Source: Actinomycetota bacterium (GTDB lineage Bacteria > Actinomycetota > Thermoleophilia > Miltoncostaeales > Miltoncostaeaceae). From it: a stretch of DNA of 64,000 bases. Shown piece after piece: positions 1 to 64,000 of the stretch. How positions within the stretch are numbered: the stretch's first letter is position 1; each line of letters starts with the position of its first letter. A program made the translations under genes and the position numbers. The DNA is taken from contig CAUJCX010000006.1 of assembly GCA_963169235.1 (NCBI GenBank), positions 1-64,000 of the forward strand. The letters are read 5' to 3'. Under the pieces are notes generated by a model. The model was not told the origin of the DNA. It did no database searches and worked only from the letters and a program-made list of their open reading frames with translations.

Positions 1-147
1 CGGGCCCACCTGACTGGGATGCTCCCATAGCCGGGTCAGCGCCGGCATCATCACTAGTAACACAACCACCGCGAGCGCCGCAGCGATACCCAGCACCCCC
101 AGCACGCCGCGCGCGACGGACGCCCCCGGTGTCTTGTTCTCACTCAT
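1..147 (-). CDS. N-terminal part of a membrane-anchored protein (runs off window)
   Basis: The frame starts at ATG 147 and is still open at the window edge after 49 codons. The product begins MSENKTPGASVARGV and then has one long hydrophobic stretch at about residues 15-37, followed by ALTRLWEHPSQ. This reads as an N-terminal anchor or signal-anchor for an extracytoplasmic protein whose remainder lies outside the window. Its ATG directly follows the TAG of the upstream frame at 148-150, so the two are probably one transcription unit. I do not recognise the family. Confidence is limited by the short visible length. Confidence 0.5.
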   Translation of the reverse strand, partial: MSENKTPGASVARGVLGVLGIAAALAVVVLLVMMPALTRLWEHPSQVGP

Positions 148-405
148 CTACGGCACCACTTCCAGCGTGATGGGCAAGTACGGACGGGTGGGGCTATACA
201 CAGCGATGCCGACGCGTTTCGCCCGCCCCTGGGGGTCAAAGATGCGCAGCGTGTCGGCGCTCGCGGCCGGTGCTGAGTCGGTCGATACGACCTGCCCCGA
301 GGAGTCCAGCGCCCATGCTTTCACGCTGTCGCGCCGGTCACCAGCAAAGGCTTTGTCGCGGTATGTCACTGCGATCGGGCCAACAGCTTCAAGAAACCAA
401 AACAC
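148..405 (-). CDS. hypothetical protein of unknown family, atypical codon use
   Basis: The frame stays open upstream to 489. I prefer the GTG at 405 because the part beyond it carries a hairpin (443-467) and looks non-coding. The 85-residue product ends with beta-rich sequence (AVTYRDKAFAGDRRDSVKAW, then LRIFDPQGRAKRVGI) and has no membrane segment. Codons such as TTT, CTT, GAA, GCT and AAA are frequent near its start, unlike the GC3-saturated neighbours, which suggests transfer or a remnant of a longer gene. It abuts the next gene with no gap. No function can be assigned. The start is uncertain and this could be a 3' fragment of a decayed gene. Confidence 0.4.
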   Translation of the reverse strand: MFWFLEAVGPIAVTYRDKAFAGDRRDSVKAWALDSSGQVVSTDSAPAASADTLRIFDPQGRAKRVGIAVYSPTRPYLPITLEVVP

Positions 406-442
406 AACACCCCAAGAGAATCGGCAGCGCCCGGGACAACCT

Positions 443-467
443 GAGGGCGAGTAGAGGCTTCGCCCTC
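443..467. other. 8-bp perfect hairpin
   Basis: Arms GAGGGCGA (443-450) and TCGCCCTC (460-467) enclose a 9-base loop. It sits inside the upstream extension of the frame ending at 148, which argues that translation starts after it. It could be a terminator boundary; no T-run follows on either strand. Confidence 0.35.
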
Positions 468-616
468 TCACGACGCGCGGACGCCGCAACGGACGGGCCG
501 ATCATCGGCACCTGAGCGCCCCCCAAGGCCACAAGGTCTCGAGGTGCTTCTGCTCATGGGGCCGAATAGGCGCGGCTGTGACGCACGCCGTGGCTGACAC
601 GCGCGCCTGGTGCGCA

Positions 617-622
617 TAGCGT
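617..622 (+). promoter_or_regulatory. TAGCGT -10 box, leaderless layout for tag
   Basis: TAGCGT ends 6 bases before ATG 629, so transcription would begin at or next to the start codon. No Shine-Dalgarno is present. One of fourteen such placements in the window. Confidence 0.5.
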
Positions 623-628
623 GTGTGC

Positions 629-1204
629 ATGACCGACGACCTCCCCGCACCTCCTGCCGCCGACGGCCTGCCCCGCTGCCCCTGGGCCGACATCGACCCG
701 CTGATGCGGGCGTATCACGACGACGAATGGGGACGGGAGGTGCGTGACGAGGCGGGCCTGTTCGAGCGCCTGTGCCTCGAGATCTTCCAGGCGGGCCTCA
801 GCTGGCGCACCGTGCTGCGCAAGCGCGACGCGTTCCGGGCCGCGTTCGCAGGGTTCTCGCCCGACGCGGTGGCCGCGTTCACCGACGCCGACGTCGACCG
901 CCTGATGGGCGACGCGGGGATCATCCGCAACCGGCGCAAGATCATCGCGGCCATCACGAACGCGCGGGCGACGGTGGCCCTGCGCGCCGACGGCGGCCTG
1001 GGAGACCTGCTGTGGAGCTACCACAACCCGGCCTACGCGCCCGCGACGGCCGATGCGGTGCCGTCGTCGACCCCCGCGTCCGTCGCGCTGGCGAAAGACC
1101 TGAAACGACGCGGCTTCGCGTTCGTCGGGCCCACCAACGTGTTCGCCACCATGGAGGCGACCGGCATCGTCAACCCCCACCTGGTGAGCTGCCATCGACG
1201 ATGA
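629..1204 (+). CDS. tag: DNA-3-methyladenine glycosylase I
   Basis: Base-excision repair enzyme that removes 3-methyladenine from alkylated DNA. The 191-residue product matches Tag throughout: RCPW near the N terminus, AYHDDEWG, LCLEIFQAGLSWRTVLRKR and the C-terminal NPHLVSC. Cys17 and His30, together with the His and Cys four residues apart near the C terminus, correspond to the Tag zinc-binding residues. An in-frame GTG at 623 is possible, but ATG 629 fits the -10 box at 617-622. The TGA at 1202-1204 overlaps an ATG at 1201 that lies one frame off the following AlkA-like gene, with which it forms a DNA-repair pair. Confidence 0.93.
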   Translation: MTDDLPAPPAADGLPRCPWADIDPLMRAYHDDEWGREVRDEAGLFERLCLEIFQAGLSWRTVLRKRDAFRAAFAGFSPDAVAAFTDADVDRLMGDAGIIRNRRKIIAAITNARATVALRADGGLGDLLWSYHNPAYAPATADAVPSSTPASVALAKDLKRRGFAFVGPTNVFATMEATGIVNPHLVSCHRR

Positions 1205-1358
1205 CCCCACCCCCGCGTCCGGCGCGCTCACGGCCGCAGCGGCCGACGCGCTGAACGCATACCTCACCGGGCACGCCGTCCCCAGCGCCACGGCGCACGA
1301 CACCTCCTCGGGCACGCACCGGTGCCTCCACACGGGCCACGATGGTCGCGTCCGCACG

Positions 1359-2297
1359 TTGACCCTGCGCGTCGCGGCCGGGCGGCCGGTGGAGGTCGCC
1401 GTGGAGTCGTCCGGCGCAGTGGCCCGGAGCCCTGTCGATCTCGCGGGGGGAAGTGCGCCCGCGAAGGCGACACGGACGGCGACAGGGACGGCAACGGAGG
1501 CCGCGGCCGGGCCCGCGAGTGGGATGCGAACCCCGGCGAGCCACGACCCGGGGGTGATGGGCGGGCCGCCCGCCGGGAACGCGCCCATCTCGCAACACGT
1601 CCCGGAGACCGGCGACGCGGCCGCGCAGGCCGCCGCAGCGGCACGACGGTGGGCCGGAACCGACGTGGACCTCAGCGGAGCATGCACCCACCTGGCCGAC
1701 GACCCGGTGATGGGCCCTCTGGCGCGCCGACTCGCCGGGACGCCCCTGCCGGGGACGGTCGACGGCTTCGCCCTGGCGGTCACCACCGTGCTGGGCCAGC
1801 AGGTGTCCACCGCGGCGGCCCGCACGTTCGCCGGACGCCTGGTGGACGCGTTCGGCGGGGAGCCGCACGGCGACCTACGCGCGTTCCCCCGTGCCGCGGC
1901 GCTGGCCGACGTGGGCGCCGACGCCATCCGCGACGCGGTGGGGCTCACGGCGGCCCGGGCGCGCACGGTGTGGACGCTGGCGTGCGCGGCCGCCCGCGAC
2001 GGCGCGCCCGACCACACGTGGACCGCCGCCGACGCCCGCGCGTGGCTCACCGCCCTGCCCGGCATCGGGCCGTGGACCGCCGAATACGTGACCCTGCGGG
2101 CCGTGCGCGACCTCGACGCGTTCCCCGCCCACGACCTGGTGCTGCGCAGGCGCATGGGCGTACGCACGGCGGCCGAGGCCACCCGCGCCGCCGAGGCGTG
2201 GCGGCCCTGGCGCGGCTACGCGGCGTTCCTCGTGTGGGCCGATGTGGGCCTGGCGCGCGGCGGCACGGCCGCGCAACCTGCACAATCGGTGCCGTGA
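1359..2297 (+). CDS. AlkA-like DNA-3-methyladenine glycosylase II (start disrupted)
   Basis: Helix-hairpin-helix glycosylase of the AlkA family that excises alkylated bases. The C-terminal half carries the HhH-GPD signature: ALPGIGPWTAEYVTLRA, then FPAHDLVLRR with the expected catalytic Asp, and a WRPWRGYAAFLVWADVGL ending like AlkA. The first ATG/GTG/TTG in frame is TTG 1359, but AlkA-like N-terminal sequence (ALNAYLTGHAVP) is readable upstream from about 1240. The frame is open back to 1188 without a normal start, so the true start is probably the ATG at 1201 reached through a one-base difference. It overlaps the next gene by GTGA (2294-2297). Residues ~40-85 are an unusual Ala/Gly/Pro-rich insertion. 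Confidence 0.8.
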   Translation: MTLRVAAGRPVEVAVESSGAVARSPVDLAGGSAPAKATRTATGTATEAAAGPASGMRTPASHDPGVMGGPPAGNAPISQHVPETGDAAAQAAAAARRWAGTDVDLSGACTHLADDPVMGPLARRLAGTPLPGTVDGFALAVTTVLGQQVSTAAARTFAGRLVDAFGGEPHGDLRAFPRAAALADVGADAIRDAVGLTAARARTVWTLACAAARDGAPDHTWTAADARAWLTALPGIGPWTAEYVTLRAVRDLDAFPAHDLVLRRRMGVRTAAEATRAAEAWRPWRGYAAFLVWADVGLARGGTAAQPAQSVP

Positions 2298-4108
2298 CGA
2301 CCAACGCCCGCAACCTGGTGAACCTGCAGGACGTCGGCATGACGTTCGGCGCGCGCCACGTGCTGGAAGCCGTCACGCTGGGCGTCGCCGAGGGCGAGCG
2401 CATCGGGGTGGTGGGCCGCAACGGCGACGGCAAATCGACCCTGCTGCAGCTGATGGCCGGCATGCTGACGCCCGACACCGGCGCCGTCACCCGCCAGACC
2501 GGCCTCGCCGTGTCGTACCTCTCCCAAGGCGACGGCCTCGACCCCGCCCGCACCATCGGCGACGTGCTGGCCGGCGGCGCGTCCGACGACGACTGGGTGC
2601 GCGACGGCCGCCTGCGGGCCGTGGCCGACGGCCTGCTGGGCGGCGTGCCCGGCGACCGCTTCCCCGACGGACTCGACTCGCGCGTCGGCACGCTATCGGG
2701 AGGCGAGCGACGCCGCGTCGCGCTGGCCCTGGCGCTCTTGGAAACCCCCGACCTGCTGCTTCTGGACGAGCCCACCAACCACCTCGACGTGGAGGGCGTG
2801 CAGTGGCTGGCCGAGCACCTGGCGGCCCGGCGCGGCGCGCTGGTGGTGGTGACGCACGACCGCTGGCTTCTGGACGCCGTCGCCACGCGCACGTGGGAGG
2901 TGGCAGACCGTTCGGTACATCGCTACGAGGGCGGGTACGCCGCGTACGTGCTGGCCAAGGCCGAGCGCGAGCGTCAGGCCGCCGTGCGCGAGGAGAAGCG
3001 GCAGAACCTGATGCGCAAGGAGCTGGCGTGGCTTCGCCGCGGCCCGCCCGCGCGCACCGCCAAGCCGCGCTTCCGCATCGAGGCGGCCAACGCGCTGATC
3101 GCCGACGAGCCCCCGGCCCGCGACACGGCCGAGCTGGTGCGGTTCGCCACCCGGCGCCTGGGCAAGTCGGTGCTGGACGTGGAGGGCGCATCGGTGGCGT
3201 ACGACGGCACACCGGTGCTGCGCGACGTCACGTGGCGCCTCGGTCCGGGCGACCGCGTGGCGCTGGTGGGCGTCAACGGCAGCGGCAAGTCGACGCTGAT
3301 CAACCTGCTGCGCGGGCTCCTGGATCCCGACTCCGGCGAGGTGCGCTGCGGGGTGACGGTGCGCCTTGCGTGTCTCAGCCAGGACGCCGCCGAGGTGCCC
3401 GGCCACCTGCGGGTGCTGGACGCCCTGGAGGAGGTGCGGCTGGCCACCGTGCTGCCCGACGGGCGCGAGGTGACGGCGGGGATGCTGTGCGAGCGGTTCG
3501 GCTTCCGCGGCTCCCGGGCGGGAACCCTGGTGCGCGATCTGTCGGGAGGCGAGCGGCGGCGGCTGCAGCTGATGCGGCTGTTGATGGAGGAACCCAACGT
3601 GCTGCTGCTGGACGAGCCCACGAACGACCTCGACATCGAGACGCTGCGCGCCCTCGAGGACCTGCTCGACGACTGGGCCGGGACGCTGGTGGTGGTGAGC
3701 CACGACCGTTACTTCGTGGAGCGCGTCTGCGACGACACGTACGCGCTCGACGGACGCGGCGGGCTGCGGCACCTGCCCGGCGGCATCGAGCAGTACCTCG
3801 CCGACCGCCGCACGCCTCCCACCGACGCGCGCCCCGCGGCCGCGACCGCCAAGGCGGCGCCGTCCGGGGCCGTCATCCGTCAGGCCCGCAAGGACCTGGC
3901 TCGGCTGGAGCGGGAGGTGCAGAAGCTGGAGGCCGCCGAGGTCGACCTGCACGCCCGCATGGCCGACGCGGCCAGCGACCACGCCGCGCTACACGACCTC
4001 ACCGCGCAGGCACGCGACGTCGCGGCGCGCCGGGCCCAGGCGGAGGACGCATGGCTGACGGCCGCCGCCGCGCTGGACGGCGACGACACGTCAGGCGCCG
4101 ACGGCTAG
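2294..4108 (+). CDS. ABC-F family ATPase (Uup/EttA-like)
   Basis: Soluble protein with two tandem ATPase cassettes and no membrane domain, the ABC-F class that acts on ribosomes; Uup-type members have also been linked to DNA. The 604-residue product has Walker A GRNGDGKST at residues 41-49 and GVNGSGKST near 326-334. Signature LSGGERRR appears in both cassettes, with Walker B LLLDEPTNHLD and LLLDEPTNDLD. A basic inter-domain linker rich in Arg/Lys/Glu separates them, and a C-terminal coiled coil (QARKDLARLEREVQKLEAAE) resembles Uup. Asp in the first Walker A at the usual Ala/Ser position is uncommon. The GTG start overlaps the AlkA-like stop, so the two are translationally coupled. Confidence 0.9.
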   Translation: MTTNARNLVNLQDVGMTFGARHVLEAVTLGVAEGERIGVVGRNGDGKSTLLQLMAGMLTPDTGAVTRQTGLAVSYLSQGDGLDPARTIGDVLAGGASDDDWVRDGRLRAVADGLLGGVPGDRFPDGLDSRVGTLSGGERRRVALALALLETPDLLLLDEPTNHLDVEGVQWLAEHLAARRGALVVVTHDRWLLDAVATRTWEVADRSVHRYEGGYAAYVLAKAERERQAAVREEKRQNLMRKELAWLRRGPPARTAKPRFRIEAANALIADEPPARDTAELVRFATRRLGKSVLDVEGASVAYDGTPVLRDVTWRLGPGDRVALVGVNGSGKSTLINLLRGLLDPDSGEVRCGVTVRLACLSQDAAEVPGHLRVLDALEEVRLATVLPDGREVTAGMLCERFGFRGSRAGTLVRDLSGGERRRLQLMRLLMEEPNVLLLDEPTNDLDIETLRALEDLLDDWAGTLVVVSHDRYFVERVCDDTYALDGRGGLRHLPGGIEQYLADRRTPPTDARPAAATAKAAPSGAVIRQARKDLARLEREVQKLEAAEVDLHARMADAASDHAALHDLTAQARDVAARRAQAEDAWLTAAAALDGDDTSGADG

Positions 4109-4254
4109 TACCACTTACCCTTCGCGAAGCCACCGAACGCGATCAGGCCGATGAGGGCGATCACGATGCCCAGCACCATCTTGTCCGCCAGGAACCACAC
4201 CAGCAGCCCGGCGATCACCAGGATGCCACCAAGGCCGATTCCACCCATCTTCAT
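4105..4254 (-). CDS. small two-helix membrane protein, 49 aa
   Basis: A short frame starting at ATG 4254, preceded by GAGAGGGGG, a good ribosome site 6 bases upstream. The product MKMGGIGLGGILVIAGLLV continues into a second hydrophobic span and ends FGGFAKGKWY. It is nearly all membrane helix with a short charged turn (ADK) between the two spans. Its TAG (4105-4107) and the ABC-F TAG (4106-4108) share the palindrome CTAG, so the two genes converge with interlocked stops. Family and role are unknown. Confidence 0.6.
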   Translation of the reverse strand: MKMGGIGLGGILVIAGLLVWFLADKMVLGIVIALIGLIAFGGFAKGKWY

Positions 4255-4340
4255 CTCGATCCCCCTCTCGTGGCGCGTGTGTCATCAACGTACCCCGACG
4301 CGCTGCGCGGTGCGCCGCCACACGGTCGCATGCCGCCCCG

Positions 4341-5291
4341 GTGTGGCACGTGGGTGACGGCCGCGCGATCACCGTCACCCGCATCGACACCGGCGACGAC
4401 GCGGCGCTGGCACGCGCCGTGGACGCCATCCGCGCCGTCGACCCCGACGCGGCCCGCGGGGCCGTCGACGTCCGCGCCGCCGCCGCCCGCGAGCCCCGCC
4501 ACGCCCTTATGCTGGCGCGCGGCATCGGGGTGGCGCTGGCCGAACTGGGCACCATCGAGTCGTGGGACGAGCCCACCCGCATGTGGCTGTCGCTGTGGGT
4601 TGCGTCTACCGACGAGGCCGGCACGCTGACGAGCGCCCTGTGGGACGCGGTGGCGGCCCACGCGCGACGCCACGGGGTCGACGGGCTGCGGGCCGGGGTG
4701 CGCGACGACCGCGCGTCCGCGCTGCGGGTGCTGACCGAGCGCGGCATGCGGGAGGTCGAGCGCAGCCAGAGCGTGGTGCGGCGCATGGACACCCGGCCGC
4801 AGGCGCCCGCGGCGCCGCCCGGCATCGCGCTGGTGACGCTGGCCCAGCGGCCCGGCCTGCTGGAGGACATCCTCGCCATCGACGACGAGGCCATCCCCGA
4901 CATCCCCGGCGATTCCGCCGACCCGCCCGGCGCCGGCTTCTGGCGCGACAAGCTGGCGGCCGGCGAGTTCGTGCCCGCCACCGTCGTGGCCGCGCTGGAG
5001 AACGGGGCCGCCGTCTCGTACGCCGTGCTGCGGCACTACGCGGGCCGCCCCGACGTGGCCGACCACGACTTCACGGGCACCCTGCGCGCCGCCCGCGGTC
5101 GGGGCCTGGCGACGCTGGTGAAGCGCGCCCAGCTGTGCGCCGCGTGGGACGCGGGCGTGAGGGAACTACGCGCCTGGAACCACCTCGACAACGCCCCGAT
5201 GCGGTCGGTGAACGCGGCCCTCGGGTACGAGCGGGGCCCCGACATCGTCTCGCTGCTGCTCGAACGGGAACCCCGCCCGCAACGCCCCTGA
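4341..5291 (+). CDS. tandem-domain GNAT acetyltransferase
   Basis: A 316-residue protein with two GNAT-like halves. The first (about 5-150) is degenerate, but shows the typical WLSLWV and ALRVLTERGMREVERS pattern. The second (about 160-310) has the acetyl-CoA loop as TLRAARGRGLATLVKRAQL and the usual ELRAWNHLDNAPMRSVNAALGY. The double-GNAT plan is shared with mycothiol synthase and several actinobacterial resistance or small-molecule acetyltransferases. Sequence alone does not identify the substrate. It lies between a small membrane protein and the nuclease-helicase as a single gene. The start could be the GTG used here or the GTG 12 bases downstream. Confidence 0.8.
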   Translation: MWHVGDGRAITVTRIDTGDDAALARAVDAIRAVDPDAARGAVDVRAAAAREPRHALMLARGIGVALAELGTIESWDEPTRMWLSLWVASTDEAGTLTSALWDAVAAHARRHGVDGLRAGVRDDRASALRVLTERGMREVERSQSVVRRMDTRPQAPAAPPGIALVTLAQRPGLLEDILAIDDEAIPDIPGDSADPPGAGFWRDKLAAGEFVPATVVAALENGAAVSYAVLRHYAGRPDVADHDFTGTLRAARGRGLATLVKRAQLCAAWDAGVRELRAWNHLDNAPMRSVNAALGYERGPDIVSLLLEREPRPQRP

Positions 5292-5342
5292 CCCCGGCGG
5301 CGCCGGTACGGGCGTCACCGGGGCGGCGGCACCCGGCACCGC

Positions 5343-5348
5343 TACCGT
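5343..5348 (+). promoter_or_regulatory. TACCGT -10 box, leaderless layout for the nuclease-helicase
   Basis: TACCGT ends 7 bases before ATG 5356, with no Shine-Dalgarno between. Confidence 0.5.
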
Positions 5349-5355
5349 TCGGGCC

Positions 5356-8300
5356 ATGCAGCGCGCACCCGACGGCACCCTCTACCTCTCGGCCACCGAT
5401 CTCACCAACCATCTGGCCTGCGCGCACCTCAGCGAGCAGCGCCGCCTGATCGCCATGGGCGAGCGCCGCGCCCCGCACGCCCATCCCGACCCGCACGCCG
5501 ACCTGGTGCGCCGGCGGGGCGACGAGCACGAGCAGCGCGTGCTCGAGCGCCTCAGCCAGGAGTGCGGCGGCCACGTCGACCTCGCTCCCGGGGGCAGCCC
5601 CGCGGGTGACGTGGCCACGCTGCGCGAGCGCGCGCGCCGCACCGAGCAGGCCATGCGCGACGGCGCCGCGCTCATCTTCCAGGGCACGCTGATGCGCGGG
5701 CGCTGGCACGGCCGCTTCGACTTCCTGCGCCGGGTGGAGGTGCCGTCGGCCCTCGGCGACCACGCGTACGAGGTGCTCGACACCAAGCTCTCGCGCCACG
5801 TGAAGCCGCACATGGTGCACCAGCTGTGCCTGTACTCGTGGCTCGCCGCCGGGGCGCAGGGCACCGAGCTGCCCACCGCTGCGGTGATCCTGGGCGACGG
5901 CCGCGAGGAGCGGGTGGAGCTCGCCCGCTACGGGGCCCTCCACCGCCACGCGCGAGCCCGGCTGGAAGCCCAGAGCCTGGCCGGCATCCCCGGCACGTAC
6001 CCCGAGCCCGTGGCGCACTGCGCCATCTGCTCGCTGGCGGCCGAGTGCGCCCGGCGCCGGCGCGACGACGACCACCTCAGCCTGGTGGCGAACGCCCGCC
6101 GCGACCAGCGCGAGCGGCTGGTGGCCGCGTCCGTGCCGACGCTGGCCGCCCTCGCCGACCTCGACGCCGACGCGGCGGTCCCGGGGCTCGCCCCCGAGCG
6201 GCTGGGCACGCTCGAGCGCCAGGCGTCGTTGCAGCGCGCCTCGCGTGAGACCGGCACGCCCACGCGTCACCACCTGCCCGCGGAGGCCGCCCGCGGCCTG
6301 GCCGTGCTGCCACCGCCCCGCCCCCTCGACGTGTACTTCGACCTCGAGGGCGATCCGCACATCGAGGCGGCGGGCATCGAGTACCTGTGGGGCTGGTGCG
6401 TCGGCGACGCCTACCACGAGGCGTGGGCCCACGACGAGCCCGGCGAGAAGCGGGCGTTCGAGCGCTTCGTCGACGCCGTCGACGCGCTGAGGGAGTCCGA
6501 CCCCGACCTGCACGTGTACCACTACGCCCCGCACGAGTCGTCCACCCTGCGGCGCCTGGCGCAGAAGTACGCCACCCGGGAGGACGCGGTCGACGACTGG
6601 CTGCGCCGCGGCGTGCTGGTCGACCTGCTGCGGGTGGTGCGCCAGGGCATGCAGGTGGGCGAGGAGAGCTATTCACTGAAGCGCCTGGAGCGGCACCACG
6701 GGTTCGTGCGCCACGAGACCAGCGTGCGCGAGGGCGGCGGGTCGATCATCGCGTACGAGACGTGGCTCGAGACCGGCGACCAGGCGTACCTGGATGCGAT
6801 CCGCGACTACAACCGCGAGGACTGCGAGTCGACGCGGTCACTGCACCTATGGCTGTGGCAGCGGATGCGTCCGGAGGCCGAGCAGCAGCAGGGCATCGAC
6901 TTCGCATCGCTGGCGCCGTCACCCGAGGAGTCGTACGACGCCCCGAAGTGGATGCCCGAGGTGGAGGAGCTCATTGCGCGGCTGCACGCTGGCCTGCCGG
7001 ACGACGAGGCCCGCGACACGCCGGCCCAGGCCGAGCGGCGCCTGATGGGCGACCTGCTGCTGTATCACCATCGCGAGAACAAGCCCCAGTGGTGGCGGCA
7101 CTTCGAGCTGCTGTCGCTGACGCCCGAGGAGCTGGTGGACCAGGCCGATGCGGTGGGGCTGCTGGTGCCGACGGGCGACCCTCCCGAGGCCGACAAGCGG
7201 TCGCTGCGGTGGACGTTCACGTTTCCCCCACAGGACGTGAAGCTGAAGCCCGGTGGCGTCACCGACCCCGCCACGGGGGGCGGTGTCAACGTGGTCGACG
7301 TTGACACCGACGCCGGGCGGTTGGTGGTGAAGAAGGGCGCCCCGAAGAAGGGCGTCGTGCCGGCGCCGCCCGACATCCGGGCCCTGATCGAGCCCAGCCC
7401 GCCCGACCCCGGTTCGCTGCGCGAGGCCCTGGTGGACGTCGCCCGTGCCGTCTGCGACGACGACGGCCGCCACGCCGCCGCCCGGGCGCTCGTGCGCCGC
7501 GAGCGGCCCGCGACGGGCGGCGTGCCGTGGGGCGCGTCGGTCGACGAGCTGGTGGCGGCGTCGCTGGCCCTCACCGGCGGCTACCTGGCCGTGCAGGGTC
7601 CGCCCGGCACGGGCAAGACGTTCTGCGCCGCCCACATGATCGTGGCGGGGCTGGCGGCGGGGCGACGCATCGCCATCACCGCCCACAGCCACGCGGCCAT
7701 CCACAACCTGTTGCGCGCCGTCGAGAATCGGGCGCACCTGGAGGGCGTGGCGTTTCGCGGGCTCTACAAGGGCGACGGCTACGACAGCCCGCGCGGCCTG
7801 GTGCAGACCGGCAGCAACGCCGACGCCGACGCCGGCGACCACGCGCTGGTGGCGGGCACCGGGTGGCTCTTGACGCGGGCAGCCATGACGGACGCGTTCG
7901 ACACCGTGTTCGTGGACGAGGCCGGGCAGTACGCCCTGGCGTCGGCGGTGGCGGTCGCGCGGTGCGCCCGCGCCGTGGTGCTGCTGGGAGATCCCCAGCA
8001 GCTGCCGCAGGTCAACCAGGCGACGCACCCCGGCGGCTCGGGAGCGTCCGCCCTGGGACACGTCATCGGCGCCGCCGACGTGATCGACCCGTCGCGCGGC
8101 GTGCTGCTGCACACCACGTGGCGCCTTCATCCCGACGTCTGCGGCTTCATCAGCGAGCTCAGCTACGCCGGGCGCCTGCGGGCGCAGGAGGCGTGCGACC
8201 GCAGGTGGGTGGAGGCGCCGGGACGGCTGTCCGGCACGGGCCTGCGCGCCGTGCCGGTGCCCCACGACGGCTGCTCGCAGGAGAGCCAGGCGGAAGCCGA

Positions 8301-8715
8301 CGCCGTCGCCGCCATGTGCCGCGAGCTGCTTGACGGCGGCCAGCTGGTGGACGGCGACGTGCGCCGCGCCCTGGAGCCCGCCGACATCCTGGTGGTGGCG
8401 CCGTACAACCTGGCCGTGGGACGGCTGCGCCGCACCGTGCCGGACGGGGTGCGCGTCGGCACCGTCGACCGCTTCCAGGGGCAGGAGGCCCCCATCGTGT
8501 TCTTCGCGATGACGTCGTCCACCGGCGAGGACGTGCCCCGCGGGCTCGACTTCGTGTTCGACCGCAACCGCCTCAACGTGGCGCTGTCGCGGGCGCAGTG
8601 CCTGGCGGTGCTGGTGCACAGCCCGCGCCTGCTCGACGCCGACTGCCGCACCCTGGGTCAGATGGCGCTGGTCAACGGCGCATGCCGGTTCGTGGAGCTC
8701 GCCACCGAGGCGTGA
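5356..8715 (+). CDS. TM0106-family RecB-like nuclease fused to SF1 (Upf1/Dna2-like) helicase
   Basis: An 1119-residue DNA-processing protein with three modules. First, a Cas4/RecB-type nuclease: Asp142 and Lys144 in LDTKLSR, then the QLCLY motif. Cys18 plus Cys222, Cys225 and Cys231 are placed like the iron-sulfur cysteines of Cas4, AddB and Dna2. Second, a predicted RNase H-like exonuclease domain beginning YFDLEGDPH (Asp329, Glu331) and continuing to YNREDCESTR. Third, an SF1 helicase: Walker A GPPGTGKT at 748-755, Walker B VFVDEAGQ near 852-859, GDPQQLPQV, and motif V/VI VGTVDRFQGQE and LNVALSRAQ. Family members occur as stand-alone genes in actinobacteria; the biological role is not established. 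It has its own promoter and no defence or CRISPR neighbours. Confidence 0.9.
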   Translation: MQRAPDGTLYLSATDLTNHLACAHLSEQRRLIAMGERRAPHAHPDPHADLVRRRGDEHEQRVLERLSQECGGHVDLAPGGSPAGDVATLRERARRTEQAMRDGAALIFQGTLMRGRWHGRFDFLRRVEVPSALGDHAYEVLDTKLSRHVKPHMVHQLCLYSWLAAGAQGTELPTAAVILGDGREERVELARYGALHRHARARLEAQSLAGIPGTYPEPVAHCAICSLAAECARRRRDDDHLSLVANARRDQRERLVAASVPTLAALADLDADAAVPGLAPERLGTLERQASLQRASRETGTPTRHHLPAEAARGLAVLPPPRPLDVYFDLEGDPHIEAAGIEYLWGWCVGDAYHEAWAHDEPGEKRAFERFVDAVDALRESDPDLHVYHYAPHESSTLRRLAQKYATREDAVDDWLRRGVLVDLLRVVRQGMQVGEESYSLKRLERHHGFVRHETSVREGGGSIIAYETWLETGDQAYLDAIRDYNREDCESTRSLHLWLWQRMRPEAEQQQGIDFASLAPSPEESYDAPKWMPEVEELIARLHAGLPDDEARDTPAQAERRLMGDLLLYHHRENKPQWWRHFELLSLTPEELVDQADAVGLLVPTGDPPEADKRSLRWTFTFPPQDVKLKPGGVTDPATGGGVNVVDVDTDAGRLVVKKGAPKKGVVPAPPDIRALIEPSPPDPGSLREALVDVARAVCDDDGRHAAARALVRRERPATGGVPWGASVDELVAASLALTGGYLAVQGPPGTGKTFCAAHMIVAGLAAGRRIAITAHSHAAIHNLLRAVENRAHLEGVAFRGLYKGDGYDSPRGLVQTGSNADADAGDHALVAGTGWLLTRAAMTDAFDTVFVDEAGQYALASAVAVARCARAVVLLGDPQQLPQVNQATHPGGSGASALGHVIGAADVIDPSRGVLLHTTWRLHPDVCGFISELSYAGRLRAQEACDRRWVEAPGRLSGTGLRAVPVPHDGCSQESQAEADAVAAMCRELLDGGQLVDGDVRRALEPADILVVAPYNLAVGRLRRTVPDGVRVGTVDRFQGQEAPIVFFAMTSSTGEDVPRGLDFVFDRNRLNVALSRAQCLAVLVHSPRLLDADCRTLGQMALVNGACRFVELATEA

Positions 8716-8728
8716 CGCCCGCGACCCG

Positions 8729-8929
8729 TCAGATGGCGGGGGCGGGCAACGGGCCGTCGGGGTCGGGCAGCACGGGGTCGGGGCCCACGGGCCGCTCGGG
8801 CAGCGTCGGGTCGGGAACGCCGGGCTCGGGCCGCGGGTCGGGGTCGGGCGGCGACGGGATGGGCGGCGGCGCCGGGTTCACGTCGGGACCGGGGACGGGG
8901 ATCGGCTGCGGGGGGAGATCGGTGCCCAT
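8729..8929 (-). CDS. small proline/aspartate-rich protein, 66 aa
   Basis: ATG 8929 is preceded by AGGAGG with 5 bases between, one of the better ribosome sites in the window; this fixes the start well inside a longer open frame. The product is almost entirely Pro, Asp, Gly and Glu (PPQPIPVPGPDVNPAPPP, then PDPDPRPEPGVPDP), has no membrane segment or signal peptide, and must be disordered. It converges with the nuclease-helicase and is divergent from ppk2. No family is recognisable; low-complexity frames of this type can also be spurious in GC-rich DNA. Confidence 0.45.
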   Translation of the reverse strand: MGTDLPPQPIPVPGPDVNPAPPPIPSPPDPDPRPEPGVPDPTLPERPVGPDPVLPDPDGPLPAPAI

Positions 8930-9010
8930 GGCGGCCTCCTCAGGATGGGCGCAGGACGCCGGACGGGCGCCTCGCGGGGGGATACCCTCGACCCGCGGGG
9001 CGGGTGGGGG

Positions 9011-9016
9011 TAGTGT
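9011..9016 (+). promoter_or_regulatory. TAGTGT -10 box, leaderless layout for ppk2
   Basis: TAGTGT ends 7 bases before ATG 9024. Confidence 0.5.
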
Positions 9017-9023
9017 GACGCCT

Positions 9024-9848
9024 ATGGGGACGAAGACAGAGGACCATTCGTCCAAACACCACAAACTCGCCCGTGACGTCTACGAGGCCGAGCTCGTCCG
9101 CCTGCAGGCCCAGTTGGTGGAGCTGCAGGAATGGGTCCGCGCCAACGGACAGCGCATCGTGGTGATCTTCGAGGGGCGCGACGCGGCCGGCAAGGGCGGC
9201 GCCATCAAGCGCATCGTCCAGTACCTCAGCCCGCGCGTCGCCCAGATCGTGGCGCTGCCGGCCCCCACCGAGCGCGAACGCACCCAGTGGTACTTCCAGC
9301 GCTACGTCGAGCACCTGCCGTCGGCGGGCCAGATCCGTCTGTTCGACCGCTCGTGGTACAACCGCGGCGGGGTCGAGCGCGTGATGGGCTACTGCACCAC
9401 CGAGGAGCACCGGCGGTTTCTGCAGCAGTGCCCCATCTTCGAGCGCATGCTGGTGCAGGACGGCATCATCCTGCGCAAGTACTGGTTCTCGGTCAGCGAC
9501 GCCGAGCAGCACAAGCGCTTCAAGTCGCGCCTCACCGACCCCATGCGGCGCTGGAAGCTGTCGACCACCGACCTCGAGTCGCTGACCCGGTGGGAGGAGT
9601 ACAGCCGGGCCAAGGACGAGATGTTCGTGCACACCGACATCCCCGAGGCCCGCTGGAACGTGGTGGAAAGCGACGACAAGAAGCGCGCCCGCATCAACAT
9701 GATGCACCACCTGCTGTCGTCGATCCCGTACCAGCACGTCGATCCGCCCGACCTGAAGCTGCCCAAGCGCCCGCCGTCCACCGGGTACAAGCGCACCGAC
9801 CGGGGCCTGCTTCTGGAGGTGCCCGACCACGCCGCGACGCTGACGTAG
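9024..9848 (+). CDS. ppk2: polyphosphate kinase 2
   Basis: Transfers phosphate between polyphosphate and nucleotides. The 274-residue product is a single-domain PPK2 of usual length. Walker A is FEGRDAAGKGGAIKRI (from residue 49) and the Walker B/lid region is LFDRSWYNRGGVERVMGYC (Asp108). It also has RKYWFSVSDAEQHKRF, DPMRRWKLS and the C-terminal HHLLSSIPY. The ATG is placed 7 bases after a -10 box. The gene stands alone, with no ppk1 or exopolyphosphatase in view. Nucleotide preference (ADP or GDP) cannot be read from the sequence. Confidence 0.93.
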   Translation: MGTKTEDHSSKHHKLARDVYEAELVRLQAQLVELQEWVRANGQRIVVIFEGRDAAGKGGAIKRIVQYLSPRVAQIVALPAPTERERTQWYFQRYVEHLPSAGQIRLFDRSWYNRGGVERVMGYCTTEEHRRFLQQCPIFERMLVQDGIILRKYWFSVSDAEQHKRFKSRLTDPMRRWKLSTTDLESLTRWEEYSRAKDEMFVHTDIPEARWNVVESDDKKRARINMMHHLLSSIPYQHVDPPDLKLPKRPPSTGYKRTDRGLLLEVPDHAATLT

Positions 9849-9864
9849 CCGTCGTACCCGGGCG

Positions 9865-10518
9865 TCAGCCGGGGACGATCTCGTCGAGCCACGCCGCGAC
9901 GGCCTCCCGCAGCGCGGGCATGGCCGACGCGCGCAGGGAGTGATCGCCCGCGACCTCCACCACGCGGCGCCCGGGCGCCGGGGGCGGCACGCCGAACGGA
10001 TCGCGTGCCCCCTGCACCACCAGCGCGGGCACGGCGACAGCCTCGAGCTCGGGCAGGCGGCTGGGCGCCGCGGTGCCGTCCCGGCGCGGACGCGGACGGG
10101 TGGGGAACGCCAGGCACAGCACACCGCACGCGCCCACGTCGGCGGCGGTGCGGCACGCCACCCGCGCGCCCGACGACCGCCCGCCCGCCACCAGCGGCAG
10201 GTGCTCCCAGGCTTCCTCGCGGCGCACGAACGCCACCATGTCGCGCCAGCACGCGTCCAGGTGCGGGGAGCGGTCGGGGACGCGGCGACCGGCCACGCGG
10301 TACGGCTGCTCGGTGAGCACCACGGCCAGGCCGCGCGCCGTGGCGACGTGGGCGACGGCCTGGAGGTCGGGAGCGCCTACGCCTCCCCCCGCTCCGTGAC
10401 CGAGCACCACGAGGCCGCGCGGCGCCGGGACGCCGTGCACGTGCACCCGCGCCGGGCCCCGCTCGGTGGGCACGTCGCGCACCACCGGCGCGCCGCTCCC
10501 CTCGTCCGCGTGCCCCAT
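9865..10518 (-). CDS. alpha/beta hydrolase, dienelactone-hydrolase/KANL3-like
   Basis: A 217-residue serine hydrolase. An oxyanion-region LVVLGHGAGGG follows the first strands. The nucleophile elbow is GGRSSGARVA, an acidic residue is in VVQGARDPFG, and the catalytic His is in VAGDHSL near the C terminus. This arrangement is typical of small hydrolases annotated as dienelactone-hydrolase-like or KANL3/TEX30-like. The substrate is unknown. It is the last gene of a three-gene minus-strand run (SDR, GNAT, hydrolase). An in-frame GTG at 10527 is an alternative start. Confidence 0.8.
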   Translation of the reverse strand: MGHADEGSGAPVVRDVPTERGPARVHVHGVPAPRGLVVLGHGAGGGVGAPDLQAVAHVATARGLAVVLTEQPYRVAGRRVPDRSPHLDACWRDMVAFVRREEAWEHLPLVAGGRSSGARVACRTAADVGACGVLCLAFPTRPRPRRDGTAAPSRLPELEAVAVPALVVQGARDPFGVPPPAPGRRVVEVAGDHSLRASAMPALREAVAAWLDEIVPG

Positions 10519-10537
10519 CGCCCGCACCGTCGTCCCG

Positions 10538-11083
10538 TCAGCCCAGCGCCGCGAACGGCGCCGCGTACCGGTACGTGCCCGCCATGCCGGGCCGCCAGGT
10601 GGCGAACGTACGGGCCTGGAAGTGCTCGCCCCACGCGGGGTCGGGCGCCGCGATGCCCACGCGGTGGGCCGCGTCGAACCCGAAGCGGCGGTAGTAGGCG
10701 ACGTCGCCCAGCAGCACGACGACGGGTTCGCCCAGCGCCTCGCACGCGCCGAGCGCCGCGTACATCAGCGCCGATCCCGCGCCGCGCCCCTGGTGGGCGG
10801 GCGTCACGCCGATGGGGCCGAGGCCCAGCACGCCCCGGCCGGCCAGGTCGCCCCGGGTGAGGCACACGTGCCCCACCACCTCGTCGCCGCCGTCCGTGCG
10901 GGCGACGGCCACCAGCGACAGCGCGGGCACCCAGCCCGCGTCGGCGCGCAGCGCGTCCACCAGGCCGGGCTCGGCCGGATCGGGTGCGTCGGCGGTGGCG
11001 AACGCCGCCCGGTGCACGGCCGCCACGGCGGCGGCGTCGGACGGCTGCTCGCGCCGCACGATGATCGGCACGCCCGCGCTCAC
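10538..11083 (-). CDS. GNAT family N-acetyltransferase (YhbS-like)
   Basis: A 181-residue single GNAT domain. It starts VSAGVPIIVRREQPSDAAAV and has the acetyl-CoA binding loop in GLGPIGVTPAHQGRGAGSAL. It continues VVVLLGDVAYYRRFGFDAA, a tail typical of YhbS-type acetyltransferases. GTG 11083 overlaps the TGA of the upstream SDR gene as GTGA, which decides this start over a longer frame. The substrate is unknown. Coupling to the SDR and the downstream hydrolase suggests one transcription unit, but the three enzymes do not define a recognisable pathway. Confidence 0.85.
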   Translation of the reverse strand: MSAGVPIIVRREQPSDAAAVAAVHRAAFATADAPDPAEPGLVDALRADAGWVPALSLVAVARTDGGDEVVGHVCLTRGDLAGRGVLGLGPIGVTPAHQGRGAGSALMYAALGACEALGEPVVVLLGDVAYYRRFGFDAAHRVGIAAPDPAWGEHFQARTFATWRPGMAGTYRYAAPFAALG

Positions 11084-12543
11084 CACGGCGACCTGGCGTA
11101 GTCCTTCAAGAAGCACCCGTACACGTCCTCGCCGGCCTCGCCCCGCACGATGGGGTCGTACACCCGGGCGGCGCCGTCCACGAGGTCGAGCGGTGCGTGG
11201 AAGCCCACGTCCGCCAGCCGCACCTTGGTGAAGTGCGGGCGCTCGTCGGTGATCCAGCCCGTGTCCACGGCCGACATGAGGATGCGGTCAGCGGTGAACA
11301 TCTCGCCCGCGCTGGTGCGCGTGAGCATGTTGAGCGCGGCCTTGGCCATGTTGGTGTGGGGATGCCCGGGGCCCTTGTAGCCGCGCCCGAACTGCCCCTC
11401 CATCGCCGAAACGTTCACCACGTACGCGCGGCCCGACCGCGAGGCCGCCGCCGCGGCGGCCAGCGCGGGCCGCAGGCGGCTGATGAGGATGAACGGCGCG
11501 GTCGCGTTGCAGAGCTGGACCTCCAACAGTTCCCGCGGATCGACCTCGTCGACCACCTGCGACCACGAGTTGTGGTGCGCGAGGTCCGGCACCAGCCCGC
11601 CGGCGTCCACCGCGGTGCCGGCGGCGATGCGCTCGGGCGTCGCCGAGCGCGCGGTGAGCGCCATCGCCACCACCGACTCGGGCGTCGGGGTCCAGGGCGC
11701 CGGCGCCCGCGCGGGCGCGTCCAGGGCGTGGGGCGCCACGCCGGGCCCGAACACCAGGGTGCGCGGCATCGGCCCGGGCGGCAGCGGCACGGCCTCCGCC
11801 TGGGCCAGCAGGGCGTACGCGTCGGGCGAGCGCCGCACGGTCTGGGCCGCGTTGTTGATCAGCACGTCCAGCGGGCCGTCGGCGGCCACCGCGTCGGCCA
11901 GGTCGGTCACCTGCGCCGGGTTGCGCAGGTCGATGCCGACGATGCTGAGGCGATCGAACCACGCGTCGGAATCGTCCATCGCCCGGAAGCGCCGAACCGC
12001 GTCGCGCGGAAACCGCGTGGTGATGGTGAGGTGCGCGCCGTCGCGCAACAGGCGCAGCGCGATGTACATGCCGATCTTCGCCCGGCCGCCGGTGAGCAGC
12101 GCGCGGCGGCCGGTGAGGTCGGTGCGCGCGTCGCGGCGGGCGTGGTTGAACGCCGCGCATTCCTCGCACAGCTGGTGGTAGAACGCGTCGACCCGGGTGA
12201 ACGGCTGCTTGCAGATGTAGCAGTTGCGGGCGCGCAGCAGCGTGCCCGCCGACGCACCCCGCGCCCCCGAGGTCAGCGCGATGCCGGCGGTCTCGTCGTC
12301 GATGCGCCCCGGGGCCGCCGTGGCCGTGCGGGCGTCCACCGCCTGGTCGTGCTCCAGCACGCGGTCGCGGGCCTCGCGACGACGCCGCAGGCGGGCCGTC
12401 TTGAAGAGCTTCGCGCACGCCCGCTGCACGGCCAGCGAGTCGGCGTGGTCGGCCGGCAGCGCCTCGGCGGCCGCGATCACCTCGAGGCACCGGCGCAGAT
12501 CGTCGGGGTCGATACCGGAGGACGTGTCGGCGGGTGCGCTCAC
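11080..12543 (-). CDS. SDR-type oxidoreductase with N-terminal zinc-finger extension
   Basis: A 487-residue protein. An Arg-rich helical N-terminal region (1-100) precedes a four-cysteine finger (CYIC at 108-111 and CEEC at 126-129). An NAD(P)-binding Rossmann domain follows, starting RRALLTGGRAKIGMYIALRL, with LDVLINNAAQTVRR at the usual SDR position. The active-site region reads VNVSAMEGQFGRGYKG, then HPHTNMAKAALNML. The normal YxxxK is replaced by TxxxK after a short insertion, so catalysis may be altered or lost. A roughly 80-residue insertion lies after the NNAA motif. GTG 12543 lies 6 bases after a TAGGCT box, so the mRNA is probably leaderless. Confidence 0.85.
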   Translation of the reverse strand: MSAPADTSSGIDPDDLRRCLEVIAAAEALPADHADSLAVQRACAKLFKTARLRRRREARDRVLEHDQAVDARTATAAPGRIDDETAGIALTSGARGASAGTLLRARNCYICKQPFTRVDAFYHQLCEECAAFNHARRDARTDLTGRRALLTGGRAKIGMYIALRLLRDGAHLTITTRFPRDAVRRFRAMDDSDAWFDRLSIVGIDLRNPAQVTDLADAVAADGPLDVLINNAAQTVRRSPDAYALLAQAEAVPLPPGPMPRTLVFGPGVAPHALDAPARAPAPWTPTPESVVAMALTARSATPERIAAGTAVDAGGLVPDLAHHNSWSQVVDEVDPRELLEVQLCNATAPFILISRLRPALAAAAAASRSGRAYVVNVSAMEGQFGRGYKGPGHPHTNMAKAALNMLTRTSAGEMFTADRILMSAVDTGWITDERPHFTKVRLADVGFHAPLDLVDGAARVYDPIVRGEAGEDVYGCFLKDYARSPW

Positions 12544-12549
12544 CGGGGC

Positions 12550-12555
12550 AGCCTA
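12550..12555 (-). promoter_or_regulatory. TAGGCT -10 box, leaderless layout for the SDR unit
   Basis: On the minus strand TAGGCT ends 6 bases before GTG 12543. Confidence 0.5.
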
Positions 12556-12662
12556 GTGCGACGTGCGCCGCCCACGCCGCGGAGACACCCGCGGCGGGGG
12601 AAGGGACGGACGGCCCCCGCGGAACCGTCCGAAAGGGTGGTGTACCCGAAAGGCCGCACACC

Positions 12663-12668
12663 TATCCT
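12663..12668 (+). promoter_or_regulatory. TATCCT -10 box, leaderless layout for the Vps62-like gene
   Basis: TATCCT ends 7 bases before ATG 12676. With the box at 12550-12555 it makes a divergent pair in a 132-bp spacer. Confidence 0.5.
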
Positions 12669-12675
12669 GGCGCTC

Positions 12676-14643
12676 ATGACTTTACGGTTCGCTCATCTTC
12701 CGCTGGTGACACGACGCGACGCATCCCACCACGGGGCGTGGCCGCAGACCGCGTGCGCCCTCCTCGTCGCCGTCGTCGTCGCCCTGTGGCTGGGAGCGGA
12801 TTCCGCCCGCGCGGCCGCGACGGCCGACGAGACGACGTTGGCGAAGCGGTTCTCGCCGGTGCTGGTGGTGCCGTCGCCCGACGAGCGGCGGGGCGGCTGC
12901 GACCGGTCGGGAGACCTGCCCGTGGCGGTCGACAACCTGCTCGGCAGCCCCGACGTCGCGCTGCGCGGACCGTGGACCGGCTCGGTGGTGAAGGTGGCCC
13001 CGACGGTGGAGGACATCGACCGCGGCCTGCCGTACTACGCGCTCGACATGCCGGGTGACCCGCTGTCGCCGGGCTGCACGTACGCGGAGTTCTCCAAGCG
13101 CATCGTCGACCGTGAGGGCTCGACGATCTACGCGCACATCGTCACCGACACGGCACACCGCAAGGTGGCGCTGCAGTACTGGTTCTTCTACGTCTTCAAC
13201 GACTGGCGCAACCGGCACGAAGGCGACTGGGAGATGATCCAGCTCACGTTCGACGCGCCGAGCGTCGCGGAGGCGCTGGACCAGTCGCCCGAGTACGTGT
13301 CGTTCTCGCAGCACGAGGGCAACGAGACCCGGGACTGGGACGACTACGGCGTCGACGTGCAGGACGACACCCACATCGTGGTGTACCCCAGCCCCGGCTC
13401 GCACGCGAACTACTTCACATCGGGCGTGTACGTCGGGCGCGGCGGTGCCGAAGGCCTCGGCTGCGACGACACCAGCATGAACAGCACCGACATCCGTCCC
13501 GCCGTGAGCGTGCTGGGCGCCGACCAGCGGTGGCTCGGGTTCGAGGGACGGTGGGGCGAGCTGCGGCCGAACCCGTTCAACGGGCCCACCGGGCCGAACA
13601 TGAAGAAGCAGTGGACCCAGCCGGTCGACTGGGCCAAGGGCAAGGCCCACTCGAGCTCCCAGATCTCGGGCAGCGGCAGCACCACCAGCATGGCCACCGG
13701 CTTCTTCTGCAACGCCATCAAGGGCAGCGCGGACGTCGCGACGCAGGCGCTGCGCGACCCGCAGCTGGCCATCCTGGTGGGGATGGCGCTGGTGGCGGGC
13801 CTGTTGGCCGCCATCACCCGCACCACGTGGACGCCGTCCCAGCCGCTGCGGGTGGTGCGCCGCCGCAGCGTCGGCCAGATCGTCGTGGCGTCGATGCGCA
13901 TGTACGGCCGGTCGCCACGGATATTCATGGGGCTCGGGTTGCTGGTGCTGGCGGCGTCCGCCGTCGGCGCGGCGTTGCAGTGGATCGGGACGCTGCCGGT
14001 CGGGTCGTCGATCCTGGTGCTTCTGGTGACCGTCGGCTACCTCATCGGATTGTTGATGCCGTTCGCCGGGTTCGCGCTGGTCGCGGGCTCCGTCGCGCGC
14101 GCGGTGATGCGCCACGACGCGGACGAGCCCCGCTCGCTGCGCGCCGCGCTGCCGCGCCCGCTGTCGCAGTGGTGGAAGCTCGCGATCGTCGGGCTGCCCG
14201 TCGTGATCGTGCAGGTGCTGTTCAACATCTCGCCGTTCATGATCCCCATCGGGCTGGCCGTGATGACGCTGACGGCGCTGGCGCCGGTGGTGATGGTGCT
14301 CGAGGGCCGGTCGGTGATGGGATCGCTGCGGCGCAGCGCGCGGCTGGCGCTGGTGAACCCCGGCCACGCCGCGTTGATGGCGATCATCGCCGTCGGCATC
14401 GGCCTGCTCAGCGGGCCCACGGTGGGCGTGCTGACGGTGGTGGCCACGGGCCTGCCGTTCTGGCTGCTGAACCTGATCGCCGGCGTCGTGTACGTGATCG
14501 CGCTGAGCCTGGCCGGCGTGATGCTGACGTACCTCTACGCTGACCTCGTGACCCGGGCGACCGACGAGGACGACCTCCTGTCGGACGCGGTGCTCCCCGC
14601 GCAGGCGCGGATCCCCGCAGCGGAGGGCACCCCCGCGGTCTGA
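12676..14643 (+). CDS. secreted Vps62-like domain fused to multi-pass membrane domain
   Basis: A 655-residue envelope protein. After a basic N terminus there is a signal-like hydrophobic segment (about 22-45, ending ADSARAAATA). The next ~320 residues resemble the Vps62 family: KVALQYWFFYVFNDWRN, RHEGDWEMIQL (His181), VSFSQHEGNE, VVYPSPGSHANYF. One helix near 363-385 leads to a C-terminal part (about 400-640) with five to six membrane segments. That part is like the membrane domain found with glycerophosphodiester phosphodiesterases (VGQIVVASMRMY, LRRSARLALVNPG). The fusion suggests an exported domain tethered to a membrane module. Function unknown. Single gene with its own promoter. Confidence 0.75.
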   Translation: MTLRFAHLPLVTRRDASHHGAWPQTACALLVAVVVALWLGADSARAAATADETTLAKRFSPVLVVPSPDERRGGCDRSGDLPVAVDNLLGSPDVALRGPWTGSVVKVAPTVEDIDRGLPYYALDMPGDPLSPGCTYAEFSKRIVDREGSTIYAHIVTDTAHRKVALQYWFFYVFNDWRNRHEGDWEMIQLTFDAPSVAEALDQSPEYVSFSQHEGNETRDWDDYGVDVQDDTHIVVYPSPGSHANYFTSGVYVGRGGAEGLGCDDTSMNSTDIRPAVSVLGADQRWLGFEGRWGELRPNPFNGPTGPNMKKQWTQPVDWAKGKAHSSSQISGSGSTTSMATGFFCNAIKGSADVATQALRDPQLAILVGMALVAGLLAAITRTTWTPSQPLRVVRRRSVGQIVVASMRMYGRSPRIFMGLGLLVLAASAVGAALQWIGTLPVGSSILVLLVTVGYLIGLLMPFAGFALVAGSVARAVMRHDADEPRSLRAALPRPLSQWWKLAIVGLPVVIVQVLFNISPFMIPIGLAVMTLTALAPVVMVLEGRSVMGSLRRSARLALVNPGHAALMAIIAVGIGLLSGPTVGVLTVVATGLPFWLLNLIAGVVYVIALSLAGVMLTYLYADLVTRATDEDDLLSDAVLPAQARIPAAEGTPAV

Positions 14644-14675
14644 GGCGGACGGGGCACCGCCCGCGCGGTGCCCCG

Positions 14676-14681
14676 TACACT
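14676..14681 (+). promoter_or_regulatory. TACACT -10 box, leaderless layout for the FMN reductase
   Basis: TACACT ends 7 bases before ATG 14689. Confidence 0.5.
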
Positions 14682-14688
14682 CGTCTGC

Positions 14689-15267
14689 ATGCCTGATTCC
14701 CTCACCATCGGCGTCATCCTCGGAAGCACCCGCCCCGGCCGCAACGGCGAGGCGGTGGCCAACTGGGTGATGGAGATCGCCGCCGGCCGTGACGACGGCG
14801 ACCGCGTGCGGTTCGAGCTGGTCGACCTGGCCGAGTTCAACCTGCCGCTGCTGTGCGAGCCCACGGTGCCCGGTGCCGCCAACCGCCAGTACGAGCGCCC
14901 CGAGACGCGGGCGTGGAGCGCGCGCATCGACGCGCTCGACGGCTTCGTGTTCGTGACGCCCGAGTACAACCACGGCGTACCGGCGGCGTTGAAGAACGCG
15001 TTCGACGTGATCTACCCGGAGTGGGGCGACAAGGCCGTGGGTTTCGTGGCGTACGGGGCCGACGGCGGCGTGCGGGCGGTGGAGCAGTGGCGGTGCATCA
15101 GCGCCAACGCGCACCTGTACGACGTGCGCGCGCAGGTGGCGCTGTCGCTGTTCCAGGACTGGGGCGAGAACGGCTTCGCGCCCATCGAGCGCCGGGCCAA
15201 CGAGGCCATGGGCGTGCTGGACGCCGTGGTGAAGCTGTCCGGGTTGCTGAAGCCGCAGCGCGGCTGA
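14689..15267 (+). CDS. NADPH-dependent FMN reductase
   Basis: A 192-residue flavodoxin-fold oxidoreductase of the NADPH-dependent FMN reductase family. The phosphate-binding loop is IGVILGSTRPGRNGEAVANW at the N terminus. The family motif VFVTPEYNHGVPAALKNAFD follows in the middle, then VGFVAYGADGG. It reduces flavins or quinones using NADPH; the physiological acceptor is not readable. ATG 14689 fits the -10 box 7 bases upstream, excluding a longer frame from 14668. It converges on the SRPBCC gene through a strong hairpin. Confidence 0.9.
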   Translation: MPDSLTIGVILGSTRPGRNGEAVANWVMEIAAGRDDGDRVRFELVDLAEFNLPLLCEPTVPGAANRQYERPETRAWSARIDALDGFVFVTPEYNHGVPAALKNAFDVIYPEWGDKAVGFVAYGADGGVRAVEQWRCISANAHLYDVRAQVALSLFQDWGENGFAPIERRANEAMGVLDAVVKLSGLLKPQRG

Positions 15268-15272
15268 CCCAC

Positions 15273-15308
15273 CCGTCGGTGTGCGGCGCCAACGGGCGCC
15301 GCCGACGG
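15273..15308. terminator. convergent hairpin between FMN reductase and SRPBCC genes
   Basis: An inner 8-bp stem (15283-15290 with 15295-15302, loop AACG) is stacked on an outer 6-bp stem (15273-15278 with 15303-15308). It fills the 41-base convergent spacer and has no T-run, like other hairpins here. Confidence 0.6.
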
Positions 15309-15749
15309 TCAGCCCGTCGCCAGCCGGCCGATCGCGGCGATGGCCCGGTCGGCCTGCGCGGGCAGCTCGCGCGCGATCAAGGGCGACAGCAGGCGCCCCC
15401 TGAGCCCCTTGGTGTGCACGTCGAGCGTCTGGGTCAGGTGGGTGGTGGCATCGTCGGGCCCGGGGACGAGGTCGAACGTCGCGTGAAGGTCGAACAGGTC
15501 GTCGTGGAACGTCTCCACCAGACGGCGGTCGGTCACCAGCTCGGTCACCACGCCGTCCAGGTCGCCGTCGTGGCCGCCCTGCGAGTAGTGGGCCCGGATG
15601 CGGGAGCCCACTGCCAGGGGGCCGTCCGTCACGACCTGGGCCCGCGTGCACAGGGGCAGCCATTCGGGCATGCGCGCCGCGTCGGTGACGAGGGCGAACA
15701 CCGCGGACGGCGGTGCGGCGATGTCGGCGGTGCGGGTGGCGTCGGGCAC
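15309..15749 (-). CDS. SRPBCC-fold polyketide cyclase/START-like protein
   Basis: A 146-residue START-type domain. It begins PDATRTADIAAPPSAVFALV, the typical first strand and helix of coenzyme Q-binding/polyketide cyclase-like proteins. DAARMPEWLPLCTRA and an HDGDLDGVVTEL-type strand pattern follow. These bind hydrophobic ligands; the ligand here is unknown. GTG 15749 has GAGGAG 6 bases upstream and so is chosen over the longer open frame. It follows an aldo/keto reductase by 17 bases and is probably co-transcribed with it. Confidence 0.75.
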   Translation of the reverse strand: MPDATRTADIAAPPSAVFALVTDAARMPEWLPLCTRAQVVTDGPLAVGSRIRAHYSQGGHDGDLDGVVTELVTDRRLVETFHDDLFDLHATFDLVPGPDDATTHLTQTLDVHTKGLRGRLLSPLIARELPAQADRAIAAIGRLATG

Positions 15750-15766
15750 GGGGACTCCTCGACTGC

Positions 15767-16753
15767 TCAGGCGGGGCGCGCCGGCGGGGCCATGAACTCC
15801 GGCCCGACGGGATCGGTGACCGTGCGCGCGAGGATGGCGTCGATGTCGGCCTTGGCGGCGTCGTCCAGCCGCCAGCCCATGGTGTCGGCGATCGGGTCGA
15901 GCTGCTCGCGGCGGCGCGCGCCCCAGAGGGCCACCGTGGGCCCCTGGTCGAGCACCCACCGCACGGCCAGCGCCAGCACGGTGGTGTCGAAGCGCTCGCG
16001 CGCCAACTCGGCCAGGGCGTCCACGGCGGCCAGGTACTGGGCGTACCGCGGTTGCTGGAACTTGGGGTCGTACCGGCGCAGGTCGTCGCCGTCGAACGTG
16101 GTGCCGGCCGTCATGCGTCCCGACAGCAGGCCGCGGCACAGGGCGCCGTAGGCCAGCACCACCACTCCGTGCCGCGCGGCGTACGGCAGCACGTCGCCCT
16201 CGATGCCGCGCTCGAACAGGTTGTACGGCGGCTGCACGGTGGCAAGGGGCGCCACGTCCCGCAGCGCGTCCATCTCGGCGGGGGCGTAGTTGCTGACCCC
16301 GATCGCGAGGATCTTGCCCTCGCGGCGCAGGTCGTCGAGCACCCGGCCGGTGTCGTCGAACGGCACCCGCGGGTCGGGCCAGTGCACCTGGTAGAGGTCG
16401 ATGCGGTCGGTGCCCAGGCGGCGCAGCGAGTCGTCCACCTCGCGCCGGATGCGTTGTGGCGACGAGTTGCGGAACGGCCGCTGGTCGTCGCCCCAGTCGA
16501 GGCCGCACTTGGTGGCCAGCACCACGTCGTCGCGGATGGGCGCGATGGCCCGGCCGACGACCTCCTCGGAGCGCCCGAACCCGTAGACGGGAGCGGTGTC
16601 GACCACGTTGACGCCCAGCTCGTGGGCGTGGCGGATGGTGGCGATGGACGCGTCGTCGTCGGTTCCGCCCCACATCCATCCACCCATCGCCCACGTGCCC
16701 AGGCACACGCGCGACGCGGGCGTCGGGATGCCGGGGATCTCGATGGTCTCCAT
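15767..16753 (-). CDS. aldo/keto reductase
   Basis: A 328-residue NADPH-dependent aldo/keto reductase. It begins METIEIPGIPTPASRVCLGT and has DTAPVYGFGRSEEVVGRAI containing the catalytic Asp and Tyr, then VVLATKCGLDW with the catalytic Lys. LYQVHWPDP carries the His, and IGVSNYAPAEMD the cofactor-adjacent Ser/Asn. These cover the complete AKR tetrad. The start is ATG 16753, supported by GAGGAG upstream; the longer frame has no such site. A TAGGCT box lies further upstream. Likely a two-gene unit with the SRPBCC gene; substrate unknown. Confidence 0.9.
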   Translation of the reverse strand: METIEIPGIPTPASRVCLGTWAMGGWMWGGTDDDASIATIRHAHELGVNVVDTAPVYGFGRSEEVVGRAIAPIRDDVVLATKCGLDWGDDQRPFRNSSPQRIRREVDDSLRRLGTDRIDLYQVHWPDPRVPFDDTGRVLDDLRREGKILAIGVSNYAPAEMDALRDVAPLATVQPPYNLFERGIEGDVLPYAARHGVVVLAYGALCRGLLSGRMTAGTTFDGDDLRRYDPKFQQPRYAQYLAAVDALAELARERFDTTVLALAVRWVLDQGPTVALWGARRREQLDPIADTMGWRLDDAAKADIDAILARTVTDPVGPEFMAPPARPA

Positions 16754-16826
16754 GAACGGGCTCCTCGCAGGAACGGGCGGCCGTCGCAAGCCTAGGCGCC
16801 GGGAGGGCGCCGCGCACACCCCCCCG

Positions 16827-18929
16827 TCAGTGCCCGAAGCGCACATCGGGCAGCACCCGCGCCATCCAGCCGGGACGCCACCACGCCCATCGCCCCGCCA
16901 GCCGCAGGGCCACCGGCACCAGCAACAAGCGCACCAGCAGCGCGTCCAGCAGCACCGCGACCCCCAGGATGATGCCCATCTCCTTCGGCGGCAGCGGCCC
17001 GGACAGGGCGAACGTGAAGAACACCGCCACCATCACCGCGGCGGCGGCCAGGATCACCCGCCCCGAGTGCGCCATGCCCCCGACGGCCGCCTCCCGCGGG
17101 TCGTGCGAGCGGTCCCAGTGCTCCTTGGCCGACGACAGCAGGAACACGGTGTAGTCCATCGAGATCGCGAAGATCATCGCGAAGAAGAACACGGGGCCCC
17201 ACGCGTCGAGGAAGCCCTGGGACTCGAACCCGAGCAGGCCGGACAGGTGGCCGTCCTGGAACACCAGCCGGGCGACGCCGAACGCGGCCCCCGTCGCCAG
17301 CAGGTTGGTGAGCACGCCGATGGCCGCGATCACCGGCGCTTGCAGCGCCACCAGCAGCAGCACGAAGCCCAGCACCAGCACCACCCCGATCACCAGCGGC
17401 GTGTACGTCCGCAGCGCGGCGGCCAGGTCGTGCTGCTCTGCCGCCGCCCCGCCCACGAGCACGCCGGCGGGGAGCACGTCGCGCAGCCGGTCGATGGTGT
17501 CCCCTGTGGCCGCGGCCGACGGGTCCGTGGTGGGCACCACCTGCACCATCGCCAGGCCCCCGCTCCCGGACTGCGCGGGCGTCGCGGCGGCGACGCCGGG
17601 GTCGGACGCGGCCGCCGCACGCGCGTCGGCCATCGCGACGGCCGGTCCGATCAGCTGCAGCGTGCCGGGCGCGCCGGGCCCGAATGCCGCGGCCACCTGC
17701 TCGTACCCGACGCGGGATCCGTCGCCACCCGGCACCACGGTGATGCTGGGCATGCCGGTCGTCAGGCCGCCGACGGGGACGGCGAGCACCACGAGTGCCA
17801 CCAGCGCGGGCGCGCCGTATAGAAGCGGCCGGCTCCACAGGCGCTCGCCCCACGCGGCGAACGCGGGCGAACGGTGCTCGCCCGAGTGCGCCCACGGCAG
17901 CGAACCCTTGTCGACGCGGGCGCCCAGCCTCGCCAGCACCGCGGGCAGCAACGTCAGCGTCGCCGCCAGGATGAACACCACGCTCAGCATGATGCCCAGG
18001 GCCATCGACCGGAACGCCGGGCTGGGCACCAGCATCACGGCCGACAGCGAGATCAGCACCGTGAGGCCGCTGAACAGCACGGCCTTGCCCGCGGTCTCCA
18101 TCGTCTCGGCCACCGCCTGCACGGCCGGGCGGTGCAGCCCGAAGAACGCGCCGCGGAAGCGCACCACGATGAACAGCGCGTAGTCGATGCCGAGGGCCAG
18201 CGCGAACATCAGCGCGAAGTTCATCGCCCAGATGGAGACGTCGAACGCCTGCGCGGCCAGGAACAGGGCCCCGGCCGACGACGCCAGGCCCAGGATGGTG
18301 AGCAGCAGCGGCAGGCCCGCGGCCACCAGGGCCCCGAACGCCAGCACCAGGATGGCCAGCGTCACCGGCCAGCTGATGAGCTCCGACGTCATCATCGCGC
18401 TCTTGTTGGCGGCGTTGAAGTCGGACCACATGCCCGACGCCCCCGTGAGGCTCACGCGCACGTCCGGGGTGCCGACGGCGGCCAGCGGCCCCTTCAGGCG
18501 GTCGGCGGCCCGCACCATCCCGGTGGGGTCGCTCGCCGCCCCGGCCATCACGATGACCGTGTGCCCGTCGGGGCTGACGGTGGCGCCGCGCTGGGGGGCG
18601 GCGACGCTGCGGACGGCCGCGTCGGCGCCCAGCCGGTCACCGACACGCGCCACGACCCCGTCGAACTCCTGGTCGCCGAACCGCATGCGCTCGGAGTGCA
18701 CCACCACCATCAGGGCCGAGCTCGCCTGGCCCCCGAAGTGCTCCTCGGCCAGCGCCCGTGCCGCCACCGACTGCGCGCCGGTGTCCTCCCACCCGGCACC
18801 CGACAGGGCGTGCTCCACGCGCGGGGCCAGCGCGCCCAGCGCGATCACCACGACCGCCCACGCCACCAGCACCACGCGCACGTGGGTGGCCGACCAGAGC
18901 CCCAGGCGCCCGACGGGCCCCAGCGTCAT
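16827..18929 (-). CDS. MMPL/RND family membrane transporter
   Basis: A 700-residue exporter of the MMPL type used in actinobacteria for lipid or hydrophobic compound export. It has the duplicated RND plan: a membrane helix at about 20-40, an extracytoplasmic domain to about 160, and a block of five to six helices (about 165-365, including ALALGIDYALFIVVRFR). A second extracytoplasmic domain and a second helical block (about 500-680, including ISMDYTVFLLSSAKEHWD) follow. The GIDYALF and SMDYTVF segments hold the conserved Asp-Tyr pairs of the proton relay. It is divergent from a nucleotidyltransferase; the intervening DNA holds a 16-bp perfect palindrome likely to control it. No regulator is adjacent. 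Confidence 0.9.
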   Translation of the reverse strand: MTLGPVGRLGLWSATHVRVVLVAWAVVVIALGALAPRVEHALSGAGWEDTGAQSVAARALAEEHFGGQASSALMVVVHSERMRFGDQEFDGVVARVGDRLGADAAVRSVAAPQRGATVSPDGHTVIVMAGAASDPTGMVRAADRLKGPLAAVGTPDVRVSLTGASGMWSDFNAANKSAMMTSELISWPVTLAILVLAFGALVAAGLPLLLTILGLASSAGALFLAAQAFDVSIWAMNFALMFALALGIDYALFIVVRFRGAFFGLHRPAVQAVAETMETAGKAVLFSGLTVLISLSAVMLVPSPAFRSMALGIMLSVVFILAATLTLLPAVLARLGARVDKGSLPWAHSGEHRSPAFAAWGERLWSRPLLYGAPALVALVVLAVPVGGLTTGMPSITVVPGGDGSRVGYEQVAAAFGPGAPGTLQLIGPAVAMADARAAAASDPGVAAATPAQSGSGGLAMVQVVPTTDPSAAATGDTIDRLRDVLPAGVLVGGAAAEQHDLAAALRTYTPLVIGVVLVLGFVLLLVALQAPVIAAIGVLTNLLATGAAFGVARLVFQDGHLSGLLGFESQGFLDAWGPVFFFAMIFAISMDYTVFLLSSAKEHWDRSHDPREAAVGGMAHSGRVILAAAAVMVAVFFTFALSGPLPPKEMGIILGVAVLLDALLVRLLLVPVALRLAGRWAWWRPGWMARVLPDVRFGH

Positions 18930-19057
18930 CGCCGGCCGTCCTCGCGTCGCCCACGCACGCCCGGCGGCGGCGTGGGGTGGTGGTGCGAGGCGGGGGCGGG
19001 ACGCGCGGGGTCGGTCACAGGGGTCCTTTCGCGGGCGGCGTCCGGCAACCCTACTCT

Positions 19058-19073
19058 ACAACTACGTAGTTGT
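19058..19073. promoter_or_regulatory. 16-bp perfect palindrome, operator candidate
   Basis: ACAACTACGTAGTTGT is a perfect inverted repeat in the 188-bp divergent spacer between the MMPL exporter and the nucleotidyltransferase. It is AT-rich against a GC-rich background. On the minus strand it lies next to TAGAGT and TAGGGT, possible -10 boxes for the exporter. Size and symmetry suit a dimeric TetR-, MarR- or BlaI-type repressor. Confidence 0.6.
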
Positions 19074-19117
19074 GTAGTGGCAGTCGGAAGCGCGTCCGCC
19101 GTGAGAGGGTGAGGGGC

Positions 19118-19903
19118 GTGGCCGACGATGCGAACCTGGAGTACGGCGACCGCGACGTCGCGCGGGGCGGCGAGATCCTGCGCTCGGTCGTGGGCAGCGG
19201 CGTGCACGGCATCGCCATCGAGGGCACGGACGACCACGACGAGATGGGCGTCTACATCGAGCCCCCGGAGTACGTCCTGGGGTTCGCACGCCGCCGCGAC
19301 GACTACGTGTGGCGCACCCAGCCCGAGGGCGTCCCCAGCGGCCACGGCGACACCGACCTCATCCTCTACTCGCTGCGCAAGTACCTGCGGCTGGCCGTCA
19401 AGGGCAACCCCACCGTGCTGCTGCCGCTGTTCGCGCCCCGCGAAGACCTCGTCGTGGTGACCCCGCTGGGAGAGGAGCTGCGCGAGATGCGCGCGGCGTT
19501 CCTGTCGCAGCAGGCGGTCGAGAGGTTCCTCGGCTACATGCGCTCCCAGCGGGCGCGCACCGAGCGGCGGGCCCGGCGGGACGCGGACCCGTCAGGTGCA
19601 GCGGGCGACGGGGGGTGGAACGCCAAGGCCGGCAGCCACGCGCTGCGGCTGGCCCTGCAGGGGCGGGAGATCGCCCGCACCGGCACCCTGACCCTGCCGC
19701 TGGCGCCGCCCGACCGCGACCGGGTGCTGGCGGTGAAGCGCGGCGAGGTGCCGCGCGGCGAGCTGTGGCAACAGATCGCGGCGATCGAGGACGAGACGCG
19801 CGCGCTACTCGACGACGGCCGCACGCCCCTGCCCGCGGGGGCCGACGTGGCGGCCATCACCGCCTGGGCCATCGATGCGCAGCGGCGTCACTGGGGGTGG
19901 TGA
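19118..19903 (+). CDS. predicted nucleotidyltransferase (COG3541-like)
   Basis: A 261-residue protein of the predicted DNA polymerase beta-like nucleotidyltransferase superfamily. The core reads SVVGSGVHGIAIEGTDDHDEMGVYIEPP, with GS and the DxDxxG-type acidic cluster in altered form (DDHDEMG). KYLRLAVKGNPTVLLPLFAP and a C-terminal helical region (WNAKAGSHALRLALQG) follow, as in YcgL-type nucleotidyltransferases. The substrate is unknown; such enzymes occur in toxin-antitoxin and phage-related contexts, but no partner is visible here. GTG 19118 is preceded by GAGAGGGTGAGG. Its promoter region shares the palindrome with the MMPL gene. Confidence 0.75.
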   Translation: MADDANLEYGDRDVARGGEILRSVVGSGVHGIAIEGTDDHDEMGVYIEPPEYVLGFARRRDDYVWRTQPEGVPSGHGDTDLILYSLRKYLRLAVKGNPTVLLPLFAPREDLVVVTPLGEELREMRAAFLSQQAVERFLGYMRSQRARTERRARRDADPSGAAGDGGWNAKAGSHALRLALQGREIARTGTLTLPLAPPDRDRVLAVKRGEVPRGELWQQIAAIEDETRALLDDGRTPLPAGADVAAITAWAIDAQRRHWGW

Positions 19904-19931
19904 CGGCGACGCCGCACGGGCCGGTGGGAAG

Positions 19932-20004
19932 TAGGCCGTACAGGACTCGAACCTGTGACCCTGGGATTAAAAGTCCCCTGCTCTACCAGCTGAGCTAACG
20001 GCCC
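19932..20004 (-). tRNA. tRNA-Lys(TTT)
   Basis: A full cloverleaf on the minus strand. Acceptor GGGCCGT pairs with ACGGCCT (one G:U), the D-arm is GCTCAGCTGGTAGAGC, the anticodon loop CTTTTAA, and the T-arm contains GGTTCGAGTCC, with discriminator A. CCA is not encoded. Confidence 0.96.
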
Positions 20005-20036
20005 GCCGAGCAGTGTAGGGCACGGCGCGGACCGGT

Positions 20037-20675
20037 TCAGCCGGGCTCGGGCTCGTCCGGTTCGTCGGGCAGGTGCCGCGTGAGGTACACGCCCTGCCCC
20101 ACCATGAACGCCAGCAGCAGGCCGATGCCGCCGAAGAGCTTGAAGTTGACCCAGGCGCCGGTGGACAGCGTGTACGCCACCCACAGGTTCAGCGCCCCCA
20201 TCGCCGCGAAGAACACCACCCAGGCGATGGTGAGCCGCTTCCAGACCTCGGCCGGCAACTCGAACTGGCCGCCCATGACCGCCTGCAGCACGCCCTTGCC
20301 CGCGACGATCGGCGCCAGCGCGATGACGGCCGCGAAGGCCCAGTACAGAAGCGTCGGCTTCCACTTGATGAACGTGTCGCTCTTGAGGTAGATGGTGAGC
20401 GCCCCCAGCACCACCACCAGGCCGAGGCTCACCCACAGCATGCGCGGCACGTTGCGGCGCAGGAGCTTCAGCACCACCACCTGGGCCGCGGTGGCGACGA
20501 TCACCACGGCCGTGGCCAGGAGGATCGGGGCCTCCTTCTCGCCCACCACCCCGCCGCCGATCAGGAACCCCAGGTGGCCGGTGGCGAAGCTGGCCGCCCA
20601 CGCCTTGTGCGCATCGGCGTACTTGAAGACGACGAAGAAGAGCGCCACCGGCAGGAAGTCGAACAGGATCTTCAC
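20037..20675 (-). CDS. inner membrane septation-protein A family (YciB-like)
   Basis: A 212-residue multi-pass membrane protein starting VKILFDFLPVALFFVVFKYA, the characteristic YciB/IspZ N terminus. It has about six to seven hydrophobic segments and the internal WKPTLLYWAFAAVIAL typical of the family. Proteobacterial homologues affect cell envelope and division; the role in actinobacteria is not defined. It is longer than E. coli YciB (about 180) because of an acidic tail (DEPDEPEPG). GTG 20675 lies 7 bases after TACCGT, which supports it over the GTG 9 bases upstream. Confidence 0.8.
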   Translation of the reverse strand: MKILFDFLPVALFFVVFKYADAHKAWAASFATGHLGFLIGGGVVGEKEAPILLATAVVIVATAAQVVVLKLLRRNVPRMLWVSLGLVVVLGALTIYLKSDTFIKWKPTLLYWAFAAVIALAPIVAGKGVLQAVMGGQFELPAEVWKRLTIAWVVFFAAMGALNLWVAYTLSTGAWVNFKLFGGIGLLLAFMVGQGVYLTRHLPDEPDEPEPG

Positions 20676-20682
20676 GCCCGAC

Positions 20683-20688
20683 ACGGTA
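20683..20688 (-). promoter_or_regulatory. TACCGT -10 box, leaderless layout for yciB-like gene
   Basis: On the minus strand TACCGT ends 7 bases before GTG 20675. Confidence 0.5.
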
Positions 20689-20811
20689 GCGTCCCGCGGG
20701 CATGAAAACGCGGACGCGCGGCGTGGCGCCCGCCCTTCGTGTCTCCGGAGCCCCGGGGCGCGGCGGCAGCGTGCCGCCGCGACGTCCGGGACACCGCGCG
20801 GCGTCACCTGG

Positions 20812-22668
20812 TCAGAGGCTGCCCGTGGGGAGGGTGCGCGCGGCCGCGTCGGCCGGCGCGTAGTACTCCCGTGCGTACTCGGCGACCATGCGGGCCGTGG
20901 TGAAGTACTCGCCCGCGCCGGCGATGGCCTGACGGCTCATCTCGAGCCATTCCCGCGGCACGCCGGACTCGTCGCGCCGGTAATACATCGGTACCACCTG
21001 CGTCTCGAGCAGGTCGTAGAGCGCCAGGGCGTCCTTCGCGTCGCGCTCCTCCCCCTCCTCGGTCCACGCCGCGTCACCGATGGTCCACCCGGTGCCGGCC
21101 TTGGCCTCGGGCCACCAGCCGTCGGGGATCGACAGGTTGAGGCCGCCGTTGAGGGCTGCCTTCATGCCGGACGTGCCGGACGCCTCCTGCGGACGACGCG
21201 GGTTGTTGAGCCACACGTCCACGCCCGCCACCAGGAACTGGGCCAGCTCCATGTCGTAGCCCACCAGGAACACCATGCGGCCGCGCAGCTCGGGGCGGCG
21301 CGTCCACGCCACCACGTCGGCCAGCAGCTTCTGCCCCTCCGTGTCGGCGGGGTGGGCCTTGCCGGCGAACAGCACCTGCACCGGCTCCTCGGAATCGTTC
21401 ACCAACCGCTCGAGCCGGTCGAGGTCGCGGAACAGGAGGCCGGCGCGCTTGTACGTGGCGAAGCGGCGGGCGAAGCCGATGGTGAGCGCCGCCGGATCGA
21501 GGGCCGCCGCCGCGGCGAGGTCGTCCGCGCTGGCGCCCGTGCCGTCCAGCAGCACCGGCAGCTGGGCGATGAGTGCCCGGCGGGCGTCCACCTTGGCCTG
21601 CCACAGCTCGGCCTCGTCGAGGTCGCGCGCCGACGCCCACGGCGTCGCGCCGGGCGTCGCCGCCAGGTCGATGCCCTTGGCGCGCAGCAGCGCCGCCACC
21701 AGCGGCCCCGTCCACGTGGGCGCGTGCACGCCGTTGGTCACCGCGCCGATGGGGACGTCGGCGACGCGCAGCGACGGGTACATCGGCGCCCACATCTCGC
21801 GGGCGACCTCTCCGTGGAGCTGGGCCACGCCGTTGGCCAGCTGCGTCGTGCGCAGGGCGAACGGGGTGAGGCCGAAGTCGGCGTCGGTGGGCGCGACGCG
21901 GCCCAGCATCAGGAAGCGCTCCAGCGGCATGCCGATGTCGTCGAGCATCGGCGTCAGATACCGGGCCACCAGCTCGGTGGTGAACTCCTCGTTGCCCGCG
22001 GGCACGGGCGTGTGGGTGGTGAAGACGCAGCCGGTCGCGACGGCCTCCACCGCCTCACCCAGCGGCATCCCCTTCACCTTGACGAGCTCGCGCAGGCGCT
22101 CCACCTGCACGAACGCGCTGTGCCCCTCGTTGAGGTGCAGCACGGTGGGCCGCTTCTTCAGCAGGCGCATCAGCCGCCACGCGCCCACGCCCAGCACCAG
22201 CTCCTGGCGGATGCGCGTCTCGCGGTCACCGCCGTACAGCGTGTCGGTGATGGCCCGCACGTCGGGGCTGTTGCCCTCCACATCGGTGTCGAGCAGGTAC
22301 AGCGGCACGACGCCCACGTCGTGGCGCCACGCGCGCACGCGCACCACCTCGCCGTCGAGCTCCAGCGACACCTCCAGCGGCTCGCCCGCCTCGTCCGTGA
22401 CGAGCTGCAGCGGCATGTCGCCGGGCACGTTGCGGGCGTACGCGGCCACCTGGCGGCCGTCGGGCGACAGCTCCTGCCGGAAGTAGCCGTGCGCGTAGAA
22501 GAGGCCCACCGCCACCAGCGGCAGGTTCAGGTCGCTGGCCGACTTGAGGTGGTCGCCGGCGAGCATGCCGAGGCCGCCGGAGTACACCGGCAGCTCCTGG
22601 CTGACACCGAACTCCAGGGACAGGTACACGACGAGCGCGTCATCGGGGAGATCGTGCGTCGCAGCCAC
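20812..22668 (-). CDS. glgP: alpha-glucan (glycogen) phosphorylase
   Basis: Phosphorolysis of glycogen or maltodextrin to glucose-1-phosphate. The 618-residue product belongs to the short alpha-glucan phosphorylase group. It has YLSLEFGVSQELPVYSGGLG at the N terminus, VLHLNEGHSAFVQ and TTHTPVPAGNEEF mid-protein, and RRFATYKRAGLL. The pyridoxal phosphate site is EASGTSGMKAALNGGLNLS, with Lys503 as the expected cofactor lysine. The start is GTG 22668 behind AAAGG. No other glycogen genes are adjacent. A LysR-type gene diverges from it, so shared control is possible but unproven. Confidence 0.93.
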   Translation of the reverse strand: MAATHDLPDDALVVYLSLEFGVSQELPVYSGGLGMLAGDHLKSASDLNLPLVAVGLFYAHGYFRQELSPDGRQVAAYARNVPGDMPLQLVTDEAGEPLEVSLELDGEVVRVRAWRHDVGVVPLYLLDTDVEGNSPDVRAITDTLYGGDRETRIRQELVLGVGAWRLMRLLKKRPTVLHLNEGHSAFVQVERLRELVKVKGMPLGEAVEAVATGCVFTTHTPVPAGNEEFTTELVARYLTPMLDDIGMPLERFLMLGRVAPTDADFGLTPFALRTTQLANGVAQLHGEVAREMWAPMYPSLRVADVPIGAVTNGVHAPTWTGPLVAALLRAKGIDLAATPGATPWASARDLDEAELWQAKVDARRALIAQLPVLLDGTGASADDLAAAAALDPAALTIGFARRFATYKRAGLLFRDLDRLERLVNDSEEPVQVLFAGKAHPADTEGQKLLADVVAWTRRPELRGRMVFLVGYDMELAQFLVAGVDVWLNNPRRPQEASGTSGMKAALNGGLNLSIPDGWWPEAKAGTGWTIGDAAWTEEGEERDAKDALALYDLLETQVVPMYYRRDESGVPREWLEMSRQAIAGAGEYFTTARMVAEYAREYYAPADAAARTLPTGSL

Positions 22669-22754
22669 GTTCGACCTTTCTCGCGAGGGACGGCCGCACG
22701 ATACCCGGGTGGGCGACGGCGCGTCCGCAGACTTCGGCGAGTGCGTGCCGTGAT

Positions 22755-22769
22755 TCGCGCGTTTCGCGA
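22755..22769. promoter_or_regulatory. TCGCG-N5-CGCGA inverted repeat upstream of lysR-type gene
   Basis: Short inverted repeat directly upstream of the TACCGT box, in the divergent spacer with glgP. The T-N11-A outline and position suit LysR-type autoregulation. GC-rich arms this short may arise by chance. Confidence 0.3.
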
Positions 22770-22775
22770 TACCGT
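22770..22775 (+). promoter_or_regulatory. TACCGT -10 box, leaderless layout for lysR-type gene
   Basis: TACCGT ends 6 bases before ATG 22782. Confidence 0.5.
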
Positions 22776-22781
22776 GTGCCT

Positions 22782-23714
22782 ATGGGCGCAACGCTCGCTC
22801 AGCTTCAGTACTTCGTCGCCGTCGCCGATGCGCGCAGCTTCGCGAGGGCTGCGGCCGAGATGCACGTGTCGGCATCGACGCTCAGCACCCACGTGAGGGC
22901 GCTCGAGATGTCGCTGGGCCAACCCCTCCTTCTGCGCACCACCCGCCGGGTGGAGCTGACCCCCGCGGGCGCCGAGCTGCACGCGTCGCTCACGCGGTCG
23001 CTGCGCCAGATCGACAAGGCGCTCGACGACGCCCGCGCGGCGGACGGGGCCACCACGCTGCACATCGCGTTCACGCCGAGCGCCGGCTACGAGCTGTTGC
23101 CCGCTCTGCTCGACGAGCTGCAGCTGTCGGGGCACGACCCGCACGCGCAGCGCGACACCCACCGCCAGGTGCTCGAGCAGGTGGCCACCGGCAAGGCCCA
23201 CGCCGGGCTGGTGCGCGACGCGCACGACGCGGAGGGGCTGCGGGTCGAGACCGTCCACCGCGAGCGGATGGCGGTGTTCGTCAGCGAGCGCCACGTGCTC
23301 GCCCGCCGTGCGTCGCTGGAGGCCCGCGACCTGCGGCACATGACCCTGCTGGCCATCCCCGCCGACGTGTCGCCGTCGTTCACACGCGCCACCCGCCGCC
23401 TGTGCGACGCGCACGGGTTCGAGCCGCGCATGCGCGAGGTGAAGCTGCCCGAGAACCGGGACGCGCTGTACGCGCACCTGGCCGACCACCCGCGCCTGGC
23501 GTTCGTGGGCCCCGCGTCCATGGCCAACAACTCGTGGCCCGGGGTGCGCCGCGTCGCGCTTGACGACCCCCACGCCCGCATCAACGTCGACCTCGTGACC
23601 GCGCCCAAGCGGTCGCGCCGCGCGCAGATCATCGCCGACGCGTGCCACGCCGTGGCCGCGCAGGAGGGCTGGGCCGCCCCTGACGCGGGGCTCCGGCGCC
23701 CCGCCCTGCGCTAG
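22782..23714 (+). CDS. LysR-family transcriptional regulator
   Basis: A 310-residue regulator. The N-terminal winged helix reads AQLQYFVAVADARSFARAAA, then MHVSASTLSTHVRALEMSLG and TPAGAELHA, the complete LysR DNA-binding signature. A linker helix and a periplasmic-binding-like effector domain (about 92-300) follow. The effector is unknown. It diverges from glgP; LysR proteins often control the divergent neighbour, but the metabolic link is untested. ATG 22782 is preferred over GTG 22776 because of the -10 box. Confidence 0.92.
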   Translation: MGATLAQLQYFVAVADARSFARAAAEMHVSASTLSTHVRALEMSLGQPLLLRTTRRVELTPAGAELHASLTRSLRQIDKALDDARAADGATTLHIAFTPSAGYELLPALLDELQLSGHDPHAQRDTHRQVLEQVATGKAHAGLVRDAHDAEGLRVETVHRERMAVFVSERHVLARRASLEARDLRHMTLLAIPADVSPSFTRATRRLCDAHGFEPRMREVKLPENRDALYAHLADHPRLAFVGPASMANNSWPGVRRVALDDPHARINVDLVTAPKRSRRAQIIADACHAVAAQEGWAAPDAGLRRPALR

Positions 23715-23725
23715 CCCACCGGCGG

Positions 23726-24568
23726 TCAGACGGGCGTGTCGGGGGCGTCCCCTCCCGGCGCCCGGGCGATCAGCAGGTGGTTCGACGCCTTGCCCTGCTC
23801 GATCAGGTCGAGGTACGTGCGGAAGTAGGTGATGTGGTAGTCGGTGGTCTCGTCACCCTGCTCGGCCGCCACCGCGTCGCGATGGGTGCGGTACGCGTCG
23901 CCCCACCGGCCCACCTGCACCCAGAAGTCGCTGATGAACTCCACGGCCTCGTCGATGCGGAAGCCCGCGTCGTAGAGCTTGCGCTTGTACTGCGCCAGCG
24001 AGTCGTAGAACTGCGGGATGAGGTACCCGCGCGCCAGGCGCGCGCGCGCGTCGGCGTCGTCGGGGCCCAGCTCGAACGTGCCGCTGAGGAACGCCCACGT
24101 GCCGCCCGGGCGCAGCACCCGCCGCACCTCGCGGAACACGGCGGTCTTGTCGTCGAACACGTTCATGACGTTGAGGCTGATGGCCACGTCGAACTCGGCG
24201 TCGCCGAACGGCAGGTGGAGGGCGTCGCCCTGCACTACCCGCACCCGCTCGGCCAGGCCCGCGCCCTCGGCCAGGCGGCCGGCGGTCTCCACCCCCACCT
24301 CGTTGATCTCCACCCCGGTCACGCGGCAGCCCGTGGCCCGCGCGATGTAGACGGCGGGACCGCCGGTGCCGCTGCCCACGTCCAGCACGTGCGTGTCCGG
24401 CCCGATGCGCAGGCGCGCGATGATGTCGTCGAGGTACCTGGGCGTGATGAACGACTGCTGGCCGATGTCGGCCGCAGCGCCCCAGATGCTGTCGCGCAAC
24501 AGCCGGTTGGCGGGGCTGTCCAGGCGGTGAAGCTCGGAGTAGTCCACTCCGACGGGCCGTTCGGGCAT
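23726..24568 (-). CDS. SAM-dependent methyltransferase
   Basis: A 280-residue class I methyltransferase. The SAM-binding motif I is VLDVGSGTGGPAVYIARATG. An acidic strand-2 residue lies in VTGVEINEVGV, then VQGDALHLPFGDAEFD (motif II) and VRRVLRPGGTWAFLSGT (motif III). It is similar in outline to small-molecule N- or C-methyltransferases such as the sarcosine/dimethylglycine type, but the substrate-binding C-terminal half (about 170-270) is not diagnostic. The start at ATG 24568 is supported by GGAGG upstream, with a TAGGCT -10 candidate further up. It lies next to, but probably not in, the glycerol unit. Confidence 0.85.
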   Translation of the reverse strand: MPERPVGVDYSELHRLDSPANRLLRDSIWGAAADIGQQSFITPRYLDDIIARLRIGPDTHVLDVGSGTGGPAVYIARATGCRVTGVEINEVGVETAGRLAEGAGLAERVRVVQGDALHLPFGDAEFDVAISLNVMNVFDDKTAVFREVRRVLRPGGTWAFLSGTFELGPDDADARARLARGYLIPQFYDSLAQYKRKLYDAGFRIDEAVEFISDFWVQVGRWGDAYRTHRDAVAAEQGDETTDYHITYFRTYLDLIEQGKASNHLLIARAPGGDAPDTPV

Positions 24569-24705
24569 CGCGGTCGCCTCCGGGTGCGGTGGTGCGGGGA
24601 CGCCTCGAGCCTACGGTGCGGCGGCGGCCCGGTCCACGACCCCTCGCCTCGCGAAGCCCGCGCGGCGTGGGGACGCCGGAGCACCCCCACGCCGTGGGCG
24701 ACGCC

Positions 24706-26253
24706 CTACGACTCCTCGACGGCCGCCTCGGCCTTCTCGGCGTCCTTGTCGACCCAGTCGAACGTCTTGGTGACCGCCTTCTTCCACTGGCGGTACAGCC
24801 GCTCGCGCTCCGCGTCGTCCATCTGCGGCTCCCAGCGCTTGTCCTCGGCCCAGTTGTCGCGGATGTCCTGCTCGGACTTCCAGTAGCCCACCGCCAGGCC
24901 CGCCGCGTACGCGGCGCCCAGAGCCGTGGTCTCGTTCACGACGGGACGGATGACCGGCACGCCCAGGATGTCGGCCTGGAACTGCATGAGGGTCTCGTTG
25001 ACCACCATGCCACCGTCCACCTTCAGCTCGGTGAGGTCCACGCCCGAGTCGGCGTTCATGGCGTCCAGCACCTCGCGGGTCTGGAACGCCGTGGCCTCGA
25101 GCACCGCGCGGGCCAGGTGGCCGCGGTTGACGTAGCGGGTGAGGCCCACGATGGCGCCACGCGCGTCGCCCCGCCAGTACGGCGCGAACAGACCCGAGAA
25201 CGCCGGCACCACGTACGCGCCACCGTTGTCCTCGACGCTCTTGGCCAGCGACTCGATCTCGGACGCGTCCGAGATCATCTTGAGGTTGTCGCGGATCCAC
25301 TGCACCAGCGACCCGGTGACGGCGATGGCGCCCTCCAGCGCGTACACCGGCTTCTGGTCGCCGATCTTGTAGCAGAGGGTGGTCAGCAGGCCGTTCTTGG
25401 ACGGAACCTTCTCGTTGCCCGTGTTGATGAGCATGAAGTTGCCGGTGCCGTACGTGTTCTTGGCCATGCCGACGTCGAGGCAGGCCTGGCCGAACGTGGC
25501 CGCCTGCTGGTCGCCCAGGTCGCCGGACACGGGTACGCCCGCCAGCACGCCCCGCTCGCGTACCTCGCCGTACACCTCGGACGACGAGCGGATCTCGGGC
25601 AGCATCGACATGGGGATGCCCATGTCCTTCGCGATGCCCTCGTCCCACTGCAGCGTGTCGAGGTCCATCAGCATGGTGCGCGACGCGTTGGTCACGTCGG
25701 TGACGTGCTTGCCGCCGTCGGACCCGCCGGTCATGTTCCAGATGACCCAGGTGTCCATGTTGCCGAACAGCAGGTCACCGGCCTCGGCCTTCTCCTTGGC
25801 GCCGTCGACGTTCTCGAGGATCCACGTGATCTTGGGACCCGAGAAGTACGTTGCCAGCGGCAGGCCGACCTTCGCCTTGTACTTGTCGGCGCCCTCGGAT
25901 CCGGCCAGGCGGTCGACGATGTCCTGCGTGCGCGTGTCCTGCCACACGATGGCGTTGTAGACAGGCTGGCCGGTGTTCTTGTCCCACACCACCGCGGTCT
26001 CGCGCTGGTTCGTGACGCCGACCGCCGCGATCGCGTCGGCCTTCACGTCGGCCTTGGCGAGGGCGCCCGCGGTCACGGTGCGGAGGTTCTCCCAGACCTC
26101 CATCGGGTCGTGCTCGACCCAGCCGGCCTTGGGGAAGATCTGCTCGTGCTCCTTCTGGTCCACCGAGACGACACGGCCTTCGTGGTTGAAGAGCATGCAC
26201 CGGCTCGACGTGGTGCCCTGGTCGATGGCGGCGACGTACTGGTTCTCGCTCAT
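24706..26253 (-). CDS. glpK: glycerol kinase
   Basis: ATP-dependent phosphorylation of glycerol to glycerol-3-phosphate. The 515-residue product has the FGGY-kinase N-terminal signature [40 protein letters not shown] and NAIVWQDTR form the glycerol-binding region. The C-terminal lobe carries [18 protein letters not shown] and [18 protein letters not shown]. It lies downstream of glpF in the same direction, with a 129-base spacer containing an 11-bp hairpin. The C terminus is extended by an acidic Ala/Glu tail ([13 protein letters not shown]). Confidence 0.97.
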
Positions 26254-26335
26254 AGGGTTGTCCCTTCCGCGTGACCGGTGGAAAAGGGCGTGCGGAGCGG
26301 GTGGCCACGCGGACTCCCGCCCCGACCGGAGAGCG

Positions 26336-26370
26336 ATGTGACCGCCCCGCTCATGGCGCGGCGGTCACAT
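26336..26370 (-). terminator. 11-bp perfect hairpin between glpF and glpK
   Basis: Arms 26336-26346 and 26360-26370 (ATGTGACCGCC and its complement) enclose a 13-base loop just after the glpF stop. There is no T-run. It may partly terminate or stabilise the glpF end of the message, giving different amounts of GlpF and GlpK. Confidence 0.5.
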
Positions 26371-26382
26371 TGCTCATGCGCG

Positions 26383-27141
26383 CTAGGCGAACGGGTTCTT
26401 GACCTGGTCGAGCAGGTCCTGAACGCCGGTCACCTTCCACAGTGCCCAGGCCAGCACGGCACCGATGAGCGGACCCACCACGGGAACCCACGAGTAGCCC
26501 CAGTCCGAGTCGCCCTTGCCCTTGATGGGGAGCACGAAGTGGGCGATGCGGGGACCGAGGTCACGAGCGGGGTTGATGGCGTATCCGGTCGGGCCACCGA
26601 GGGAGGCACCGATACCGACGACCAGCAGCGCCACGGCCAGCGGACCCATGGCCGAGGGCGAACCGCCCGAGACCAGCACCCAGTAGACGAGGACGAAGGT
26701 CGCGATGGCCTCCGTGATGACGTTCCACGTGTAGTTGCGGATGGCGGGACCGGTGGAGAAGACCCCGAGCTTGTTGGCCGGGTCCTCTTCGGCGTCGAAG
26801 TGGTCCTTGTACGCGACCCAGGCCAGCACGGCGCCGACGAACGCGCCGACCAGCTGGCCGCACACGTAGACGATGAACTGCCCGAAGTCGATGCCGCCGT
26901 GGCTGGTGCCCTTGAGCAGCAGACCGAGGCTAACGGCCGGGTTCAGATGTCCGCCGCTCTTGAAGGCGACGTAGACACCAGCGAACACGGCCAGACCCCA
27001 GCCGAAGTTCACGAGCAGGAAGCCACCACCATTACCCTTGGTGCCCTTCAGGGCCACGTTGGCGACGACGCCGCAACCGAGCAGGATCAGCATCCCGGTT
27101 CCCAGCATTTCGTACAGGAAGATCTGTCCGTTGGTAATCAA
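26383..27141 (-). CDS. glpF: glycerol facilitator (aquaglyceroporin)
   Basis: MIP-family channel for glycerol uptake, 252 residues with six membrane helices and the two half-helix NPA motifs: SGGHLNPAVSLG (Asn67) and YAINPARDLGPR (Asn190). The Asp after NPAR is the residue that marks glycerol facilitators rather than water channels. I chose TTG 27141 (LITNGQIFLYEML) because AGGAG sits 8 bases upstream; the longer frame to 27210 has no ribosome site. First gene of the glpF-glpK unit, divergent from glpD. Confidence 0.93.
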   Translation of the reverse strand: MITNGQIFLYEMLGTGMLILLGCGVVANVALKGTKGNGGGFLLVNFGWGLAVFAGVYVAFKSGGHLNPAVSLGLLLKGTSHGGIDFGQFIVYVCGQLVGAFVGAVLAWVAYKDHFDAEEDPANKLGVFSTGPAIRNYTWNVITEAIATFVLVYWVLVSGGSPSAMGPLAVALLVVGIGASLGGPTGYAINPARDLGPRIAHFVLPIKGKGDSDWGYSWVPVVGPLIGAVLAWALWKVTGVQDLLDQVKNPFA

Positions 27142-27291
27142 CCTGCGTGCTCCTTGTGTGGTCGATGATGAGTGCGGGCCCGGGTCAGTGCCTCCGGGCC
27201 GGATGAACAACGGCGTCCGTGCTGTTCGTCACAAACTATTCCAGTCCGGCCCGCGGTTGAACACGCGCTTTCAAGTTTTTCCGTAAGTATC

Positions 27292-27316
27292 TGCACGAAT
27301 TGCACTTCGGTTGCAC
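27292..27316. promoter_or_regulatory. three TGCAC direct repeats in the glpF-glpD spacer
   Basis: TGCAC occurs at 27292, 27301 and 27312, the last two within TTGCAC. They lie in the most AT-rich part of the 261-bp divergent spacer. Candidate binding sites for a glycerol regulator; no glpR is present nearby. Confidence 0.35.
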
Positions 27317-27402
27317 GCCCGTTGGTCTGGACGGCGGCGGCCTCGCCGCCCTATCGTCTGGCTTCTGTAACGGTGACCCACCGAGCCTCATGAGGTGATG
27401 CG

Positions 27403-29139
27403 ATGACGGACCGAGAATCCCCCGCTGCCGCGTCGGCGAAGCTGGGTCCCGACGAGCGCCGCGCCAGCCTCGCGCGCCTGCGTGACGAGACGTTCGACGT
27501 CCTGGTCATCGGCGGCGGCGTCGTCGGGGCCGGGTCCGCGCTCGACGCGGCCACGCGGGGCCTGAGCGTCGCGCTGGTGGAGGCGCGCGACCTGGCGTCG
27601 GGCACGTCGTCGCGGTCGTCGAAGCTCTTCCACGGCGGCCTGCGCTACCTCGAGATGATGGAGTTCGGGCTGGTGCGCGAGGCCCTGCACGAGCGCGACC
27701 TGATGCTGACCCGGCTGGCGCCCCACCTGGCGAAGCCCGTGCCGTTCCTGTTCCCGCTGAAGAACCGCGTCAAGGACCGCCTCTACATCGGGGCGGGCGT
27801 CGCGATGTACGACCGCATGGGCGGCAACCGGTCGGTGCCGGCGGGCAAGCACCTCTCGAAGAAGGGCGCCCTGGCGCTGGTGCCGGCGTTCAAGGAGAAC
27901 TCGCTCATCGGCGGCATCGTCTACTACGACGGCAAGGTCGACGACGCCCGGCACACCATGACGCTGGCCCGCACGGCCGCGTCGTTCGGCGCGGTGGTGC
28001 GCACGTCCACCCAGGTGGTGAAGTTCCTCAAGGAGGCCGACCGGGTGGTGGGCGCCCGCGTACGCGACATCGAGACCGGCGAGGAGGTCGACGTCCGCGC
28101 GGGCGTGGTCATCAACTCCACCGGCGTCTGGACCGACGAGCTGCAGCGCCTGTCCGGCGGTCGCGGCCGGTTCAACGTGCGGGCGTCCAAGGGCGTGCAC
28201 CTGGTGGTGCCGCGCGACAAGATCTCGTCGGAGTCCGGCATCATCCTGCGCACAGAGAAGTCCGTGCTGTTCGTGATCCCGTGGAAGGCGCACTGGATCG
28301 TGGGCACCACCGACACCGACTGGAAGCTCGACCTCGCGCACCCCGCGGCCACGAAGGCCGACATCGACTACATCCTCGATCACGTCAACGAGGTGCTGGC
28401 GGTGCCGCTGACCCACGACGACATCGAGGGCGTCTACGCCGGCCTGCGGCCGCTGCTGGCGGGCGAGAGCGACCAGTCGTCCAAGCTCTCGCGCGAGCAC
28501 GCCGTGGCGCGCGTCGCCCCCGGCCTCATCAGCATCGCGGGCGGCAAGTACACCACGTACCGCGTGATGGCGGCCGACGCCGTCGACGCCGCGGCCAAGG
28601 AGCTCCCCGGCGCCGTCAAGGAGTCGGTCACCGAGAACATCCCCATCCTGGGCGCCGACGGCTACCACGCCCTGGTGAACCAGGCCGAGCGCATCGGCGA
28701 GCGCCACGGCCTTCACCGCTCGCGCGTGATCCACCTGCTCGACCGCTACGGCTCGCGCATCGACGAGCTGCTGGCCGTCGCGGGCGACGACCCCACCATG
28801 CTCACCCCGCTGCCCGGTGCCGACGAGTACCTCCAGGTGGAGGCGCTGTACGCCACCACGCACGAGGGGGCCCTGCACGTGGAGGACGTGCTCACGCGGC
28901 GCACCCGCATCAGCATCGAGACCGCGCACCGCGGTACCGAGACGGCGCCCCGGGTGGCCGAGATCATGCAGGGCGTCCTGGGCTGGACCGACGACGAGCG
29001 CCAGCACGAGATCGACGCGTACCTCGGCCGCGTGAAGGCCGAGCGGGACTCCCAGACCAAGGACACCGACGAGGCGGCCGAAGCCGAGCGGCTGGACGCC
29101 CCCGAGGTGCGCGACGGGGTGACGTCGCCGGTGGCATGA
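27403..29139 (+). CDS. glpD: aerobic glycerol-3-phosphate dehydrogenase
   Basis: FAD enzyme that oxidises glycerol-3-phosphate to dihydroxyacetone phosphate and feeds electrons to quinone. It has 578 residues. The Rossmann loop VLVIGGGVVGAGSALDAATR is followed by ARDLASGTSSRSSKLFHGGLRYLE, the conserved FAD/substrate segment. ASKGVHLVVPRD, TDTDW and SIAGGKYTTYRVMA also match. The C-terminal cap domain (about 400-540) is complete, followed by a charged tail. ATG 27403 has GAGGTGATG upstream and a TATCGT -10 candidate near 27353. It completes the glycerol route with the divergent glpFK. Confidence 0.96.
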   Translation: MTDRESPAAASAKLGPDERRASLARLRDETFDVLVIGGGVVGAGSALDAATRGLSVALVEARDLASGTSSRSSKLFHGGLRYLEMMEFGLVREALHERDLMLTRLAPHLAKPVPFLFPLKNRVKDRLYIGAGVAMYDRMGGNRSVPAGKHLSKKGALALVPAFKENSLIGGIVYYDGKVDDARHTMTLARTAASFGAVVRTSTQVVKFLKEADRVVGARVRDIETGEEVDVRAGVVINSTGVWTDELQRLSGGRGRFNVRASKGVHLVVPRDKISSESGIILRTEKSVLFVIPWKAHWIVGTTDTDWKLDLAHPAATKADIDYILDHVNEVLAVPLTHDDIEGVYAGLRPLLAGESDQSSKLSREHAVARVAPGLISIAGGKYTTYRVMAADAVDAAAKELPGAVKESVTENIPILGADGYHALVNQAERIGERHGLHRSRVIHLLDRYGSRIDELLAVAGDDPTMLTPLPGADEYLQVEALYATTHEGALHVEDVLTRRTRISIETAHRGTETAPRVAEIMQGVLGWTDDERQHEIDAYLGRVKAERDSQTKDTDEAAEAERLDAPEVRDGVTSPVA

Positions 29140-29140
29140 G

Positions 29141-30304
29141 ATGAGCGACCCCGGCGGCCCCCTGCCGCCGGCGATCTTCCACGGCACGGTCGACCAGATC
29201 CGGGCGCGTCACTCCAGCGTGAAGTGGCGCTTCCACCCCGCCGACGTCGTGCCGGTGTGGGTCGCCGAGATGGACGCCGAGCCGTGCCGGCCCGCCGTGG
29301 ACGCCGCCGCCCGCGCGCTGGCCGACGGCGACCTGGGCTACGGCTGGTACCCCCCGCTCATCGACGCGTTCCGCGACTTCGCCGAGCGCGCGTGGGGATG
29401 GCGCCCCCGCGCGGCGGGCACGGTGGTGGTGGCCGACGTGATGACCGGCATCGCGGAGCTCATCCACGCGCTGACGCCCCCCGGGGGGGCCGTGGTGATC
29501 AGCCCGCCGGTGTACGACTCGTTCTTCGGCTTCGTCGCGTCCACCCGGCGACGGCTGGTGACCGCGCCGCTCGACCCCCGCCATCGCCTCGACCTCGACG
29601 CTCTCGACGTGGCGTTCCGGGAGGCGGGCCGCGACGCCATGTACCTGCTGTGCAATCCCCACAACCCCACCGGCACGGTGCACGCACCCGACGAGCTGGC
29701 CGCGCTGGCCGCCCTGGCCGACCGCCACGGGGTGACCGTGGTGAGCGACGAGATCCACGCGCCGCTGGTGCACGACGGTGCCGTGTTCACGCCGTACCTG
29801 GCGGTCGCGGGGGCCGAGCGCGGCATCACGGTGACGTCGGCCAGCAAGTCGTGGAACCTCGCGGGTCTGCGGGCCGCCCTGGTGATCGCGGGCGCCGACG
29901 CGGGGCCGGCGGTCGCCGAGCTGCACGAGGTGGTGCGCCACGGCGCGCAGCACGTCGCGATCCTGGCCCAGACCGCGGCCTACCGCGACGGGGGCCCGTG
30001 GCTCGCTGCCGCGCACGCCGAGCTCGAGCGCAACCGCGCGCTGCTGACGGCGCTCCTCGCCGACCACCTCCCCCGCGTGCGCGTCACCCCCGCCCAGGCG
30101 ACGTACCTGGCCTGGCTCGACTGCCGCGACGCCGGCCTCGGCGACGACCCGGCCGCCGTCTTCCTCACCCGCGGACGCGTCGCGCTGTCGTCGGGCCTCA
30201 TGTACGACCCCGCCGCGGGTCACGGCTTCGCGCGCTTCAACTACGCGACCTCGCCGGACGTCATCCGGGAGGCCGTCGCCCGCATGGCCCGCGCCGCCGG
30301 TTAA
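29141..30304 (+). CDS. PatB/MalY-type C-S lyase (class I/II aminotransferase)
   Basis: A 387-residue pyridoxal-phosphate enzyme of the MalY/PatB cystathionine beta-lyase group. It begins with HSSVKWRFHP and VPVWVAEMD, typical of that group, and has GYGWYPPLIDAF. YLLCNPHNPTGTVH is followed by VVSDEIHAPLV; TSASKSWNLAGLR carries the PLP lysine. A C-terminal RFNYATSPDVIREAV completes the fold. Likely activity is beta-elimination of sulfur amino acids, but aminotransferase activity cannot be excluded. It starts 1 base after the glpD stop, probably in the same transcript without a metabolic link. Confidence 0.88.
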   Translation: MSDPGGPLPPAIFHGTVDQIRARHSSVKWRFHPADVVPVWVAEMDAEPCRPAVDAAARALADGDLGYGWYPPLIDAFRDFAERAWGWRPRAAGTVVVADVMTGIAELIHALTPPGGAVVISPPVYDSFFGFVASTRRRLVTAPLDPRHRLDLDALDVAFREAGRDAMYLLCNPHNPTGTVHAPDELAALAALADRHGVTVVSDEIHAPLVHDGAVFTPYLAVAGAERGITVTSASKSWNLAGLRAALVIAGADAGPAVAELHEVVRHGAQHVAILAQTAAYRDGGPWLAAAHAELERNRALLTALLADHLPRVRVTPAQATYLAWLDCRDAGLGDDPAAVFLTRGRVALSSGLMYDPAAGHGFARFNYATSPDVIREAVARMARAAG

Positions 30305-30319
30305 GCATGGCCGGGCGGC

Positions 30320-30349
30320 TTGACCGGCCTGGCCAGCCGCGCTTAGCAT
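30320..30349 (+). promoter_or_regulatory. TTGACC-N18-TAGCAT promoter
   Basis: A -35 TTGACC at 30320-30325 and -10 TAGCAT at 30344-30349, 18 bases apart, upstream of the first small paralogue. The same layout occurs before the second paralogue. Confidence 0.55.
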
Positions 30350-30384
30350 CGCCCCATCCGGGCACGCAACCCAGGGAGGACGGC

Positions 30385-30636
30385 GTGACCACGCCCGAAG
30401 AGAAGCCCCACCGGCCGGAAGGACATGGCCTCGACAGCACCCCCACCGAGGACTCCGGGGCGGACACGTCGGGAGCGGGCTACGTGAACGACGACTCGTT
30501 CACCCCCCCGGCGCACGGCGAGGGGCTCGACGGCCCCGAGGTGGCCGACGAGGGTGCCGATGTCTCGAGCGACCACTACGCGAAGGCCGACCACGGCGAC
30601 GAACACGACGAACGAGACGCGCGCGACGAGCCCTGA
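30385..30636 (+). CDS. small acidic protein, first of a tandem paralogous pair
   Basis: An 83-residue hydrophilic protein starting at GTG 30385 behind GGGAGGA. It shares a clear pattern with the next gene: GHGLDS, PT-DSG, SGAGYVNDD, F-PP-HGE, L-G, EGAD and a Tyr-containing end. The remainder is Asp/Glu/His-rich (KADHGDEHDERDARDEP). There is no signal peptide, membrane segment or cysteine; it is likely largely disordered. Each copy has its own TTGAC-18-TA promoter, so they may respond separately. I do not recognise the family. Confidence 0.65.
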   Translation: MTTPEEKPHRPEGHGLDSTPTEDSGADTSGAGYVNDDSFTPPAHGEGLDGPEVADEGADVSSDHYAKADHGDEHDERDARDEP

Positions 30637-30723
30637 GCGCTCTTTTTTCGCACGTTTCCCCTCATAAACGCCGCCGGGGTGGCCGTCATCCCCTCACATC
30701 GCGCTGACTTCGGCGATGTCGGC

Positions 30724-30753
30724 TTGACGGACGGTGGCGCGCGGGCCTAACCT
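30724..30753 (+). promoter_or_regulatory. TTGACG-N18-TAACCT promoter
   Basis: A -35 TTGACG at 30724-30729 and -10 TAACCT at 30748-30753, 18 bases apart, serving the second small paralogue. It leads to an RBS AGGAGG at 30779-30784 placed 5 bases before GTG 30790. Confidence 0.6.
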
Positions 30754-30789
30754 GGGTCTCAGGCCACACGCGGATTCCAGGAGGAAAGC

Positions 30790-31023
30790 GTGCAATCGAC
30801 TCAGGAGAGACCACTTCACCTCAAGGGACACGGACTCGACAGCCCGCCCACCCCGGACTCGGGCCGTGACGTGTCCGGCGCCGGGTATGTGAACGACGAT
30901 GCGTTCCAGCCGCCGCTTCACGGCGAGAGCCTCAACGGCGCTCCCGTGATCCAGGAGGGAGCCGACATCTCGCGCTCCCGCTACACGCTGTGCGACGGCG
31001 TCGAGCTGTCGCTCGCCGGCTGA
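30790..31023 (+). CDS. small protein, second of a tandem paralogous pair
   Basis: A 77-residue protein starting at GTG 30790 with AGGAGG 5 bases upstream. It aligns without gaps to the preceding gene through GHGLDSPPTPDSG, VSGAGYVNDDAF, PPLHGESLNG and EGADIS, then diverges (SRYTLCDGVELSLAG). The shared core is about 55 residues. It contains one Cys and no membrane segment. The strong conservation of the GYVNDD and HGE core, against diverged ends, indicates selected coding sequence rather than chance. Function unknown. Confidence 0.7.
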   Translation: MQSTQERPLHLKGHGLDSPPTPDSGRDVSGAGYVNDDAFQPPLHGESLNGAPVIQEGADISRSRYTLCDGVELSLAG

Positions 31024-31032
31024 CGCGGGGCG

Positions 31033-31102
31033 GTCCCACGGCGCGGGTGCGCCGCGGGACACAGAGAGGTTCGGGGCGTGCACACCCGTCGGTGCACGCC
31101 CC
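31033..31102. terminator. two adjacent hairpins between convergent genes
   Basis: The first hairpin (31033-31044 with 31049-31060) has an 11-bp stem with one mismatch and loop GGGT. The second (31073-31082 with 31093-31102) has a perfect 10-bp stem. They lie between the second small paralogue and the oppositely oriented flavin oxidoreductase, one for each direction. No T-runs. Confidence 0.6.
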
Positions 31103-31124
31103 ATCGCGTCGCCCTGCTGACGCG

Positions 31125-32138
31125 TCAGGCGGCGATCGCCGACAGGCCCATGGCCTCCGCAAGCGTGCGGTACGAGCGGCACCGCGCCTCGTGGTCGTGC
31201 ACGAGGGTCATCACCATGACCTCGTCGGCCACGCACTCGTCGGCCAGCTCGCGCAGCCGGGCGGCGACCATCTCGGGCGTGCCCACCACGTGGGCGCGTA
31301 GGTAGCGGCGCCGCTGGTCGTCCTCGTCGGGCGTGTAGCGGTGGTCCGCGGCCTCCTGGGGCGTCGGCAGCGTGCTGGGCGCCCCCTGCCGCATGCGGAT
31401 GACGCCCAGGGCCATGGAGCCCGCCAGGTACAGGGCCTCCTCCTCGGAGTCTGCGCACACGGCCCCGAGCGCCAGGATGACGCGCGGCTCGGGCCAGTCG
31501 GGGGAGGGGCGGAAGGCGTCTCGGTAGGCGCGGCACGCGTCGGCCGCCCCGCTCGGGTTGAGGTGGCGCGCGAACGCGAAGCCGGTGCCGAACTGCGCCG
31601 CGGCCCGCGGCCCGTAGTCGCTGGAGCCGAGGATCCACACGGGCGGCAGCGGCACGCCCGCCGGCTCGGCCGCGACGCGCGCGTACGGATGGTCGCCGGG
31701 GAAGCCGCCGTCGCAGAACGCCTGCATCGTCGCCAGTTGCTGGGCGAAGTCATCGGCACCCGGAGCGCCACGGCGCAGCGCGTGGGCGGTGACGCCGTCC
31801 GTCCCCGGCGCGCGGCCGAGCCCCAGGTCGATGCGCCCCGGGTGCAGGGCCTCCAGCAGCCGGAACGCCTCCGCCACGTGCAGCGGCGAGTGGTTCGGCA
31901 GCATGATGCCGCCGGAGCCGATCCGCATGGTGCGGGTGCGGTCGGCGACGTGCCCGATGAGCACCTCCGGCGCGGGACACGCCATGCCGGGCGTGTTGTG
32001 GTGCTCGGCCAGCCAGAACCGGCCGTATCCCCATGGTTCGGCCCGCACCGCCAGGTCGAGCGTGTTCGCCACGGCGGTCGCGGCGGGCACCCCCGCGGGC
32101 ACGGGCGTGAGGTCGAGGATGTCCAGCGGCAGCGTCAT
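31125..32138 (-). CDS. LLM-class flavin-dependent oxidoreductase (luciferase-like)
   Basis: A 337-residue TIM-barrel monooxygenase-type protein. It begins LPLDILDLTPVPAGVPA, then RFWLAEHHNTPGMACPAPEV, IRMGSGGIMLPNHSPLHVAE-type sequence (here MRIGSGGIMLPNHSPLHVAE) and ALHPGRIDLGLGRAPGTD. These match the MsnO8-type branch of bacterial luciferase-like oxidoreductases. It would use reduced flavin and oxygen on an unidentified substrate. It is a single gene, with no flavin reductase immediately beside it. Confidence 0.9.
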   Translation of the reverse strand: MTLPLDILDLTPVPAGVPAATAVANTLDLAVRAEPWGYGRFWLAEHHNTPGMACPAPEVLIGHVADRTRTMRIGSGGIMLPNHSPLHVAEAFRLLEALHPGRIDLGLGRAPGTDGVTAHALRRGAPGADDFAQQLATMQAFCDGGFPGDHPYARVAAEPAGVPLPPVWILGSSDYGPRAAAQFGTGFAFARHLNPSGAADACRAYRDAFRPSPDWPEPRVILALGAVCADSEEEALYLAGSMALGVIRMRQGAPSTLPTPQEAADHRYTPDEDDQRRRYLRAHVVGTPEMVAARLRELADECVADEVMVMTLVHDHEARCRSYRTLAEAMGLSAIAA

Positions 32139-32244
32139 CGTCGCCCATGCTGTCAGGTACCCGCGCGCGGGCGCCGCACCCGCGGTCCGCGTGCGGGCGA
32201 CCGGGGGCGCGTGGCGCCGCCCCTGCCGCCCGCCGCGCCGGCGG

Positions 32245-32523
32245 TCAGTCGGGGATGAGGCCTTCCTCGGTCAGCATCGACTTGGCCTCGTTCACCGACG
32301 TCTCGGGGTCGGGGATCATGGCGTCGGAGCCCACGAACTCGTCGTCGGGTACCGGGTCGCCGACCTTCTGCACCAGGTCGCACAGCGCCTGCAGCGCCGC
32401 CGTGAAGGCGGCCTGGTCGCCCGACTCGACGGCCTCCAGCACCTTGTCGTCGACCGAGTTGACGGCCTCCTTGTCCTCATCGGTGAGGCGGAACTGGCCG
32501 ACTCCCATGATGCGGACGATCAC
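32245..32523 (-). CDS. PspA-associated protein PspAA
   Basis: A 92-residue protein opening MIVRIMGVGQFRLTDED, the hallmark of the PspAA domain that accompanies PspA in actinobacteria and other lineages. A helical region (VDDKVLEAVESGDQAAFTAAL) and an acidic C terminus follow. Its GTG (32523) overlaps the pspA TGA (GTGA), so the pair is translationally coupled. It probably binds or modulates the PspA membrane-repair polymer; this rests on family context. Confidence 0.85.
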   Translation of the reverse strand: MIVRIMGVGQFRLTDEDKEAVNSVDDKVLEAVESGDQAAFTAALQALCDLVQKVGDPVPDDEFVGSDAMIPDPETSVNEAKSMLTEEGLIPD

Positions 32524-33260
32524 GACGCACCCCCCGCGGCCTGGCCGGGGTTGGCCCCGCCGGTGCCCATCTCGCGCTTCATGGCCTCGAGCTCGGCGTT
32601 GACGGCGCCCTCGGCCGCCACCTTGTTGAGCTCGCGGTCGATGCTGTCGCCCTGCTGACCCGTGAGGTCCTCCAGAGCGCCCGACTCGATCAGCTCGTCG
32701 ATGGCGCCGGCGCGGGCCTGCATCGTCTCGACCTTCTGCTTGGCGCGGTCCATGGCCATGCCCATGTCGGCCATGTCCTCGCTGATGCCGCTGACGGCCT
32801 CACCGATGCGCGTCTGGGCCTCGGCGGCCGAGTACTGCGCCTTGATGGTCTCCTTCTGCGTGCGGAAGGCCTCCACGCGCGACGTCAGCTTCTGCTCGGC
32901 CAGCACCAGCTTGTCCTGCTCGGCCTGCAGGTTGTCGCGCTGACCCTGGATCGACTCGATCTGCTGCGCCAGGCCCGCCTTGCGCTCGAGGGCGACCCGG
33001 GCGAGGTCCTCACGCCCCTGCGCCAGGGCCTGCTTCGCCTGCCCCTCAAGCTTGGTGGAGCTGGCCGTCAGCTGGTCGATCTGCAGGTCGAGGCGCTTCT
33101 TGCCGGTGGCCACGTCGGCCATCCCGCGGCGCACCTTCTGCAGCATCTCCAGCTGCTTCTCGTACGAGTAGTCGAGCGTCTCACGAGGGTCTTCGGCCCT
33201 GTCGAGAAGCTTGTTGACCTTCGCCTTGATGATGGCCGCCAGTCGCGAAAAGAACCCCAT
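32520..33260 (-). CDS. pspA: phage shock protein A / IM30 family
   Basis: A 246-residue peripheral membrane-maintenance protein. It starts MGFFSRLAAIIKAKVNKLLD, the amphipathic helix and first segment of PspA/Vipp1. It continues as an almost unbroken coiled coil to about residue 215 (YSYEKQLEMLQKVRRGMADV, then RVEAFRTQKETIKAQYSAAE). The C terminus is Gly/Ala-rich. It assembles on stressed membranes as an ESCRT-III-like polymer. ATG 33260 has GAGGAG upstream, with a TAGGAT -10 candidate about 45 bases before it. No pspB/pspC or pspF is present, as in other actinobacteria. Confidence 0.93.
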   Translation of the reverse strand: MGFFSRLAAIIKAKVNKLLDRAEDPRETLDYSYEKQLEMLQKVRRGMADVATGKKRLDLQIDQLTASSTKLEGQAKQALAQGREDLARVALERKAGLAQQIESIQGQRDNLQAEQDKLVLAEQKLTSRVEAFRTQKETIKAQYSAAEAQTRIGEAVSGISEDMADMGMAMDRAKQKVETMQARAGAIDELIESGALEDLTGQQGDSIDRELNKVAAEGAVNAELEAMKREMGTGGANPGQAAGGAS

Positions 33261-33458
33261 GCGCTCCTCATTTCAGGTGACGAAACCCGGTGTCGCCGCC
33301 GTATCCTACGGGCCTGCGGCGTGGTGCGCATACGGTACGCGGCCCGCGGCGTGTGCCGCCACCCGGGCGGTTTCACACCGCGCGGAGCCGGGCCGGACCC
33401 CGCCCGCGCCGGGGCCGGTTCTTCAAGCCGGGCCGCGTCCGGACCATACGTGGTGTGT

Positions 33459-35225
33459 ATGAGTGCCCGGGTCGCCGCACGTCTGGTGCTGGGAGCCGTC
33501 GTCCTGACGGGCGCCGTCGCATGCCTTGTGACCGCCGCGCGCGGCATCGCGCTGCCGCCGTGGGCCTCCGCCGTGGGCGCGCTGGTGGTGCTGGCCCTCG
33601 TGGGAGACGCGGCCCTGCGGCTGCGTAGGACCCCCGCCCCCCGCGTGGACGCGCCCGCCCCGCCGGCGGCCGCGGGCGGCGCGGACGGCGACGACGTCTC
33701 CGACGCGATCAGCAGCGCGATGCAGGAGGGCATGGTGGTGCTGGACGGCGACGGGGTGGTGGTGGACGCCAACCGCCGTCTCACCGAGATCACGGGGGTG
33801 TCGCCCCACGAGATCGTGGGCAGCACGGTGCCGCTGGCGTTCTGGCCGCGTCCCACGGTGAAGCGCACGGCGACGTCCGCGGCGTTCACCGACGCGCTGG
33901 CGCAGACGGGTACCGGCTTCGACGCCGAGTTCGTCCATGCGACGGGACGCCGGCTGTGGCTCACCGTCTCGGCCGCGCCCACCGATGGCGCGGGCCACGT
34001 CGTCACGTTCACCAACGTCACCGCCCGCCATCTCGCCGACCACGAACGGCACGTGCGCGAGAGCACCGACCCGCTGACGGGCCTCGCGAACCACAGCGTG
34101 TTCCAGGAGCACCTGCGCGACGAGGAGATGCTGGCGCGGGAGACCGGGCAGCCGCTGTCGCTGGTGCTGTTCGACATCGATCACCTGAAGCGCATCAACC
34201 AGGTGCATGGCCACCGGGTGGGCGACGAGGTGCTGCGGGAGGCTTCCCGCCGGGTGCTGTCGTGCGTCAGCCCCACCGACCTGTTCGCCCGGGTCGGCGG
34301 CGAGAAGTTCGCGCTGCTGCTGCCCAACGCCCGCGGCGCCGACGCGCTGGCCACCGCCGAGCGCATCCGCGCGGCGGTGGGCGGGCTGCCCATCCTGCAG
34401 GCCGGCCACGTGACGCTGTCGGCGGGTGCGGCGTGCACCGACCTGGCCCGCGACAGCGCCGACCTCTACCGCCTGGCGGACGGCGCGCGCTACTGGGCGA
34501 AGTCGACGGGACGCGACCGCTGCGTGCTGTACCACCCCGACACGGTCTCGGCGATGTCCACCGACGAGTACCAGGCGTACATCGAGCGTCAGGGAGTGGT
34601 GGCCACCATCCACGCGCTGGCGCGGGCCGTGGACGCCAAGGACGCCAGCACCCGCGAGCACTCCGATCGCGTGGCCAGCCTGGCCGGGCGCATCGCGCTG
34701 GAGCTGGGGTGGTCGACGCGCGACGCCGACCTGTTGTACGAGGCCGGGCTGGTGCACGACGTGGGCAAGATCGGCATCCCCGACGCCGTGCTGTTCAAGC
34801 CCGCGCGCCTGACCACCGACGAGTACGAGCTCATCAAGAAGCACGCACCGCTGGGAGCCGAGATCGTGGCCGGGGCGTTGTCCGACAGGCAGGTGGCGTG
34901 GGTGCGGGCCCACCACGAGCGCTGGGATGGCCTGGGCTACCCGGACGGCCTGCACGGCGACGACATCCCGCAGGGCGCCCGCATCCTGGCGCTGGCCGAC
35001 GCGTGGGACGTCATGACCGTCGCCCGTATCTACTCGGAGCCGCGCTCGCTGGCGGCCGCCGTCGAGGAGTGCCGCCGCGAGGCCGGCAAGCAGTTCTGGG
35101 GCCCGGCGGTGGACGTGCTGGAGCGCCTCGTGCGCGACAACCTGGTCACCATCGAGAGCCCCACCGCGCCCGATGTGGCCGAGCTGGTGCCGTCGCGCAC
35201 CCACACCGCCGCGAACCCCGCGTAA
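33459..35225 (+). CDS. PAS-GGDEF(degenerate)-HD-GYP signalling protein
   Basis: A 588-residue c-di-GMP related protein. Two membrane helices (about 5-55) anchor it. A PAS domain (about 75-200) contains GMVVLDGDGVVVDANRRLTE. A diguanylate cyclase-like domain follows (about 210-365), where the active-site motif reads RVGGEKF (Gly280-Phe284) instead of GGDEF/GGEEF, so synthesis is probably lost. The C-terminal HD-GYP domain (about 380-560) is intact: EHSDRV, HDVGKIGIP (His433-Asp434), HAPLGAEIV and HHERWDGLGYPDGL. The net prediction is a c-di-GMP phosphodiesterase with a regulatory GGDEF-like domain. The start is ATG 33459; the longer frame is non-coding. Confidence 0.9.
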   Translation: MSARVAARLVLGAVVLTGAVACLVTAARGIALPPWASAVGALVVLALVGDAALRLRRTPAPRVDAPAPPAAAGGADGDDVSDAISSAMQEGMVVLDGDGVVVDANRRLTEITGVSPHEIVGSTVPLAFWPRPTVKRTATSAAFTDALAQTGTGFDAEFVHATGRRLWLTVSAAPTDGAGHVVTFTNVTARHLADHERHVRESTDPLTGLANHSVFQEHLRDEEMLARETGQPLSLVLFDIDHLKRINQVHGHRVGDEVLREASRRVLSCVSPTDLFARVGGEKFALLLPNARGADALATAERIRAAVGGLPILQAGHVTLSAGAACTDLARDSADLYRLADGARYWAKSTGRDRCVLYHPDTVSAMSTDEYQAYIERQGVVATIHALARAVDAKDASTREHSDRVASLAGRIALELGWSTRDADLLYEAGLVHDVGKIGIPDAVLFKPARLTTDEYELIKKHAPLGAEIVAGALSDRQVAWVRAHHERWDGLGYPDGLHGDDIPQGARILALADAWDVMTVARIYSEPRSLAAAVEECRREAGKQFWGPAVDVLERLVRDNLVTIESPTAPDVAELVPSRTHTAANPA

Positions 35226-35265
35226 CGGATACGCCGACGCCCTTCGCGTCGTCCCCTCCCGGCGC

Positions 35266-35298
35266 TACTGTGGTCGCACCACGGAAAGGAGGTGATCC
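35266..35298 (+). promoter_or_regulatory. TACTGT -10 box and 15-base perfect Shine-Dalgarno
   Basis: TACTGT (35266-35271) would start transcription near 35278. GAAAGGAGGTGATCC (35284-35298) follows, complementary over 15 bases to the usual 3' end of bacterial 16S rRNA. Such full-length complementarity is exceptional in this window. It is not a 16S fragment: the bases beyond it do not match 16S rRNA. Confidence 0.6.
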
Positions 35299-35300
35299 GT

Positions 35301-35333
35301 TTGGGCGATCATTGTGGAGGTGGCAGTAGCTAG
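35301..35333 (+). CDS. 10-residue micro-ORF behind a perfect Shine-Dalgarno
   Basis: TTG 35301 lies 8 bases after GGAGG and reads MGDHCGGGSS before TAG 35331-35333. A GTG at 35292 in the same frame would add three residues but lies inside the Shine-Dalgarno. No family is known to me. The peptide could be a leader peptide, or its translation could control the downstream small ORF or hairpin. Proposed on the strength of the ribosome site only. Confidence 0.4.
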   Translation: MGDHCGGGSS

Positions 35334-35348
35334 GGGGCGTGTCCCTTT

Positions 35349-35438
35349 ATGCGCAGCCGCAGCAAGGGGACGAGGACAAAGCGCCTCGTAGCCAAACCCA
35401 TGCTGTCACCGGGGCCCGGTGGATCCCTTCCGACCTGA
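35349..35438 (+). CDS. 29-residue basic micro-ORF
   Basis: ATG 35349 follows the first micro-ORF by 15 bases, with GGGGG about 11 bases upstream. The peptide begins MRSRSKGTRTKRLVAKP and ends PGPGGSLPT. Seven of its first 16 residues are Arg or Lys, suggesting RNA or ribosome binding if it is made. Its 3' end runs into a strong hairpin. No known family recognised. Confidence 0.35.
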   Translation: MRSRSKGTRTKRLVAKPMLSPGPGGSLPT

Positions 35439-35456
35439 GGACGGGATCGCCGGGCC
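35413..35456 (+). other. strong 13-bp hairpin in the 35.3-35.5 kb spacer
   Basis: GGCCCGG (35413-35419) and GATCCC (35422-35427) pair with GGGATC (35443-35448) and CCGGGCC (35450-35456) around a 15-base loop, with a small internal loop. It may end the micro-ORF transcript. The whole spacer 35226-35525 holds only the promoter, the two micro-ORFs and this hairpin; the last 70 bases before tRNA-Glu show nothing further. Confidence 0.5.
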
Positions 35457-35525
35457 TCACTCACGACGCGGGCCGTGCGCGCCGTCCGCCTCACCCCGCC
35501 GCCGCTAGCATCTGCGGCGCCACCC

Positions 35526-35598
35526 GTCCCCATCGTCTAGTGGCCTAGGACTCCGCCCTTTCAAGGCGGCAACACGGGTTCGAATCCCGTTGGGGGCA
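35526..35598 (+). tRNA. tRNA-Glu(TTC)
   Basis: Acceptor GTCCCCA pairs with TGGGGGC (one G:U). The anticodon stem is CCGCC/GGCGG with loop CTTTCAA, and the T-arm is ACGGG-TTCGAAT-CCCGT, with discriminator A. CCA is not encoded. Confidence 0.96.
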
Positions 35599-35663
35599 CT
35601 TCTCAAGAGCGCGCCCACGGCCGGGTCGGTCACGAACGTCCGGGCTTCCCGGACGCCGGGCCC

Positions 35664-36839
35664 TCACCGCCCCATCGACACCCCGGCCAGGGCCAGCACC
35701 ACACCCACGGCGGCGCCGGCCACCAGCGTCAGCACCACCCCGCGGCGCAGCACCAGCAACGCCACGGCGGCGCCGCCGAGGACGCCGAACTGCCACGGCT
35801 GCTCGAGCGCGCGGGCCAGGGGGACGCTGACGCCCAGGATGGCCCCGATGGCGGCGGGCCCGGCGCCATCGAGGAACGCCCGCACCCGCGGGTTGGTGCG
35901 CAGCGCGTCGAAGCGCGGGGCCAGCGCCAGCACGAACGCGACGGACGGCGCGAAGCCCACGAACGCCGCCACCAGCGCGCCCGCCAGGCCGTCGGCGCCG
36001 TACCCGACCGCGGCGACGGTGTGCACGACGGGTCCGGGGGTCACCTGCCCCAGCGCGGCGGCGTCGAGGAACTGCGCGTGCGTCATCCAGCCGCCCGGGC
36101 CGGTGGCGTCGGCCTGCATCAGCGGGATGATCACGAAGCCGCCGCCGTACGACAGGGCGCCCACCTTGAGCGCGGTCCACGCGAGGCCCGCCATCCCGAC
36201 CGGCACGCCACCCGATGCCACCGCCAGCGGCGCCACCAGCGACGCGGCCGCCCGCGGCGCGGCCCGCACGGCCAGCTCCACCGCGCCGCAGGCCACGAGC
36301 GCCACCACCACCCACCCACCGGCGAGCACGGCCGCGAGACCCCCCGCCAGCACGTAGCCGGCCCACCGCGCCCGGGCCACTCCCCGCGCGCGGGCGGCGC
36401 TGGGCGGCACCAGGTCGAGGCCCGCGCGCAGCGCCACCGCGGCCACCGCCGCCCCCGCGCCGGAGCCCGCTCCCAGCACCCACGACGGCGGACGCGACGA
36501 CAAGAACACCGCGGCAAGGGCGATGATGGCCACCAGCCCCGGCCCGATGAACGCCGCGGCCCCCACCAGCGCCCCCGCGAGTCCGCGCACGCTCCAGGCG
36601 CAGAAGACGGCCAGCTGCGTCGAGGCGGGCCCGGGCAGCAGGTTGGTGACGGCGACGCCGTCCTCGAACCGCTCGGCGTCCATCCACCGGCGCCGCGTGA
36701 CCACGAGGTCGCGCAGCATGGCGATGTGCGCGGGCGGCCCCCCGAAGCCCAGGCAGCCGATGCGGCCCCACTCGCGGAGCACCTCGCCGACGGTCGCGCG
36801 GTGGCGGGCGTCGCGGGGTGGCGGGGCGGGGTCGGGCAT
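35664..36839 (-). CDS. chrA: ChrA-type chromate transporter, two CHR domains
   Basis: A 391-residue membrane protein with two homologous CHR halves. The first has REWGRIGCLGFGGPPAHIAM and NLLPGPASTQLAVF. The second has KVGALSYGGGFVIIPLM and LGQVTPGPVVHTVAAVGYG. The GFGGP/SYGGG and PGP signatures and about ten hydrophobic segments are typical of long-chain ChrA chromate:sulfate antiporters. Chromate as substrate is inferred from the family. ATG 36839 (MPDPAPPPRDARHRAT) is preferred; the longer frame lacks family sequence. Single gene. Confidence 0.92.
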   Translation of the reverse strand: MPDPAPPPRDARHRATVGEVLREWGRIGCLGFGGPPAHIAMLRDLVVTRRRWMDAERFEDGVAVTNLLPGPASTQLAVFCAWSVRGLAGALVGAAAFIGPGLVAIIALAAVFLSSRPPSWVLGAGSGAGAAVAAVALRAGLDLVPPSAARARGVARARWAGYVLAGGLAAVLAGGWVVVALVACGAVELAVRAAPRAAASLVAPLAVASGGVPVGMAGLAWTALKVGALSYGGGFVIIPLMQADATGPGGWMTHAQFLDAAALGQVTPGPVVHTVAAVGYGADGLAGALVAAFVGFAPSVAFVLALAPRFDALRTNPRVRAFLDGAGPAAIGAILGVSVPLARALEQPWQFGVLGGAAVALLVLRRGVVLTLVAGAAVGVVLALAGVSMGR

Positions 36840-36999
36840 GGACGGCGAGCCTGACAGCACCGGCGGTACGACGCGGCGAGTGTGACAACGTGGTGAACGC
36901 ACGACGCCCGCCCCGTGGACGGCGACCGGAAACAGGCCGGACGCTGCCAGGGTCGGGGATAATCGACCGGACGGCGGCAAGCGACGCGAGGCAGGCGCA

Positions 37000-37431
37000 G
37001 TGGACCCATGGCTCATCTGGCTTGTGGTGGCAGGAGTCCTCGTGGGCCTCGAGGTCGCCACGCTGACGCTGGTGCTGGGCATGGCCGCCGTGGGCGCCCT
37101 GGCCGCCCTGGGCGCCGCTCTGCTGGGGGCCGCCCCGTGGCTTCAGATGCTGGTCTTCATCGTGGTGACGCTGGCGATGCTGCTGGTGGTGCGTCCCATC
37201 GCACGCCGTCACACGCACACGCCGCACGAGCTGCGCACCGGCGCCGCGGCGCTGGTGGGCCAGTCGGCGCAGGTGCTCGACCCCGTCGACGCCGACAGCG
37301 GCCGTATCCGGCTGGCCGGTGAGGTGTGGTCGGCCCGCGCGTTCAACCCGCGCGCCGTGATCGACCGCGGAAAGCACGTCCATGTGGTGCAAATCGAGGG
37401 CGCAACGGCGCTCGTTGTCGAGGAGGACTAG
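37000..37431 (+). CDS. NfeD-like membrane protein
   Basis: A 143-residue protein with two to three N-terminal membrane helices (about 3-65) and a C-terminal OB-fold of the NfeD type (LVGQSAQVLDPVDADSGRIR, then GEVWSARAF and VHVVQIEGATALVVEE). NfeD proteins partner SPFH/stomatin proteins, and the next gene, 3 bases downstream, is exactly that. The start is GTG 37000 with GAGGCAGG upstream; GGATAAT about 40 bases earlier may be the -10. It lacks the ClpP-like protease domain of long NfeD. Confidence 0.9.
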   Translation: MDPWLIWLVVAGVLVGLEVATLTLVLGMAAVGALAALGAALLGAAPWLQMLVFIVVTLAMLLVVRPIARRHTHTPHELRTGAAALVGQSAQVLDPVDADSGRIRLAGEVWSARAFNPRAVIDRGKHVHVVQIEGATALVVEED

Positions 37432-37434
37432 CTC

Positions 37435-38475
37435 GTGAACACGTTCATGGGGCTGCTGATCATCGCCCTCGTGGTGCTGTTCGTGCTCAGCCGCCTGGTG
37501 CGGATCATCCCGCAGGCCCAGGCCGCGATCGTCGAACGGCTGGGGCGGTATCAGCGCACCCTCGACCCGGGGCTGCGCATCCTTGTGCCGTTCGTCGACC
37601 GCATCCGCGCCCGCATCGACCTGCGCGAGCAGGTGCAGTCGTTCCCGCCGCAGCCGGTGATCACCGAGGACAACCTGGTGGTCAACATCGACTCGGTGGT
37701 CTACTTCCAGGTCACCGACCCGCGCGCCGCGACGTACGAGATCGCCGACTTCATCCAGGGCATCGAGCAGATCACCGTCACGACGCTGCGTAACGTCATC
37801 GGTGGCATGTCGCTCGAGCGCACGCTGACCTCGCGCGACGACATCAACCGGCAGCTGCGCGGCGTGCTGGACGAGGCCACGGGCCGCTGGGGCATCCGCG
37901 TCAACCGCGTGGAGCTGAAGTCGATCGACCCGCCCGCGTCCATCCAGCAGGCCATGGAGACGCAGATGCGCGCCGACCGCGACAAGCGCGCCGCCATCCT
38001 CTACGCCGAGGGCGAGAAGCAGTCGGCCATCCTCACCGCCGAGGGTCAGCAGCAGGCCGCCGTGCTGCAGGCGCGGGGCCAGAAGGAGGCCGAGATCCTG
38101 AAGGCCGAGGGTCAGGCCAAGGCCATCGAGACCGTGTTCGGCGCCATCCACGAGGGCGACCCGGACGAGGGCCTGCTGGCGTACCAGTACCTGCAGATGC
38201 TGCCCAAGATCGCGGAGGGCTCGGCCAACAAGGTGTGGGTGGTGCCCACCGAGTTCGGCGGGATGCTGGGCAAGGCCGGCCCCATGCTCGACGCGCTGGG
38301 CCTGGGCGGCGGCGGCAGCGGTGGCGGCGGCGACGCCCCCGGAGGCGCACCGGCCGAGCCGCCCGCAGCCGGCGGCCGCGAGCAGAAGAGGCAGATGCGC
38401 CACATCAGCCCGCCCCCGGGCATCCCGGGCGGGCCGCCCCCGCGTCCCGGCGGGCCGCCCGCGCCGCCGTACTGA
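37435..38475 (+). CDS. SPFH/stomatin (slipin, QmcA-like) membrane scaffold
   Basis: A 346-residue membrane-organising protein. It has a short N-terminal helix (about 4-22), then the SPFH domain: IIPQAQAAIVERLGRYQRTL, GLRILVPFVDRI, DLREQVQSFPPQPVITEDN and NVIGGMSLERTLTSRDDIN. A long Glu/Ala/Gln coiled coil (about 185-245) follows. The C terminus from about 280 is an unusual Gly/Pro-rich tail (GGGGSGGGG, PPRPGGPPAPPY). It pairs with the preceding NfeD gene. Such pairs form membrane microdomains that hold proteases or channels; partners here are unknown. Confidence 0.92.
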   Translation: MNTFMGLLIIALVVLFVLSRLVRIIPQAQAAIVERLGRYQRTLDPGLRILVPFVDRIRARIDLREQVQSFPPQPVITEDNLVVNIDSVVYFQVTDPRAATYEIADFIQGIEQITVTTLRNVIGGMSLERTLTSRDDINRQLRGVLDEATGRWGIRVNRVELKSIDPPASIQQAMETQMRADRDKRAAILYAEGEKQSAILTAEGQQQAAVLQARGQKEAEILKAEGQAKAIETVFGAIHEGDPDEGLLAYQYLQMLPKIAEGSANKVWVVPTEFGGMLGKAGPMLDALGLGGGGSGGGGDAPGGAPAEPPAAGGREQKRQMRHISPPPGIPGGPPPRPGGPPAPPY

Positions 38476-38482
38476 CCGCTGC

Positions 38483-38510
38483 GGGGCGGCCGGCCCGCGT
38501 CGGCCGCCCC
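38483..38510 (+). terminator. 10-bp perfect hairpin after the NfeD-SPFH unit
   Basis: GGGGCGGCCG (38483-38492) pairs with 38501-38510 around an 8-base loop, 8 bases after the SPFH stop. No T-run follows. Confidence 0.65.
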
Positions 38511-38709
38511 CTCCGGACACCGTGGGAGGACGGGCACCGGGCTTCGCGGCACGTGTAACTTTCGACGCACGTCGGGTGGGGGTGCTTCCCCGCATGCGTT
38601 CTGCGGGCTTTCCCGGATCGGCGCGCACCGACGTCACCCCCTCGCCTGACGACACCACGATGCCCCGAGGACCACGAATGACCGTACCCGTCCCCGCGCC
38701 GACGGCCCC

Positions 38710-39963
38710 ATGACCACGGACGCACCGCCCGCCGTGACCATCGGGGTGCCGCGCGAGACGCTCGACGGCGAGAACCGCGTCGCGTTGAGCCCCCCTGCCG
38801 TGACGAGCCTGGTGAAGGCCGGCGCGCGTGTGATCGTGGAGTCGGGGGCCGGCGTGGCCGCCGGCTTCCCGGACGCCGCGTACACCGACAAGGGGGCCGT
38901 GATCGGCACCCGCGACGAGGCGCTGGCCGCCGACGTGGTCGCGGTCGTGCGCGCCGTCCGGTCCGGCGGGCTCGAGCAGCTGGCCGCGCCCCAGATGCTG
39001 GTCGGCATGGCCGCGCCGTTCGTCGACCCGTCCGTGATGGCGGCCTTCGCCGACCAGGGTGTGCGCCTGCACGCGCTGGAGCTGGTGCCGCGCACCACCC
39101 GCGCGCAGGCCATGGACGTACTCTCGTCGCAGGCCAACCTGGCGGGCAACCGCGCCGTGCTGCTGGCGGCGGCCGCGCTGCCCAAGGTGTTCCCGCTGCT
39201 CACCACCGCCGCGGGCACCATCCCCCCGGCGAAGGTGTTCGTCATCGGCGCCGGCGTCGCCGGCCTGTCGGCCATCGCCACCGCCCGCCGCCTCGGTGCC
39301 GTCGTGGAGGCATACGACGTGCGTGCCGCGGTGAAGGAGGAGATCCAGAGCCTCGGCGCCCGCTTCGTCGAGCTGCCGCTCGAGACCGGTCAGGAAGGGC
39401 CGTCGTCCGGCGCGTACGCCCAGCAGATGTCCGAGGAGACCATCAAGCGCCAGCAGGAGCTGATGCTGAAGACGGTGGCCGCCAGCGACGTGGTCATCAC
39501 CACGGCCCAGGTGCAGGGTGCGAAGGCGCCGGTCATCGTCACCGAGGAGATGGTCGCCGCGATGGCGCCCGGATCCGTCGTGGTCGACCTGGCCGCCGAG
39601 CAGGGCGGCAACGTCGCCGCCACCCGCGCGGGCGAGACGGTCGACGTGGGCGGGGTGAAGGTGATCGGGCCGGTCAACGTCCCCAGCGCCGTCGCCCACC
39701 ACGCCAGCCTCATGTACGGCAAGAACGTCGCCAACTTCCTGGGCCTCATGGTGAAGGACGGCACCCTGTATCCCGAGACCGACGACGACATCGTGCGCGA
39801 CACGCTGGTCGCCGCGGGCGGGGCCGTGGCCCACACCCGGGTGCGCGAGATGCTGGGCCTCGAGCCCGCACCCACGCCCGCCGCTGAACCGGACGTCGCG
39901 CCGTCGGCCGACGATGCCGGCGCCCCCACCGATTCCGACGTTCCCCAGGAGGATCCGGCGTGA
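38710..39963 (+). CDS. pntAA: NAD(P) transhydrogenase subunit alpha, part 1
   Basis: Soluble NAD(H)-binding domain I of the proton-pumping transhydrogenase. It has 417 residues starting GVPRETLDGENRVALSPP; VFVIGAGVAGLSAIATARRL is the dinucleotide loop, followed by VEAYDVRAAVKEEIQSLGA. The last ~45 residues are an Ala/Asp/Pro-rich linker not needed by the fold. The 234-base upstream spacer contains the hairpin at 38483-38510 and a TAACTT candidate -10 near 38555. It also holds a short in-frame peptide ending in ATGA over this start. It overlaps pntAB by GTGA. Confidence 0.95.
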   Translation: MTTDAPPAVTIGVPRETLDGENRVALSPPAVTSLVKAGARVIVESGAGVAAGFPDAAYTDKGAVIGTRDEALAADVVAVVRAVRSGGLEQLAAPQMLVGMAAPFVDPSVMAAFADQGVRLHALELVPRTTRAQAMDVLSSQANLAGNRAVLLAAAALPKVFPLLTTAAGTIPPAKVFVIGAGVAGLSAIATARRLGAVVEAYDVRAAVKEEIQSLGARFVELPLETGQEGPSSGAYAQQMSEETIKRQQELMLKTVAASDVVITTAQVQGAKAPVIVTEEMVAAMAPGSVVVDLAAEQGGNVAATRAGETVDVGGVKVIGPVNVPSAVAHHASLMYGKNVANFLGLMVKDGTLYPETDDDIVRDTLVAAGGAVAHTRVREMLGLEPAPTPAAEPDVAPSADDAGAPTDSDVPQEDPA

Positions 39964-40283
39964 CCGCCGACGTCATCATCAGCAGCCTGTTCGTCTTCGC
40001 GCTGGCGGGCTTCCTCGGCTTCACGGTCATCAGCAAGGTGCCGAAGCTGCTGCACACCCCCCTGATGGCCCTCACCAACGCCCTGTCCGCCATCGCCCTC
40101 GTGGGATCCCTGCTGGTGCTGGGCTACACGCAGACCACGTACGCGCAGGTGCTGGGCTTCATCGCGGTGGTGGCGTCGACCATCAACGTGGTCGGTGGAT
40201 TCCTCATCACCGACCGCATGCTGCGCATGTTCAAGCCCGCCGAGCGGCGCAAGCCCGCCGCTGACGGGGAGGCGGGCTCGTGA
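39960..40283 (+). CDS. pntAB: NAD(P) transhydrogenase subunit alpha, part 2
   Basis: A 107-residue membrane subunit with three to four helices (SSLFVFALAGFLGFTVISKV, then HTPLMALTNALSAIALVGSL). It forms part of the proton channel (domain II) with PntB. It overlaps both neighbours by four bases (GTGA at each junction). The three-gene split is the usual arrangement in many actinobacteria and alphaproteobacteria. Confidence 0.95.
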   Translation: MTADVIISSLFVFALAGFLGFTVISKVPKLLHTPLMALTNALSAIALVGSLLVLGYTQTTYAQVLGFIAVVASTINVVGGFLITDRMLRMFKPAERRKPAADGEAGS

Positions 40284-41746
40284 ACGCCCTGACGTTCGCG
40301 TCGGTCACCGACGTCCCCACCATCGTGGCAGGCGCCAGCGGGCTGCGCGGCCACCTGATCGAGGCGGCCTACCTGGTCGCCGCCATCGGCTTCGGCCTGT
40401 CGCTGTTCTGGATGAACAGCGCGAAGAGCGCCCGCCGTGGCGTGCTGGCCGGCGAGCTGGCGTTCGCCATCGCCATCATCGCGACGCTGGCCCACCCGGG
40501 GATCACCGGGCGGGGCTGGGTACTCATCATCATCGCGCTCGCCATCGGCACGGTCATCGGCATCCCGCTGGGCCTGAAGGTGCCGATGACCGCGATGCCC
40601 GAGCGCATCGCGCTGAGCCACGCGTTCGGCGCGCTGGCCGTGGGCTGCGTCGGCGTCGCGCACTACTTCCTCGAGTACCGGCACATGGGCAAGTTCGAGA
40701 TCGCGGTCATCGGCCTCGAGATCCTGCTCGGTGGCCTGGTCTTCACGGGCAGCCTGATGGCCGCCGGCAAGCTGCACGAGATGCTGCCGCAGCGCCCCAT
40801 GGTGTTCCGCGGCCAGAACTACGTGAACTTCGCGCTGATCGGCGTGGGCGTCGTCATCACGTTCTACCTGATGTTCAACCCGTCTCACACGTGGCTGGTG
40901 CCCGTGCTGGCGGTGCTGGCCATGCTCATCGGCGTCGCGCTGATCGTGCCCATCGGGGGCGCCGACATGCCCACGGTGATCGCGCTGCTCAACAGCTACG
41001 CCGGCCTGTCGGCGGCCGCGCTGGGGCTCGTGCTCAACAACAAGCTGCTGATCGTGGCGGGCGCCCTCGACGGCACCGCCGGCCTCATCCTGGCCATCAT
41101 CATGTGCCGCGCGATGAACCGCTCGTTCCGCAACGTCATGTTCGGGGCGTTCGGCGCGGTCGACGAGGTCACCACGGCGGATGGCGAGGTGCAGGGCCAG
41201 GTGCGCTCCGCGTCCACCGACGAGGCCGCCGAGATCATGAAGATGGCCCGCAGCGTCGTGATCGTGCCGGGGTACGGCATGGCCGTCGCCCAGGCGCAGC
41301 ACAAGGTGCGCGAGCTCGCCGACATCCTCGAGGCCGAGGGCGTCGACGTGCGCTACGCCATCCACCCCGTCGCGGGGCGCATGCCGGGCCACATGAACGT
41401 GCTACTGGCCGAGGCCAACGTGCCGTACGATCAGTTGATCGACATGGACGACATCAACTCCGACTTCCCGCAGGTAGACGTCGTGCTGGTGCTCGGCGCC
41501 AACGACGTGGTGAACCCCGCCGCCCGGCACTCGAAGGGCAGCCCCATCTACGGCATGCCGATCCTCAACGTCGACCAGGCGCAGTGCATCATGGTGGTCA
41601 AGCGCAGCATGCGCTCCGGTTTCGCGGGCATCGAGAACGAGCTGTTCTTCAACCCCAAGACGCTGATGGTGTTCGGCGACGCCAAGAAGGTGGTCGGCGA
41701 CCTGGCGCTCGACGTGTCGGGCGAGCGCGACGCGGTGGGGCTGTAG
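40280..41746 (+). CDS. pntB: NAD(P) transhydrogenase subunit beta
   Basis: A 488-residue subunit. The N-terminal ~290 residues contain eight to nine helices of the proton channel, including IALSHAFGALAVGCVGVAHY with the conserved His. The C-terminal soluble domain III binds NADP(H): VVIVPGYGMAVAQAQHKVRE, HPVAGRMPGHMNVLLAEANV, and VDVVLVLGANDVVNPAA with MPILNVDQA. The complex uses proton-motive force to make NADPH from NADH. Last gene of the pnt unit; a small membrane gene follows 3 bases later and may be co-transcribed. Confidence 0.96.
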   Translation: MNALTFASVTDVPTIVAGASGLRGHLIEAAYLVAAIGFGLSLFWMNSAKSARRGVLAGELAFAIAIIATLAHPGITGRGWVLIIIALAIGTVIGIPLGLKVPMTAMPERIALSHAFGALAVGCVGVAHYFLEYRHMGKFEIAVIGLEILLGGLVFTGSLMAAGKLHEMLPQRPMVFRGQNYVNFALIGVGVVITFYLMFNPSHTWLVPVLAVLAMLIGVALIVPIGGADMPTVIALLNSYAGLSAAALGLVLNNKLLIVAGALDGTAGLILAIIMCRAMNRSFRNVMFGAFGAVDEVTTADGEVQGQVRSASTDEAAEIMKMARSVVIVPGYGMAVAQAQHKVRELADILEAEGVDVRYAIHPVAGRMPGHMNVLLAEANVPYDQLIDMDDINSDFPQVDVVLVLGANDVVNPAARHSKGSPIYGMPILNVDQAQCIMVVKRSMRSGFAGIENELFFNPKTLMVFGDAKKVVGDLALDVSGERDAVGL

Positions 41747-41749
41747 GCC

Positions 41750-42130
41750 GTGACCGCGACCTCCTCATCCGATCGCATGCGCACCGCCACGGCGGCACTG
41801 GCCGGGATCGTCACGGTGGGGGCCGCCGTGCAGGCGTTCCTCGCCATGGCCACCATGAAGGGTGCGGGCGCCGACGCGCTCGACGTCCACCGCTGGCTGG
41901 GCTCCGCGCTGCTGGTGGTGGGCGCGCTGGCCGCCGTCACGGCGATGCGGGCGTTCCCCGGCAACCGGGGCATGATGGGCCACGCGTGGTCCGTACCCCT
42001 CCTGATGCTGGTGCAGACGCCGCTGGCCCGCGCCGACGGATGGCTGGGCGGCGTGCACGGCCTGCTGGCCGTGGCCGTGGCCGTGGCCGCGGCGACGCTG
42101 GCGGCGACCGCGGCACGCCGCCCCGGCTGA
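41750..42130 (+). CDS. four-helix membrane protein of unknown function
   Basis: A 126-residue protein with four predicted membrane helices (about 12-34, 45-65, 75-90, 97-117). It has a His in the second helix (DVHRWLGSALLVVG) and another before the last (VHGLLAVAVAVAAA). This His spacing is seen in small haem- or quinone-binding-like membrane proteins such as DUF6220-type, but no assignment is secure. The start is GTG 41750, 3 bases after the pntB stop. Confidence 0.65.
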   Translation: MTATSSSDRMRTATAALAGIVTVGAAVQAFLAMATMKGAGADALDVHRWLGSALLVVGALAAVTAMRAFPGNRGMMGHAWSVPLLMLVQTPLARADGWLGGVHGLLAVAVAVAAATLAATAARRPG

Positions 42131-42178
42131 CCGCCGGTGCACACGCTTCCCGCTTTTCACACAAACCCCTGAGGGATG

Positions 42179-42188
42179 GGACATGTCC
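42179..42188. promoter_or_regulatory. GGACATGTCC palindrome over the -35 region
   Basis: A 10-bp perfect palindrome, 16 bases before the TAGTAT -10 box of the lyase-like gene, therefore over its -35 region. Possible operator. Confidence 0.35.
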
Positions 42189-42204
42189 TCGCGGGAGAGG
42201 GGAC

Positions 42205-42210
42205 TAGTAT
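42205..42210 (+). promoter_or_regulatory. TAGTAT -10 box, leaderless layout for the lyase-like gene
   Basis: TAGTAT ends 7 bases before GTG 42218. Confidence 0.5.
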
Positions 42211-42217
42211 CGGCCGC

Positions 42218-43201
42218 GTGCGTACTTCACTGATCGTCCTCACCCTCGGCGCGTCGAGTGTGCTCGCCTCCGCCGCCGTCGCCCAGACCACCCCCGCCCC
42301 CGACCAGCCGCCGGCCGCGGTCGCCCCGGTGGAGGGCAAGGTCATCTTCAACGGCGCGTTCGACCAGAAGGCCAAGCATCGCGGCACGGGCCTGCCGCGC
42401 CAGTGGATCGGTCTGCTGACCAACCCCACCGGCCGCAAGCCGTGCTTCTCGGTGAAGTGCGCGCGCCACGCGTTCAAGCTCGTCACGCGCCCCGTCGACA
42501 CCCCGGCGTTCGCGGGCCGGTTCGAGCTGCGTGACCGCAACATCCCGTGGGGCAACTACATGGAGCTCACCGGGGTGCAGAGCCCGGTCATCGGCAAGCA
42601 GGGGGCGTCGCGCTGGATCTCGTGGTCGACGTACCTGCCGCCCGGGTTCAACATCCGCGGCGCCAACGCCCAGCGCGACATGTACCTGCTGGCGCTGACG
42701 CAGGACGCGGGCTCGCCGCCCGTGTGGTTCGGCGTCGACCGCGGCCAGTTCGTGCTGCGCATCAACGAGCAGACCCGTGCCAAGCGCGTCGCCGTCTACC
42801 GCCCCTGGGGCGTGCCGGTGGCGTCGCTCCAGGGGCGCTGGGTGCACTTCGACGCGTTCGTGACGATGAAGTCGTCCGGCGGTCAGGTGCAGCTGTGGAT
42901 GGACGGCGTGCAGCAGCCGATGAACTGGCCGTTCGGCCCCGAGGGCAACGACCCGGTCCCGCACGGCGGCATCGGCGGCATGGTCTTCACGGGCCGTACG
43001 GTGATCCCGGGCGGCGGCCCGGTGCAGGTGCGGCTGGGCATCGCCCGCTACAAGGGCCTGCGCGGCAAGGCGTTCCTGTACCACGACAGCATGATGGTGA
43101 GGGCCGCCACCACGGTGCCCGTGCCGGCGCCTCCCGCTCCGGCCCCCGCGCCGCCCACCCCGGCGCCCACGCCTCCCGCACCCGCCGCGCCCACGGGCTA
43201 A
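42218..43201 (+). CDS. secreted polysaccharide lyase-like (PL20/heparin-lyase fold) protein
   Basis: A 327-residue exported protein. The signal peptide is RTSLIVLTLGASSVLASAAVAQT, with a likely cleavage after AVA. A beta-jelly-roll of the Polysacc_lyase type follows: VIFNGAFDQKAK, GRFELRDRN, SRWISWSTYLPPGF, VWFGVDRGQFVLRIN, GRWVHFDAFVTMK, GQVQLWMDGVQQP and GIARYKG. The C-terminal 35 residues are a Pro/Ala repeat tail (PAPPAPAPAPP), perhaps spanning the cell wall. Substrate unknown; activity is not certain from the fold. Confidence 0.75.
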   Translation: MRTSLIVLTLGASSVLASAAVAQTTPAPDQPPAAVAPVEGKVIFNGAFDQKAKHRGTGLPRQWIGLLTNPTGRKPCFSVKCARHAFKLVTRPVDTPAFAGRFELRDRNIPWGNYMELTGVQSPVIGKQGASRWISWSTYLPPGFNIRGANAQRDMYLLALTQDAGSPPVWFGVDRGQFVLRINEQTRAKRVAVYRPWGVPVASLQGRWVHFDAFVTMKSSGGQVQLWMDGVQQPMNWPFGPEGNDPVPHGGIGGMVFTGRTVIPGGGPVQVRLGIARYKGLRGKAFLYHDSMMVRAATTVPVPAPPAPAPAPPTPAPTPPAPAAPTG

Positions 43202-43316
43202 CGTCCGGGGCACGCAGCCGGTACGAGACATCTCTTTCAGGGGCCGCCGCCGAGCGGCCCCTCGACGCTCACGATCACGACGCCGACGGTGGATCCGCCG
43301 GGCGCTCGTCGCTGCC

Positions 43317-44003
43317 GTGGTGGTGGGCCTGGCCGTCTTCGGCGGGCGGCTGATGATGCTGGTGGCCGCGGCCGGGACGCCCGACGCGCGCACCGACCTG
43401 GCCCCGCTCGCACCCGGCCAGAACCGCGTGGGCATCGTGTTCGGCGCCGGGCTGTCGGCCGACGGCACGCCGTCCCCGCTGCTGGCGGACCGCCTCCGGG
43501 CCGGTGAGGACCTGCTGCGCCGCCACATCGTCAACCGGCTGCTGATGACCGGCGACAACAGCGTCGCGAGCCACAACGAGCCCAGCGCCATGCGGCGCTG
43601 GGCGATCGACCGCGGCATCGATCCCGACCTGATCGCGCTCGACTACGGTGGCCGCCGCACGTGGGACTCGTGCCGCCGCGCCCACCGCGTTTTCGGCGTG
43701 CGTCACGCCGTGGTGGTGTCCAACGACTTCCACCGCGCCCGCACCGTGGTGGTGTGCCGCGCCGCCGGCGTGGACGTGGACGGCGCCGTGGGCACGTCCA
43801 CCGGCGGGTACGGGCTGGGAGTGCGCATGTCGTGGCAGCGTCGCGAGCTGGCGGCCTCGTGGCGCGGCGTGTACGACGCGTGGATCGACCACCCCGACGC
43901 GGCGGTGGGCGGCGATCCGATCGACATCTACGATCCCGCCGCCGTGCGCGCGTCGCTGTCGGCGGAGGACCGCGCGTACCGCGGCCCTCGCGCCACCCCC
44001 TGA
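43317..44003 (+). CDS. SanA/YdcF-like (DUF218) membrane-anchored protein
   Basis: A 228-residue protein. The DUF218 core begins NRVGIVFGAGLSADGTPSPL, continues RLLMTGDNS and ALDYGGRRTWDSCRRAHRVF, and ends VVVSNDFHRARTVVVCRAAG. This matches the SanA branch that affects envelope permeability. GTG 43317 is the first normal start, but the frame continues upstream as RRRRWIRRALVAA before it, ideal as the positive flank of the membrane anchor. The real start may therefore be a rare codon upstream. It converges on the protease gene with 7 bases between. Confidence 0.82.
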   Translation: MVVGLAVFGGRLMMLVAAAGTPDARTDLAPLAPGQNRVGIVFGAGLSADGTPSPLLADRLRAGEDLLRRHIVNRLLMTGDNSVASHNEPSAMRRWAIDRGIDPDLIALDYGGRRTWDSCRRAHRVFGVRHAVVVSNDFHRARTVVVCRAAGVDVDGAVGTSTGGYGLGVRMSWQRRELAASWRGVYDAWIDHPDAAVGGDPIDIYDPAAVRASLSAEDRAYRGPRATP

Positions 44004-44010
44004 CGCGGGT

Positions 44011-45435
44011 CTACTGCGCGGGCGGCGACGCCGCGAACGGCACGGCCAGCGTCTGCGACTGGCCGTTGCCGGTCAGCACCGTGAACTCCGCCTTGTCGGT
44101 GGCGCCGGCCTTCACCGCCTCGCAGTACGACTGCAGGGTTCCGTCCAGCGACTTGCCGTTCACGGCCACCACGAACGACGGCTTGGGGAAGCCGTTGGCC
44201 GCGGGCGATCCCGGCACGATGTTGTCGATGAGAAGGCCCGGCTGGGTGACGCCCGACGACGGCATCTGCTCGGCCGGGTTGGGAACGTAGTCCAGGCCGA
44301 TGCCGGTCCAGTACAGCGAGCGTCCGCGGGCGAGGTCGGGCACGACCTCCTTCACGCGGTCGACGCCGATGGCGTAGTTCTGGCCCTGGATGATGCGGTT
44401 GCGCCGGTTGGTGACGCCGGCCGAGTTGACGCCCACCAGCTTGCCCTCCAGGTCCACCAGCGGGCCGCCCGAGTTGCCCGGGTTGATGGGCGTGTCGGTC
44501 TGGATCACGTTGGGATAGGCGGGCACGTCCACCGCGTCGCGGGTGTCGTACGACGTCTTGGCCACCGACACCACGCCCGTGTTGGCCGTGAGGTTCGCCT
44601 TCGTCGAGCTGGAGCCCGGGTAGCCCACCGCCACCACGGTGTCGCCCTCGCTGACGTCCGACTGGGCCGCCAGCGGCAGCGTGACGAGGCCCGACGTGTC
44701 GGTCACCTTCAGCACCGCCAGGTCGTCGCACGGCGCGCTTCCCATCAGCCGCGCCGTGCGGGGCTGATCGTTGACCACCACCTGAAACGACTCGCCCTCG
44801 TTCACGACGTGCTGGTTGGTGACGATGAGCCCCTGCTTGGCGTCGTACACCCAGCCGGTGCCGCCGGCGCCGCTGTCGCCCGTGATGGCCAGGATGCGCA
44901 CCGTCGAGGGCCGCAGGTCCTTCACCACGGCGCTGACGGGACGGGGCTCGTCGCCGCCCCCGCCGATGACGCCGGTGGCGAACAACGCCACGGCGGTGCC
45001 GACCGCGATGATGGCGAGGGCGCCGACGACGGTGGCGGTGCGGGCCGAGCGCCGCAGCTTGATGCGCTCGATGGTGGAGGCCGACGCGCTGCCCTCGCGC
45101 AGGTCCACCGGCACCACGCCGATCTCGGTGGCCTTCGCGGTGGGCTTGGTGAGCGACGTGCGCAGGACGGTCTCGCCGATCTGCACCTGTTCGCCCCCGG
45201 CCAGCAGCACGGGGCCGGTGAGGCGGTGCCCGTTGACGAACGTGCCGTTGGCGGAGCCCATGTCGTGCAGCTCGGCGCGGCCGTCGGGGTACACGTTGAG
45301 GAACGCGTGCTGACGCGACGCGCGCTCGTCGGGCACCACCAGATCACACGTGGAGTCGCGGCCCATCACGAACCGCGCGCCGGACGCCTCGCGGGATCGT
45401 CCCGCGTTACCGCCCGTCTCGAACACGAGCCACAT
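44011..45435 (-). CDS. FHA domain-HtrA/DegP-like serine protease
   Basis: A 474-residue membrane protease. Residues 1-95 form a cytoplasmic FHA phosphothreonine-binding domain (FVMGRDSTCDLVV, RQHAFL, GSANGTFVNG). One helix spans 133-156 (VVGALAIIAVGTAVALFATG). The external trypsin-like domain has the full triad: His209 in TNQHVV, Asp238 in DDLAVLKV and Ser322 in PGNSGGPL. A PDZ-type domain (about 365-465, GLLIDNIVPGSPAANG) follows. Presumably Ser/Thr-kinase signalling acts through the FHA on envelope proteolysis. ATG 45435 has GGAGGCGAC upstream and TACAAT 30 bases before the start. Confidence 0.93.
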   Translation of the reverse strand: MWLVFETGGNAGRSREASGARFVMGRDSTCDLVVPDERASRQHAFLNVYPDGRAELHDMGSANGTFVNGHRLTGPVLLAGGEQVQIGETVLRTSLTKPTAKATEIGVVPVDLREGSASASTIERIKLRRSARTATVVGALAIIAVGTAVALFATGVIGGGGDEPRPVSAVVKDLRPSTVRILAITGDSGAGGTGWVYDAKQGLIVTNQHVVNEGESFQVVVNDQPRTARLMGSAPCDDLAVLKVTDTSGLVTLPLAAQSDVSEGDTVVAVGYPGSSSTKANLTANTGVVSVAKTSYDTRDAVDVPAYPNVIQTDTPINPGNSGGPLVDLEGKLVGVNSAGVTNRRNRIIQGQNYAIGVDRVKEVVPDLARGRSLYWTGIGLDYVPNPAEQMPSSGVTQPGLLIDNIVPGSPAANGFPKPSFVVAVNGKSLDGTLQSYCEAVKAGATDKAEFTVLTGNGQSQTLAVPFAASPPAQ

Positions 45436-45464
45436 GTCGCCTCCACACCGTCGGATTCCCCGTG

Positions 45465-45470
45465 ATTGTA
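45465..45470 (-). promoter_or_regulatory. TACAAT -10 box of the FHA-HtrA gene
   Basis: On the minus strand TACAAT is followed by a ~23-base leader with GGAGG before ATG 45435. No clear -35. Confidence 0.5.
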
Positions 45471-45579
45471 CGGGGCAGACCCACCCTCCCCCCCACCGCG
45501 TTTCTCAGGTGCTCATCGCGGCGTGCCGATGGAGGGTGCGACCGTGGTTTCGTGCTATCGTCCCTCGGCGCCGATTCGA

Positions 45580-45651
45580 GGGCGGTTAGCTCAGCGGTAG
45601 AGCACCTGTCTTACACACAGGGGGCCGGCAGTTCGAACCTGTCACCGCCCA
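45580..45651 (+). tRNA. tRNA-Val(TAC)
   Basis: Acceptor GGGCGGT pairs with ACCGCCC. The anticodon stem is CCTGT/ACAGG with loop CTTACAC, and the T-arm is GGCAG-TTCGAAC-CTGTC, with discriminator A. CCA is not encoded. Preceded by a TATCGT box at 45557-45562. Confidence 0.95.
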
Positions 45652-45686
45652 CTTCCGCTGACGCCAACGAATCCGCCACCCCTCGC

Positions 45687-45761
45687 GGGGGTGTAGCTCA
45701 GTTTGGTTAGAGCACCGGACTGTCAATCCGGAGGCCGCGGGTTCGAGCCCCGTCACTCCCG
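45687..45761 (+). tRNA. tRNA-Asp(GTC)
   Basis: Acceptor GGGGGTG pairs with CACTCCC (one G:U). The anticodon stem is CCGGA/TCCGG with loop CTGTCAA, and the T-arm is GCGGG-TTCGAGC-CCCGT, with discriminator G. Lies 35 bases after tRNA-Val and is probably co-transcribed with it. Confidence 0.95.
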
Positions 45762-45766
45762 CTCCC

Positions 45767-45794
45767 GAAGCCCCCGTCCGAGGACGGGGGCTTC
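45767..45794. terminator. 12-bp perfect hairpin after tRNA-Asp
   Basis: GAAGCCCCCGTC (45767-45778) pairs with 45783-45794 around CGAG. It terminates the tRNA pair and, read the other way, the zinc-ribbon gene ending at 45817. Confidence 0.8.
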
Positions 45795-45816
45795 GCCGTT
45801 CTCGCCCCCGGCGCCG

Positions 45817-46968
45817 CTACGGCGCGGGGGGACGCAGCGGATCGAGGAACGGCGTTCCGTCGACCGTGGCGTGGTCGGTCCAGTCGGACCCGTCCCACCA
45901 GCGATGCTGGATCGGATTCTGCGGGTCGCGGAACCATCCCTGGCCCGGTGGCGACGCGGCCGCGCGCGGCGCCTGGGGACGCACATACAGACCGGACGCG
46001 GGCGACGGCCGCGCGCCGGGGGGCGACGGCACGCCGGCCGGCAGCACGGCGGACGCGCCAGAGGTGGGCGGCGACGACGGCGGCGCGGCCAGGGGGACCT
46101 CCGCCGGGGGACGCCAGAAGTCCTCCGGTTCCAGGCCGGCCCGCAGGTCGAGGCGGCACTTGCGGCACGTGCGCAGCGCGCTCTCCTCCCGCCGGTCGCC
46201 ACACCGGGGGCAGAACGTGACCATGCGCGTGTCCGACTCCATCCCCTGGCAGCGCGGGCAGACGTTGTCGAGCTTGGACGACCGGGTCTGCAGCAAGCGC
46301 CCCACCATGAGGTACGGCGTCATGCTGGACCCCGTGAAGATCATCCCCATGCTGCCCAGGATCTGGTTGCGCTTCTGACGATCGACGAGCTTCTTGAAGT
46401 CGGGGTTGACCACGCGGGTGTGACGGCACGCGCGGCACGTGTGCATGACCCGCAGGGGAAGCCGCTCGCGCAGCCGTGACTGGATGCGCAGGAAGTCGAC
46501 GACCGGGCGTTCGTCGTCGGTGACCGTCACCACCACGCAGGCCGTGTTCTGCGCCACGATCGACTCGGACAGTCGCTGGTGGAACGTGGTGACCTGCTCG
46601 GCCAGGGCGGGCGGGAACCCGTCCGGGTGGTCGCTGACCAGCGATCCGGCGGTGATGAGCCCCTCGCAGCCGGTCGCCTCCAGCACGGCCCGCTCCGTGC
46701 CCGCGTCCAGGATCAGGCGCTCCAGTTGCACGCGCCCGCTCATGCGGTCGTGGACGCGCCGCGCGAGGCCGGCACCCAGCGGCCCGAACATCTTCTCGGG
46801 ATCGGTGCCCGCCACCGCCTCCCGCGCCCGGGCCAGCACGCCCGGCTTCTGGGGCGCATCGTCCGCGGGTCGGGTGGCGGGTACGGGCCGCGCCGCCGGC
46901 GCCGGGGGCGCCGGCGGTGCCGGCGGCCTGGGCGGGGGCGGCGGGGGACCGTCGGGCGGTGCGCTCAT
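45817..46968 (-). CDS. zinc-ribbon protein with C-terminal DUF2510
   Basis: A 383-residue protein. The N terminus (1-60) is Pro-rich. A central region with CRACRHTRVVNPDFKKLVDR is followed by two ribbons: VCPRCQGMES, and TFCPRCGDRREESALRTCRKCRLDLR. This gives at least four Cys-x2-Cys pairs for zinc. A Pro/Ala-rich linker leads to the DUF2510 module QGWFRDPQNPIQHRWWDGSDWTDH at the C terminus. One short hydrophobic patch (NQILGSMGMIFTGSSMTPYL) may be a membrane hairpin. Function unknown. It lies 8 bases downstream of the repeat protein gene and is likely co-transcribed with it. Confidence 0.75.
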   Translation of the reverse strand: MSAPPDGPPPPPPRPPAPPAPPAPAARPVPATRPADDAPQKPGVLARAREAVAGTDPEKMFGPLGAGLARRVHDRMSGRVQLERLILDAGTERAVLEATGCEGLITAGSLVSDHPDGFPPALAEQVTTFHQRLSESIVAQNTACVVVTVTDDERPVVDFLRIQSRLRERLPLRVMHTCRACRHTRVVNPDFKKLVDRQKRNQILGSMGMIFTGSSMTPYLMVGRLLQTRSSKLDNVCPRCQGMESDTRMVTFCPRCGDRREESALRTCRKCRLDLRAGLEPEDFWRPPAEVPLAAPPSSPPTSGASAVLPAGVPSPPGARPSPASGLYVRPQAPRAAASPPGQGWFRDPQNPIQHRWWDGSDWTDHATVDGTPFLDPLRPPAP

Positions 46969-46976
46969 CGACTCGG

Positions 46977-47576
46977 CTACTCGGTGCCGGCGTCGAGGCC
47001 CGCGGACGCGTCGTAGCTCGAGGACGCGTCATAGCTCGACGAGGCGTCGTAGCTCGACGAGGCGTCGTAGCTCGACGAAGCGTCGTACCCGGCGGACGCG
47101 TCGTAGCTCGAGGAGGCGTCGTAGGCCGACGAGGCGTCGTACCCGGCGGACGCGTCGTAGGTCGACGAGGCGTCGTATCCGGTGGATGCGTCCACGGCGG
47201 CCGACGCGTCGACCGGCTGCTCGTACGGCATCATCTGCTGGTAGGCGTCGGCGGCCGAGAGGTCCTGCGCGGCCTCGGCGGAGTAGTCGGACGCCTTGCT
47301 GTAGTCACCGCCGGCCGACTCGTAGTACTGCTGCGCCGTCGCGAAGTTCGACTCGGCGAGGTCGGTCCACCCGTCGGCCATGTTCTGCTGGGCCTCCTGC
47401 AGGTAGTCGTCCCCGGACGCCATGCGCATGTCACCGATGCTCTCGTGCCACTGCCCCCACTCGTTGGCGGCGGACGCGGAGTCCATCGCGCTGTCCATCG
47501 CCTCCGCGCTGGGCGTCAGCGGCACCTCCGGGTCGGGCTGGGACTGCGTGTAGTCGCTCCAGTCGCTCTCGCTCAT
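46977..47576 (-). CDS. acidic protein ending in 13 YDASSS-type hexapeptide repeats
   Basis: A 199-residue protein with ATG 47576 behind GAGGAG. Residues 1-120 are helical and acidic (SDWSDYTQSQPDPEVPLTPS, then ADGWTDLAESNFATAQQYYE, a TPR-like helix pair). Residues 122-199 are 13 tandem hexapeptides of pattern [VYL]DAS[SAT][SAGT], ending LDAGTE. No signal peptide or membrane helix. The repeats are disordered, Tyr/Ser-rich and could be phosphorylated or bind a partner. A zinc-ribbon/DUF2510 gene follows. Unknown family. Confidence 0.7.
   Translation of the reverse strand: MSESDWSDYTQSQPDPEVPLTPSAEAMDSAMDSASAANEWGQWHESIGDMRMASGDDYLQEAQQNMADGWTDLAESNFATAQQYYESAGGDYSKASDYSAEAAQDLSAADAYQQMMPYEQPVDASAAVDASTGYDASSTYDASAGYDASSAYDASSSYDASAGYDASSSYDASSSYDASSSYDASSSYDASAGLDAGTE
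46980..47213 (-). repeat. 18-bp coding tandem repeat, 13 units
   Basis: Thirteen contiguous 18-base units encode the hexapeptides. Units near the gene's 3' end are almost identical at DNA level (four consecutive YDASSS), while units toward the centre have diverged, as expected for recent slippage or unequal exchange at the end of the array. Confidence 0.85.
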
Positions 47577-47772
47577 TTCCGTTCGCTCCTCGTGGGAAGT
47601 GCCTGATGGAGGGTACGACGACGCGTTCGTCGAGATTATTCCCTCACAGAGGAGTGTGGTTGCGGTACCCGCCGCGAGCACAGGTCATGGCCCCCCGAAC
47701 GTCGCGGTCGCGCAGGCGCGCAGGCGTCGGTCAGTGCGTCCTCAGAGCGCGGATCAACGGGGCCGTGCGCAT

Positions 47773-47812
47773 GCCGGGAGCGGGCGGCACCGGATGCCGC
47801 CGACATCCCGGC
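47773..47812 (-). terminator. nested hairpin downstream of pyruvate kinase
   Basis: GCCGGGA (47773-47779) pairs with 47806-47812, enclosing a 7-bp hairpin (47783-47789 with 47795-47801). It lies 11-50 bases after the pyk stop. No T-run. Confidence 0.55.
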
Positions 47813-47822
47813 GCCCCCCACG

Positions 47823-49265
47823 CTAGGGCACGTTGACCACGCGCAGCACGTCCGTCGCGCTCGAGCGTGCGGACACTCCGGCCAGCACCACCACCACGTC
47901 GCCGCTACGCACGTGGCCATGGTGCCGGGCCGACTCGACCGCCTCGGTGACCATCGCCTCGTTGTCGAACGAGGTGGTCGACATCTCCATGGGCGTCGCG
48001 CCCCAGCTGACGCTCAGCTGCCGCCGCACGCGCTCGTCGACGCTGAAGCCCAGGATGGGCGCCTCCGGCCGGAACCGCGCCATGGCGCGCACCGTGCGGC
48101 CGCTGCGCGTGATGCACAGGATCGCCGCGACGTCGAGGCTCTCGGCCACCCGGGTGGCGGCGCTGGTCATGGTGTCGGTGACCATGCGGTCGGGACCGCG
48201 CAGGCCGCCGTCCTCGGTCGCCCGGGGAGGCGACACCAGGCGCATCCACGCCTGACGGTCGAAGTTCTCGTCCGCCCGGCCGCACAGGCGGGCCATCGTG
48301 GCGATGACGTTCACGGGGTCATCCCCGATCGCGGTCTCGCCCGACAGCATCACCACGGACGACCCGTCGAACACCGCGTTCGCCACGTCGGTCGCCTCGG
48401 CGCGCGTGGGGGTCGGTGCGTGCACCATCGACTCGAGCATCTGGGTGGCGGTGATGGCCGGACGCCCCCGGGCGATGCACGCGCGCACGATGCGCTTCTG
48501 CAGGTGCGGCACCTCCTCGATGGGGAACTCGATGCCCAGGTCACCGCGGGCGATCATCACGGCGCCCGCCGTCGCCAGGATGCTGGGCAGGTTCTCCACC
48601 GCCGCGCGCGTCTCGATCTTGGCCACCACCAGCGGGCCGCGCGGGTGCGGCTCGACGCCCAGGCGGCGGATGTCGTGGGCCGAGCGCACGAACGACACGC
48701 CCACCATGTCGACGCCCTCCCCCACGAACGCGTCGAGGATGCGCAGGTCCTCGTCGGTGGGCGTGCTCATGCGCAGCCGCTCGGCCGGCACGTGCACGCC
48801 CGGCGATCCCGACAGGCGCCCTCCGTGCACGACGTGCGCGATGGCGTGGTCGCGGTTGGCGTCCACCACGCTGGCGACGATGCCGCCGTCACCGAAGCTG
48901 ACGCGGTCGCCCACCTCGAGGTCGGCCACGATGCCGGGCACGGCCACCTGCACCACGTCGCCGGTGGAGCCATCGGTGCCCTCCTCCAGCCGCACCACGT
49001 CGCCGTTGGCCCAGTCGATGCCGACGGTGCCGAACGACGCGGCGCGCACCTTGGGGCCGGGTAGGTCGACCAGCGTGCCGATCTCGCGCCCCTCCTCGGC
49101 TGCCACCGCGCGCACCCGCCGGTGCAGCTCGATGCCGGCCTCGATGGTGCCGTGCGACAGGTTGAGGCGCACGGCGTCCATGCCGGCGCGGATCATCGAG
49201 CGGATGATCTCGGGCGACGACGACGCGGGTCCGAGCGTCGCGAGGATCTTCGTGCGCCTGTGCAT
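47823..49265 (-). CDS. pyk: pyruvate kinase
   Basis: Final glycolytic step, phosphoenolpyruvate plus ADP to pyruvate plus ATP. The 480-residue product begins MHRRTKILATLGPASSSPEI, with MDAVRLNLSHG and LVDLPGPKVR. MIARGDLGIEFPIEEVPHLQ is the substrate/metal site, followed by GRPAITATQMLESMVHAPTPTRAEATDVANAVFDG-type sequence. The B domain (about 75-175) and the C-terminal allosteric domain are present. A GTG one codon upstream is an equal start option; GGAGG sits 7 bases before it. Single gene, ended by a nested hairpin. Confidence 0.97.
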   Translation of the reverse strand: MHRRTKILATLGPASSSPEIIRSMIRAGMDAVRLNLSHGTIEAGIELHRRVRAVAAEEGREIGTLVDLPGPKVRAASFGTVGIDWANGDVVRLEEGTDGSTGDVVQVAVPGIVADLEVGDRVSFGDGGIVASVVDANRDHAIAHVVHGGRLSGSPGVHVPAERLRMSTPTDEDLRILDAFVGEGVDMVGVSFVRSAHDIRRLGVEPHPRGPLVVAKIETRAAVENLPSILATAGAVMIARGDLGIEFPIEEVPHLQKRIVRACIARGRPAITATQMLESMVHAPTPTRAEATDVANAVFDGSSVVMLSGETAIGDDPVNVIATMARLCGRADENFDRQAWMRLVSPPRATEDGGLRGPDRMVTDTMTSAATRVAESLDVAAILCITRSGRTVRAMARFRPEAPILGFSVDERVRRQLSVSWGATPMEMSTTSFDNEAMVTEAVESARHHGHVRSGDVVVVLAGVSARSSATDVLRVVNVP

Positions 49266-49334
49266 CACGGCGTGCACCTCCACGCGTTTGAGGGTCGATG
49301 AGGACCCTACCGGCGCGGATGCACCGGGCGCGCG

Positions 49335-49340
49335 TAGGCT
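49335..49340 (+). promoter_or_regulatory. TAGGCT -10 box, leaderless layout for the PAP2 gene
   Basis: TAGGCT ends 7 bases before GTG 49348. Confidence 0.5.
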
Positions 49341-49347
49341 GCCCCGC

Positions 49348-50187
49348 GTGTCACACCCCCCGCCCCGCCGCTCCCGTGTCGCCCCTGCGGCGACGGCGCT
49401 GGGCGCCGTGGCGGTGTTCGCCGCCCTGTATCAGTGGCTCGTGCGCACCCCGTCCGGGCGCCGCTGGGACCTCAACCCGCTGCTGGTGCTGGCGCCCGAC
49501 GACCTCGTGCGCGACGCGCGCACGGTGTGCGGACCGACGCTCTACGCGCTCATCGGCGTGCTCGCCGCCGTGGTGGCCGCGCGTGCGTGGCGTCGCCGCG
49601 ACGTGCGCACCCCCGTCGCCGTGGCCGCGGCCACGGGCCTGGCGCTGGCGGTGGCCGAGGCCGCCAAGGCGGTGCTGGCGCGACCCTCGGGCCCGTGGGT
49701 GCACGAGGCCGCCACGTTCCCCAGCGGGCACGCGGCCGTGCTGTCGTGCGTGGCGCTGGGCGCGGCGCTGTCGGCCCCCGCGCGCACGCGGGCCGTCTGG
49801 GCCGGCGTCGCGGTGGCCGCCATGGCGGCGGGGCCGGCCCTGCTGATGGCGGGGGCCTGGCACCGGGCGAGCGACACGGCGGGCTCCGCGGCGCTGGCGC
49901 TCGCCGCGATCGCGGTGTGCTCCCCCATGCTCCCGGCCTCGGTGCGGGAGCGGCGCGGCCGCACGCGCCCCGTGCTGGGCCCGGCGGCGGTCGCCGCCGC
50001 CACGGCAGTCGTGGTGGTGGCCGTCGCCCTGGTGACCGCCCGCCTCACCGCCGACCTGGGCGCGATGACCGGAGCCGGGGCCGGGCCGACGGCGTGGGCG
50101 GCGCGCGGCGTGATGACCACGGCGACGGTGGCCGCGCTGGCGGTGGCGGTGGCCTGCCGGCTGCTACCGCCCCCGCGGGACGCGTAG
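49348..50187 (+). CDS. PAP2-family membrane phosphatase
   Basis: A 279-residue integral membrane protein with six or more helices. Motif 1 is KAVLARP, motif 2 FPSGHAAVLSC (catalytic His) and motif 3 HRASDTAG, where the expected S-R-x5-H-x3-D is shortened. This matches the type-2 phosphatidic acid phosphatase superfamily that dephosphorylates lipid phosphates. The substrate is unknown. The N terminus (VSHPPPRRSRVAPAATALG) fits a leaderless GTG start. Its last 24 bases overlap the 3' end of the convergent phosphoesterase gene. Confidence 0.8.
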   Translation: MSHPPPRRSRVAPAATALGAVAVFAALYQWLVRTPSGRRWDLNPLLVLAPDDLVRDARTVCGPTLYALIGVLAAVVAARAWRRRDVRTPVAVAAATGLALAVAEAAKAVLARPSGPWVHEAATFPSGHAAVLSCVALGAALSAPARTRAVWAGVAVAAMAAGPALLMAGAWHRASDTAGSAALALAAIAVCSPMLPASVRERRGRTRPVLGPAAVAAATAVVVVAVALVTARLTADLGAMTGAGAGPTAWAARGVMTTATVAALAVAVACRLLPPPRDA

Positions 50188-50811
50188 CGGCCCCTCCACC
50201 GGCACCCGCCGCGCCGTGAGGCGGCCACCGGAGATCTCGAGGATGCCCACCGCCGGCTCGGCGGCCTCGGGGGGCAACGCAGCCCGGAAGCGACGGTACA
50301 GGCGCGCCCGCCGGGCCGACATGCGCTCCAGGCCGTCGCGCTCGGCGGTGAACACCGCGCCCGGCGAGAACGCCAGCGTGCTGCCGATCCACGTGTGGAC
50401 GGGCATGTGCCAGTGGCCGAACACCACGCAGTCGGCCGCGGGGAAGCGCCGGGCCATGGTGCGGGCGAGGCCCAGCGTCACCGCACGGCCGGACACCATG
50501 GTGAGGAGCGCCGAGCCCGCCTCCAGGGGGAACTCCCGGATGCCGTGCGTGAGGCCGATGGTGAGTCCCCCCACGCGCACCCGCATGGCCTTCGGCAGGT
50601 CGTACCCGAGGTCCTCGTCGTGGTTGCCCTGCACGGCCACCACCGGGGCCACCCGGCGCAGTTCGTCCAGCACCCACGGCGCGCACACGTCACCCGCGTG
50701 CAGGATCAGGTCCACGTCGCCCAGGGCCGGGATCACGCCCGGCGGCAGGGCGGGCAGGATGTCGCCCACGTGCGTGTCGGCCACCACGCCGACCCGGATG
50801 GGCCTCCCCAC
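50164..50811 (-). CDS. YfcE/MJ0936-type metallophosphoesterase
   Basis: A 215-residue calcineurin-like phosphoesterase. It has VVADTHVGDI (metal-binding D-x-H), LILHAGDV, VVAVQGNHD, THGIREF and CVVFGHWHMPV, in the order and spacing of YfcE. The GTG at 50811 gives VGRPIRVGVVAD; family alignment would begin near IRVGV, so a later GTG is possible. It is 8 bases after fabI in the same direction and overlaps the PAP2 gene tail-to-tail by 24 bases. Substrate unknown, probably a small phosphodiester. Confidence 0.83.
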   Translation of the reverse strand: MGRPIRVGVVADTHVGDILPALPPGVIPALGDVDLILHAGDVCAPWVLDELRRVAPVVAVQGNHDEDLGYDLPKAMRVRVGGLTIGLTHGIREFPLEAGSALLTMVSGRAVTLGLARTMARRFPAADCVVFGHWHMPVHTWIGSTLAFSPGAVFTAERDGLERMSARRARLYRRFRAALPPEAAEPAVGILEISGGRLTARRVPVEGPLRVPRGR

Positions 50812-50819
50812 GCGGGGCC

Positions 50820-51599
50820 CTACAGCCCCATCGCGTGGAAGCCCGCGTCCACGAACATCGCCTCGCCGGTGACGGCCGACGACAGGTCGGAGGCGAGGAA
50901 CAGGCCCGCGGCGCCCACCTCGTCGGTGGTGATCTCGCGCCGCAGCGGCGTGCGGGCCGCGATGGCGTCGGCCATGTCGCTGAACCCGGGGATGCCGCGC
51001 GCGGCCAGCGTGCGCACCGGACCCGCCGAGATGGCGTTGACGCGGATGCCGGCCTCGCCGAGGTCCCAGGCCAGGTAGCGCACGACGCTCTCGAGCGCCG
51101 ACTTCGACACGCCCATCATGGTGTACCCGGGCATCGCCCGGTCGGCGGCGATGTACGACAGCGTCATGATGGAGCCGCCGCCCGCCTCCCGCATGTGCGG
51201 CTCGACGCGGCCGGCCAGGGCCACCAGCGAGTACGCCGAGATGTCCATCGACAGCAGGAACCCGTCGCGGCTGACGTCCACCAGGCGCCCCGACAGGTCT
51301 TCCTGCCGCGCGAACGCCACCGCGTGCACCAGGATGTCGATACCGCCGAGCCCCGCGGCCACCTCGGCCATCGACGCGTCCATCTGCGCGTCGTCCTGCA
51401 CGTCCAGCGGCACGACCGGGCCGGGGGAGGCAAGCGTCTCGGACAGCTTGCGCACGTCCTTCTCGACGCGCTCGTTCTGGTACGTGAGGGCGATCGACGC
51501 GCCGTTCTCGTCGAGGGCCCTGGCGATCGACCACGCGATGCTGCGCTTGTTGGCCACGCCCACGATCAGCGCCCGCTTGCCCTCCACCAGCTTGGCCAT
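50820..51599 (-). CDS. fabI: enoyl-[acyl-carrier-protein] reductase (NADH)
   Basis: Last reduction of each fatty-acid elongation cycle. The 259-residue product has the FabI cofactor segment ALIVGVANKRSIAWSIARAL. VPLDVQDD, DILVHAVAFARQEDLSGRLVD and the active site YTMMGVSKSALESVVRYLAWDLG, with the Tyr-x6-Lys spacing of FabI, follow. The C terminus is TGEAMFVDAGFHAMGL. ATG 51599 has AAGGAG upstream and a leader from a TAGCGT box near 51640. It is the expected triclosan/isoniazid-class target type. Confidence 0.96.
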   Translation of the reverse strand: MAKLVEGKRALIVGVANKRSIAWSIARALDENGASIALTYQNERVEKDVRKLSETLASPGPVVPLDVQDDAQMDASMAEVAAGLGGIDILVHAVAFARQEDLSGRLVDVSRDGFLLSMDISAYSLVALAGRVEPHMREAGGGSIMTLSYIAADRAMPGYTMMGVSKSALESVVRYLAWDLGEAGIRVNAISAGPVRTLAARGIPGFSDMADAIAARTPLRREITTDEVGAAGLFLASDLSSAVTGEAMFVDAGFHAMGL

Positions 51600-51688
51600 C
51601 CGCCCGGCTCCTTCGCGTGGGAAACGTCGGCGCTGACGCTACCAGCAGGCGGGACGCATCCGCGACGCCCCGGACGCGGCCACCCGGG

Positions 51689-51694
51689 TACGCT
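51689..51694 (+). promoter_or_regulatory. TACGCT -10 box, leaderless layout for the lipase-like gene
   Basis: TACGCT ends 6 bases before ATG 51701. Confidence 0.5.
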
Positions 51695-51700
51695 GGCGCG

Positions 51701-52567
51701 ATGGCCCCGACGCACCCCGACCCCGGCGACGCCGCGCCGACCACGCGCAGCCTCACGCTGCCCACCGGTGAGCATGTCGACGTGTGGACCCCCGCCGGTG
51801 ACGTGCGCGGCGTCGCGCTGGTGCAGCACGGGCTGGCCGAGCACGCCGGCCGCTACGTCACCGAGCACGGGGCGATCATCCCGCGCCTGGTGGAGCGGGG
51901 GTTCGAGGCGTGGGCGATGGAGCTGGTGGGGCACGGGCGCTCGCCGGGAGCCCGGGGGGTGGTGAACCTGCCCGCGGCGGTGGCGGCCCACGTGGCGCTG
52001 CGGCACCAGGCCCGCCGCCCCGGCGTGCCGCTGGTCGTCATCGGCCACTCCCTCGGCGGCCTCGTCACCGCCGGCAGCGTCGCCACCGACCCGACCGGCG
52101 TCGACCGCGCCGTGGTGCTGTCGCCCGCCCTCGTCGCCGCGACGCCGGCCCCCCTGCGGTGGGCGGCACGCGCGGGTGGGGTCGTCGTCCCGGGCGTGCC
52201 GGTGCGGCGCGTGGCGCGCGGGGCGGACGAGCTCACGCGGGACGCCGCCGTCGGCGTACGCGCGGCGGAGGATCCCCTGATGGCCCCGGGGCGCCTGCGC
52301 CTGCGCACGGGCGCGGGCATCCTGGAGGTGTCGCATCGCGTGTTCCGGCGCGCGCGGTCGTGGTCGACCCCCACGCTGGTGATGCACGGCACCGACGACC
52401 ACGTCACCGACCCGCGCCAGAGCGCCCGGCTGGTGGCGCTGATGCCGCCGAAGGTCGGCACGCTGGTGCGGGTGGAGGGCGGAGTGCACGAGCTGCTGCA
52501 CGACACGGACGGCCCGGCGACGCTGGCGCGGGTGCTGGCGTTCGTCGATGCGGCGGTCGAGGCCTGA
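51701..52567 (+). CDS. monoacylglycerol lipase-like alpha/beta hydrolase
   Basis: A 288-residue serine hydrolase. It has VALVQHGLAEHAGRY (HG oxyanion region, typical of monoacylglycerol lipases) and MELVGHGRSPGARG. The nucleophile elbow is VIGHSLGGLV, a catalytic Asp lies in VMHGTDDHVTDP and the His in VEGGVHELLHD. A lid region lies at about 140-220. Lysophospholipase or monoglyceride lipase activity is likely. The ATG is preceded only by the -10 box. The CopCD gene follows after 65 bases. Confidence 0.9.
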   Translation: MAPTHPDPGDAAPTTRSLTLPTGEHVDVWTPAGDVRGVALVQHGLAEHAGRYVTEHGAIIPRLVERGFEAWAMELVGHGRSPGARGVVNLPAAVAAHVALRHQARRPGVPLVVIGHSLGGLVTAGSVATDPTGVDRAVVLSPALVAATPAPLRWAARAGGVVVPGVPVRRVARGADELTRDAAVGVRAAEDPLMAPGRLRLRTGAGILEVSHRVFRRARSWSTPTLVMHGTDDHVTDPRQSARLVALMPPKVGTLVRVEGGVHELLHDTDGPATLARVLAFVDAAVEA

Positions 52568-52632
52568 TGCCGCCTGCCCCCGGGGCCCATCGTCCTTGCG
52601 CCGGGCGCGACGCCGGAGAAGCATGGGGCACC

Positions 52633-54054
52633 GTGCGCCGCTTCCTCCTCCTCGCCCTCACGCTGGTGCTGGCCGCGCCGTCGCTGGCGCTCGGGCACGC
52701 GCAGCTCGTGCGCAGCTCGCCCGGCGACGCGTCGGCGGGCAACGCCTCCCCGGCGGAGGTGGTGATGGAGTTCACCGAGCCGGTGTCGCTCATCACGCCC
52801 CGCGAAGACGTCGAGGTGGTCGACGCGAAGGGGCAGAGCGTCGTCGCCAGCCCGGCATCGGTCGTGCGCGACGACGTGAAGGCCATCCAGGTTCCGTTGC
52901 AGCGCGACCTGCCGGACGGCACGTACACCGTGCGCTACCGCATCGTCAGCGCCGACTCGCACATCATCCCGGGCGTGCTGACGTTCGCCGTGGGGCCGGG
53001 CCCCGTCGGACCGCCCAACCTGGGCGGGACCACCAGCAGCGGGCCCAGCCTCACCGGGCCGTGGTCGGTGAGCGCCCGCTTCTTCGAGCTGATGGGCCTG
53101 GGCGGCCTCCTGGGCCTGACGCTGTGGCGCTGGCTGGTGTGGGCCCCCGCGTGGCGGGGCCGGTGGACGCGTGACCTGACCGACGAGCAGCGCCAGGAGG
53201 GCCTGGCCTGGGGGCGGGACGTCTACTGGATGGTGTTCGGCGCGCTGGCCGTCGGGTCGATGGTGGCCGAGGCGTACCTCCTGGTGGTGTACTCGGCGTC
53301 CGCCCTGGGCACCACGGTGTCGCAGGCGCTCACGAACGCCCAGGGCATCGGCGACGTGCTGGCCACGACGCGCCTGGGCACGCTGATGCAGCTGCGCGGG
53401 GCGCTGTTGTTCGGCCTGTTCGCGGTGGGGGCGTGGCAGTTCCTGGCCGAGTTCGGCAGCCAGGCCGCGCCGAAGGACGCCCGGCCCATGGGGCCGCGCG
53501 TGCCCGCGCTCGCCATGGGTGCCCTGCTGGTGCTGGTGCTCTACGGCATCGCCGCCCAGGGCCACGCGTCGCAGGCGCCGCTCGCGCCGCTGCAGATCAT
53601 CGCCGACCTCGTGCACATGGCGGGCGCCGCGCTGTGGGGGGCGGGCCTGGCCCTGACCGTGGTGGCACTGCGGCAGCTTCCCCGGCGCATGGCGTCGGGC
53701 GGCGACCAGGCCGCCACCGGCGTGCTGGCCCGGTTCTCGAACGTCGCCCTGTGGGCCGTGATGGTCATCGTGGCCACCGGGGTGGTGCGCGCCATCGGGC
53801 AGCTGAGTGCGTTCGAGCAGCTGTGGCAGACGACGTACGGCCAGGTGCTGATGCTGAAGGTCGCCCTGCTGGGCGCCGTCGGTCCGTTCGCGCTCTACAA
53901 CCGCCGGGTGGTGAACACGGTCGAGCGCATCGGCCACCCCCGCGTGGCGGGCCTGCGCCGGGTGCGCAGGGCGGCGCTGGCCGAGATCGTGGGGTCGGTG
54001 GCGCTGGTGGCCATCGCCGCGCTGCTGGTGGCCGAGGTGCCCGGCCGGCTGTGA
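52633..54054 (+). CDS. CopC-CopD fusion, copper resistance/uptake protein
   Basis: A 473-residue copper-handling protein. A signal peptide (RRFLLLALTLVLAAPSLALG) precedes the CopC domain (about 22-125). That domain starts HAQLVRSSP with an N-terminal His after cleavage and has the second copper-ligand region SADSHIIPGVLTF. Residues ~145-470 form the CopD membrane domain with about eight helices, including the His-rich HASQAPLAPLQIIADLVHMAG. The fusion is like YcnJ. It probably moves copper across the membrane; direction is not decided by sequence. GTG 52633 is the start; no clear ribosome site. Confidence 0.9.
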   Translation: MRRFLLLALTLVLAAPSLALGHAQLVRSSPGDASAGNASPAEVVMEFTEPVSLITPREDVEVVDAKGQSVVASPASVVRDDVKAIQVPLQRDLPDGTYTVRYRIVSADSHIIPGVLTFAVGPGPVGPPNLGGTTSSGPSLTGPWSVSARFFELMGLGGLLGLTLWRWLVWAPAWRGRWTRDLTDEQRQEGLAWGRDVYWMVFGALAVGSMVAEAYLLVVYSASALGTTVSQALTNAQGIGDVLATTRLGTLMQLRGALLFGLFAVGAWQFLAEFGSQAAPKDARPMGPRVPALAMGALLVLVLYGIAAQGHASQAPLAPLQIIADLVHMAGAALWGAGLALTVVALRQLPRRMASGGDQAATGVLARFSNVALWAVMVIVATGVVRAIGQLSAFEQLWQTTYGQVLMLKVALLGAVGPFALYNRRVVNTVERIGHPRVAGLRRVRRAALAEIVGSVALVAIAALLVAEVPGRL

Positions 54055-54240
54055 CCGATCGGCCCGCCGCCCCGGGCCGTCCGCGCACGGCGGCGGCTAT
54101 CCCCGTCGACTAGGGTCCGGCGTGGGGACCGGCCTGCGCGAGCTCGCGGTACGGCGTGCTCGGCCCCCGGCGGCACCGCCTGCGAGGCCGTGCCCGTCAC
54201 GCGTGGGCGCCAAGCCACAGATGAGGGGACACCACCTGAC

Positions 54241-55839
54241 ATGAGCACGATCAACGCTCCCGACGGAGTCGAGGTCATCGGCGCCGCGACCGACGCGGCG
54301 AAGGAGATCCTCACCCCCGAGGCCCTGGAGTTCGTCACCGCCCTGCAGCGGGCCCACAACGGCCGCCGCAAGGAGCTGCTCGCGGCGCGCACCGAGCGCG
54401 GCAAGCGCATCGCGGCCGGCGAGAAGCCCGACTTCCTGGCCGAGACCGCCGACGTGCGCGCCGGCGATTGGAAGGTGGCCCCCGTACCGGCCGACCTCCA
54501 GGACCGCCGTGTCGAGATCACGGGGCCCGTCGACCGCAAGATGATCATCAACGCGCTCAACTCGGGTGCGTACGTGTTCATGGCCGACTTCGAGGACTCC
54601 AACACCCCCACGTGGGACAACACCATGGAGGGGCAGGTCAACCTGCGCGACGCGGTGGCCCGCACCATCGAGTTCAGCCAGGCCGGCGGCAAGCACTACG
54701 CGCTGAAGGACAAGACCGCGACGCTGCTGGTGCGCCCCCGCGGGTGGCACCTCGACGAGAAGCACATCACCGTCGACGGCGAGCCCATGTCGGCGTCCAT
54801 CCTCGACTTCGGCCTGTACTTCTTCCACAACCACGCCGAGGCCAAGAAGCAGGGCACCGGCCCGTACTTCTACCTGCCGAAGCTCGAGAGCCACCTCGAG
54901 GCGCGCCTGTGGAACGACGTGTTCGTGCAGGCCCAGGACCTCCTGGGCGTGCCGCAGGGCACCATCAAGGGCACGGTGCTGATCGAGACGATCCTCGCCG
55001 CGTTCGAGATGGACGAGATCCTGTACGAGCTGCGCGACCACTCGTCGGGTCTCAACTGCGGCCGCTGGGACTACCTGTTCAGCTGTATCAAGAAGTTCGG
55101 TCCGTACCCGGACTTCATGCTGGCCGACCGCGGCCTGGTGACGATGACGACGCACTTCATGCGCTCGTACTCGCTGCTGTGCATCCAGACGTGCCACAAG
55201 CGCGGCATCCACGCGATGGGCGGCATGGCGGCCCAGATCCCGATCAAGGGTGACGAGGCGGCCAACCAGGCGGCCCTCGACAAGGTGTGCGCCGACAAGG
55301 AGCGCGAGGCCAACGACGGCCACGACGGCACGTGGGTGGCTCACCCGGGTCTGGTGGCCATCGCCCTCGACGCGTTCAACGCCGTGATGCCCGACGCGAA
55401 CCAGATCAACTCGGACAAGCAGAAGGACATCACGGTCACGCAGGACGACCTGCTGAAGTTCGAGCCCGAGGGCCCCATCACCGAGGCCGGTCTGCGGCAG
55501 AACATCAACGTCGGCATCCAGTACCTGGGTGCCTGGCTGGGTGGCACCGGCTGCGTGCCGCTGTTCAACCTGATGGAGGACGCCGCCACGGCCGAGATCT
55601 CCCGCGCCCAGGTGTGGCAGTGGGTGCACAGCGACAAGGGCGTGCTGGACGACGGCCGCGAGGTCGACATGGCCCTCGTCAACCAGATCGTGGCCGAGGA
55701 GATGGAGAAGATCCGTGCCGAGCGGGACAACGACCCGACCGGCGACTACCAGAAGGCGTCCGAGCTGTTCGTCGAGCTCGTCACGCCCAAGGAGTTCGAG
55801 GAGTTCCTCACCGTCCCCGCGTACGCGATGATCGACTGA
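54241..55839 (+). CDS. aceB: malate synthase A
   Basis: Condenses glyoxylate and acetyl-CoA to malate. It has 532 residues, the length of the A type. Conserved segments include FMADFEDSNTPTWDN, LLVRPRGWHLDEKH, PKLESHLEARLWND and GTVLIETILAAFEMDEI. NCGRWDYLFSCIKKF, MGGMAAQIPIKGD and DDGREVDMALVNQIVAEEM also match. The start is ATG 54241 behind GAGGGGAC, after a long leader from TAGGGT near 54111. No isocitrate lyase gene lies in the window, so its partner is elsewhere or the glyoxylate source differs. Confidence 0.96.
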   Translation: MSTINAPDGVEVIGAATDAAKEILTPEALEFVTALQRAHNGRRKELLAARTERGKRIAAGEKPDFLAETADVRAGDWKVAPVPADLQDRRVEITGPVDRKMIINALNSGAYVFMADFEDSNTPTWDNTMEGQVNLRDAVARTIEFSQAGGKHYALKDKTATLLVRPRGWHLDEKHITVDGEPMSASILDFGLYFFHNHAEAKKQGTGPYFYLPKLESHLEARLWNDVFVQAQDLLGVPQGTIKGTVLIETILAAFEMDEILYELRDHSSGLNCGRWDYLFSCIKKFGPYPDFMLADRGLVTMTTHFMRSYSLLCIQTCHKRGIHAMGGMAAQIPIKGDEAANQAALDKVCADKEREANDGHDGTWVAHPGLVAIALDAFNAVMPDANQINSDKQKDITVTQDDLLKFEPEGPITEAGLRQNINVGIQYLGAWLGGTGCVPLFNLMEDAATAEISRAQVWQWVHSDKGVLDDGREVDMALVNQIVAEEMEKIRAERDNDPTGDYQKASELFVELVTPKEFEEFLTVPAYAMID

Positions 55840-55885
55840 TGGACGGCCGGCGAGGACCCCACCCACGCACCACGGGGTCCTCGCC

Positions 55886-56377
55886 GTGCTGATCGGCCTT
55901 CTGCGCCACGGCATCGCCGAGGAACCGGGGCCCGCCACCGACTACCGCGACGCTCCGCGGCGGCTGACGCCCCGCGGCGTGGAGCGCATGGAGCGGGAGG
56001 CGCACGGCATGCGCCGTCTGGGCATCACGCCGGACGTGGTGCTGCACAGCCCGCTGGTGCGGTGCGTCCAGACGGCCCAGATCGTGGGCGGCGTGCTGGG
56101 CGTGCCACTGCGGCGGCTCGACAGCCTGGCCCCCGGCGCGCGCACCGACGCCGTGCTGGACGCCGTGGCCGAGTACCCCGACGCCGAGGTGCTGATGTTC
56201 TGCGGGCACCAGCCCGACATGTCGCTCATCACCGCCGAGCTCACCGGTGGCGCGATGGTCGACTACAAGAAGGGCAGCCTCGGCCTGGTGGAGGCCGACT
56301 CCCCCGGCCCGGGACGCGGGGTGCTGCGCGCGCTGTATCCCCCGCGCGTGCTGCGCGTGCTGGGCGACGAGGGGTAG
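55886..56377 (+). CDS. SixA-like phosphohistidine phosphatase
   Basis: A 163-residue histidine phosphatase of the SixA group. It starts MLIGLLRHGIAEEPGP with the LRHG catalytic motif, has VLHSPLVRCVQTAQI and the second His in LMFCGHQPDMSLIT. A KKGSLGLVE segment near the end is typical of SixA. The target phosphoprotein is unknown. The GTG start lies 46 bases after the malate synthase stop with no separate promoter evident, so they may share a transcript. Confidence 0.85.
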   Translation: MLIGLLRHGIAEEPGPATDYRDAPRRLTPRGVERMEREAHGMRRLGITPDVVLHSPLVRCVQTAQIVGGVLGVPLRRLDSLAPGARTDAVLDAVAEYPDAEVLMFCGHQPDMSLITAELTGGAMVDYKKGSLGLVEADSPGPGRGVLRALYPPRVLRVLGDEG

Positions 56378-56479
56378 TCGGAGGGCGGTCCGGTACATTC
56401 GCCGCACCGCGTCCCGACTGTCTTTGAGGTTCCCCGTGACCGCACGCCCCTCCCGCACGCCGCTCGCGTCCCCCCGCCG

Positions 56480-56872
56480 ATGATCGCCGCGCTGGGAGCC
56501 ATCCTGGTGGCCGTCGTGCTGGCCGTGGCCGGTGTGCTGTGGGGCCTCGCGCGCCTGGGCCGCAGCGCGCTGGGGCTGGTGGAGAGCGGCATCACCAGCC
56601 GGCTCGGCCCCCGCATGGGGCAGGTGGGCGCCATGGGCGTGGGCTGGGGCATCGGCCGCTTCGCCGAGCGTTTCCTGACGCCCATCGTGGTGTGGGCCGT
56701 CATCCTGGCGGTCGCCGCCGCGGTGGTCGCGGCCCTCACGTGGGAGATGCCTCAGACCGCCATCGGCATCGGCGTCGGGCTGGTGGCCGCGGTGGGTGTC
56801 GCGCGCGGGCTCCCCCGCCTGGTGGAGCGCATGATCAAGCGGCGCCTGGCCAAGGGCATGCTGCACCGCTGA
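56480..56872 (+). CDS. small membrane protein of unknown function
   Basis: A 130-residue protein with a first helix at about 2-24, a Gly-rich amphipathic stretch (GPRMGQVGAMGVGWGIGRFA) and two more helices at about 68-88 and 92-110. It ends in a basic tail (PRLVERMIKRRLAKGMLHR). No conserved domain is recognised. It precedes an EamA-type transporter by 53 bases in the same direction. TACATT near 56393 may be a -10 for a leadered message. Confidence 0.65.
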   Translation: MIAALGAILVAVVLAVAGVLWGLARLGRSALGLVESGITSRLGPRMGQVGAMGVGWGIGRFAERFLTPIVVWAVILAVAAAVVAALTWEMPQTAIGIGVGLVAAVGVARGLPRLVERMIKRRLAKGMLHR

Positions 56873-56925
56873 CCACGCCCGCGCCCACCGCGACCGCGCC
56901 GGGCTCCACGGGGGCGGGCGCCACG

Positions 56926-57813
56926 ATGGCCGCCGCGGCCCAGGTACTGGTGGGCTCGTCGTTCGCCGCCCTGCTGGTGCTCGACCGCTACCCGTTCGCG
57001 CCGGGACAGGCGGCGCGCTACACCGTCGCGGCGCTGCTGATGGCGCTGGTGGCCCGCCGCCTGCCGCGGCTGCCCACGTGGCGGGACGCGGCGCTGCTCA
57101 CCGGGGTGGCGTTCTCGGGGCTGGTGGCGTTCAACCTGCTGTCGCTGCACGGGTCCATCCACAGCGACCCGGCGTCCGTGGGCGTCGTGGTGGGATGCGT
57201 GCCCATCGTGCTGGCGCTGGCGGGGCCGCTGGCCCGCGGCGAGCGCCCCCGCGCCGGGCTCATCGCCGCCGGCGTCGTGGTGGCGGCGGGCGCCGCGATG
57301 GTGCAGGCGGGCGGCGCCCACCCCACCGTCCTGGGCGTGGTGCTGGCGCTGGGGGCGATGGCGTGCGAGGCCGCGTTCACGCTGCTGGCCGTACCGGTGC
57401 TGCCGCGCCTGGGGGCGTTGGGCGTGTCGCTGTGGACGTGCGTGTTCGGCGCCGCCATGTTCTGGGCGTGGGCGCTGGTCACGGGCGGCCCGTGGCGGAC
57501 GCCGTCCGCCGACGAGGTGCTGTCGCTGACGTGGCTGACGCTGGCCGTGACGTTCACGGCGTTCCTGGCGTGGTACGCGGGCGTGCGCCGCATCGGCGCG
57601 GACCGCGCGGGCCTCTTCTGCGGCCTCGTACCGGTCAGTGCCGCGGCGACGGCCGCCGTGCTGGGCACGCTGCACGCCACCCCGTTGCGCATGGCCGGCG
57701 TGGTGGCCGTGGGCGTGGGCGTCACCGCGGGCATGCTGGCGGGGCGCCGCCGCGATACGCGCGTCGCCGCCGTCGCCACCGGGGTGACGCCACCGCCCGG
57801 CGACGCCGTCTGA
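56926..57813 (+). CDS. EamA/DMT-family transporter
   Basis: A 295-residue membrane protein with ten predicted helices in two EamA halves. It begins MAAAAQVLVGSSFAALLVLD. GVAFSGLVAFNLLSLHGSIH is typical of the end of helix 3/4. The second half starts LGVVLALGAMACEAAFTLLA and includes LAWYAGVRRIGADRAGLFCG, the usual EamA signature. It exports or imports a small metabolite; the substrate is unknown. ATG 56926 is the first convincing start, although the frame runs upstream. Confidence 0.88.
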   Translation: MAAAAQVLVGSSFAALLVLDRYPFAPGQAARYTVAALLMALVARRLPRLPTWRDAALLTGVAFSGLVAFNLLSLHGSIHSDPASVGVVVGCVPIVLALAGPLARGERPRAGLIAAGVVVAAGAAMVQAGGAHPTVLGVVLALGAMACEAAFTLLAVPVLPRLGALGVSLWTCVFGAAMFWAWALVTGGPWRTPSADEVLSLTWLTLAVTFTAFLAWYAGVRRIGADRAGLFCGLVPVSAAATAAVLGTLHATPLRMAGVVAVGVGVTAGMLAGRRRDTRVAAVATGVTPPPGDAV

Positions 57814-57831
57814 CGGCGTCCGCCCCGGTGG

Positions 57832-58176
57832 TCAGGCGGGGTCTGGGGAGCCGCCGCGTTGCAGCCGCACCGCCACCGGGCCGCGGGACGTCGCCGGTCC
57901 CGACGCACCGCACCCGGCCTCGCCGCCGGCGGTACCGGACGGGCACGCGCCGCACCCCGATGTGGGGCATCCGGACCCCAAGGGCTCCATCGCCACGTGG
58001 CCCAGACGCACCAGGTGATCGAGCGCCGTGTCGACCACCTCGGGATCGAGGCCGGTGGCGTCCGCCAGTGCGGCGCGGCTGTGTGCGCCCGCCTCGAGCG
58101 CGGCCACGACCCGGCTGAGCGGCCCTGGGGACGAGGCGTTGGCGAGCCCCAGTGCGTCGGCACGGCGGTCGCTCAC
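57832..58176 (-). CDS. FeoC-like winged-helix protein with Cys cluster
   Basis: A 114-residue protein at the end of the feo unit. Residues ~15-65 look like a small winged helix (SRVVAALEAGAHSRAALADA, VDTALDHLVRLGHV). A cysteine cluster follows, with Cys70, Cys75, Cys78 and Cys89 (GCPTSGCGACPSG). This is the plan of FeoC, which has such cysteines for an iron-sulfur cluster and tunes FeoB. Its GTG overlaps the feoB TGA (GTGA). The C-terminal 25 residues are Gly/Ser-rich and not part of FeoC. Convergent with the EamA gene. Confidence 0.75.
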   Translation of the reverse strand: MSDRRADALGLANASSPGPLSRVVAALEAGAHSRAALADATGLDPEVVDTALDHLVRLGHVAMEPLGSGCPTSGCGACPSGTAGGEAGCGASGPATSRGPVAVRLQRGGSPDPA

Positions 58177-60131
58177 CACCACACCCGCCCCACCTGGAAC
58201 ACCAGCACGGCCAGCGCGTACGCGACCACCAGCTGCATGGCGATGCCGAACAGCGTCCAGCGCATCCCCACCTCCCGCCGCTGGGCGGCCAGGGTGGCGA
58301 CGCACGGCGTGTACGCCAGCAGGAACACCATGAACGCCAGCACCGCCGGCAGGGGGTGCCCTCCCGACGAGGCCGCGAAGTCGCGGCGCAGCGCCGCGCT
58401 GAGGCCCTCCTGCCCCGCGCGGCTGGTGTCGTCCAGCGCGTACGTCTGCGCCCACGACGAGATGACGGCTTCCTTGGCGACGAAGCCGGTGATGAGCGCA
58501 CCGGCCGAGCGCCACTGGTCGAACCCGGCCGGAGCGAACACCGGTGAGACCTCCGCGGCGATCTTCGCGTACGCGCTGTCCTCCACGCGCACGCTGCCGA
58601 GCGGCGCGTCGCCCTTCACCGGCACTGACTGAAGCAGCCACACGAGGCACACGGTCACCAGGATGATGCCGCCCGCGGTGCGCAGGAAGCCCCGCAGGCG
58701 CACCCAGGTCACCGACGCCATCACCCGCAGGGTCGGCACCTGGTACGGCGGCAGGTCGATCATCAAGGGCTCGTTGCCCATGGTGCGCCACAGGGTGCTG
58801 CGCAGCGCCAGGCCCACGAGCACCACCAGCGCGATGGACGTCGCGTACATCGCGAACACGACGGTGCCCGCGTTCCCCGGGAAGAACGTCGCTGCCAGCA
58901 TCACGTAGACGGTCAGGCGGGCCGAGCAGCTGGTGAAGGGCACCAGCAGCACGGTGAGGATGCGCTGGCGGGCGCCCCCCAGCACGCGGGTGGCCGCGAT
59001 GGCCGGCACGTTGCAGCCGAAACCGACGATCAGGGGCAGGAACGCCCGGCCCGGCAGCCCCAGCCGCCGCATCAGGCGGTCCACCACCACAGCGGCCCGG
59101 GCCATGTACCCCGAGTCTTCCAAGAGCGCCAGCAGCAGGAACATCACGGTCATCAGCGGCGCGAACGTCAGCAGCATGCCGACGCCGGCCACCAGGCCGT
59201 TGAGGATGAGCCCGTGTACCAGCGGATGCGTGAGGTGCGCGTGCGTCAGCAGCCATCCGGCCGCGTCGGTGACCGGGCCGGTGAGCCAGCCGTCGAGAAG
59301 GTCTTGGAGCGGCGTGACGCCGGACGTGGTGGCCTGGAACACCAGCCACATCAGGACGCCGAATACGATGGGGCCGGCCACGGGTGACAAGGCGACGCGG
59401 TCGACCCGGTCGCTCCACGTGCGGTGGGCGGTCTCGGGCCGCGTCACGGCACCGTGCACGGCCGCGTCGACCCACGCGAAGCGCTCGTCGGCCCGCTCGA
59501 AGTCGTCCCCGGCGTCGGGGTGCTCACGCGGGGGCGGGATGTCGTGTCCCAGCGCGTCCCGCACCGCGCCGGCGAGCCCGTCGAGCCCGCGGCGGTGGCG
59601 GGGGTCGACGGTCACGATGGGCACGCCCAGCGCCCGCGACAGCTCCGAGGGGTCGACGTGGACGCCACGGCGCTCGGCGACGTCGCTCATGGTGAGGGCG
59701 ACGATCACCCGCAGCGGGTACTCCCGCATCTGCGACACGATGTAGAGGCTGCGCGCCAGGTGCGTGGCGGCCGCGATGACCACCACGACGTCTGGCCGGG
59801 CCTCCGGGGCGATGTCCACCACCAGGGCCCGGGTCAAGGCCTCGTCCGGGGACTGCGGGTCCAGCGAGTACGCCCCGGGCAGGTCGAGCAGCTCGTAGAC
59901 CTCGTCCCCGCCGGCGGCGCGCCAGGCGCCGCGGCCCACCTCGACCGTGGTGCCGGGCCAGTTCCCCATGGTGCGCCGGGCCCCGGTCAGGGCGTTGAAG
60001 AGGGTGGACTTGCCGACGTTCGGCGCGCCCACCAGCGCCACCACACGGGACCCGGCAGGCGCGTGCGCCCCGCCGGCCTCGTGGCACGAGGGCACGGTCC
60101 GCGCCGGCGCCGGCGCGGCGACCTCGCTCAT
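58173..60131 (-). CDS. feoB: ferrous iron transport protein B
   Basis: Fe(II) importer with an N-terminal G domain, 652 residues. The G1 motif is VALVGAPNVGKSTLFNALTG. MGNWPGTTVEVGRG (G2), DLPGAYSLDP (G3) and VIVALTMSD (G4, with Met-Ser-Asp in place of NxxD) follow. The membrane part has ten or so helices with the two gate motifs: GFGCNVPAIAATRVL, and PFTSCSARLTVYV with the conserved Cys. The N terminus is extended (about 30 residues). It lies 16 bases after feoA. Confidence 0.96.
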   Translation of the reverse strand: MSEVAAPAPARTVPSCHEAGGAHAPAGSRVVALVGAPNVGKSTLFNALTGARRTMGNWPGTTVEVGRGAWRAAGGDEVYELLDLPGAYSLDPQSPDEALTRALVVDIAPEARPDVVVVIAAATHLARSLYIVSQMREYPLRVIVALTMSDVAERRGVHVDPSELSRALGVPIVTVDPRHRRGLDGLAGAVRDALGHDIPPPREHPDAGDDFERADERFAWVDAAVHGAVTRPETAHRTWSDRVDRVALSPVAGPIVFGVLMWLVFQATTSGVTPLQDLLDGWLTGPVTDAAGWLLTHAHLTHPLVHGLILNGLVAGVGMLLTFAPLMTVMFLLLALLEDSGYMARAAVVVDRLMRRLGLPGRAFLPLIVGFGCNVPAIAATRVLGGARQRILTVLLVPFTSCSARLTVYVMLAATFFPGNAGTVVFAMYATSIALVVLVGLALRSTLWRTMGNEPLMIDLPPYQVPTLRVMASVTWVRLRGFLRTAGGIILVTVCLVWLLQSVPVKGDAPLGSVRVEDSAYAKIAAEVSPVFAPAGFDQWRSAGALITGFVAKEAVISSWAQTYALDDTSRAGQEGLSAALRRDFAASSGGHPLPAVLAFMVFLLAYTPCVATLAAQRREVGMRWTLFGIAMQLVVAYALAVLVFQVGRVWW

Positions 60132-60147
60132 CCGTGCCGTAGAACGC

Positions 60148-60405
60148 TCACGCGGCCGTCGTCACCGAAAGCGACGCCGCCGAGACGCGGTCGAGCGCCA
60201 CCCGCGTGTCGCCGGTGGCGACGACGCAACCGCCGCCCGCCGTGCGCTGGGTCGCGACCACCCGCGCCCCGCAGCGAAGACCCAGCTCGGCCAGCCGGCG
60301 GCGCACCGCGGGCTCGGCGGCGACCTGGCACAGCGTGGCCTGCTGCCCCAGCGGGCAGTCCAAGAGGCACATCGCCTTGTCGACCATGAGCGGAGGGCTT
60401 TCCAT
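60148..60405 (-). CDS. feoA: ferrous iron transport protein A
   Basis: An 85-residue SH3-like cytosolic partner of FeoB. It reads MVDKAMCLLDCPLGQQATLC, then RRLAELGLRCGARVVATQRT, VVATGDTRVALDR and a short tail. FeoA is needed for FeoB-dependent iron uptake. ATG 60405 lies 9 bases after TAGTGT on the minus strand, close to a leaderless layout. An IdeR-like box lies just upstream. First gene of feoA-feoB-feoC-like. Confidence 0.92.
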   Translation of the reverse strand: MESPPLMVDKAMCLLDCPLGQQATLCQVAAEPAVRRRLAELGLRCGARVVATQRTAGGGCVVATGDTRVALDRVSAASLSVTTAA

Positions 60406-60427
60406 CGCCCGGCCACACTAGCGCGCG

Positions 60428-60446
60428 TTAGGTGTCCCTTACATCC
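60428..60446 (-). promoter_or_regulatory. IdeR/DtxR-like iron box upstream of feoA
   Basis: TTAGGTGTCCCTTACATCC compared with the 19-bp DtxR/IdeR consensus matches the whole left TTAGGT half and most of the right half (C, T, A, C, T positions). It lies 23 bases upstream of feoA, over the promoter, as expected for iron repression. Confidence 0.45.
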
Positions 60447-60548
60447 GCCGGGGTTCTATCGCGCACGGATGTTTCCCAATCAGGGACGAAGCACACCGGC
60501 AGAAGGCACCCCAGCGTCATGCCCACGTCGCGCCACCGGCGTGCGGCG

Positions 60549-60977
60549 TCAGGTCAGGATCATCTGCGTGCAGCGGAACACGGCGATGGGGCGGCCGTCC
60601 TCGCGCGTCACGGTGGCGTCCCACACCTCGGTGGTGCGGCCGCCGTGAACGCGCCGGGCCACGCACGTGAGCACCCCGTCGCGGGCGGTCCCCATGAAGT
60701 TCGTCGACAGGCTGACGGTGGCGAAGCCGGTGGCCGTGGCGGGAAGCCCGATCCAGCAGCCGAAACCGCACGCGGTGTCGGCCAGCGCCACCACGCTGCC
60801 ACCGTGGAGGAAGCCGTTCGGCGCCATGACGTCGGGCGTGACGCGCATCGACACGCGCACGTCACCACCGTCGTCGTCGCCCACCTCCATCGCCATCAGC
60901 CCGGGCAGGCCCGAGCGGAACAGCGCCACCAGCTCCTCGCGCGTCGGGCGCGCCGGGGCCGCGCCGTCGTCGCTCAC
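60549..60977 (-). CDS. PaaI-type hotdog thioesterase
   Basis: A 142-residue single hotdog-fold protein. It has MAPNGFLHGGSVVALADTAC (the HGG-x-N/D catalytic pattern with a following Asp), FATVSLSTNFMGTARDGVL, and the terminal RPIAVFRCTQMIL. It probably hydrolyses an aryl- or acyl-CoA; the substrate is unknown. GTG 60977 overlaps the TGA of the upstream gene (GTGA). Last of four overlapping genes transcribed from 61970. Confidence 0.9.
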   Translation of the reverse strand: MSDDGAAPARPTREELVALFRSGLPGLMAMEVGDDDGGDVRVSMRVTPDVMAPNGFLHGGSVVALADTACGFGCWIGLPATATGFATVSLSTNFMGTARDGVLTCVARRVHGGRTTEVWDATVTREDGRPIAVFRCTQMILT

Positions 60978-61300
60978 GGCGTGACCGCCGCCCACACCAC
61001 GGCACCCCCGCGCATCTCGGCCACCAGCGCCCGCCCGTCGGCGCAGCGGAACACGGCGTGCGCGCCCTTCACCTGCGGGTCGGCCCACGCGCCTCCGAGG
61101 CCGGTGAACGCCCGCGCCCGCCGGGACGCCTCCGCGCCGTCGTGGACGCCCTCCGCGTCGATCCACGTGGCGCCGGAGCGCAGCAGCCCGGCCAGTGCCT
61201 CCCCGTCACCGCCGGCCAGCGCCCGTGCGACGGACGCCCTCACGGCCGCGACGCGCTCGGCCCGCTCGGCGTCGTCGGGATGTGAGCGTGCGCCCGTCAC
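60974..61300 (-). CDS. SnoaL/DUF4440-like protein
   Basis: A 108-residue protein with the cone-shaped NTF2-like outline. Helical ERVAAVRASVARALAGGDGE is followed by LAGLLRSGATWIDAEG and a strand-rich end HAVFRCADGRALVAEMRGG. Assignment to the SnoaL-like superfamily is by pattern only. GTG 61300 overlaps the upstream TGA and its own TGA overlaps the thioesterase start, so translation is coupled on both sides. Confidence 0.65.
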   Translation of the reverse strand: MTGARSHPDDAERAERVAAVRASVARALAGGDGEALAGLLRSGATWIDAEGVHDGAEASRRARAFTGLGGAWADPQVKGAHAVFRCADGRALVAEMRGGAVVWAAVTP

Positions 61301-61692
61301 TGCATGTGCGAGAACGGCTCCACCGAGCGCGCGAACATGGGCAAGAGGTCGGGCGGGAGGATGGCCTCGGCGCGGTCGACGATGGACGCCACCAGCTCCA
61401 CCCGGCGTTCGGCCGACTTGTCGCGGATGGCCTCCCAGCCGGCCTGCTCGCCCGGCCGCTTGTCGGTGGCCAGGTCGGCCATCGTCATCGCGATCTTCTC
61501 GGTGGGCCCCATCTGCGACAGCGCCGCGTGGATGTCGACCAGCAGCACCAGCCGGATCCATGCCTGGCTGCCGAAGTCGCGGGCCGCCCGCAGCCACTGG
61601 GGCGACACCCACTCCTGCAGGTCGTCCACCAGCGCGGTCCACTCCGCCGGGGTCTCGGGGGCCTCGGGAGACGGGTTCGCGTCGTCGCTCAC
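61297..61692 (-). CDS. hypothetical protein in the overlapping four-gene unit
   Basis: A 131-residue helical, soluble protein: ETPAEWTALVDDLQEWVSPQ, WIRLVLLVDIHAALSQMGPT, ELVASIVDRAEAILPPDLLP. No signal peptide, no membrane segment and no motif I recognise. Trp-rich first half. Both ends overlap neighbours by GTGA. The role is probably tied to the thioesterase and SHOCT partners but cannot be named. Confidence 0.65.
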   Translation of the reverse strand: MSDDANPSPEAPETPAEWTALVDDLQEWVSPQWLRAARDFGSQAWIRLVLLVDIHAALSQMGPTEKIAMTMADLATDKRPGEQAGWEAIRDKSAERRVELVASIVDRAEAILPPDLLPMFARSVEPFSHMQ

Positions 61693-61970
61693 AGGCGCCC
61701 CAGAAGCTCGGACTTCTTGGCCTGGTACTCGGCCTCGGTGATGAGCCCCTCCTGGTGCAGCGCGGCGAGGTCGCGGATGGCGTCGGCCACCGACACCTGG
61801 CCCGCGCCGCCGGTCTGCCCCTGGTGCAGCCGCAGTTTCTCGGGTAGACCGACGAAACCGCCCACGTCCTCGGCGATCTGCCGTGCCATCTTCTTGGCCT
61901 GGTCGGCGGCCCGGCCGATCTCGTCGACCATCTCGCGCAGAGCGCGCTGCGCCTCGTCTCGTGAGTCCAT
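61689..61970 (-). CDS. SHOCT-domain protein
   Basis: A 93-residue protein. The N-terminal helix is DSRDEAQRALREMVDEIGRA, and a short linker follows. The C-terminal SHOCT module is AIRDLAALHQEGLITEAEYQ and ends KKSELLGRL. SHOCT domains are found at protein ends in actinobacteria and are thought to mediate interactions. First gene of the four-gene unit; ATG 61970 is placed 6 bases after TATCGT, so leaderless. Divergent from the MarR gene. Confidence 0.82.
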   Translation of the reverse strand: MDSRDEAQRALREMVDEIGRAADQAKKMARQIAEDVGGFVGLPEKLRLHQGQTGGAGQVSVADAIRDLAALHQEGLITEAEYQAKKSELLGRL

Positions 61971-61976
61971 GCCGCG

Positions 61977-61982
61977 ACGATA
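61977..61982 (-). promoter_or_regulatory. TATCGT -10 box, leaderless layout for the SHOCT unit
   Basis: On the minus strand TATCGT ends 6 bases before ATG 61970. Confidence 0.5.
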
Positions 61983-62098
61983 CCGCGTCCCCGCCCCGCG
62001 GGTGGCTCGCCGCGTCGCACGTGGGGCACTTGGCGGTGCGCGGCAAACCCGCGCGCACGGCGTGGTATGCGCGGAGGGCCCCGCCGCAGGCACCGTGT

Positions 62099-62104
62099 TA
62101 GGTT
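62099..62104 (+). promoter_or_regulatory. TAGGTT -10 box, leaderless layout for the marR-type gene
   Basis: TAGGTT ends 6 bases before ATG 62111. Confidence 0.5.
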
Positions 62105-62110
62105 GGGTTC

Positions 62111-62617
62111 ATGTCCACGGAGGCGCTTGCCCAAGCCGATCTGCGCACCACCCACAGCCGCGCCGCCGCCGAGGCGGTGCTGGCGCTGGCGTGCACCGTG
62201 GGACGCAACCTCGACCGCCACGCCGGCGAGTTCGGCATCAGCGACGCGAAGCTCGAGGTGCTGGAGCTCCTGTCGTGCTGCGCGGGACGACGCGCGTGCC
62301 TGCACACGCTGGGCGACCGGCTGGGCGTGACCCGGCCCAACATCACCAAACTCATCGACGGGCTCGAGCGGCAGGGGCTCGTACGCCGGCTGCCGCACCC
62401 CGACGACCGGCGCATGGTGCAGGCCGAGCTCACCGCCGAGGGAGCCGCCGTGACGGCCCGCGCGCTGCCGGGGCGCGTGGCGCGCCTCGAGGGCGTGTGG
62501 GAGCCGCTTGACGACGTCGAGCTGGCCCAGCTGGTGACCCTGCTGACGCGGGCCGCCAACGCGGAGTGCGCCAAGGGTCGCCCGGCCACAGACGCCGAGC
62601 CCCGGGCCGCGGCCTGA
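62111..62617 (+). CDS. MarR-family transcriptional regulator
   Basis: A 168-residue winged-helix regulator. It has ISDAKLEVLELLSCC, LHTLGDRLGVTRPNITKLID (recognition helix) and LVRRLPHPDDRRMVQAELTA (the wing with the DxRRxxxxLT signature), framed by dimerisation helices. Two adjacent Cys (Cys-Cys in ELLSCCAGRRAC) could make it thiol-sensitive, as in OhrR-like members; this is inference. It is divergent from the SHOCT/thioesterase unit, its most likely target, and convergent with the XRE gene, the stops being 1 base apart. Confidence 0.92.
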   Translation: MSTEALAQADLRTTHSRAAAEAVLALACTVGRNLDRHAGEFGISDAKLEVLELLSCCAGRRACLHTLGDRLGVTRPNITKLIDGLERQGLVRRLPHPDDRRMVQAELTAEGAAVTARALPGRVARLEGVWEPLDDVELAQLVTLLTRAANAECAKGRPATDAEPRAAA

Positions 62618-62618
62618 C

Positions 62619-62888
62619 TCAGCCGGCCGGCGCCTGGTCCACCGGGTCGCCCCACAGCTCCTCCACGCTGGCCCCCAGCGCGCCCGCGACCTTCAGCGCC
62701 AGGTACACCGACGGCGCGTAGTCGCCGGTCTCCATCGAGATGATGGTCTGGCGGCTGACGCCCACCGACGCGGCCAGCGCCTGCTGGGTGAGCCCCGCCT
62801 GCTTGCGCCGCGCGCGTACGGCCTCGCCGGCGCCGCCGTCGGCCCTCTCGGCCCGGACGACGCCGCCGGCGCGCTTGCCGATCCTCAC
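62619..62888 (-). CDS. XRE-family transcriptional regulator
   Basis: An 89-residue helix-turn-helix protein. A basic N-terminal stretch precedes RARRKQAGLTQQALAASVGV, SRQTIISMETGDYAPSVYLA and LKVAGALGASVEELW, a complete Cro/XRE domain of the type often paired with a small membrane protein. GTG 62888 overlaps the membrane gene's TGA (GTGA). It probably represses its own unit through the operator cluster upstream of 63373. Confidence 0.9.
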   Translation of the reverse strand: MRIGKRAGGVVRAERADGGAGEAVRARRKQAGLTQQALAASVGVSRQTIISMETGDYAPSVYLALKVAGALGASVEELWGDPVDQAPAG

Positions 62889-63373
62889 GACGTGCCGCGA
62901 CGCCGCGCGACAACGGTGGTGACGATGACCGAACCGCCGCCCACGAGGGCGCCGGCGAACATGCCCCACCGGGTCGCCGTGGACATGCCGGTCACGTGGG
63001 CGTAGCCCGCGAGGAACACGAAGATGGGAATCACCGTCAGCAGCGTGCCGATGATGCGCTTGGCCGTCCACCGGTGGACGGTGGTGTCGACGTTGCGCCG
63101 GGTGACGTAGAGCGTCGCCAGCAGCATGGGCAGCAGGAAGGCGATGCCGATGTCGCGCATCACGTGCGCGGTGGCGGCGCTGGCCGACCACACGGTGATC
63201 GCCATGACCCACGGCACGACCACCCACTGCACGGCCGCCGCCAGCGCGATGCCCTCGTACCACCGGGTGCGCTCGCGCTCGTCCTGCCCGTACATGTCTC
63301 CGTCGAAGTCCAGCACGTATGCGGCAAGGCGCTCGATGCCCGACGGGGTGCCGCTCAGATGTGAAGTAGACAT
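62885..63373 (-). CDS. four-helix membrane protein paired with the XRE regulator
   Basis: A 162-residue protein with a cytosolic N terminus (GIERLAAYVLDFDGDMYGQD) and four membrane helices (about 41-62, 70-90, 107-125, 135-155). No enzymatic motif. It is translationally coupled to the XRE gene downstream, a common actinobacterial pairing in which the membrane protein may sense a signal. ATG 63373 lies 7 bases after a GATACT -10 box with a good -35, so the message is predicted leaderless. Confidence 0.75.
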   Translation of the reverse strand: MSTSHLSGTPSGIERLAAYVLDFDGDMYGQDERERTRWYEGIALAAAVQWVVVPWVMAITVWSASAATAHVMRDIGIAFLLPMLLATLYVTRRNVDTTVHRWTAKRIIGTLLTVIPIFVFLAGYAHVTGMSTATRWGMFAGALVGGGSVIVTTVVARRRGTS

Positions 63374-63380
63374 GACACGA

Positions 63381-63409
63381 GTATCGTGCCAAGTCGGCTT
63401 GACGTCAAG
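63381..63409 (-). promoter_or_regulatory. TTGACG-N17-GATACT promoter, leaderless layout
   Basis: On the minus strand the -35 TTGACG (63404-63409) and -10 GATACT (63381-63386) are 17 bases apart. The -10 ends 7 bases before ATG 63373. Confidence 0.6.
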
Positions 63410-63420
63410 TGCCCTTGACC
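63399..63420. promoter_or_regulatory. cluster of three CTTGAC half-sites over the -35
   Basis: CTTGAC, GTCAAG and CTTGAC lie at 63399-63404, 63405-63410 and 63415-63420. The first two form a perfect 12-bp palindrome, the last two a second inverted repeat with a 4-base spacer. They cover the -35 of the membrane/XRE unit, a likely autoregulatory operator. Confidence 0.55.
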
Positions 63421-63449
63421 AACCGTTTACCCGCGCCGGCCCGGGAACG

Positions 63450-63479
63450 ACGAAGGGGCGCCACCGGGCGCCCCTTCGT
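63450..63479. terminator. 12-bp hairpin downstream of citrate synthase
   Basis: Arms 63450-63461 and 63468-63479 (ACGAAGGGGCGC and complement) enclose a 6-base loop, 24 bases after the citrate synthase stop on the minus strand. Confidence 0.7.
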
Positions 63480-63503
63480 GACCTTCGGTGATGTCGGCCG
63501 CGG

Positions 63504-64000
63504 CTAGCGGGCCGAGGCCTCCACGTAGTCGCGCTCGTCGGCGCCGGTGTAGACCTGGCGCGGACGGGAGATCTTCTGCTCCTTGTCGTGGATCATCTCG
63601 TTCCACTGGGCCAGCCAGCCCGGCGCGCGGCCGATGGCGAACATGACCGTGAACATCTCGGCGGGCAGGCCGAGCGCCTCGTAGATGAGGCCGGAGTAGA
63701 AGTCGACGTTGGGGTACAGCTTGCGCTTGACGAAGTACTCGTCGGCCAGCGCGATCTCCTCGAGGCCCGACGCGATGTCGAGCAGCGGGTTCTTGCCCGT
63801 CACCTCGAACACGTCCTCGCACGCCTTCTTGATGATCTTGGCGCGCGGGTCGTAGTTCTTGTAGACCCGGTGGCCGAAGCCCATCAGGCGCTCCTTGCCG
63901 CCCTTCACGCCCTCCATGAACTCCGGGATGGTCTGGCCACCGTCGATGCGGCGCAGCATCTTCAGCACGGCCTCGTTGGCGCCACCGTGCAGGGGGCCGT
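63504..64000 (-). CDS. gltA: citrate synthase, C-terminal part (runs off window)
   Basis: The frame is open across the window's right end; the visible C-terminal ~165 residues are typical of type II citrate synthase. [15 protein letters not shown] carries an active-site His. [20 protein letters not shown] carries a second His, and [25 protein letters not shown] the catalytic Asp. The end is [21 protein letters not shown]. It condenses oxaloacetate and acetyl-CoA. The N-terminal half and start lie outside the window. Confidence 0.96.

What the first reader, a model, noticed from the sequence alone, without database searches (positions are those of the whole stretch)
35266..35456. Small locus with 15-base perfect Shine-Dalgarno, two micro-ORFs and a strong hairpin
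Between the HD-GYP gene and tRNA-Glu, a TACTGT box precedes GAAAGGAGGTGATCC, complementary to the usual 16S 3' end over 15 bases. A 10-codon ORF (MGDHCGGGSS) starts 8 bases after GGAGG. A 29-codon Arg/Lys-rich ORF follows, then a 13-bp stem. This looks like a deliberate short message: a micropeptide gene, an attenuator-like leader, or an RNA that competes for 30S subunits. It is not a known riboswitch, tmRNA, RNase P or SRP RNA by its sequence.
Basis: partly seen in the sequence, partly recalled or inferred. Interest (0 to 1): 0.68.

Follow-up and report, generated by a model that had tools for sequence, protein, structure and literature searches.

The report
Conserved micro-ORF RNA, Ms_IGR-5 relative
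This spot encodes a small stand-alone RNA, known so far only as a 'non-coding' actinobacterial RNA of unknown job, that carries a near-perfect ribosome landing site and a 10-15 codon reading frame kept by every relative examined although its peptide sequence is not, so passage of a ribosome, rather than the peptide, probably controls how the RNA folds.

Summary
GAAAGGAGGTGATCC at 35284-35298 is the exact 15-nt complement of this genome's own 16S 3' end and, allowing one mismatch, occurs only twice in 2.94 Mb: here and as the 16S antisense. The locus is a divergent member of Rfam RF02471 (Ms_IGR-5, 'Actinobacteria sRNA'): full-length match but below Rfam's threshold; 45 bits, E about 1e-8, with a model I built from 34 relatives outside the window's own family. 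New here: (i) the micro-ORF is conserved: all 154 distinct relatives have a start 7-13 nt after GGAGG, in frame with a stop 14-15 nt after an internal GAGGUG element (130 canonical starts, 18 expected by shuffling); 19 of 19 held-out hits agree. (ii) The peptide is not conserved: the element is read in two frames. (iii) GAGGUG is one arm of a long-range helix with strong compensatory change, which a ribosome at the stop would have to open. (iv) Patchy relatives occur in other phyla. The 29-codon second ORF is not conserved; the 'stem' is a terminator-like hairpin. Best reading: a stand-alone RNA whose fold is set by ribosome occupancy of a peptide-independent micro-ORF. Its output (trans-acting sRNA or ribosome trap) is unknown.

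The parts
35266..35271 (+). -10-like box TACTGT; predicted transcription start about 35277-35280
   Evidence: Sequence. TANNNT-like boxes stand at a similar distance from the SD in relatives. Not tested experimentally.
35283..35298 (+). Extended Shine-Dalgarno GGAAAGGAGGTGATCC; 35284-35298 fully complementary to this genome's 16S 3' end
   Evidence: GGAGGTG is invariant in the 34-sequence alignment A1.
35301..35333 (+). Conserved 10-codon micro-ORF (TTG start, MGDHCGGGSS, TAG)
   Evidence: 154 of 154 distinct relatives have the ORF against 18 canonical plus 17 near-cognate expected by shuffling; 19 of 19 held-out hits.
35317..35324 (+). Internal GAGGTGGC element, second SD-like sequence, whose start lies 14 nt before the stop codon (15 in most clades)
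   Evidence: Distance to the stop is 14 or 15 nt in 153 of 154.
35292..35312 (+). P1 hairpin: SD tail GUGAUC 35292-35297 with GAUCAU 35307-35312; start codon in the loop
   Evidence: Fold; moderate support across relatives, z -5.2 main group and -2.9 window family, 77.9% of cells paired.
35319..35328 (+). 5' arm of long-range helix P2 (GGTGGCAGTA), inside the micro-ORF
   Evidence: 98.2% of cells paired, 5 of 9 pairs with changes on both sides; own versus foreign arms -17.2 against -14.4 kcal/mol.
35401..35410 (+). 3' arm of P2 (TGCTGTCACC)
35334..35387 (+). Clade-variable middle hairpin domain (P3/P4)
   Evidence: Fold; sequence and length vary between clades.
35393..35400 (+). Unpaired segment CAAACCCA just before the 3' arm (mostly GCGAAUCC-like in other clades)
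   Evidence: function unknown.
35414..35455 (+).
   Evidence: Fold. Several relatives outside Actinomycetota carry a U-run after it.

Best explanation
The locus encodes a stand-alone RNA of about 180 nt, a divergent member of the Ms_IGR-5 family. It recruits a 30S subunit through an extended SD. The ribosome translates 10-15 codons and stops at a codon 14-15 nt after an internal GAGGUG. At that point GAGG is 7-8 nt upstream of the last sense codon, a normal SD spacing, so the anti-SD can hold the ribosome there. GAGGUGGC is also the 5' arm of a helix with a 3' CACC-type arm. Ribosome occupancy and helix formation therefore exclude each other: translation opens P2 and frees the 3' arm, absence of translation lets it close. 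Shown by comparison: family membership, conserved ORF and stop, non-conserved peptide, covarying helix, fixed element-to-stop spacing. Inferred: ribosome holding at the stop, the switch itself, and the output (most likely base-pairing of the freed 3' region with targets, or ribosome trapping).
For: Family: Rfam full-length match; model R1, built without the window's family, finds the window at 45.3 bits, E 1.2e-8, and all 25 family loci searched. ORF: canonical starts 130 in frame against 5 and 3 in the other frames, plus 24 near-cognate starts, 18.4 and 16.6 expected; TAG, TGA and TAA replace one another at the same place; held-out set 19 of 19. Peptide not conserved...GGGSS* versus ...REVAAG*. 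Helix. Context: stand-alone, one copy in nearly every genome. Published ribosome-protected reads on MS_IGR-5 in M. abscessus and M. smegmatis (PMC4974804) and transcripts in S. lividans and S. avermitilis (PMC8079986, PMC8780764).
Against: No transcript, footprint or structure probing exists for this organism. Ribo-seq signal on sRNAs can come from co-sedimenting RNPs, as PMC4974804 itself warns. The sequences are related, so permutation z-scores overstate significance; reversed controls and the held-out set limit but do not remove this. Most loci were selected by SD and element motifs. No target or phenotype is known.
Confidence: 0.6

Rival explanations
1. Ribosome trap: the RNA mainly ties up 30S subunits through two anti-SD binding sites and often weak start codons, tuning free-ribosome supply.
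For: 15-nt anti-SD complementarity; second SD-like element at SD spacing before the stop; TTG is the commonest start and 24 of 154 are near-cognate codons such as CTG, ATT, ATC or ACG.
Against: A trap needs no conserved ORF frame and stop, nor a covarying long-range helix; abundance is unknown; single copy.
Confidence: 0.2
2. Micropeptide gene: the peptide is the product.
For: Conserved ORF with strong SD; published ribosome-protected reads on family members (PMC4974804).
Against: Peptides differ (MGDHCGGGSS, MIDLWTCEVAAR, MCDSRTREVAAG, MSSDQRVTVEVMSR); the shared part follows the helix nucleotides and is read in two different frames.
Confidence: 0.07
3. Classical leader-peptide attenuator of a downstream gene (here tRNA-Glu).
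For: SD, micro-ORF, alternative pairings and a terminator-like hairpin; tRNA-Glu lies downstream of the RNA in part of the window's family.
Against: Nearest predicted downstream gene is on the opposite strand in 70 of 119 loci; neighbours change between clades; no codon shared by the ORFs.
Confidence: 0.08
4. Chance SD and ORF in an intergenic spacer.
For: Short ORFs are common; the second ORF is of this kind.
Against: Conservation of SD, ORF, stop and helix in relatives.
Confidence: 0.01

Closest known systems
Rfam RF02471 Ms_IGR-5 (Actinobacteria sRNA, first found in Mycobacterium smegmatis)
   Same: Full-length match; same order of SD block, 3' arm and terminal hairpin; one copy per genome; stand-alone transcript.
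   Different: Filed as non-coding and actinobacterial. Rfam's consensus structure does not draw the P2 helix found here, the held texts found do not report the conserved micro-ORF, and relatives occur outside Actinomycetota. The window scores 24 bits against a threshold of 45.
Dual-function sRNAs (SgrS/SgrT, RNAIII, SR1; from general knowledge)
   Same: A small structured RNA that also carries a short ORF.
   Different: There the peptide is a conserved product; here it is not, and the ORF overlaps a structural helix.
uORF attenuators and translation-stress-sensing leaders (trp leader, from general knowledge; topAI uORF, PMC12121999, abstract only)
   Same: Ribosome position on a short ORF would choose between RNA folds.
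   Different: No consistent downstream gene; no stalling codon or peptide conserved.
prfB (RF2) frameshift site with an SD-like sequence before a stop (from general knowledge)
   Same: SD-like element placed at a fixed distance upstream of a stop codon.
   Different: Spacing 7-8 nt rather than about 3, no slippery codon, no downstream coding frame.

Membership tests
Rfam RF02471 Ms_IGR-5 | Score at or above Rfam gathering threshold (45 bits) | tested here: not met
   Window 24.1 bits, E 0.0009-0.0023, model 1-184 of 184. Formally below Rfam's cut-off, so 'diverged relative' rather than 'member by Rfam's rule'.
Rfam RF02471 Ms_IGR-5 | Homology to Ms_IGR-5 members by an extended profile | tested here: met
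   R1, built from 34 relatives (Ms_IGR-5 hits and others) without the window's family, gives the window 45.3 bits, E 1.2e-8; in family member G005 the Rfam hit and the blastn hit coincide.
Rfam RF02471 Ms_IGR-5 | Stand-alone transcribed small RNA | not testable with these tools
   Transcription reported for S. lividans, S. avermitilis and M. smegmatis members; none for this organism.
Dual-function sRNA with a functional peptide | Conserved peptide sequence | tested here: not met
   peptides vary and the element is read in two frames.
Leader-peptide attenuator | Consistent regulated gene downstream on the same strand | tested here: not met
   70 of 119 nearest downstream genes on the opposite strand; varied neighbours.
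Translated ORF | Start, frame and stop conserved through changes of length | tested here: met
Translated ORF | Ribosome occupancy | not tested
   Only published reads for mycobacterial members (PMC4974804), with the caveat of co-sedimenting RNPs.

The most novel reading that the evidence does not exclude
A bacterial RNA class, spread beyond Actinomycetota, in which a micro-ORF is conserved only for the act of translation: the ribosome stopping at a fixed distance from an internal SD is the input signal (ribosome supply or initiation state), and the long-range helix that it opens is the switch controlling a trans-acting output.
Probability: 0.4. Interest if true: 0.88.

Novelty: new variant of a known kind. 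Interest (0 to 1): 0.72.

Why it matters
Ms_IGR-5 is annotated as a non-coding RNA of unknown function in Streptomyces and mycobacteria. A reading frame kept in 154 of 154 relatives, with a variable peptide and a covarying helix that translation must open, turns a catalogue entry into a testable mechanism and extends the family to other phyla. If true it would be a natural sensor of ribosome availability, and it could be studied at once in laboratory M. smegmatis or Streptomyces.

Tried and rejected
Second ORF 35349-35438: no conserved start, frame or length in relatives; rejected. 5' leader pairing with the SD tail: no support (z about -0.3). Pairing of the ORF GGAC segment with the 3' hairpin loop: no signal in a broad test, moderate in a focused one (z -6.4, reversed control -1.6), and the window's hairpin has no such loop; left open. 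RNAalifold on a MAFFT alignment of the window's family gave little structure because outliers misalign. Exact long pattern of the window: only this genome among 198, too strict. No other Rfam family matches the non-actinobacterial relatives at the RNA itself. Literature searches for a mycobacterial name by neighbouring genes found nothing. Six motif hits (L066, L069, L076, L084, L161, L176) were left out of the statistics by eye, most as apparent chance matches inside genes or lacking the architecture, L161 because its stretch could not be cut out at the edge of the held DNA.

Full report
1. Observation. The sequence is as described. The genome's own 16S 3' end...GGATCACCTCCTTTCT, is complementary to all 15 bases of 35284-35298; with one mismatch allowed the 15-mer occurs only here and as the 16S antisense in 2.94 Mb. 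The micro-ORF runs 35301-35333 (TTG start). The 180-nt RNA is more stable than all 200 shuffles (z -3.8).

2. Identity. At relaxed threshold Rfam gives a full-length match to RF02471, Ms_IGR-5, 24.1 bits, E 0.0009-0.0023, below its gathering score of 45. blastn of the region finds it in most genomes of the window's family. RF02471 itself is found in 47 of 246 genomes of the phylum at E up to 0.001, 22 above threshold. A model, R1, built from 34 relatives and none of the window's family finds the window at 45.3 bits (E 1.2e-8) and all 25 family loci searched. R1 finds 93 of 246 genomes of the phylum, all but one with a single copy.

3. Breadth. Two of them pass Rfam's own threshold (L110, L125); L125 looks actinobacterial and may be a mis-binned contig. 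Within the phyla of L095 and L090 the motif is rare (2 of 247, 7 of 199) but sits in several independent genomes; R1 finds 3 of 118 in the first. Bin labels were not checked.

4. The ORF. After merging identical 5' segments and leaving out six motif hits by eye, 154 remain. All have an open frame from a start 7-13 nt after GGAGG to a stop next to the internal GAGGUG element: 130 canonical and 24 near-cognate starts (CTG, ATT, ATC, ACG among them), against 18.4 and 16.6 expected when the stretch between SD and element is shuffled; canonical starts by frame are 130, 5, 3. The stop is 14 or 15 nt after the start of GAGGUG in 153 of 154, while the SD-to-element distance ranges from 24 to 40 nt. 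TAG, TGA and TAA exchange at the same place. Because these loci were partly selected by SD and element motifs, 20 further hits of R1 were fetched without looking at the ORF. One (L206) repeats a locus already used (L063); of the other 19 all have the ORF (18 canonical starts, one ATC), although many carry an element that the motif scan would have missed.

5. Peptide. The window's family reads the element as GGA GGT GGC (...GGGSS), most others as GAG GTG GCN (...REVAxx), i.e. in another frame; the rest of the peptide varies freely. The ORF is conserved, the peptide is not.

6. Structure. The element is the 5' arm of helix P2 with a 3' arm ending in CACC. In A1, 98.2% of cells of P2 pair and 5 of its 9 pairs change on both sides; for P1 and P2 together no shuffle in 500 reaches the observed covariation score or percentage paired, and slid versions fall to 26-45% paired. 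Across 154 sequences a sequence's own arm pairs far better with its 3' region than others' arms do (-17.2 against -14.4, sd 0.15), with no such effect on reversed sequence. P1 between the SD tail and the ORF is weaker. Rfam's drawn consensus does not show P2.

7. Context. Neighbours differ between clades; among 119 high-GC loci the nearest predicted downstream gene is on the opposite strand in 70 (a simple GC3-based predictor). tRNA-Glu lies nearby only in part of the window's family. This argues for a stand-alone RNA.

8. Literature. Ms_IGR-5 was confirmed as transcribed in S. lividans (PMC8079986), found as an sRNA unit in S. avermitilis (PMC8780764), seen in M. smegmatis (PMC10454040), and reported with ribosome-protected reads in M. 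abscessus and M. smegmatis (PMC4974804), whose authors warn that RNPs can give such reads. The library searches made here (subscription papers are mostly missing) found no description of the ORF, of P2 or of a function.

9. Mechanism. A ribosome at the stop has GAGG 7-8 nt before the codon in its P site, the usual SD spacing, and physically covers the 5' arm of P2. Hence ribosome occupancy and P2 exclude each other. The geometry is shown; that ribosomes pause there, and what the freed 3' arm does, is inferred. A trap for 30S subunits is the main rival.

Noticed in passing
L017-L026, L053, L057, L060, L065, L074, L097, L113, L135 and others, 8 nt after GGAGG: In the 21 distinct relatives without ATG, GTG or TTG in the usual place, a near-cognate codon (ATT, ATC, CTG or ACG) stands exactly 8 nt after GGAGG and in frame with the stop, as if weak initiation were tolerated or selected.
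   Followed up: partly
Window 35393-35400; GCGAAUCC just before the 3' arm in most relatives: A conserved unpaired segment precedes the 3' arm; its role is unknown.
   Followed up: no
L095, L142, L184, L186-L190, L080, L096: Members in MAGs labelled Deltaproteobacteria, Acidobacteria and Krumholzibacteriia, in several independent genomes each; the patchy distribution could mean old loss or transfer.
   Followed up: partly
L125: Record labelled Acidobacteriota carries an RNA close to Acidimicrobiia members; possibly a mis-binned contig.
   Followed up: no
G266 (C207 and C163): The only genome of 93 with two R1 matches; its contamination estimate is 7%.
   Followed up: no

Follow-up and report, generated by a model that had tools for sequence, protein, structure and literature searches.

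Gene pair and promoter

The window analysed here, a stretch of 64,000 nucleotides from a draft genome of 2.94 Mb that is 96% complete, carries on its minus strand a pair of small genes flanked by citrate synthase and a convergent MarR gene. The first gene (62885..63373) encodes a protein of 162 aa with four predicted membrane helices and an N-terminal DGDMYGQDERERTRWYEG motif. The second (62619..62888) encodes an XRE-family repressor of 89 aa, whose GTG start overlaps the TGA of the membrane gene; the four bases GTGA at 62885-62888 are common to both genes, and the coupling described in the initial annotation is thus present. A Pfam scan of the window frames found no phage genes among the XRE neighbours. 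Further frames lie on the minus strand at 58173-60405 and, judged by their motifs, presumably encode FeoB and a FeoA-like protein.

The pair is preceded by TTGACG-17-GATACT (63408 to 63380, minus strand), the only sigma-70-like match in 62500-63560 (0.0 ± 0.2 in shuffles). Its -35 hexamer TTGACG (63403..63408) is conserved in the orthologues, and its -10 hexamer GATACT (63380..63385) lies 6 nt before the ATG at 63373-63371. Because the ATG stands 6 nt past the -10, the promoter fits the leaderless pattern of Actinobacteria, given in PMC3160421 as a -10-like signal ~12 bp before the start codon, and it is probably leaderless. The first base of the -10 is G here, against the T of TANNNT, and T is found at this position in 0 of the 26 orthologous promoters considered below, while 24 of the 26 have A at -11 and the same number have T at -7.

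Probable operator dyads in the window

Two dyads overlie this promoter on the minus strand. Dyad 1 (63404..63419) reads GTCAAG-GGCA-CTTGAC, an exact match, and is abutted by dyad 2 (63388..63403), which reads GTCAAG-CCGA-CTTGGC and agrees at 11 of the 12 half-site positions; both together occupy 63388-63419. Of the -35 hexamer, five bases fall inside the right half of dyad 1, and dyad 2 fills the spacer between the -35 and the -10. Three half-sites in alternating orientation had initially been recognised over the -35, making one abutted 12-bp palindrome and one pair with a 4-base spacer. All three are present and lie over the -35, the palindrome CTTGACGTCAAG at 63398-63409 and the spaced pair at 63404-63419; the count, however, was too low, since a fourth half-site, CTTGGC (one mismatch), exists, and the geometry is one of four half-sites in two dyads rather than of three. 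Because the fourth half-site makes a second N4 dyad, the 16-bp dyad is the repeat unit, and the 12-bp palindrome marks the junction of two such units.

The arrangement stands out against shuffled sequence. The 22-mer GTCAAGN4CTTGACGTCAAG with up to 3 mismatches has two matches in the window, both at the locus (mean 0.00 in 100 shuffles); CTTGACGTCAAG with up to 1 mismatch has one match (shuffle mean 0.03); and the N4 dyad with up to 1 mismatch has two, again both at the locus (shuffle mean 0.01). Scored for self-consistency as two dyads, the 32-mer at the locus has 1 mismatch, compared with 3 for the best site elsewhere in the window and minima of 2 to 4 in 10 mononucleotide shuffles; the shuffles used for self-consistency and for dyad scoring preserve base composition only. 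On these tests within the window, an origin of the operator repeat by chance is very unlikely.

A search of the whole draft genome for a further dyad with up to 1 mismatch found none away from the locus, and in the other genome of the genus (G001) the dyad, at the same threshold, likewise occurs only where the pair lies. In its own genome, as represented by the 96% complete draft, the switch appears to control only itself.

Conservation in orthologous pairs

A scan of named genomes returned 37 loci, of which 23 were true relatives (L007-L029). The other 14 (L030-L043), which had matched through short stretches such as DFDGDLYG and whose proteins we take to be riboflavin kinase/FAD synthetase RibF, were false and were dropped before all counts. 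All 23 true relatives have an XRE next to the membrane match, and the membrane frame could be read in 22 of them (not in L026; that of L029 is interrupted). Two loci from genomes of the family of G042 (L101 and L103) were added which, with the window itself, gave 26 promoters; many of the Actinoplanes loci are related and share their context, so that these do not amount to 26 independent events.

To be counted, a dyad had to lie no more than 150 nt from the start and to agree at no fewer than 11 of the 12 half-site positions, the third position being scored as degenerate. Loss of the half-sites in orthologous pairs had been named in advance as the result that would speak against the suggested autoregulatory switch; the dyad is kept in 26 of 26 promoters, at least two dyads are present in 25 (L007 has one only), and nine have three. 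In every promoter a dyad lies over the -35, within 1 nt of its position in the window: it starts 46 nt before the ATG in 23 promoters and 47 nt before it in L008, L101 and L103. In 25 of the 26 a second dyad occupies the spacer. The last two dyads follow each other at a step of 16 bp in 24 of these 25 and of 18 in L008; L021 has an additional step of 17.

The 22 promoters that could be aligned in register, which leaves out L007 (without the second dyad) and L008, L101 and L103 (another register), have a mean pairwise identity of 0.92 in the half-sites, against 0.58 in the N4 spacers and 0.28 in the flank from -80 to -63; the 14 nt before the ATG have 0.68. For the window against the other 21, the values are 0.90, 0.37 and 0.28 for half-sites, spacers and flank, respectively. 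These comparisons bear on the simplest alternative, namely that the repeats are a coincidence of sequence around an ordinary -35 of the TTGACA type and serve no specific regulator. As the -35 consensus is TTGAC, a promoter is indeed expected to have one half-site, but the locus has four, and their spacing and orientation are conserved across lineages whose flanks have diverged, which makes this explanation extremely improbable.

In several Actinoplanes relatives (L012, L013, L015-L017, L021 and L028) dyads and spacers together form a perfect 32-bp palindrome, for example GTTAAGTCCTCTTGACGTCAAGAGGACTTAAC (nearly perfect in L015), and the spacers seem to be constrained there too. L006 (G010:C185:22892-23890) has two tandem copies of the membrane gene. 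The first ends with its stop codon within the operator of the second, and its own promoter looks leaderless and contains one half-site only. A further site in G010, on C57, is embedded in a coding frame and was discounted as a chance match.

An exact search of the phylum with a degenerate two-dyad pattern gave 0 matches in 396 genomes; this pattern is unable to match the CTTGGC of the window itself, and the result is therefore a background rate only.

Dyads at other loci of CylR2-like regulators

The XRE protein belongs to Pfam HTH_3 (7e-15), and CylR2 is among its closest solved relatives (structure 1utx; phmmer E 3.5e-6, profile 8.2e-9). Its SRQT recognition helix is invariant in the 15 of 15 orthologues aligned. 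A class-wide profile search of 199 genomes also reached more distant XREs, at 57-70 bits compared with 140 for the window family. The 22 class loci include three of the window family and two (L108 and L118) that lack a readable start or upstream region and were not scored. At 11 of the 12 loci with a CylR2-like helix (SRQT, or TRQS in L120), two or three full GTMAAG-N4-CTTKAC dyads lie upstream, with the scoring window of L112 shifted 135 nt upstream, where its sites lie (the fixed position scored 7); the best upstream dyad of L120 has 10 of the 12 positions. The membrane partners at these 11 loci differ from that of the window. Five XREs of the class with other recognition helices had an upstream dyad in 0 of 5 cases.

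Plasmid loci gave the same picture. Two dyads were found at 7 of 8 loci from Streptomyces, Streptantibioticus, Sphingomonas, Azospirillum, Pusillibacter and the archaeon Haladaptatus, hand-picked from 283 matching records with 257 Staphylococcus records left out, and, as L147/L149 and L148/L154 are close pairs, these represent fewer than eight independent cases. The exception, L151 of Sphingomonas, has an SRQA helix and 10 of 12 positions. The degenerate form of the operator had been picked after the first sequences, and the plasmid loci were obtained once it was fixed. In shuffled upstream regions (66 x 200), a dyad appeared in 9 of 13,200. The motif is thus linked, across loci, to the CylR2-like type of XRE.

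What varies is the distance between dyads. The step is 16-18 bp in the window family, whereas 13 of the 19 other loci having two or more dyads show 27-30 bp and five show 34-50; Haladaptatus has 17, and L123 an extra step of 20. In four of the loci with a 27-28-bp spacing (L109, L111, L113 and L117) the -35 lies inside dyad 1, and the spacer of dyad 2 together with its right half seemingly makes up a TANNNT-like -10 (TAACTT, TAGCTT).

From this association we consider it very probable that the dyads are the XRE's own operator. The autoregulation suggested in the initial annotation is well supported, at the level of sequence, by the 26 of 26 promoters and by the recurrence of the motif at loci with other membrane partners. 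The bound XRE might instead act as an activator or a dual regulator, for instance through dimers placed both upstream of and beside RNA polymerase, and the third dyad, at -62 or -63 in nine of the 26 promoters, has a position compatible with activation. Yet dyad 1 overlaps the -35 in all 26 and the second dyad sits in the spacer in 25, while at L109, L111, L113 and L117 the second dyad overlaps the expected place of the -10, positions that favour repression and leave activation quite unlikely.

Loci without a dyad and a second HTH family

The wider family also includes 15 XREs from Micromonosporaceae genomes in which no pair was found, and 14 of these had no dyad within 150 nt. Twelve of the 15 (L134-L141 and L143-L146) have a TRQT helix, mostly within VTRQT[IVL][IL]AIEQ, and neither a promoter nor an operator was found in the upstream sequence searched for these twelve; their promoters may lie elsewhere. 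L132 carries the SRQT helix, yet has no upstream dyad. TRQT is also the helix of the Haladaptatus XRE, which has dyads, so that the motif cannot be predicted from the helix alone.

Nor is the motif confined to these XREs, since closely similar dyads occur in a second HTH family. A protein of ~133 aa of the SKQAAW type (ASWTQIGAALGTSKQAAWE), unrelated to the XRE, has GTCARG-N4-CYTGAC-like dyads of its own, often two (L048, L058 and L066-L083), and its gene occurs in Micromonosporaceae genomes whether or not they have the membrane-XRE pair. Of six Actinoplanes-type genomes, four contain another two-dyad site (1 to 3 mismatches) away from the pair, and at two of these four (L048 and L058) the gene of the ~133 aa protein follows directly downstream. 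Its dyads end ~14 nt before the start in L048, L072 and L081, where the start is probably leaderless. GTCA-N8-TGAC was found at least once near the start of the gene in 13 of 19 loci and twice in 10, the gene not having been located in four of the remaining loci; 11 of the 13 loci with a site belong to genomes in which the pair was not found. The ~133 aa protein may therefore bind a similar site of its own.

Another regulator, such as this HTH protein, could then be what occupies the dyads before the membrane-XRE pair, with the XRE doing something else. Its own dyads stand equally far from the ATG, and most of them lie in genomes in which the pair was not found, as that reading would have it. 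The genome of the window, however, keeps its dyads while having no orthologue of the SKQAAW type, its only two matches scoring ~23 bits, and dyads accompany CylR2-like XREs in several phyla. We regard a foreign regulator as unlikely and retain the XRE as the probable ligand of the dyads.

The membrane partner

Hydropathy predicts three helices in the membrane protein of the window at a strict cut-off and four at a looser one, and the AlphaFold model has four long helices and a shorter N-terminal one (mean pLDDT 81, pTM 0.70), in agreement with the four-helix protein of the initial annotation. The loop that follows the second long helix is positively charged and the outer loops are short, which suggests that the ends are cytosolic and that there is almost no outside domain. 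The protein falls in no Pfam family at E 0.001 or 0.5, passes no NCBIfam cut-off and has no PADLOC match; over 15 members of the family, the best Pfam match was DUF4235 (0.0011, in one member only), and DUF2178 was absent among the best 25 of the 33 Pfam families matched. A fold search of the model against solved structures gave no match at E <= 0.001, and no relatives were found in plasmid and phage collections at E 1e-5.

These searches bear on the possibility that the pair is toxin-antitoxin-like, with the membrane protein as toxin and the XRE as autoregulating antitoxin. Small XRE autorepressors are typical antitoxins, and the best NCBIfam model of the XRE is the HipB-coupled (Y4mF) antitoxin subfamily; its score of 48.1 bits, however, is below the curated cut-off of 71.65. 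The membrane protein matches no toxin family in the Pfam, NCBIfam and PADLOC searches, the plasmid and phage collections hold no relative at the threshold used, and CylR2, to which the XRE is close, is itself a regulator with a membrane partner. We therefore consider a toxin-antitoxin pair highly unlikely, and a regulator working with a membrane partner remains the reading we follow.

The membrane protein has a nearly invariant segment, DGDxYG(x)DERERxRWYE, leading into the first membrane helix, within which DERER is invariant in 15 of 15 members of the window family. A related motif recurs in the partners of the other XREs, 18 of which were obtained from 20 loci (none could be read for L107 or for L124, which is cut short): DER is present in 14 of 18 (shuffle mean 0.26), and DE[RLMY], a pattern chosen after viewing the sequences, in 18 of 18 (shuffle mean 0.74). 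By eye, the motif is followed by a hydrophobic stretch in 17 of 18; the one without it, L125, has an unread base in its frame. Profile comparison of the window family with six of these partners that carry DER found no similarity. When five partners were scanned, DUF2178 was matched by L110 and L120 with E 0.002-0.004, short of the family's cut-off, the matched stretches covering the motif; L109 gave DUF3796 at 0.058. We propose that the DE[RLMY]/DERER motif is the site where the repressor is held.

Proposed mechanism

Taken as a whole, the reading that we think likely is that of a dimeric XRE autorepressor kept in check by its membrane partner. The dyads, the promoter geometry, their conservation, the gene pairing and the association of the motif with one XRE type can be read directly from the DNA; from them we infer binding, repression, contact between the two proteins and a signal. 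XRE dimers would bind two tandem GTCAAG-N4-CTTGAC dyads, or three where a third is present, and, by covering the -35 and the spacer, would keep RNA polymerase from using the probably leaderless promoter of the operon. The membrane protein would bind the XRE through the DERER segment just before its first membrane helix. If membrane sensing is its role, a change in membrane condition would lead it to draw the XRE off the DNA, so that the pair would raise its own expression; leaderless, overlapping translation could hold the two proteins in proportion. That the membrane protein antagonises the repressor is a component to which we give slightly better than even odds.

Genome annotation repeatedly shows tiny XREs paired with functionally uncharacterised membrane proteins, and we know of no signal for such pairs outside CylR1/CylR2. 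A common operator code and contact motif would make them a testable class, and the promoter itself could serve as a reporter for what the membrane protein senses. On a wider scale, the chances seem to us evenly balanced that we are dealing with an old, widespread module of bacteria and archaea, made of a CylR2-like XRE, a paired GTMAAG-N4-CTTKAC operator and an exchangeable membrane protein with a DE[RLMY] handle. Repressor and DNA code would then have stayed constant while membrane sensors of several unrelated kinds were exchanged, and a single operator pattern could serve to find and report membrane-sensing switches across prokaryotes. In the open-access literature, no such operator code and no XRE-DUF2178 pairs were described among the top matches listed, no paper combining DUF2178 and helix-turn-helix was found, and searches with the motif strings and domain names returned nothing relevant among the matches listed.

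Comparison with known systems

The phage 434 repressor, which acts on tandem dyad operators, and HTH_3 proteins share the HTH fold with the XRE; unlike them, the window has a single short HTH protein with a membrane partner and non-phage neighbours.

A closer parallel is CylR1/CylR2 of Enterococcus faecalis, in which, according to PMC5454873, a small CylR2-type XRE is likewise accompanied by a membrane partner gene, the repressor sits on a promoter operator and the membrane protein is thought to relieve repression. In that account an extracellular inducer acting on membrane-bound CylR1 is said to disrupt the contact of CylR2 with its operator, the signalling step being unresolved, and cylR1/cylR2 are transcribed divergently from the neighbouring cytolysin operon that they control (PMC5454873). 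The pair in the window, in contrast, has no cytolysin or bacteriocin neighbours and no second genomic site at up to 1 mismatch, and it differs in its membrane-then-XRE order, abutted dyads and probably leaderless start.

SdpR has an HTH of the ArsR type, whereas the XRE of the window is an HTH_3 protein with no ArsR-type family among its Pfam matches. SdpI/SdpR of Bacillus subtilis nevertheless resembles the pair, as described in PMC1626106, in joining a polytopic membrane protein and an autorepressor in one operon, and SdpI there sequesters SdpR upon a signal. It differs in that the regulator comes first (sdpRI) and that the signal is the secreted toxin SdpC (PMC1626106).

The XRE-DUF2178 pairs annotated on Streptomyces and Haladaptatus plasmids are similar in having a CylR2-like XRE, an overlapping membrane gene with a DER motif and two GTMAAG-N4-CTTKAC dyads before the operon. 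The membrane protein of the window, unlike theirs, matches no Pfam family at the thresholds used; with those partners it has in common a DER-type motif before a membrane helix, and no overall homology was found in the profile comparison with six DER partners. The dyads are spaced by 27 bp in the Streptomyces loci, by 17 in Haladaptatus and by 16 in the window, and the Haladaptatus pair also shares with the window the membrane-then-XRE order and a 4-base overlap.
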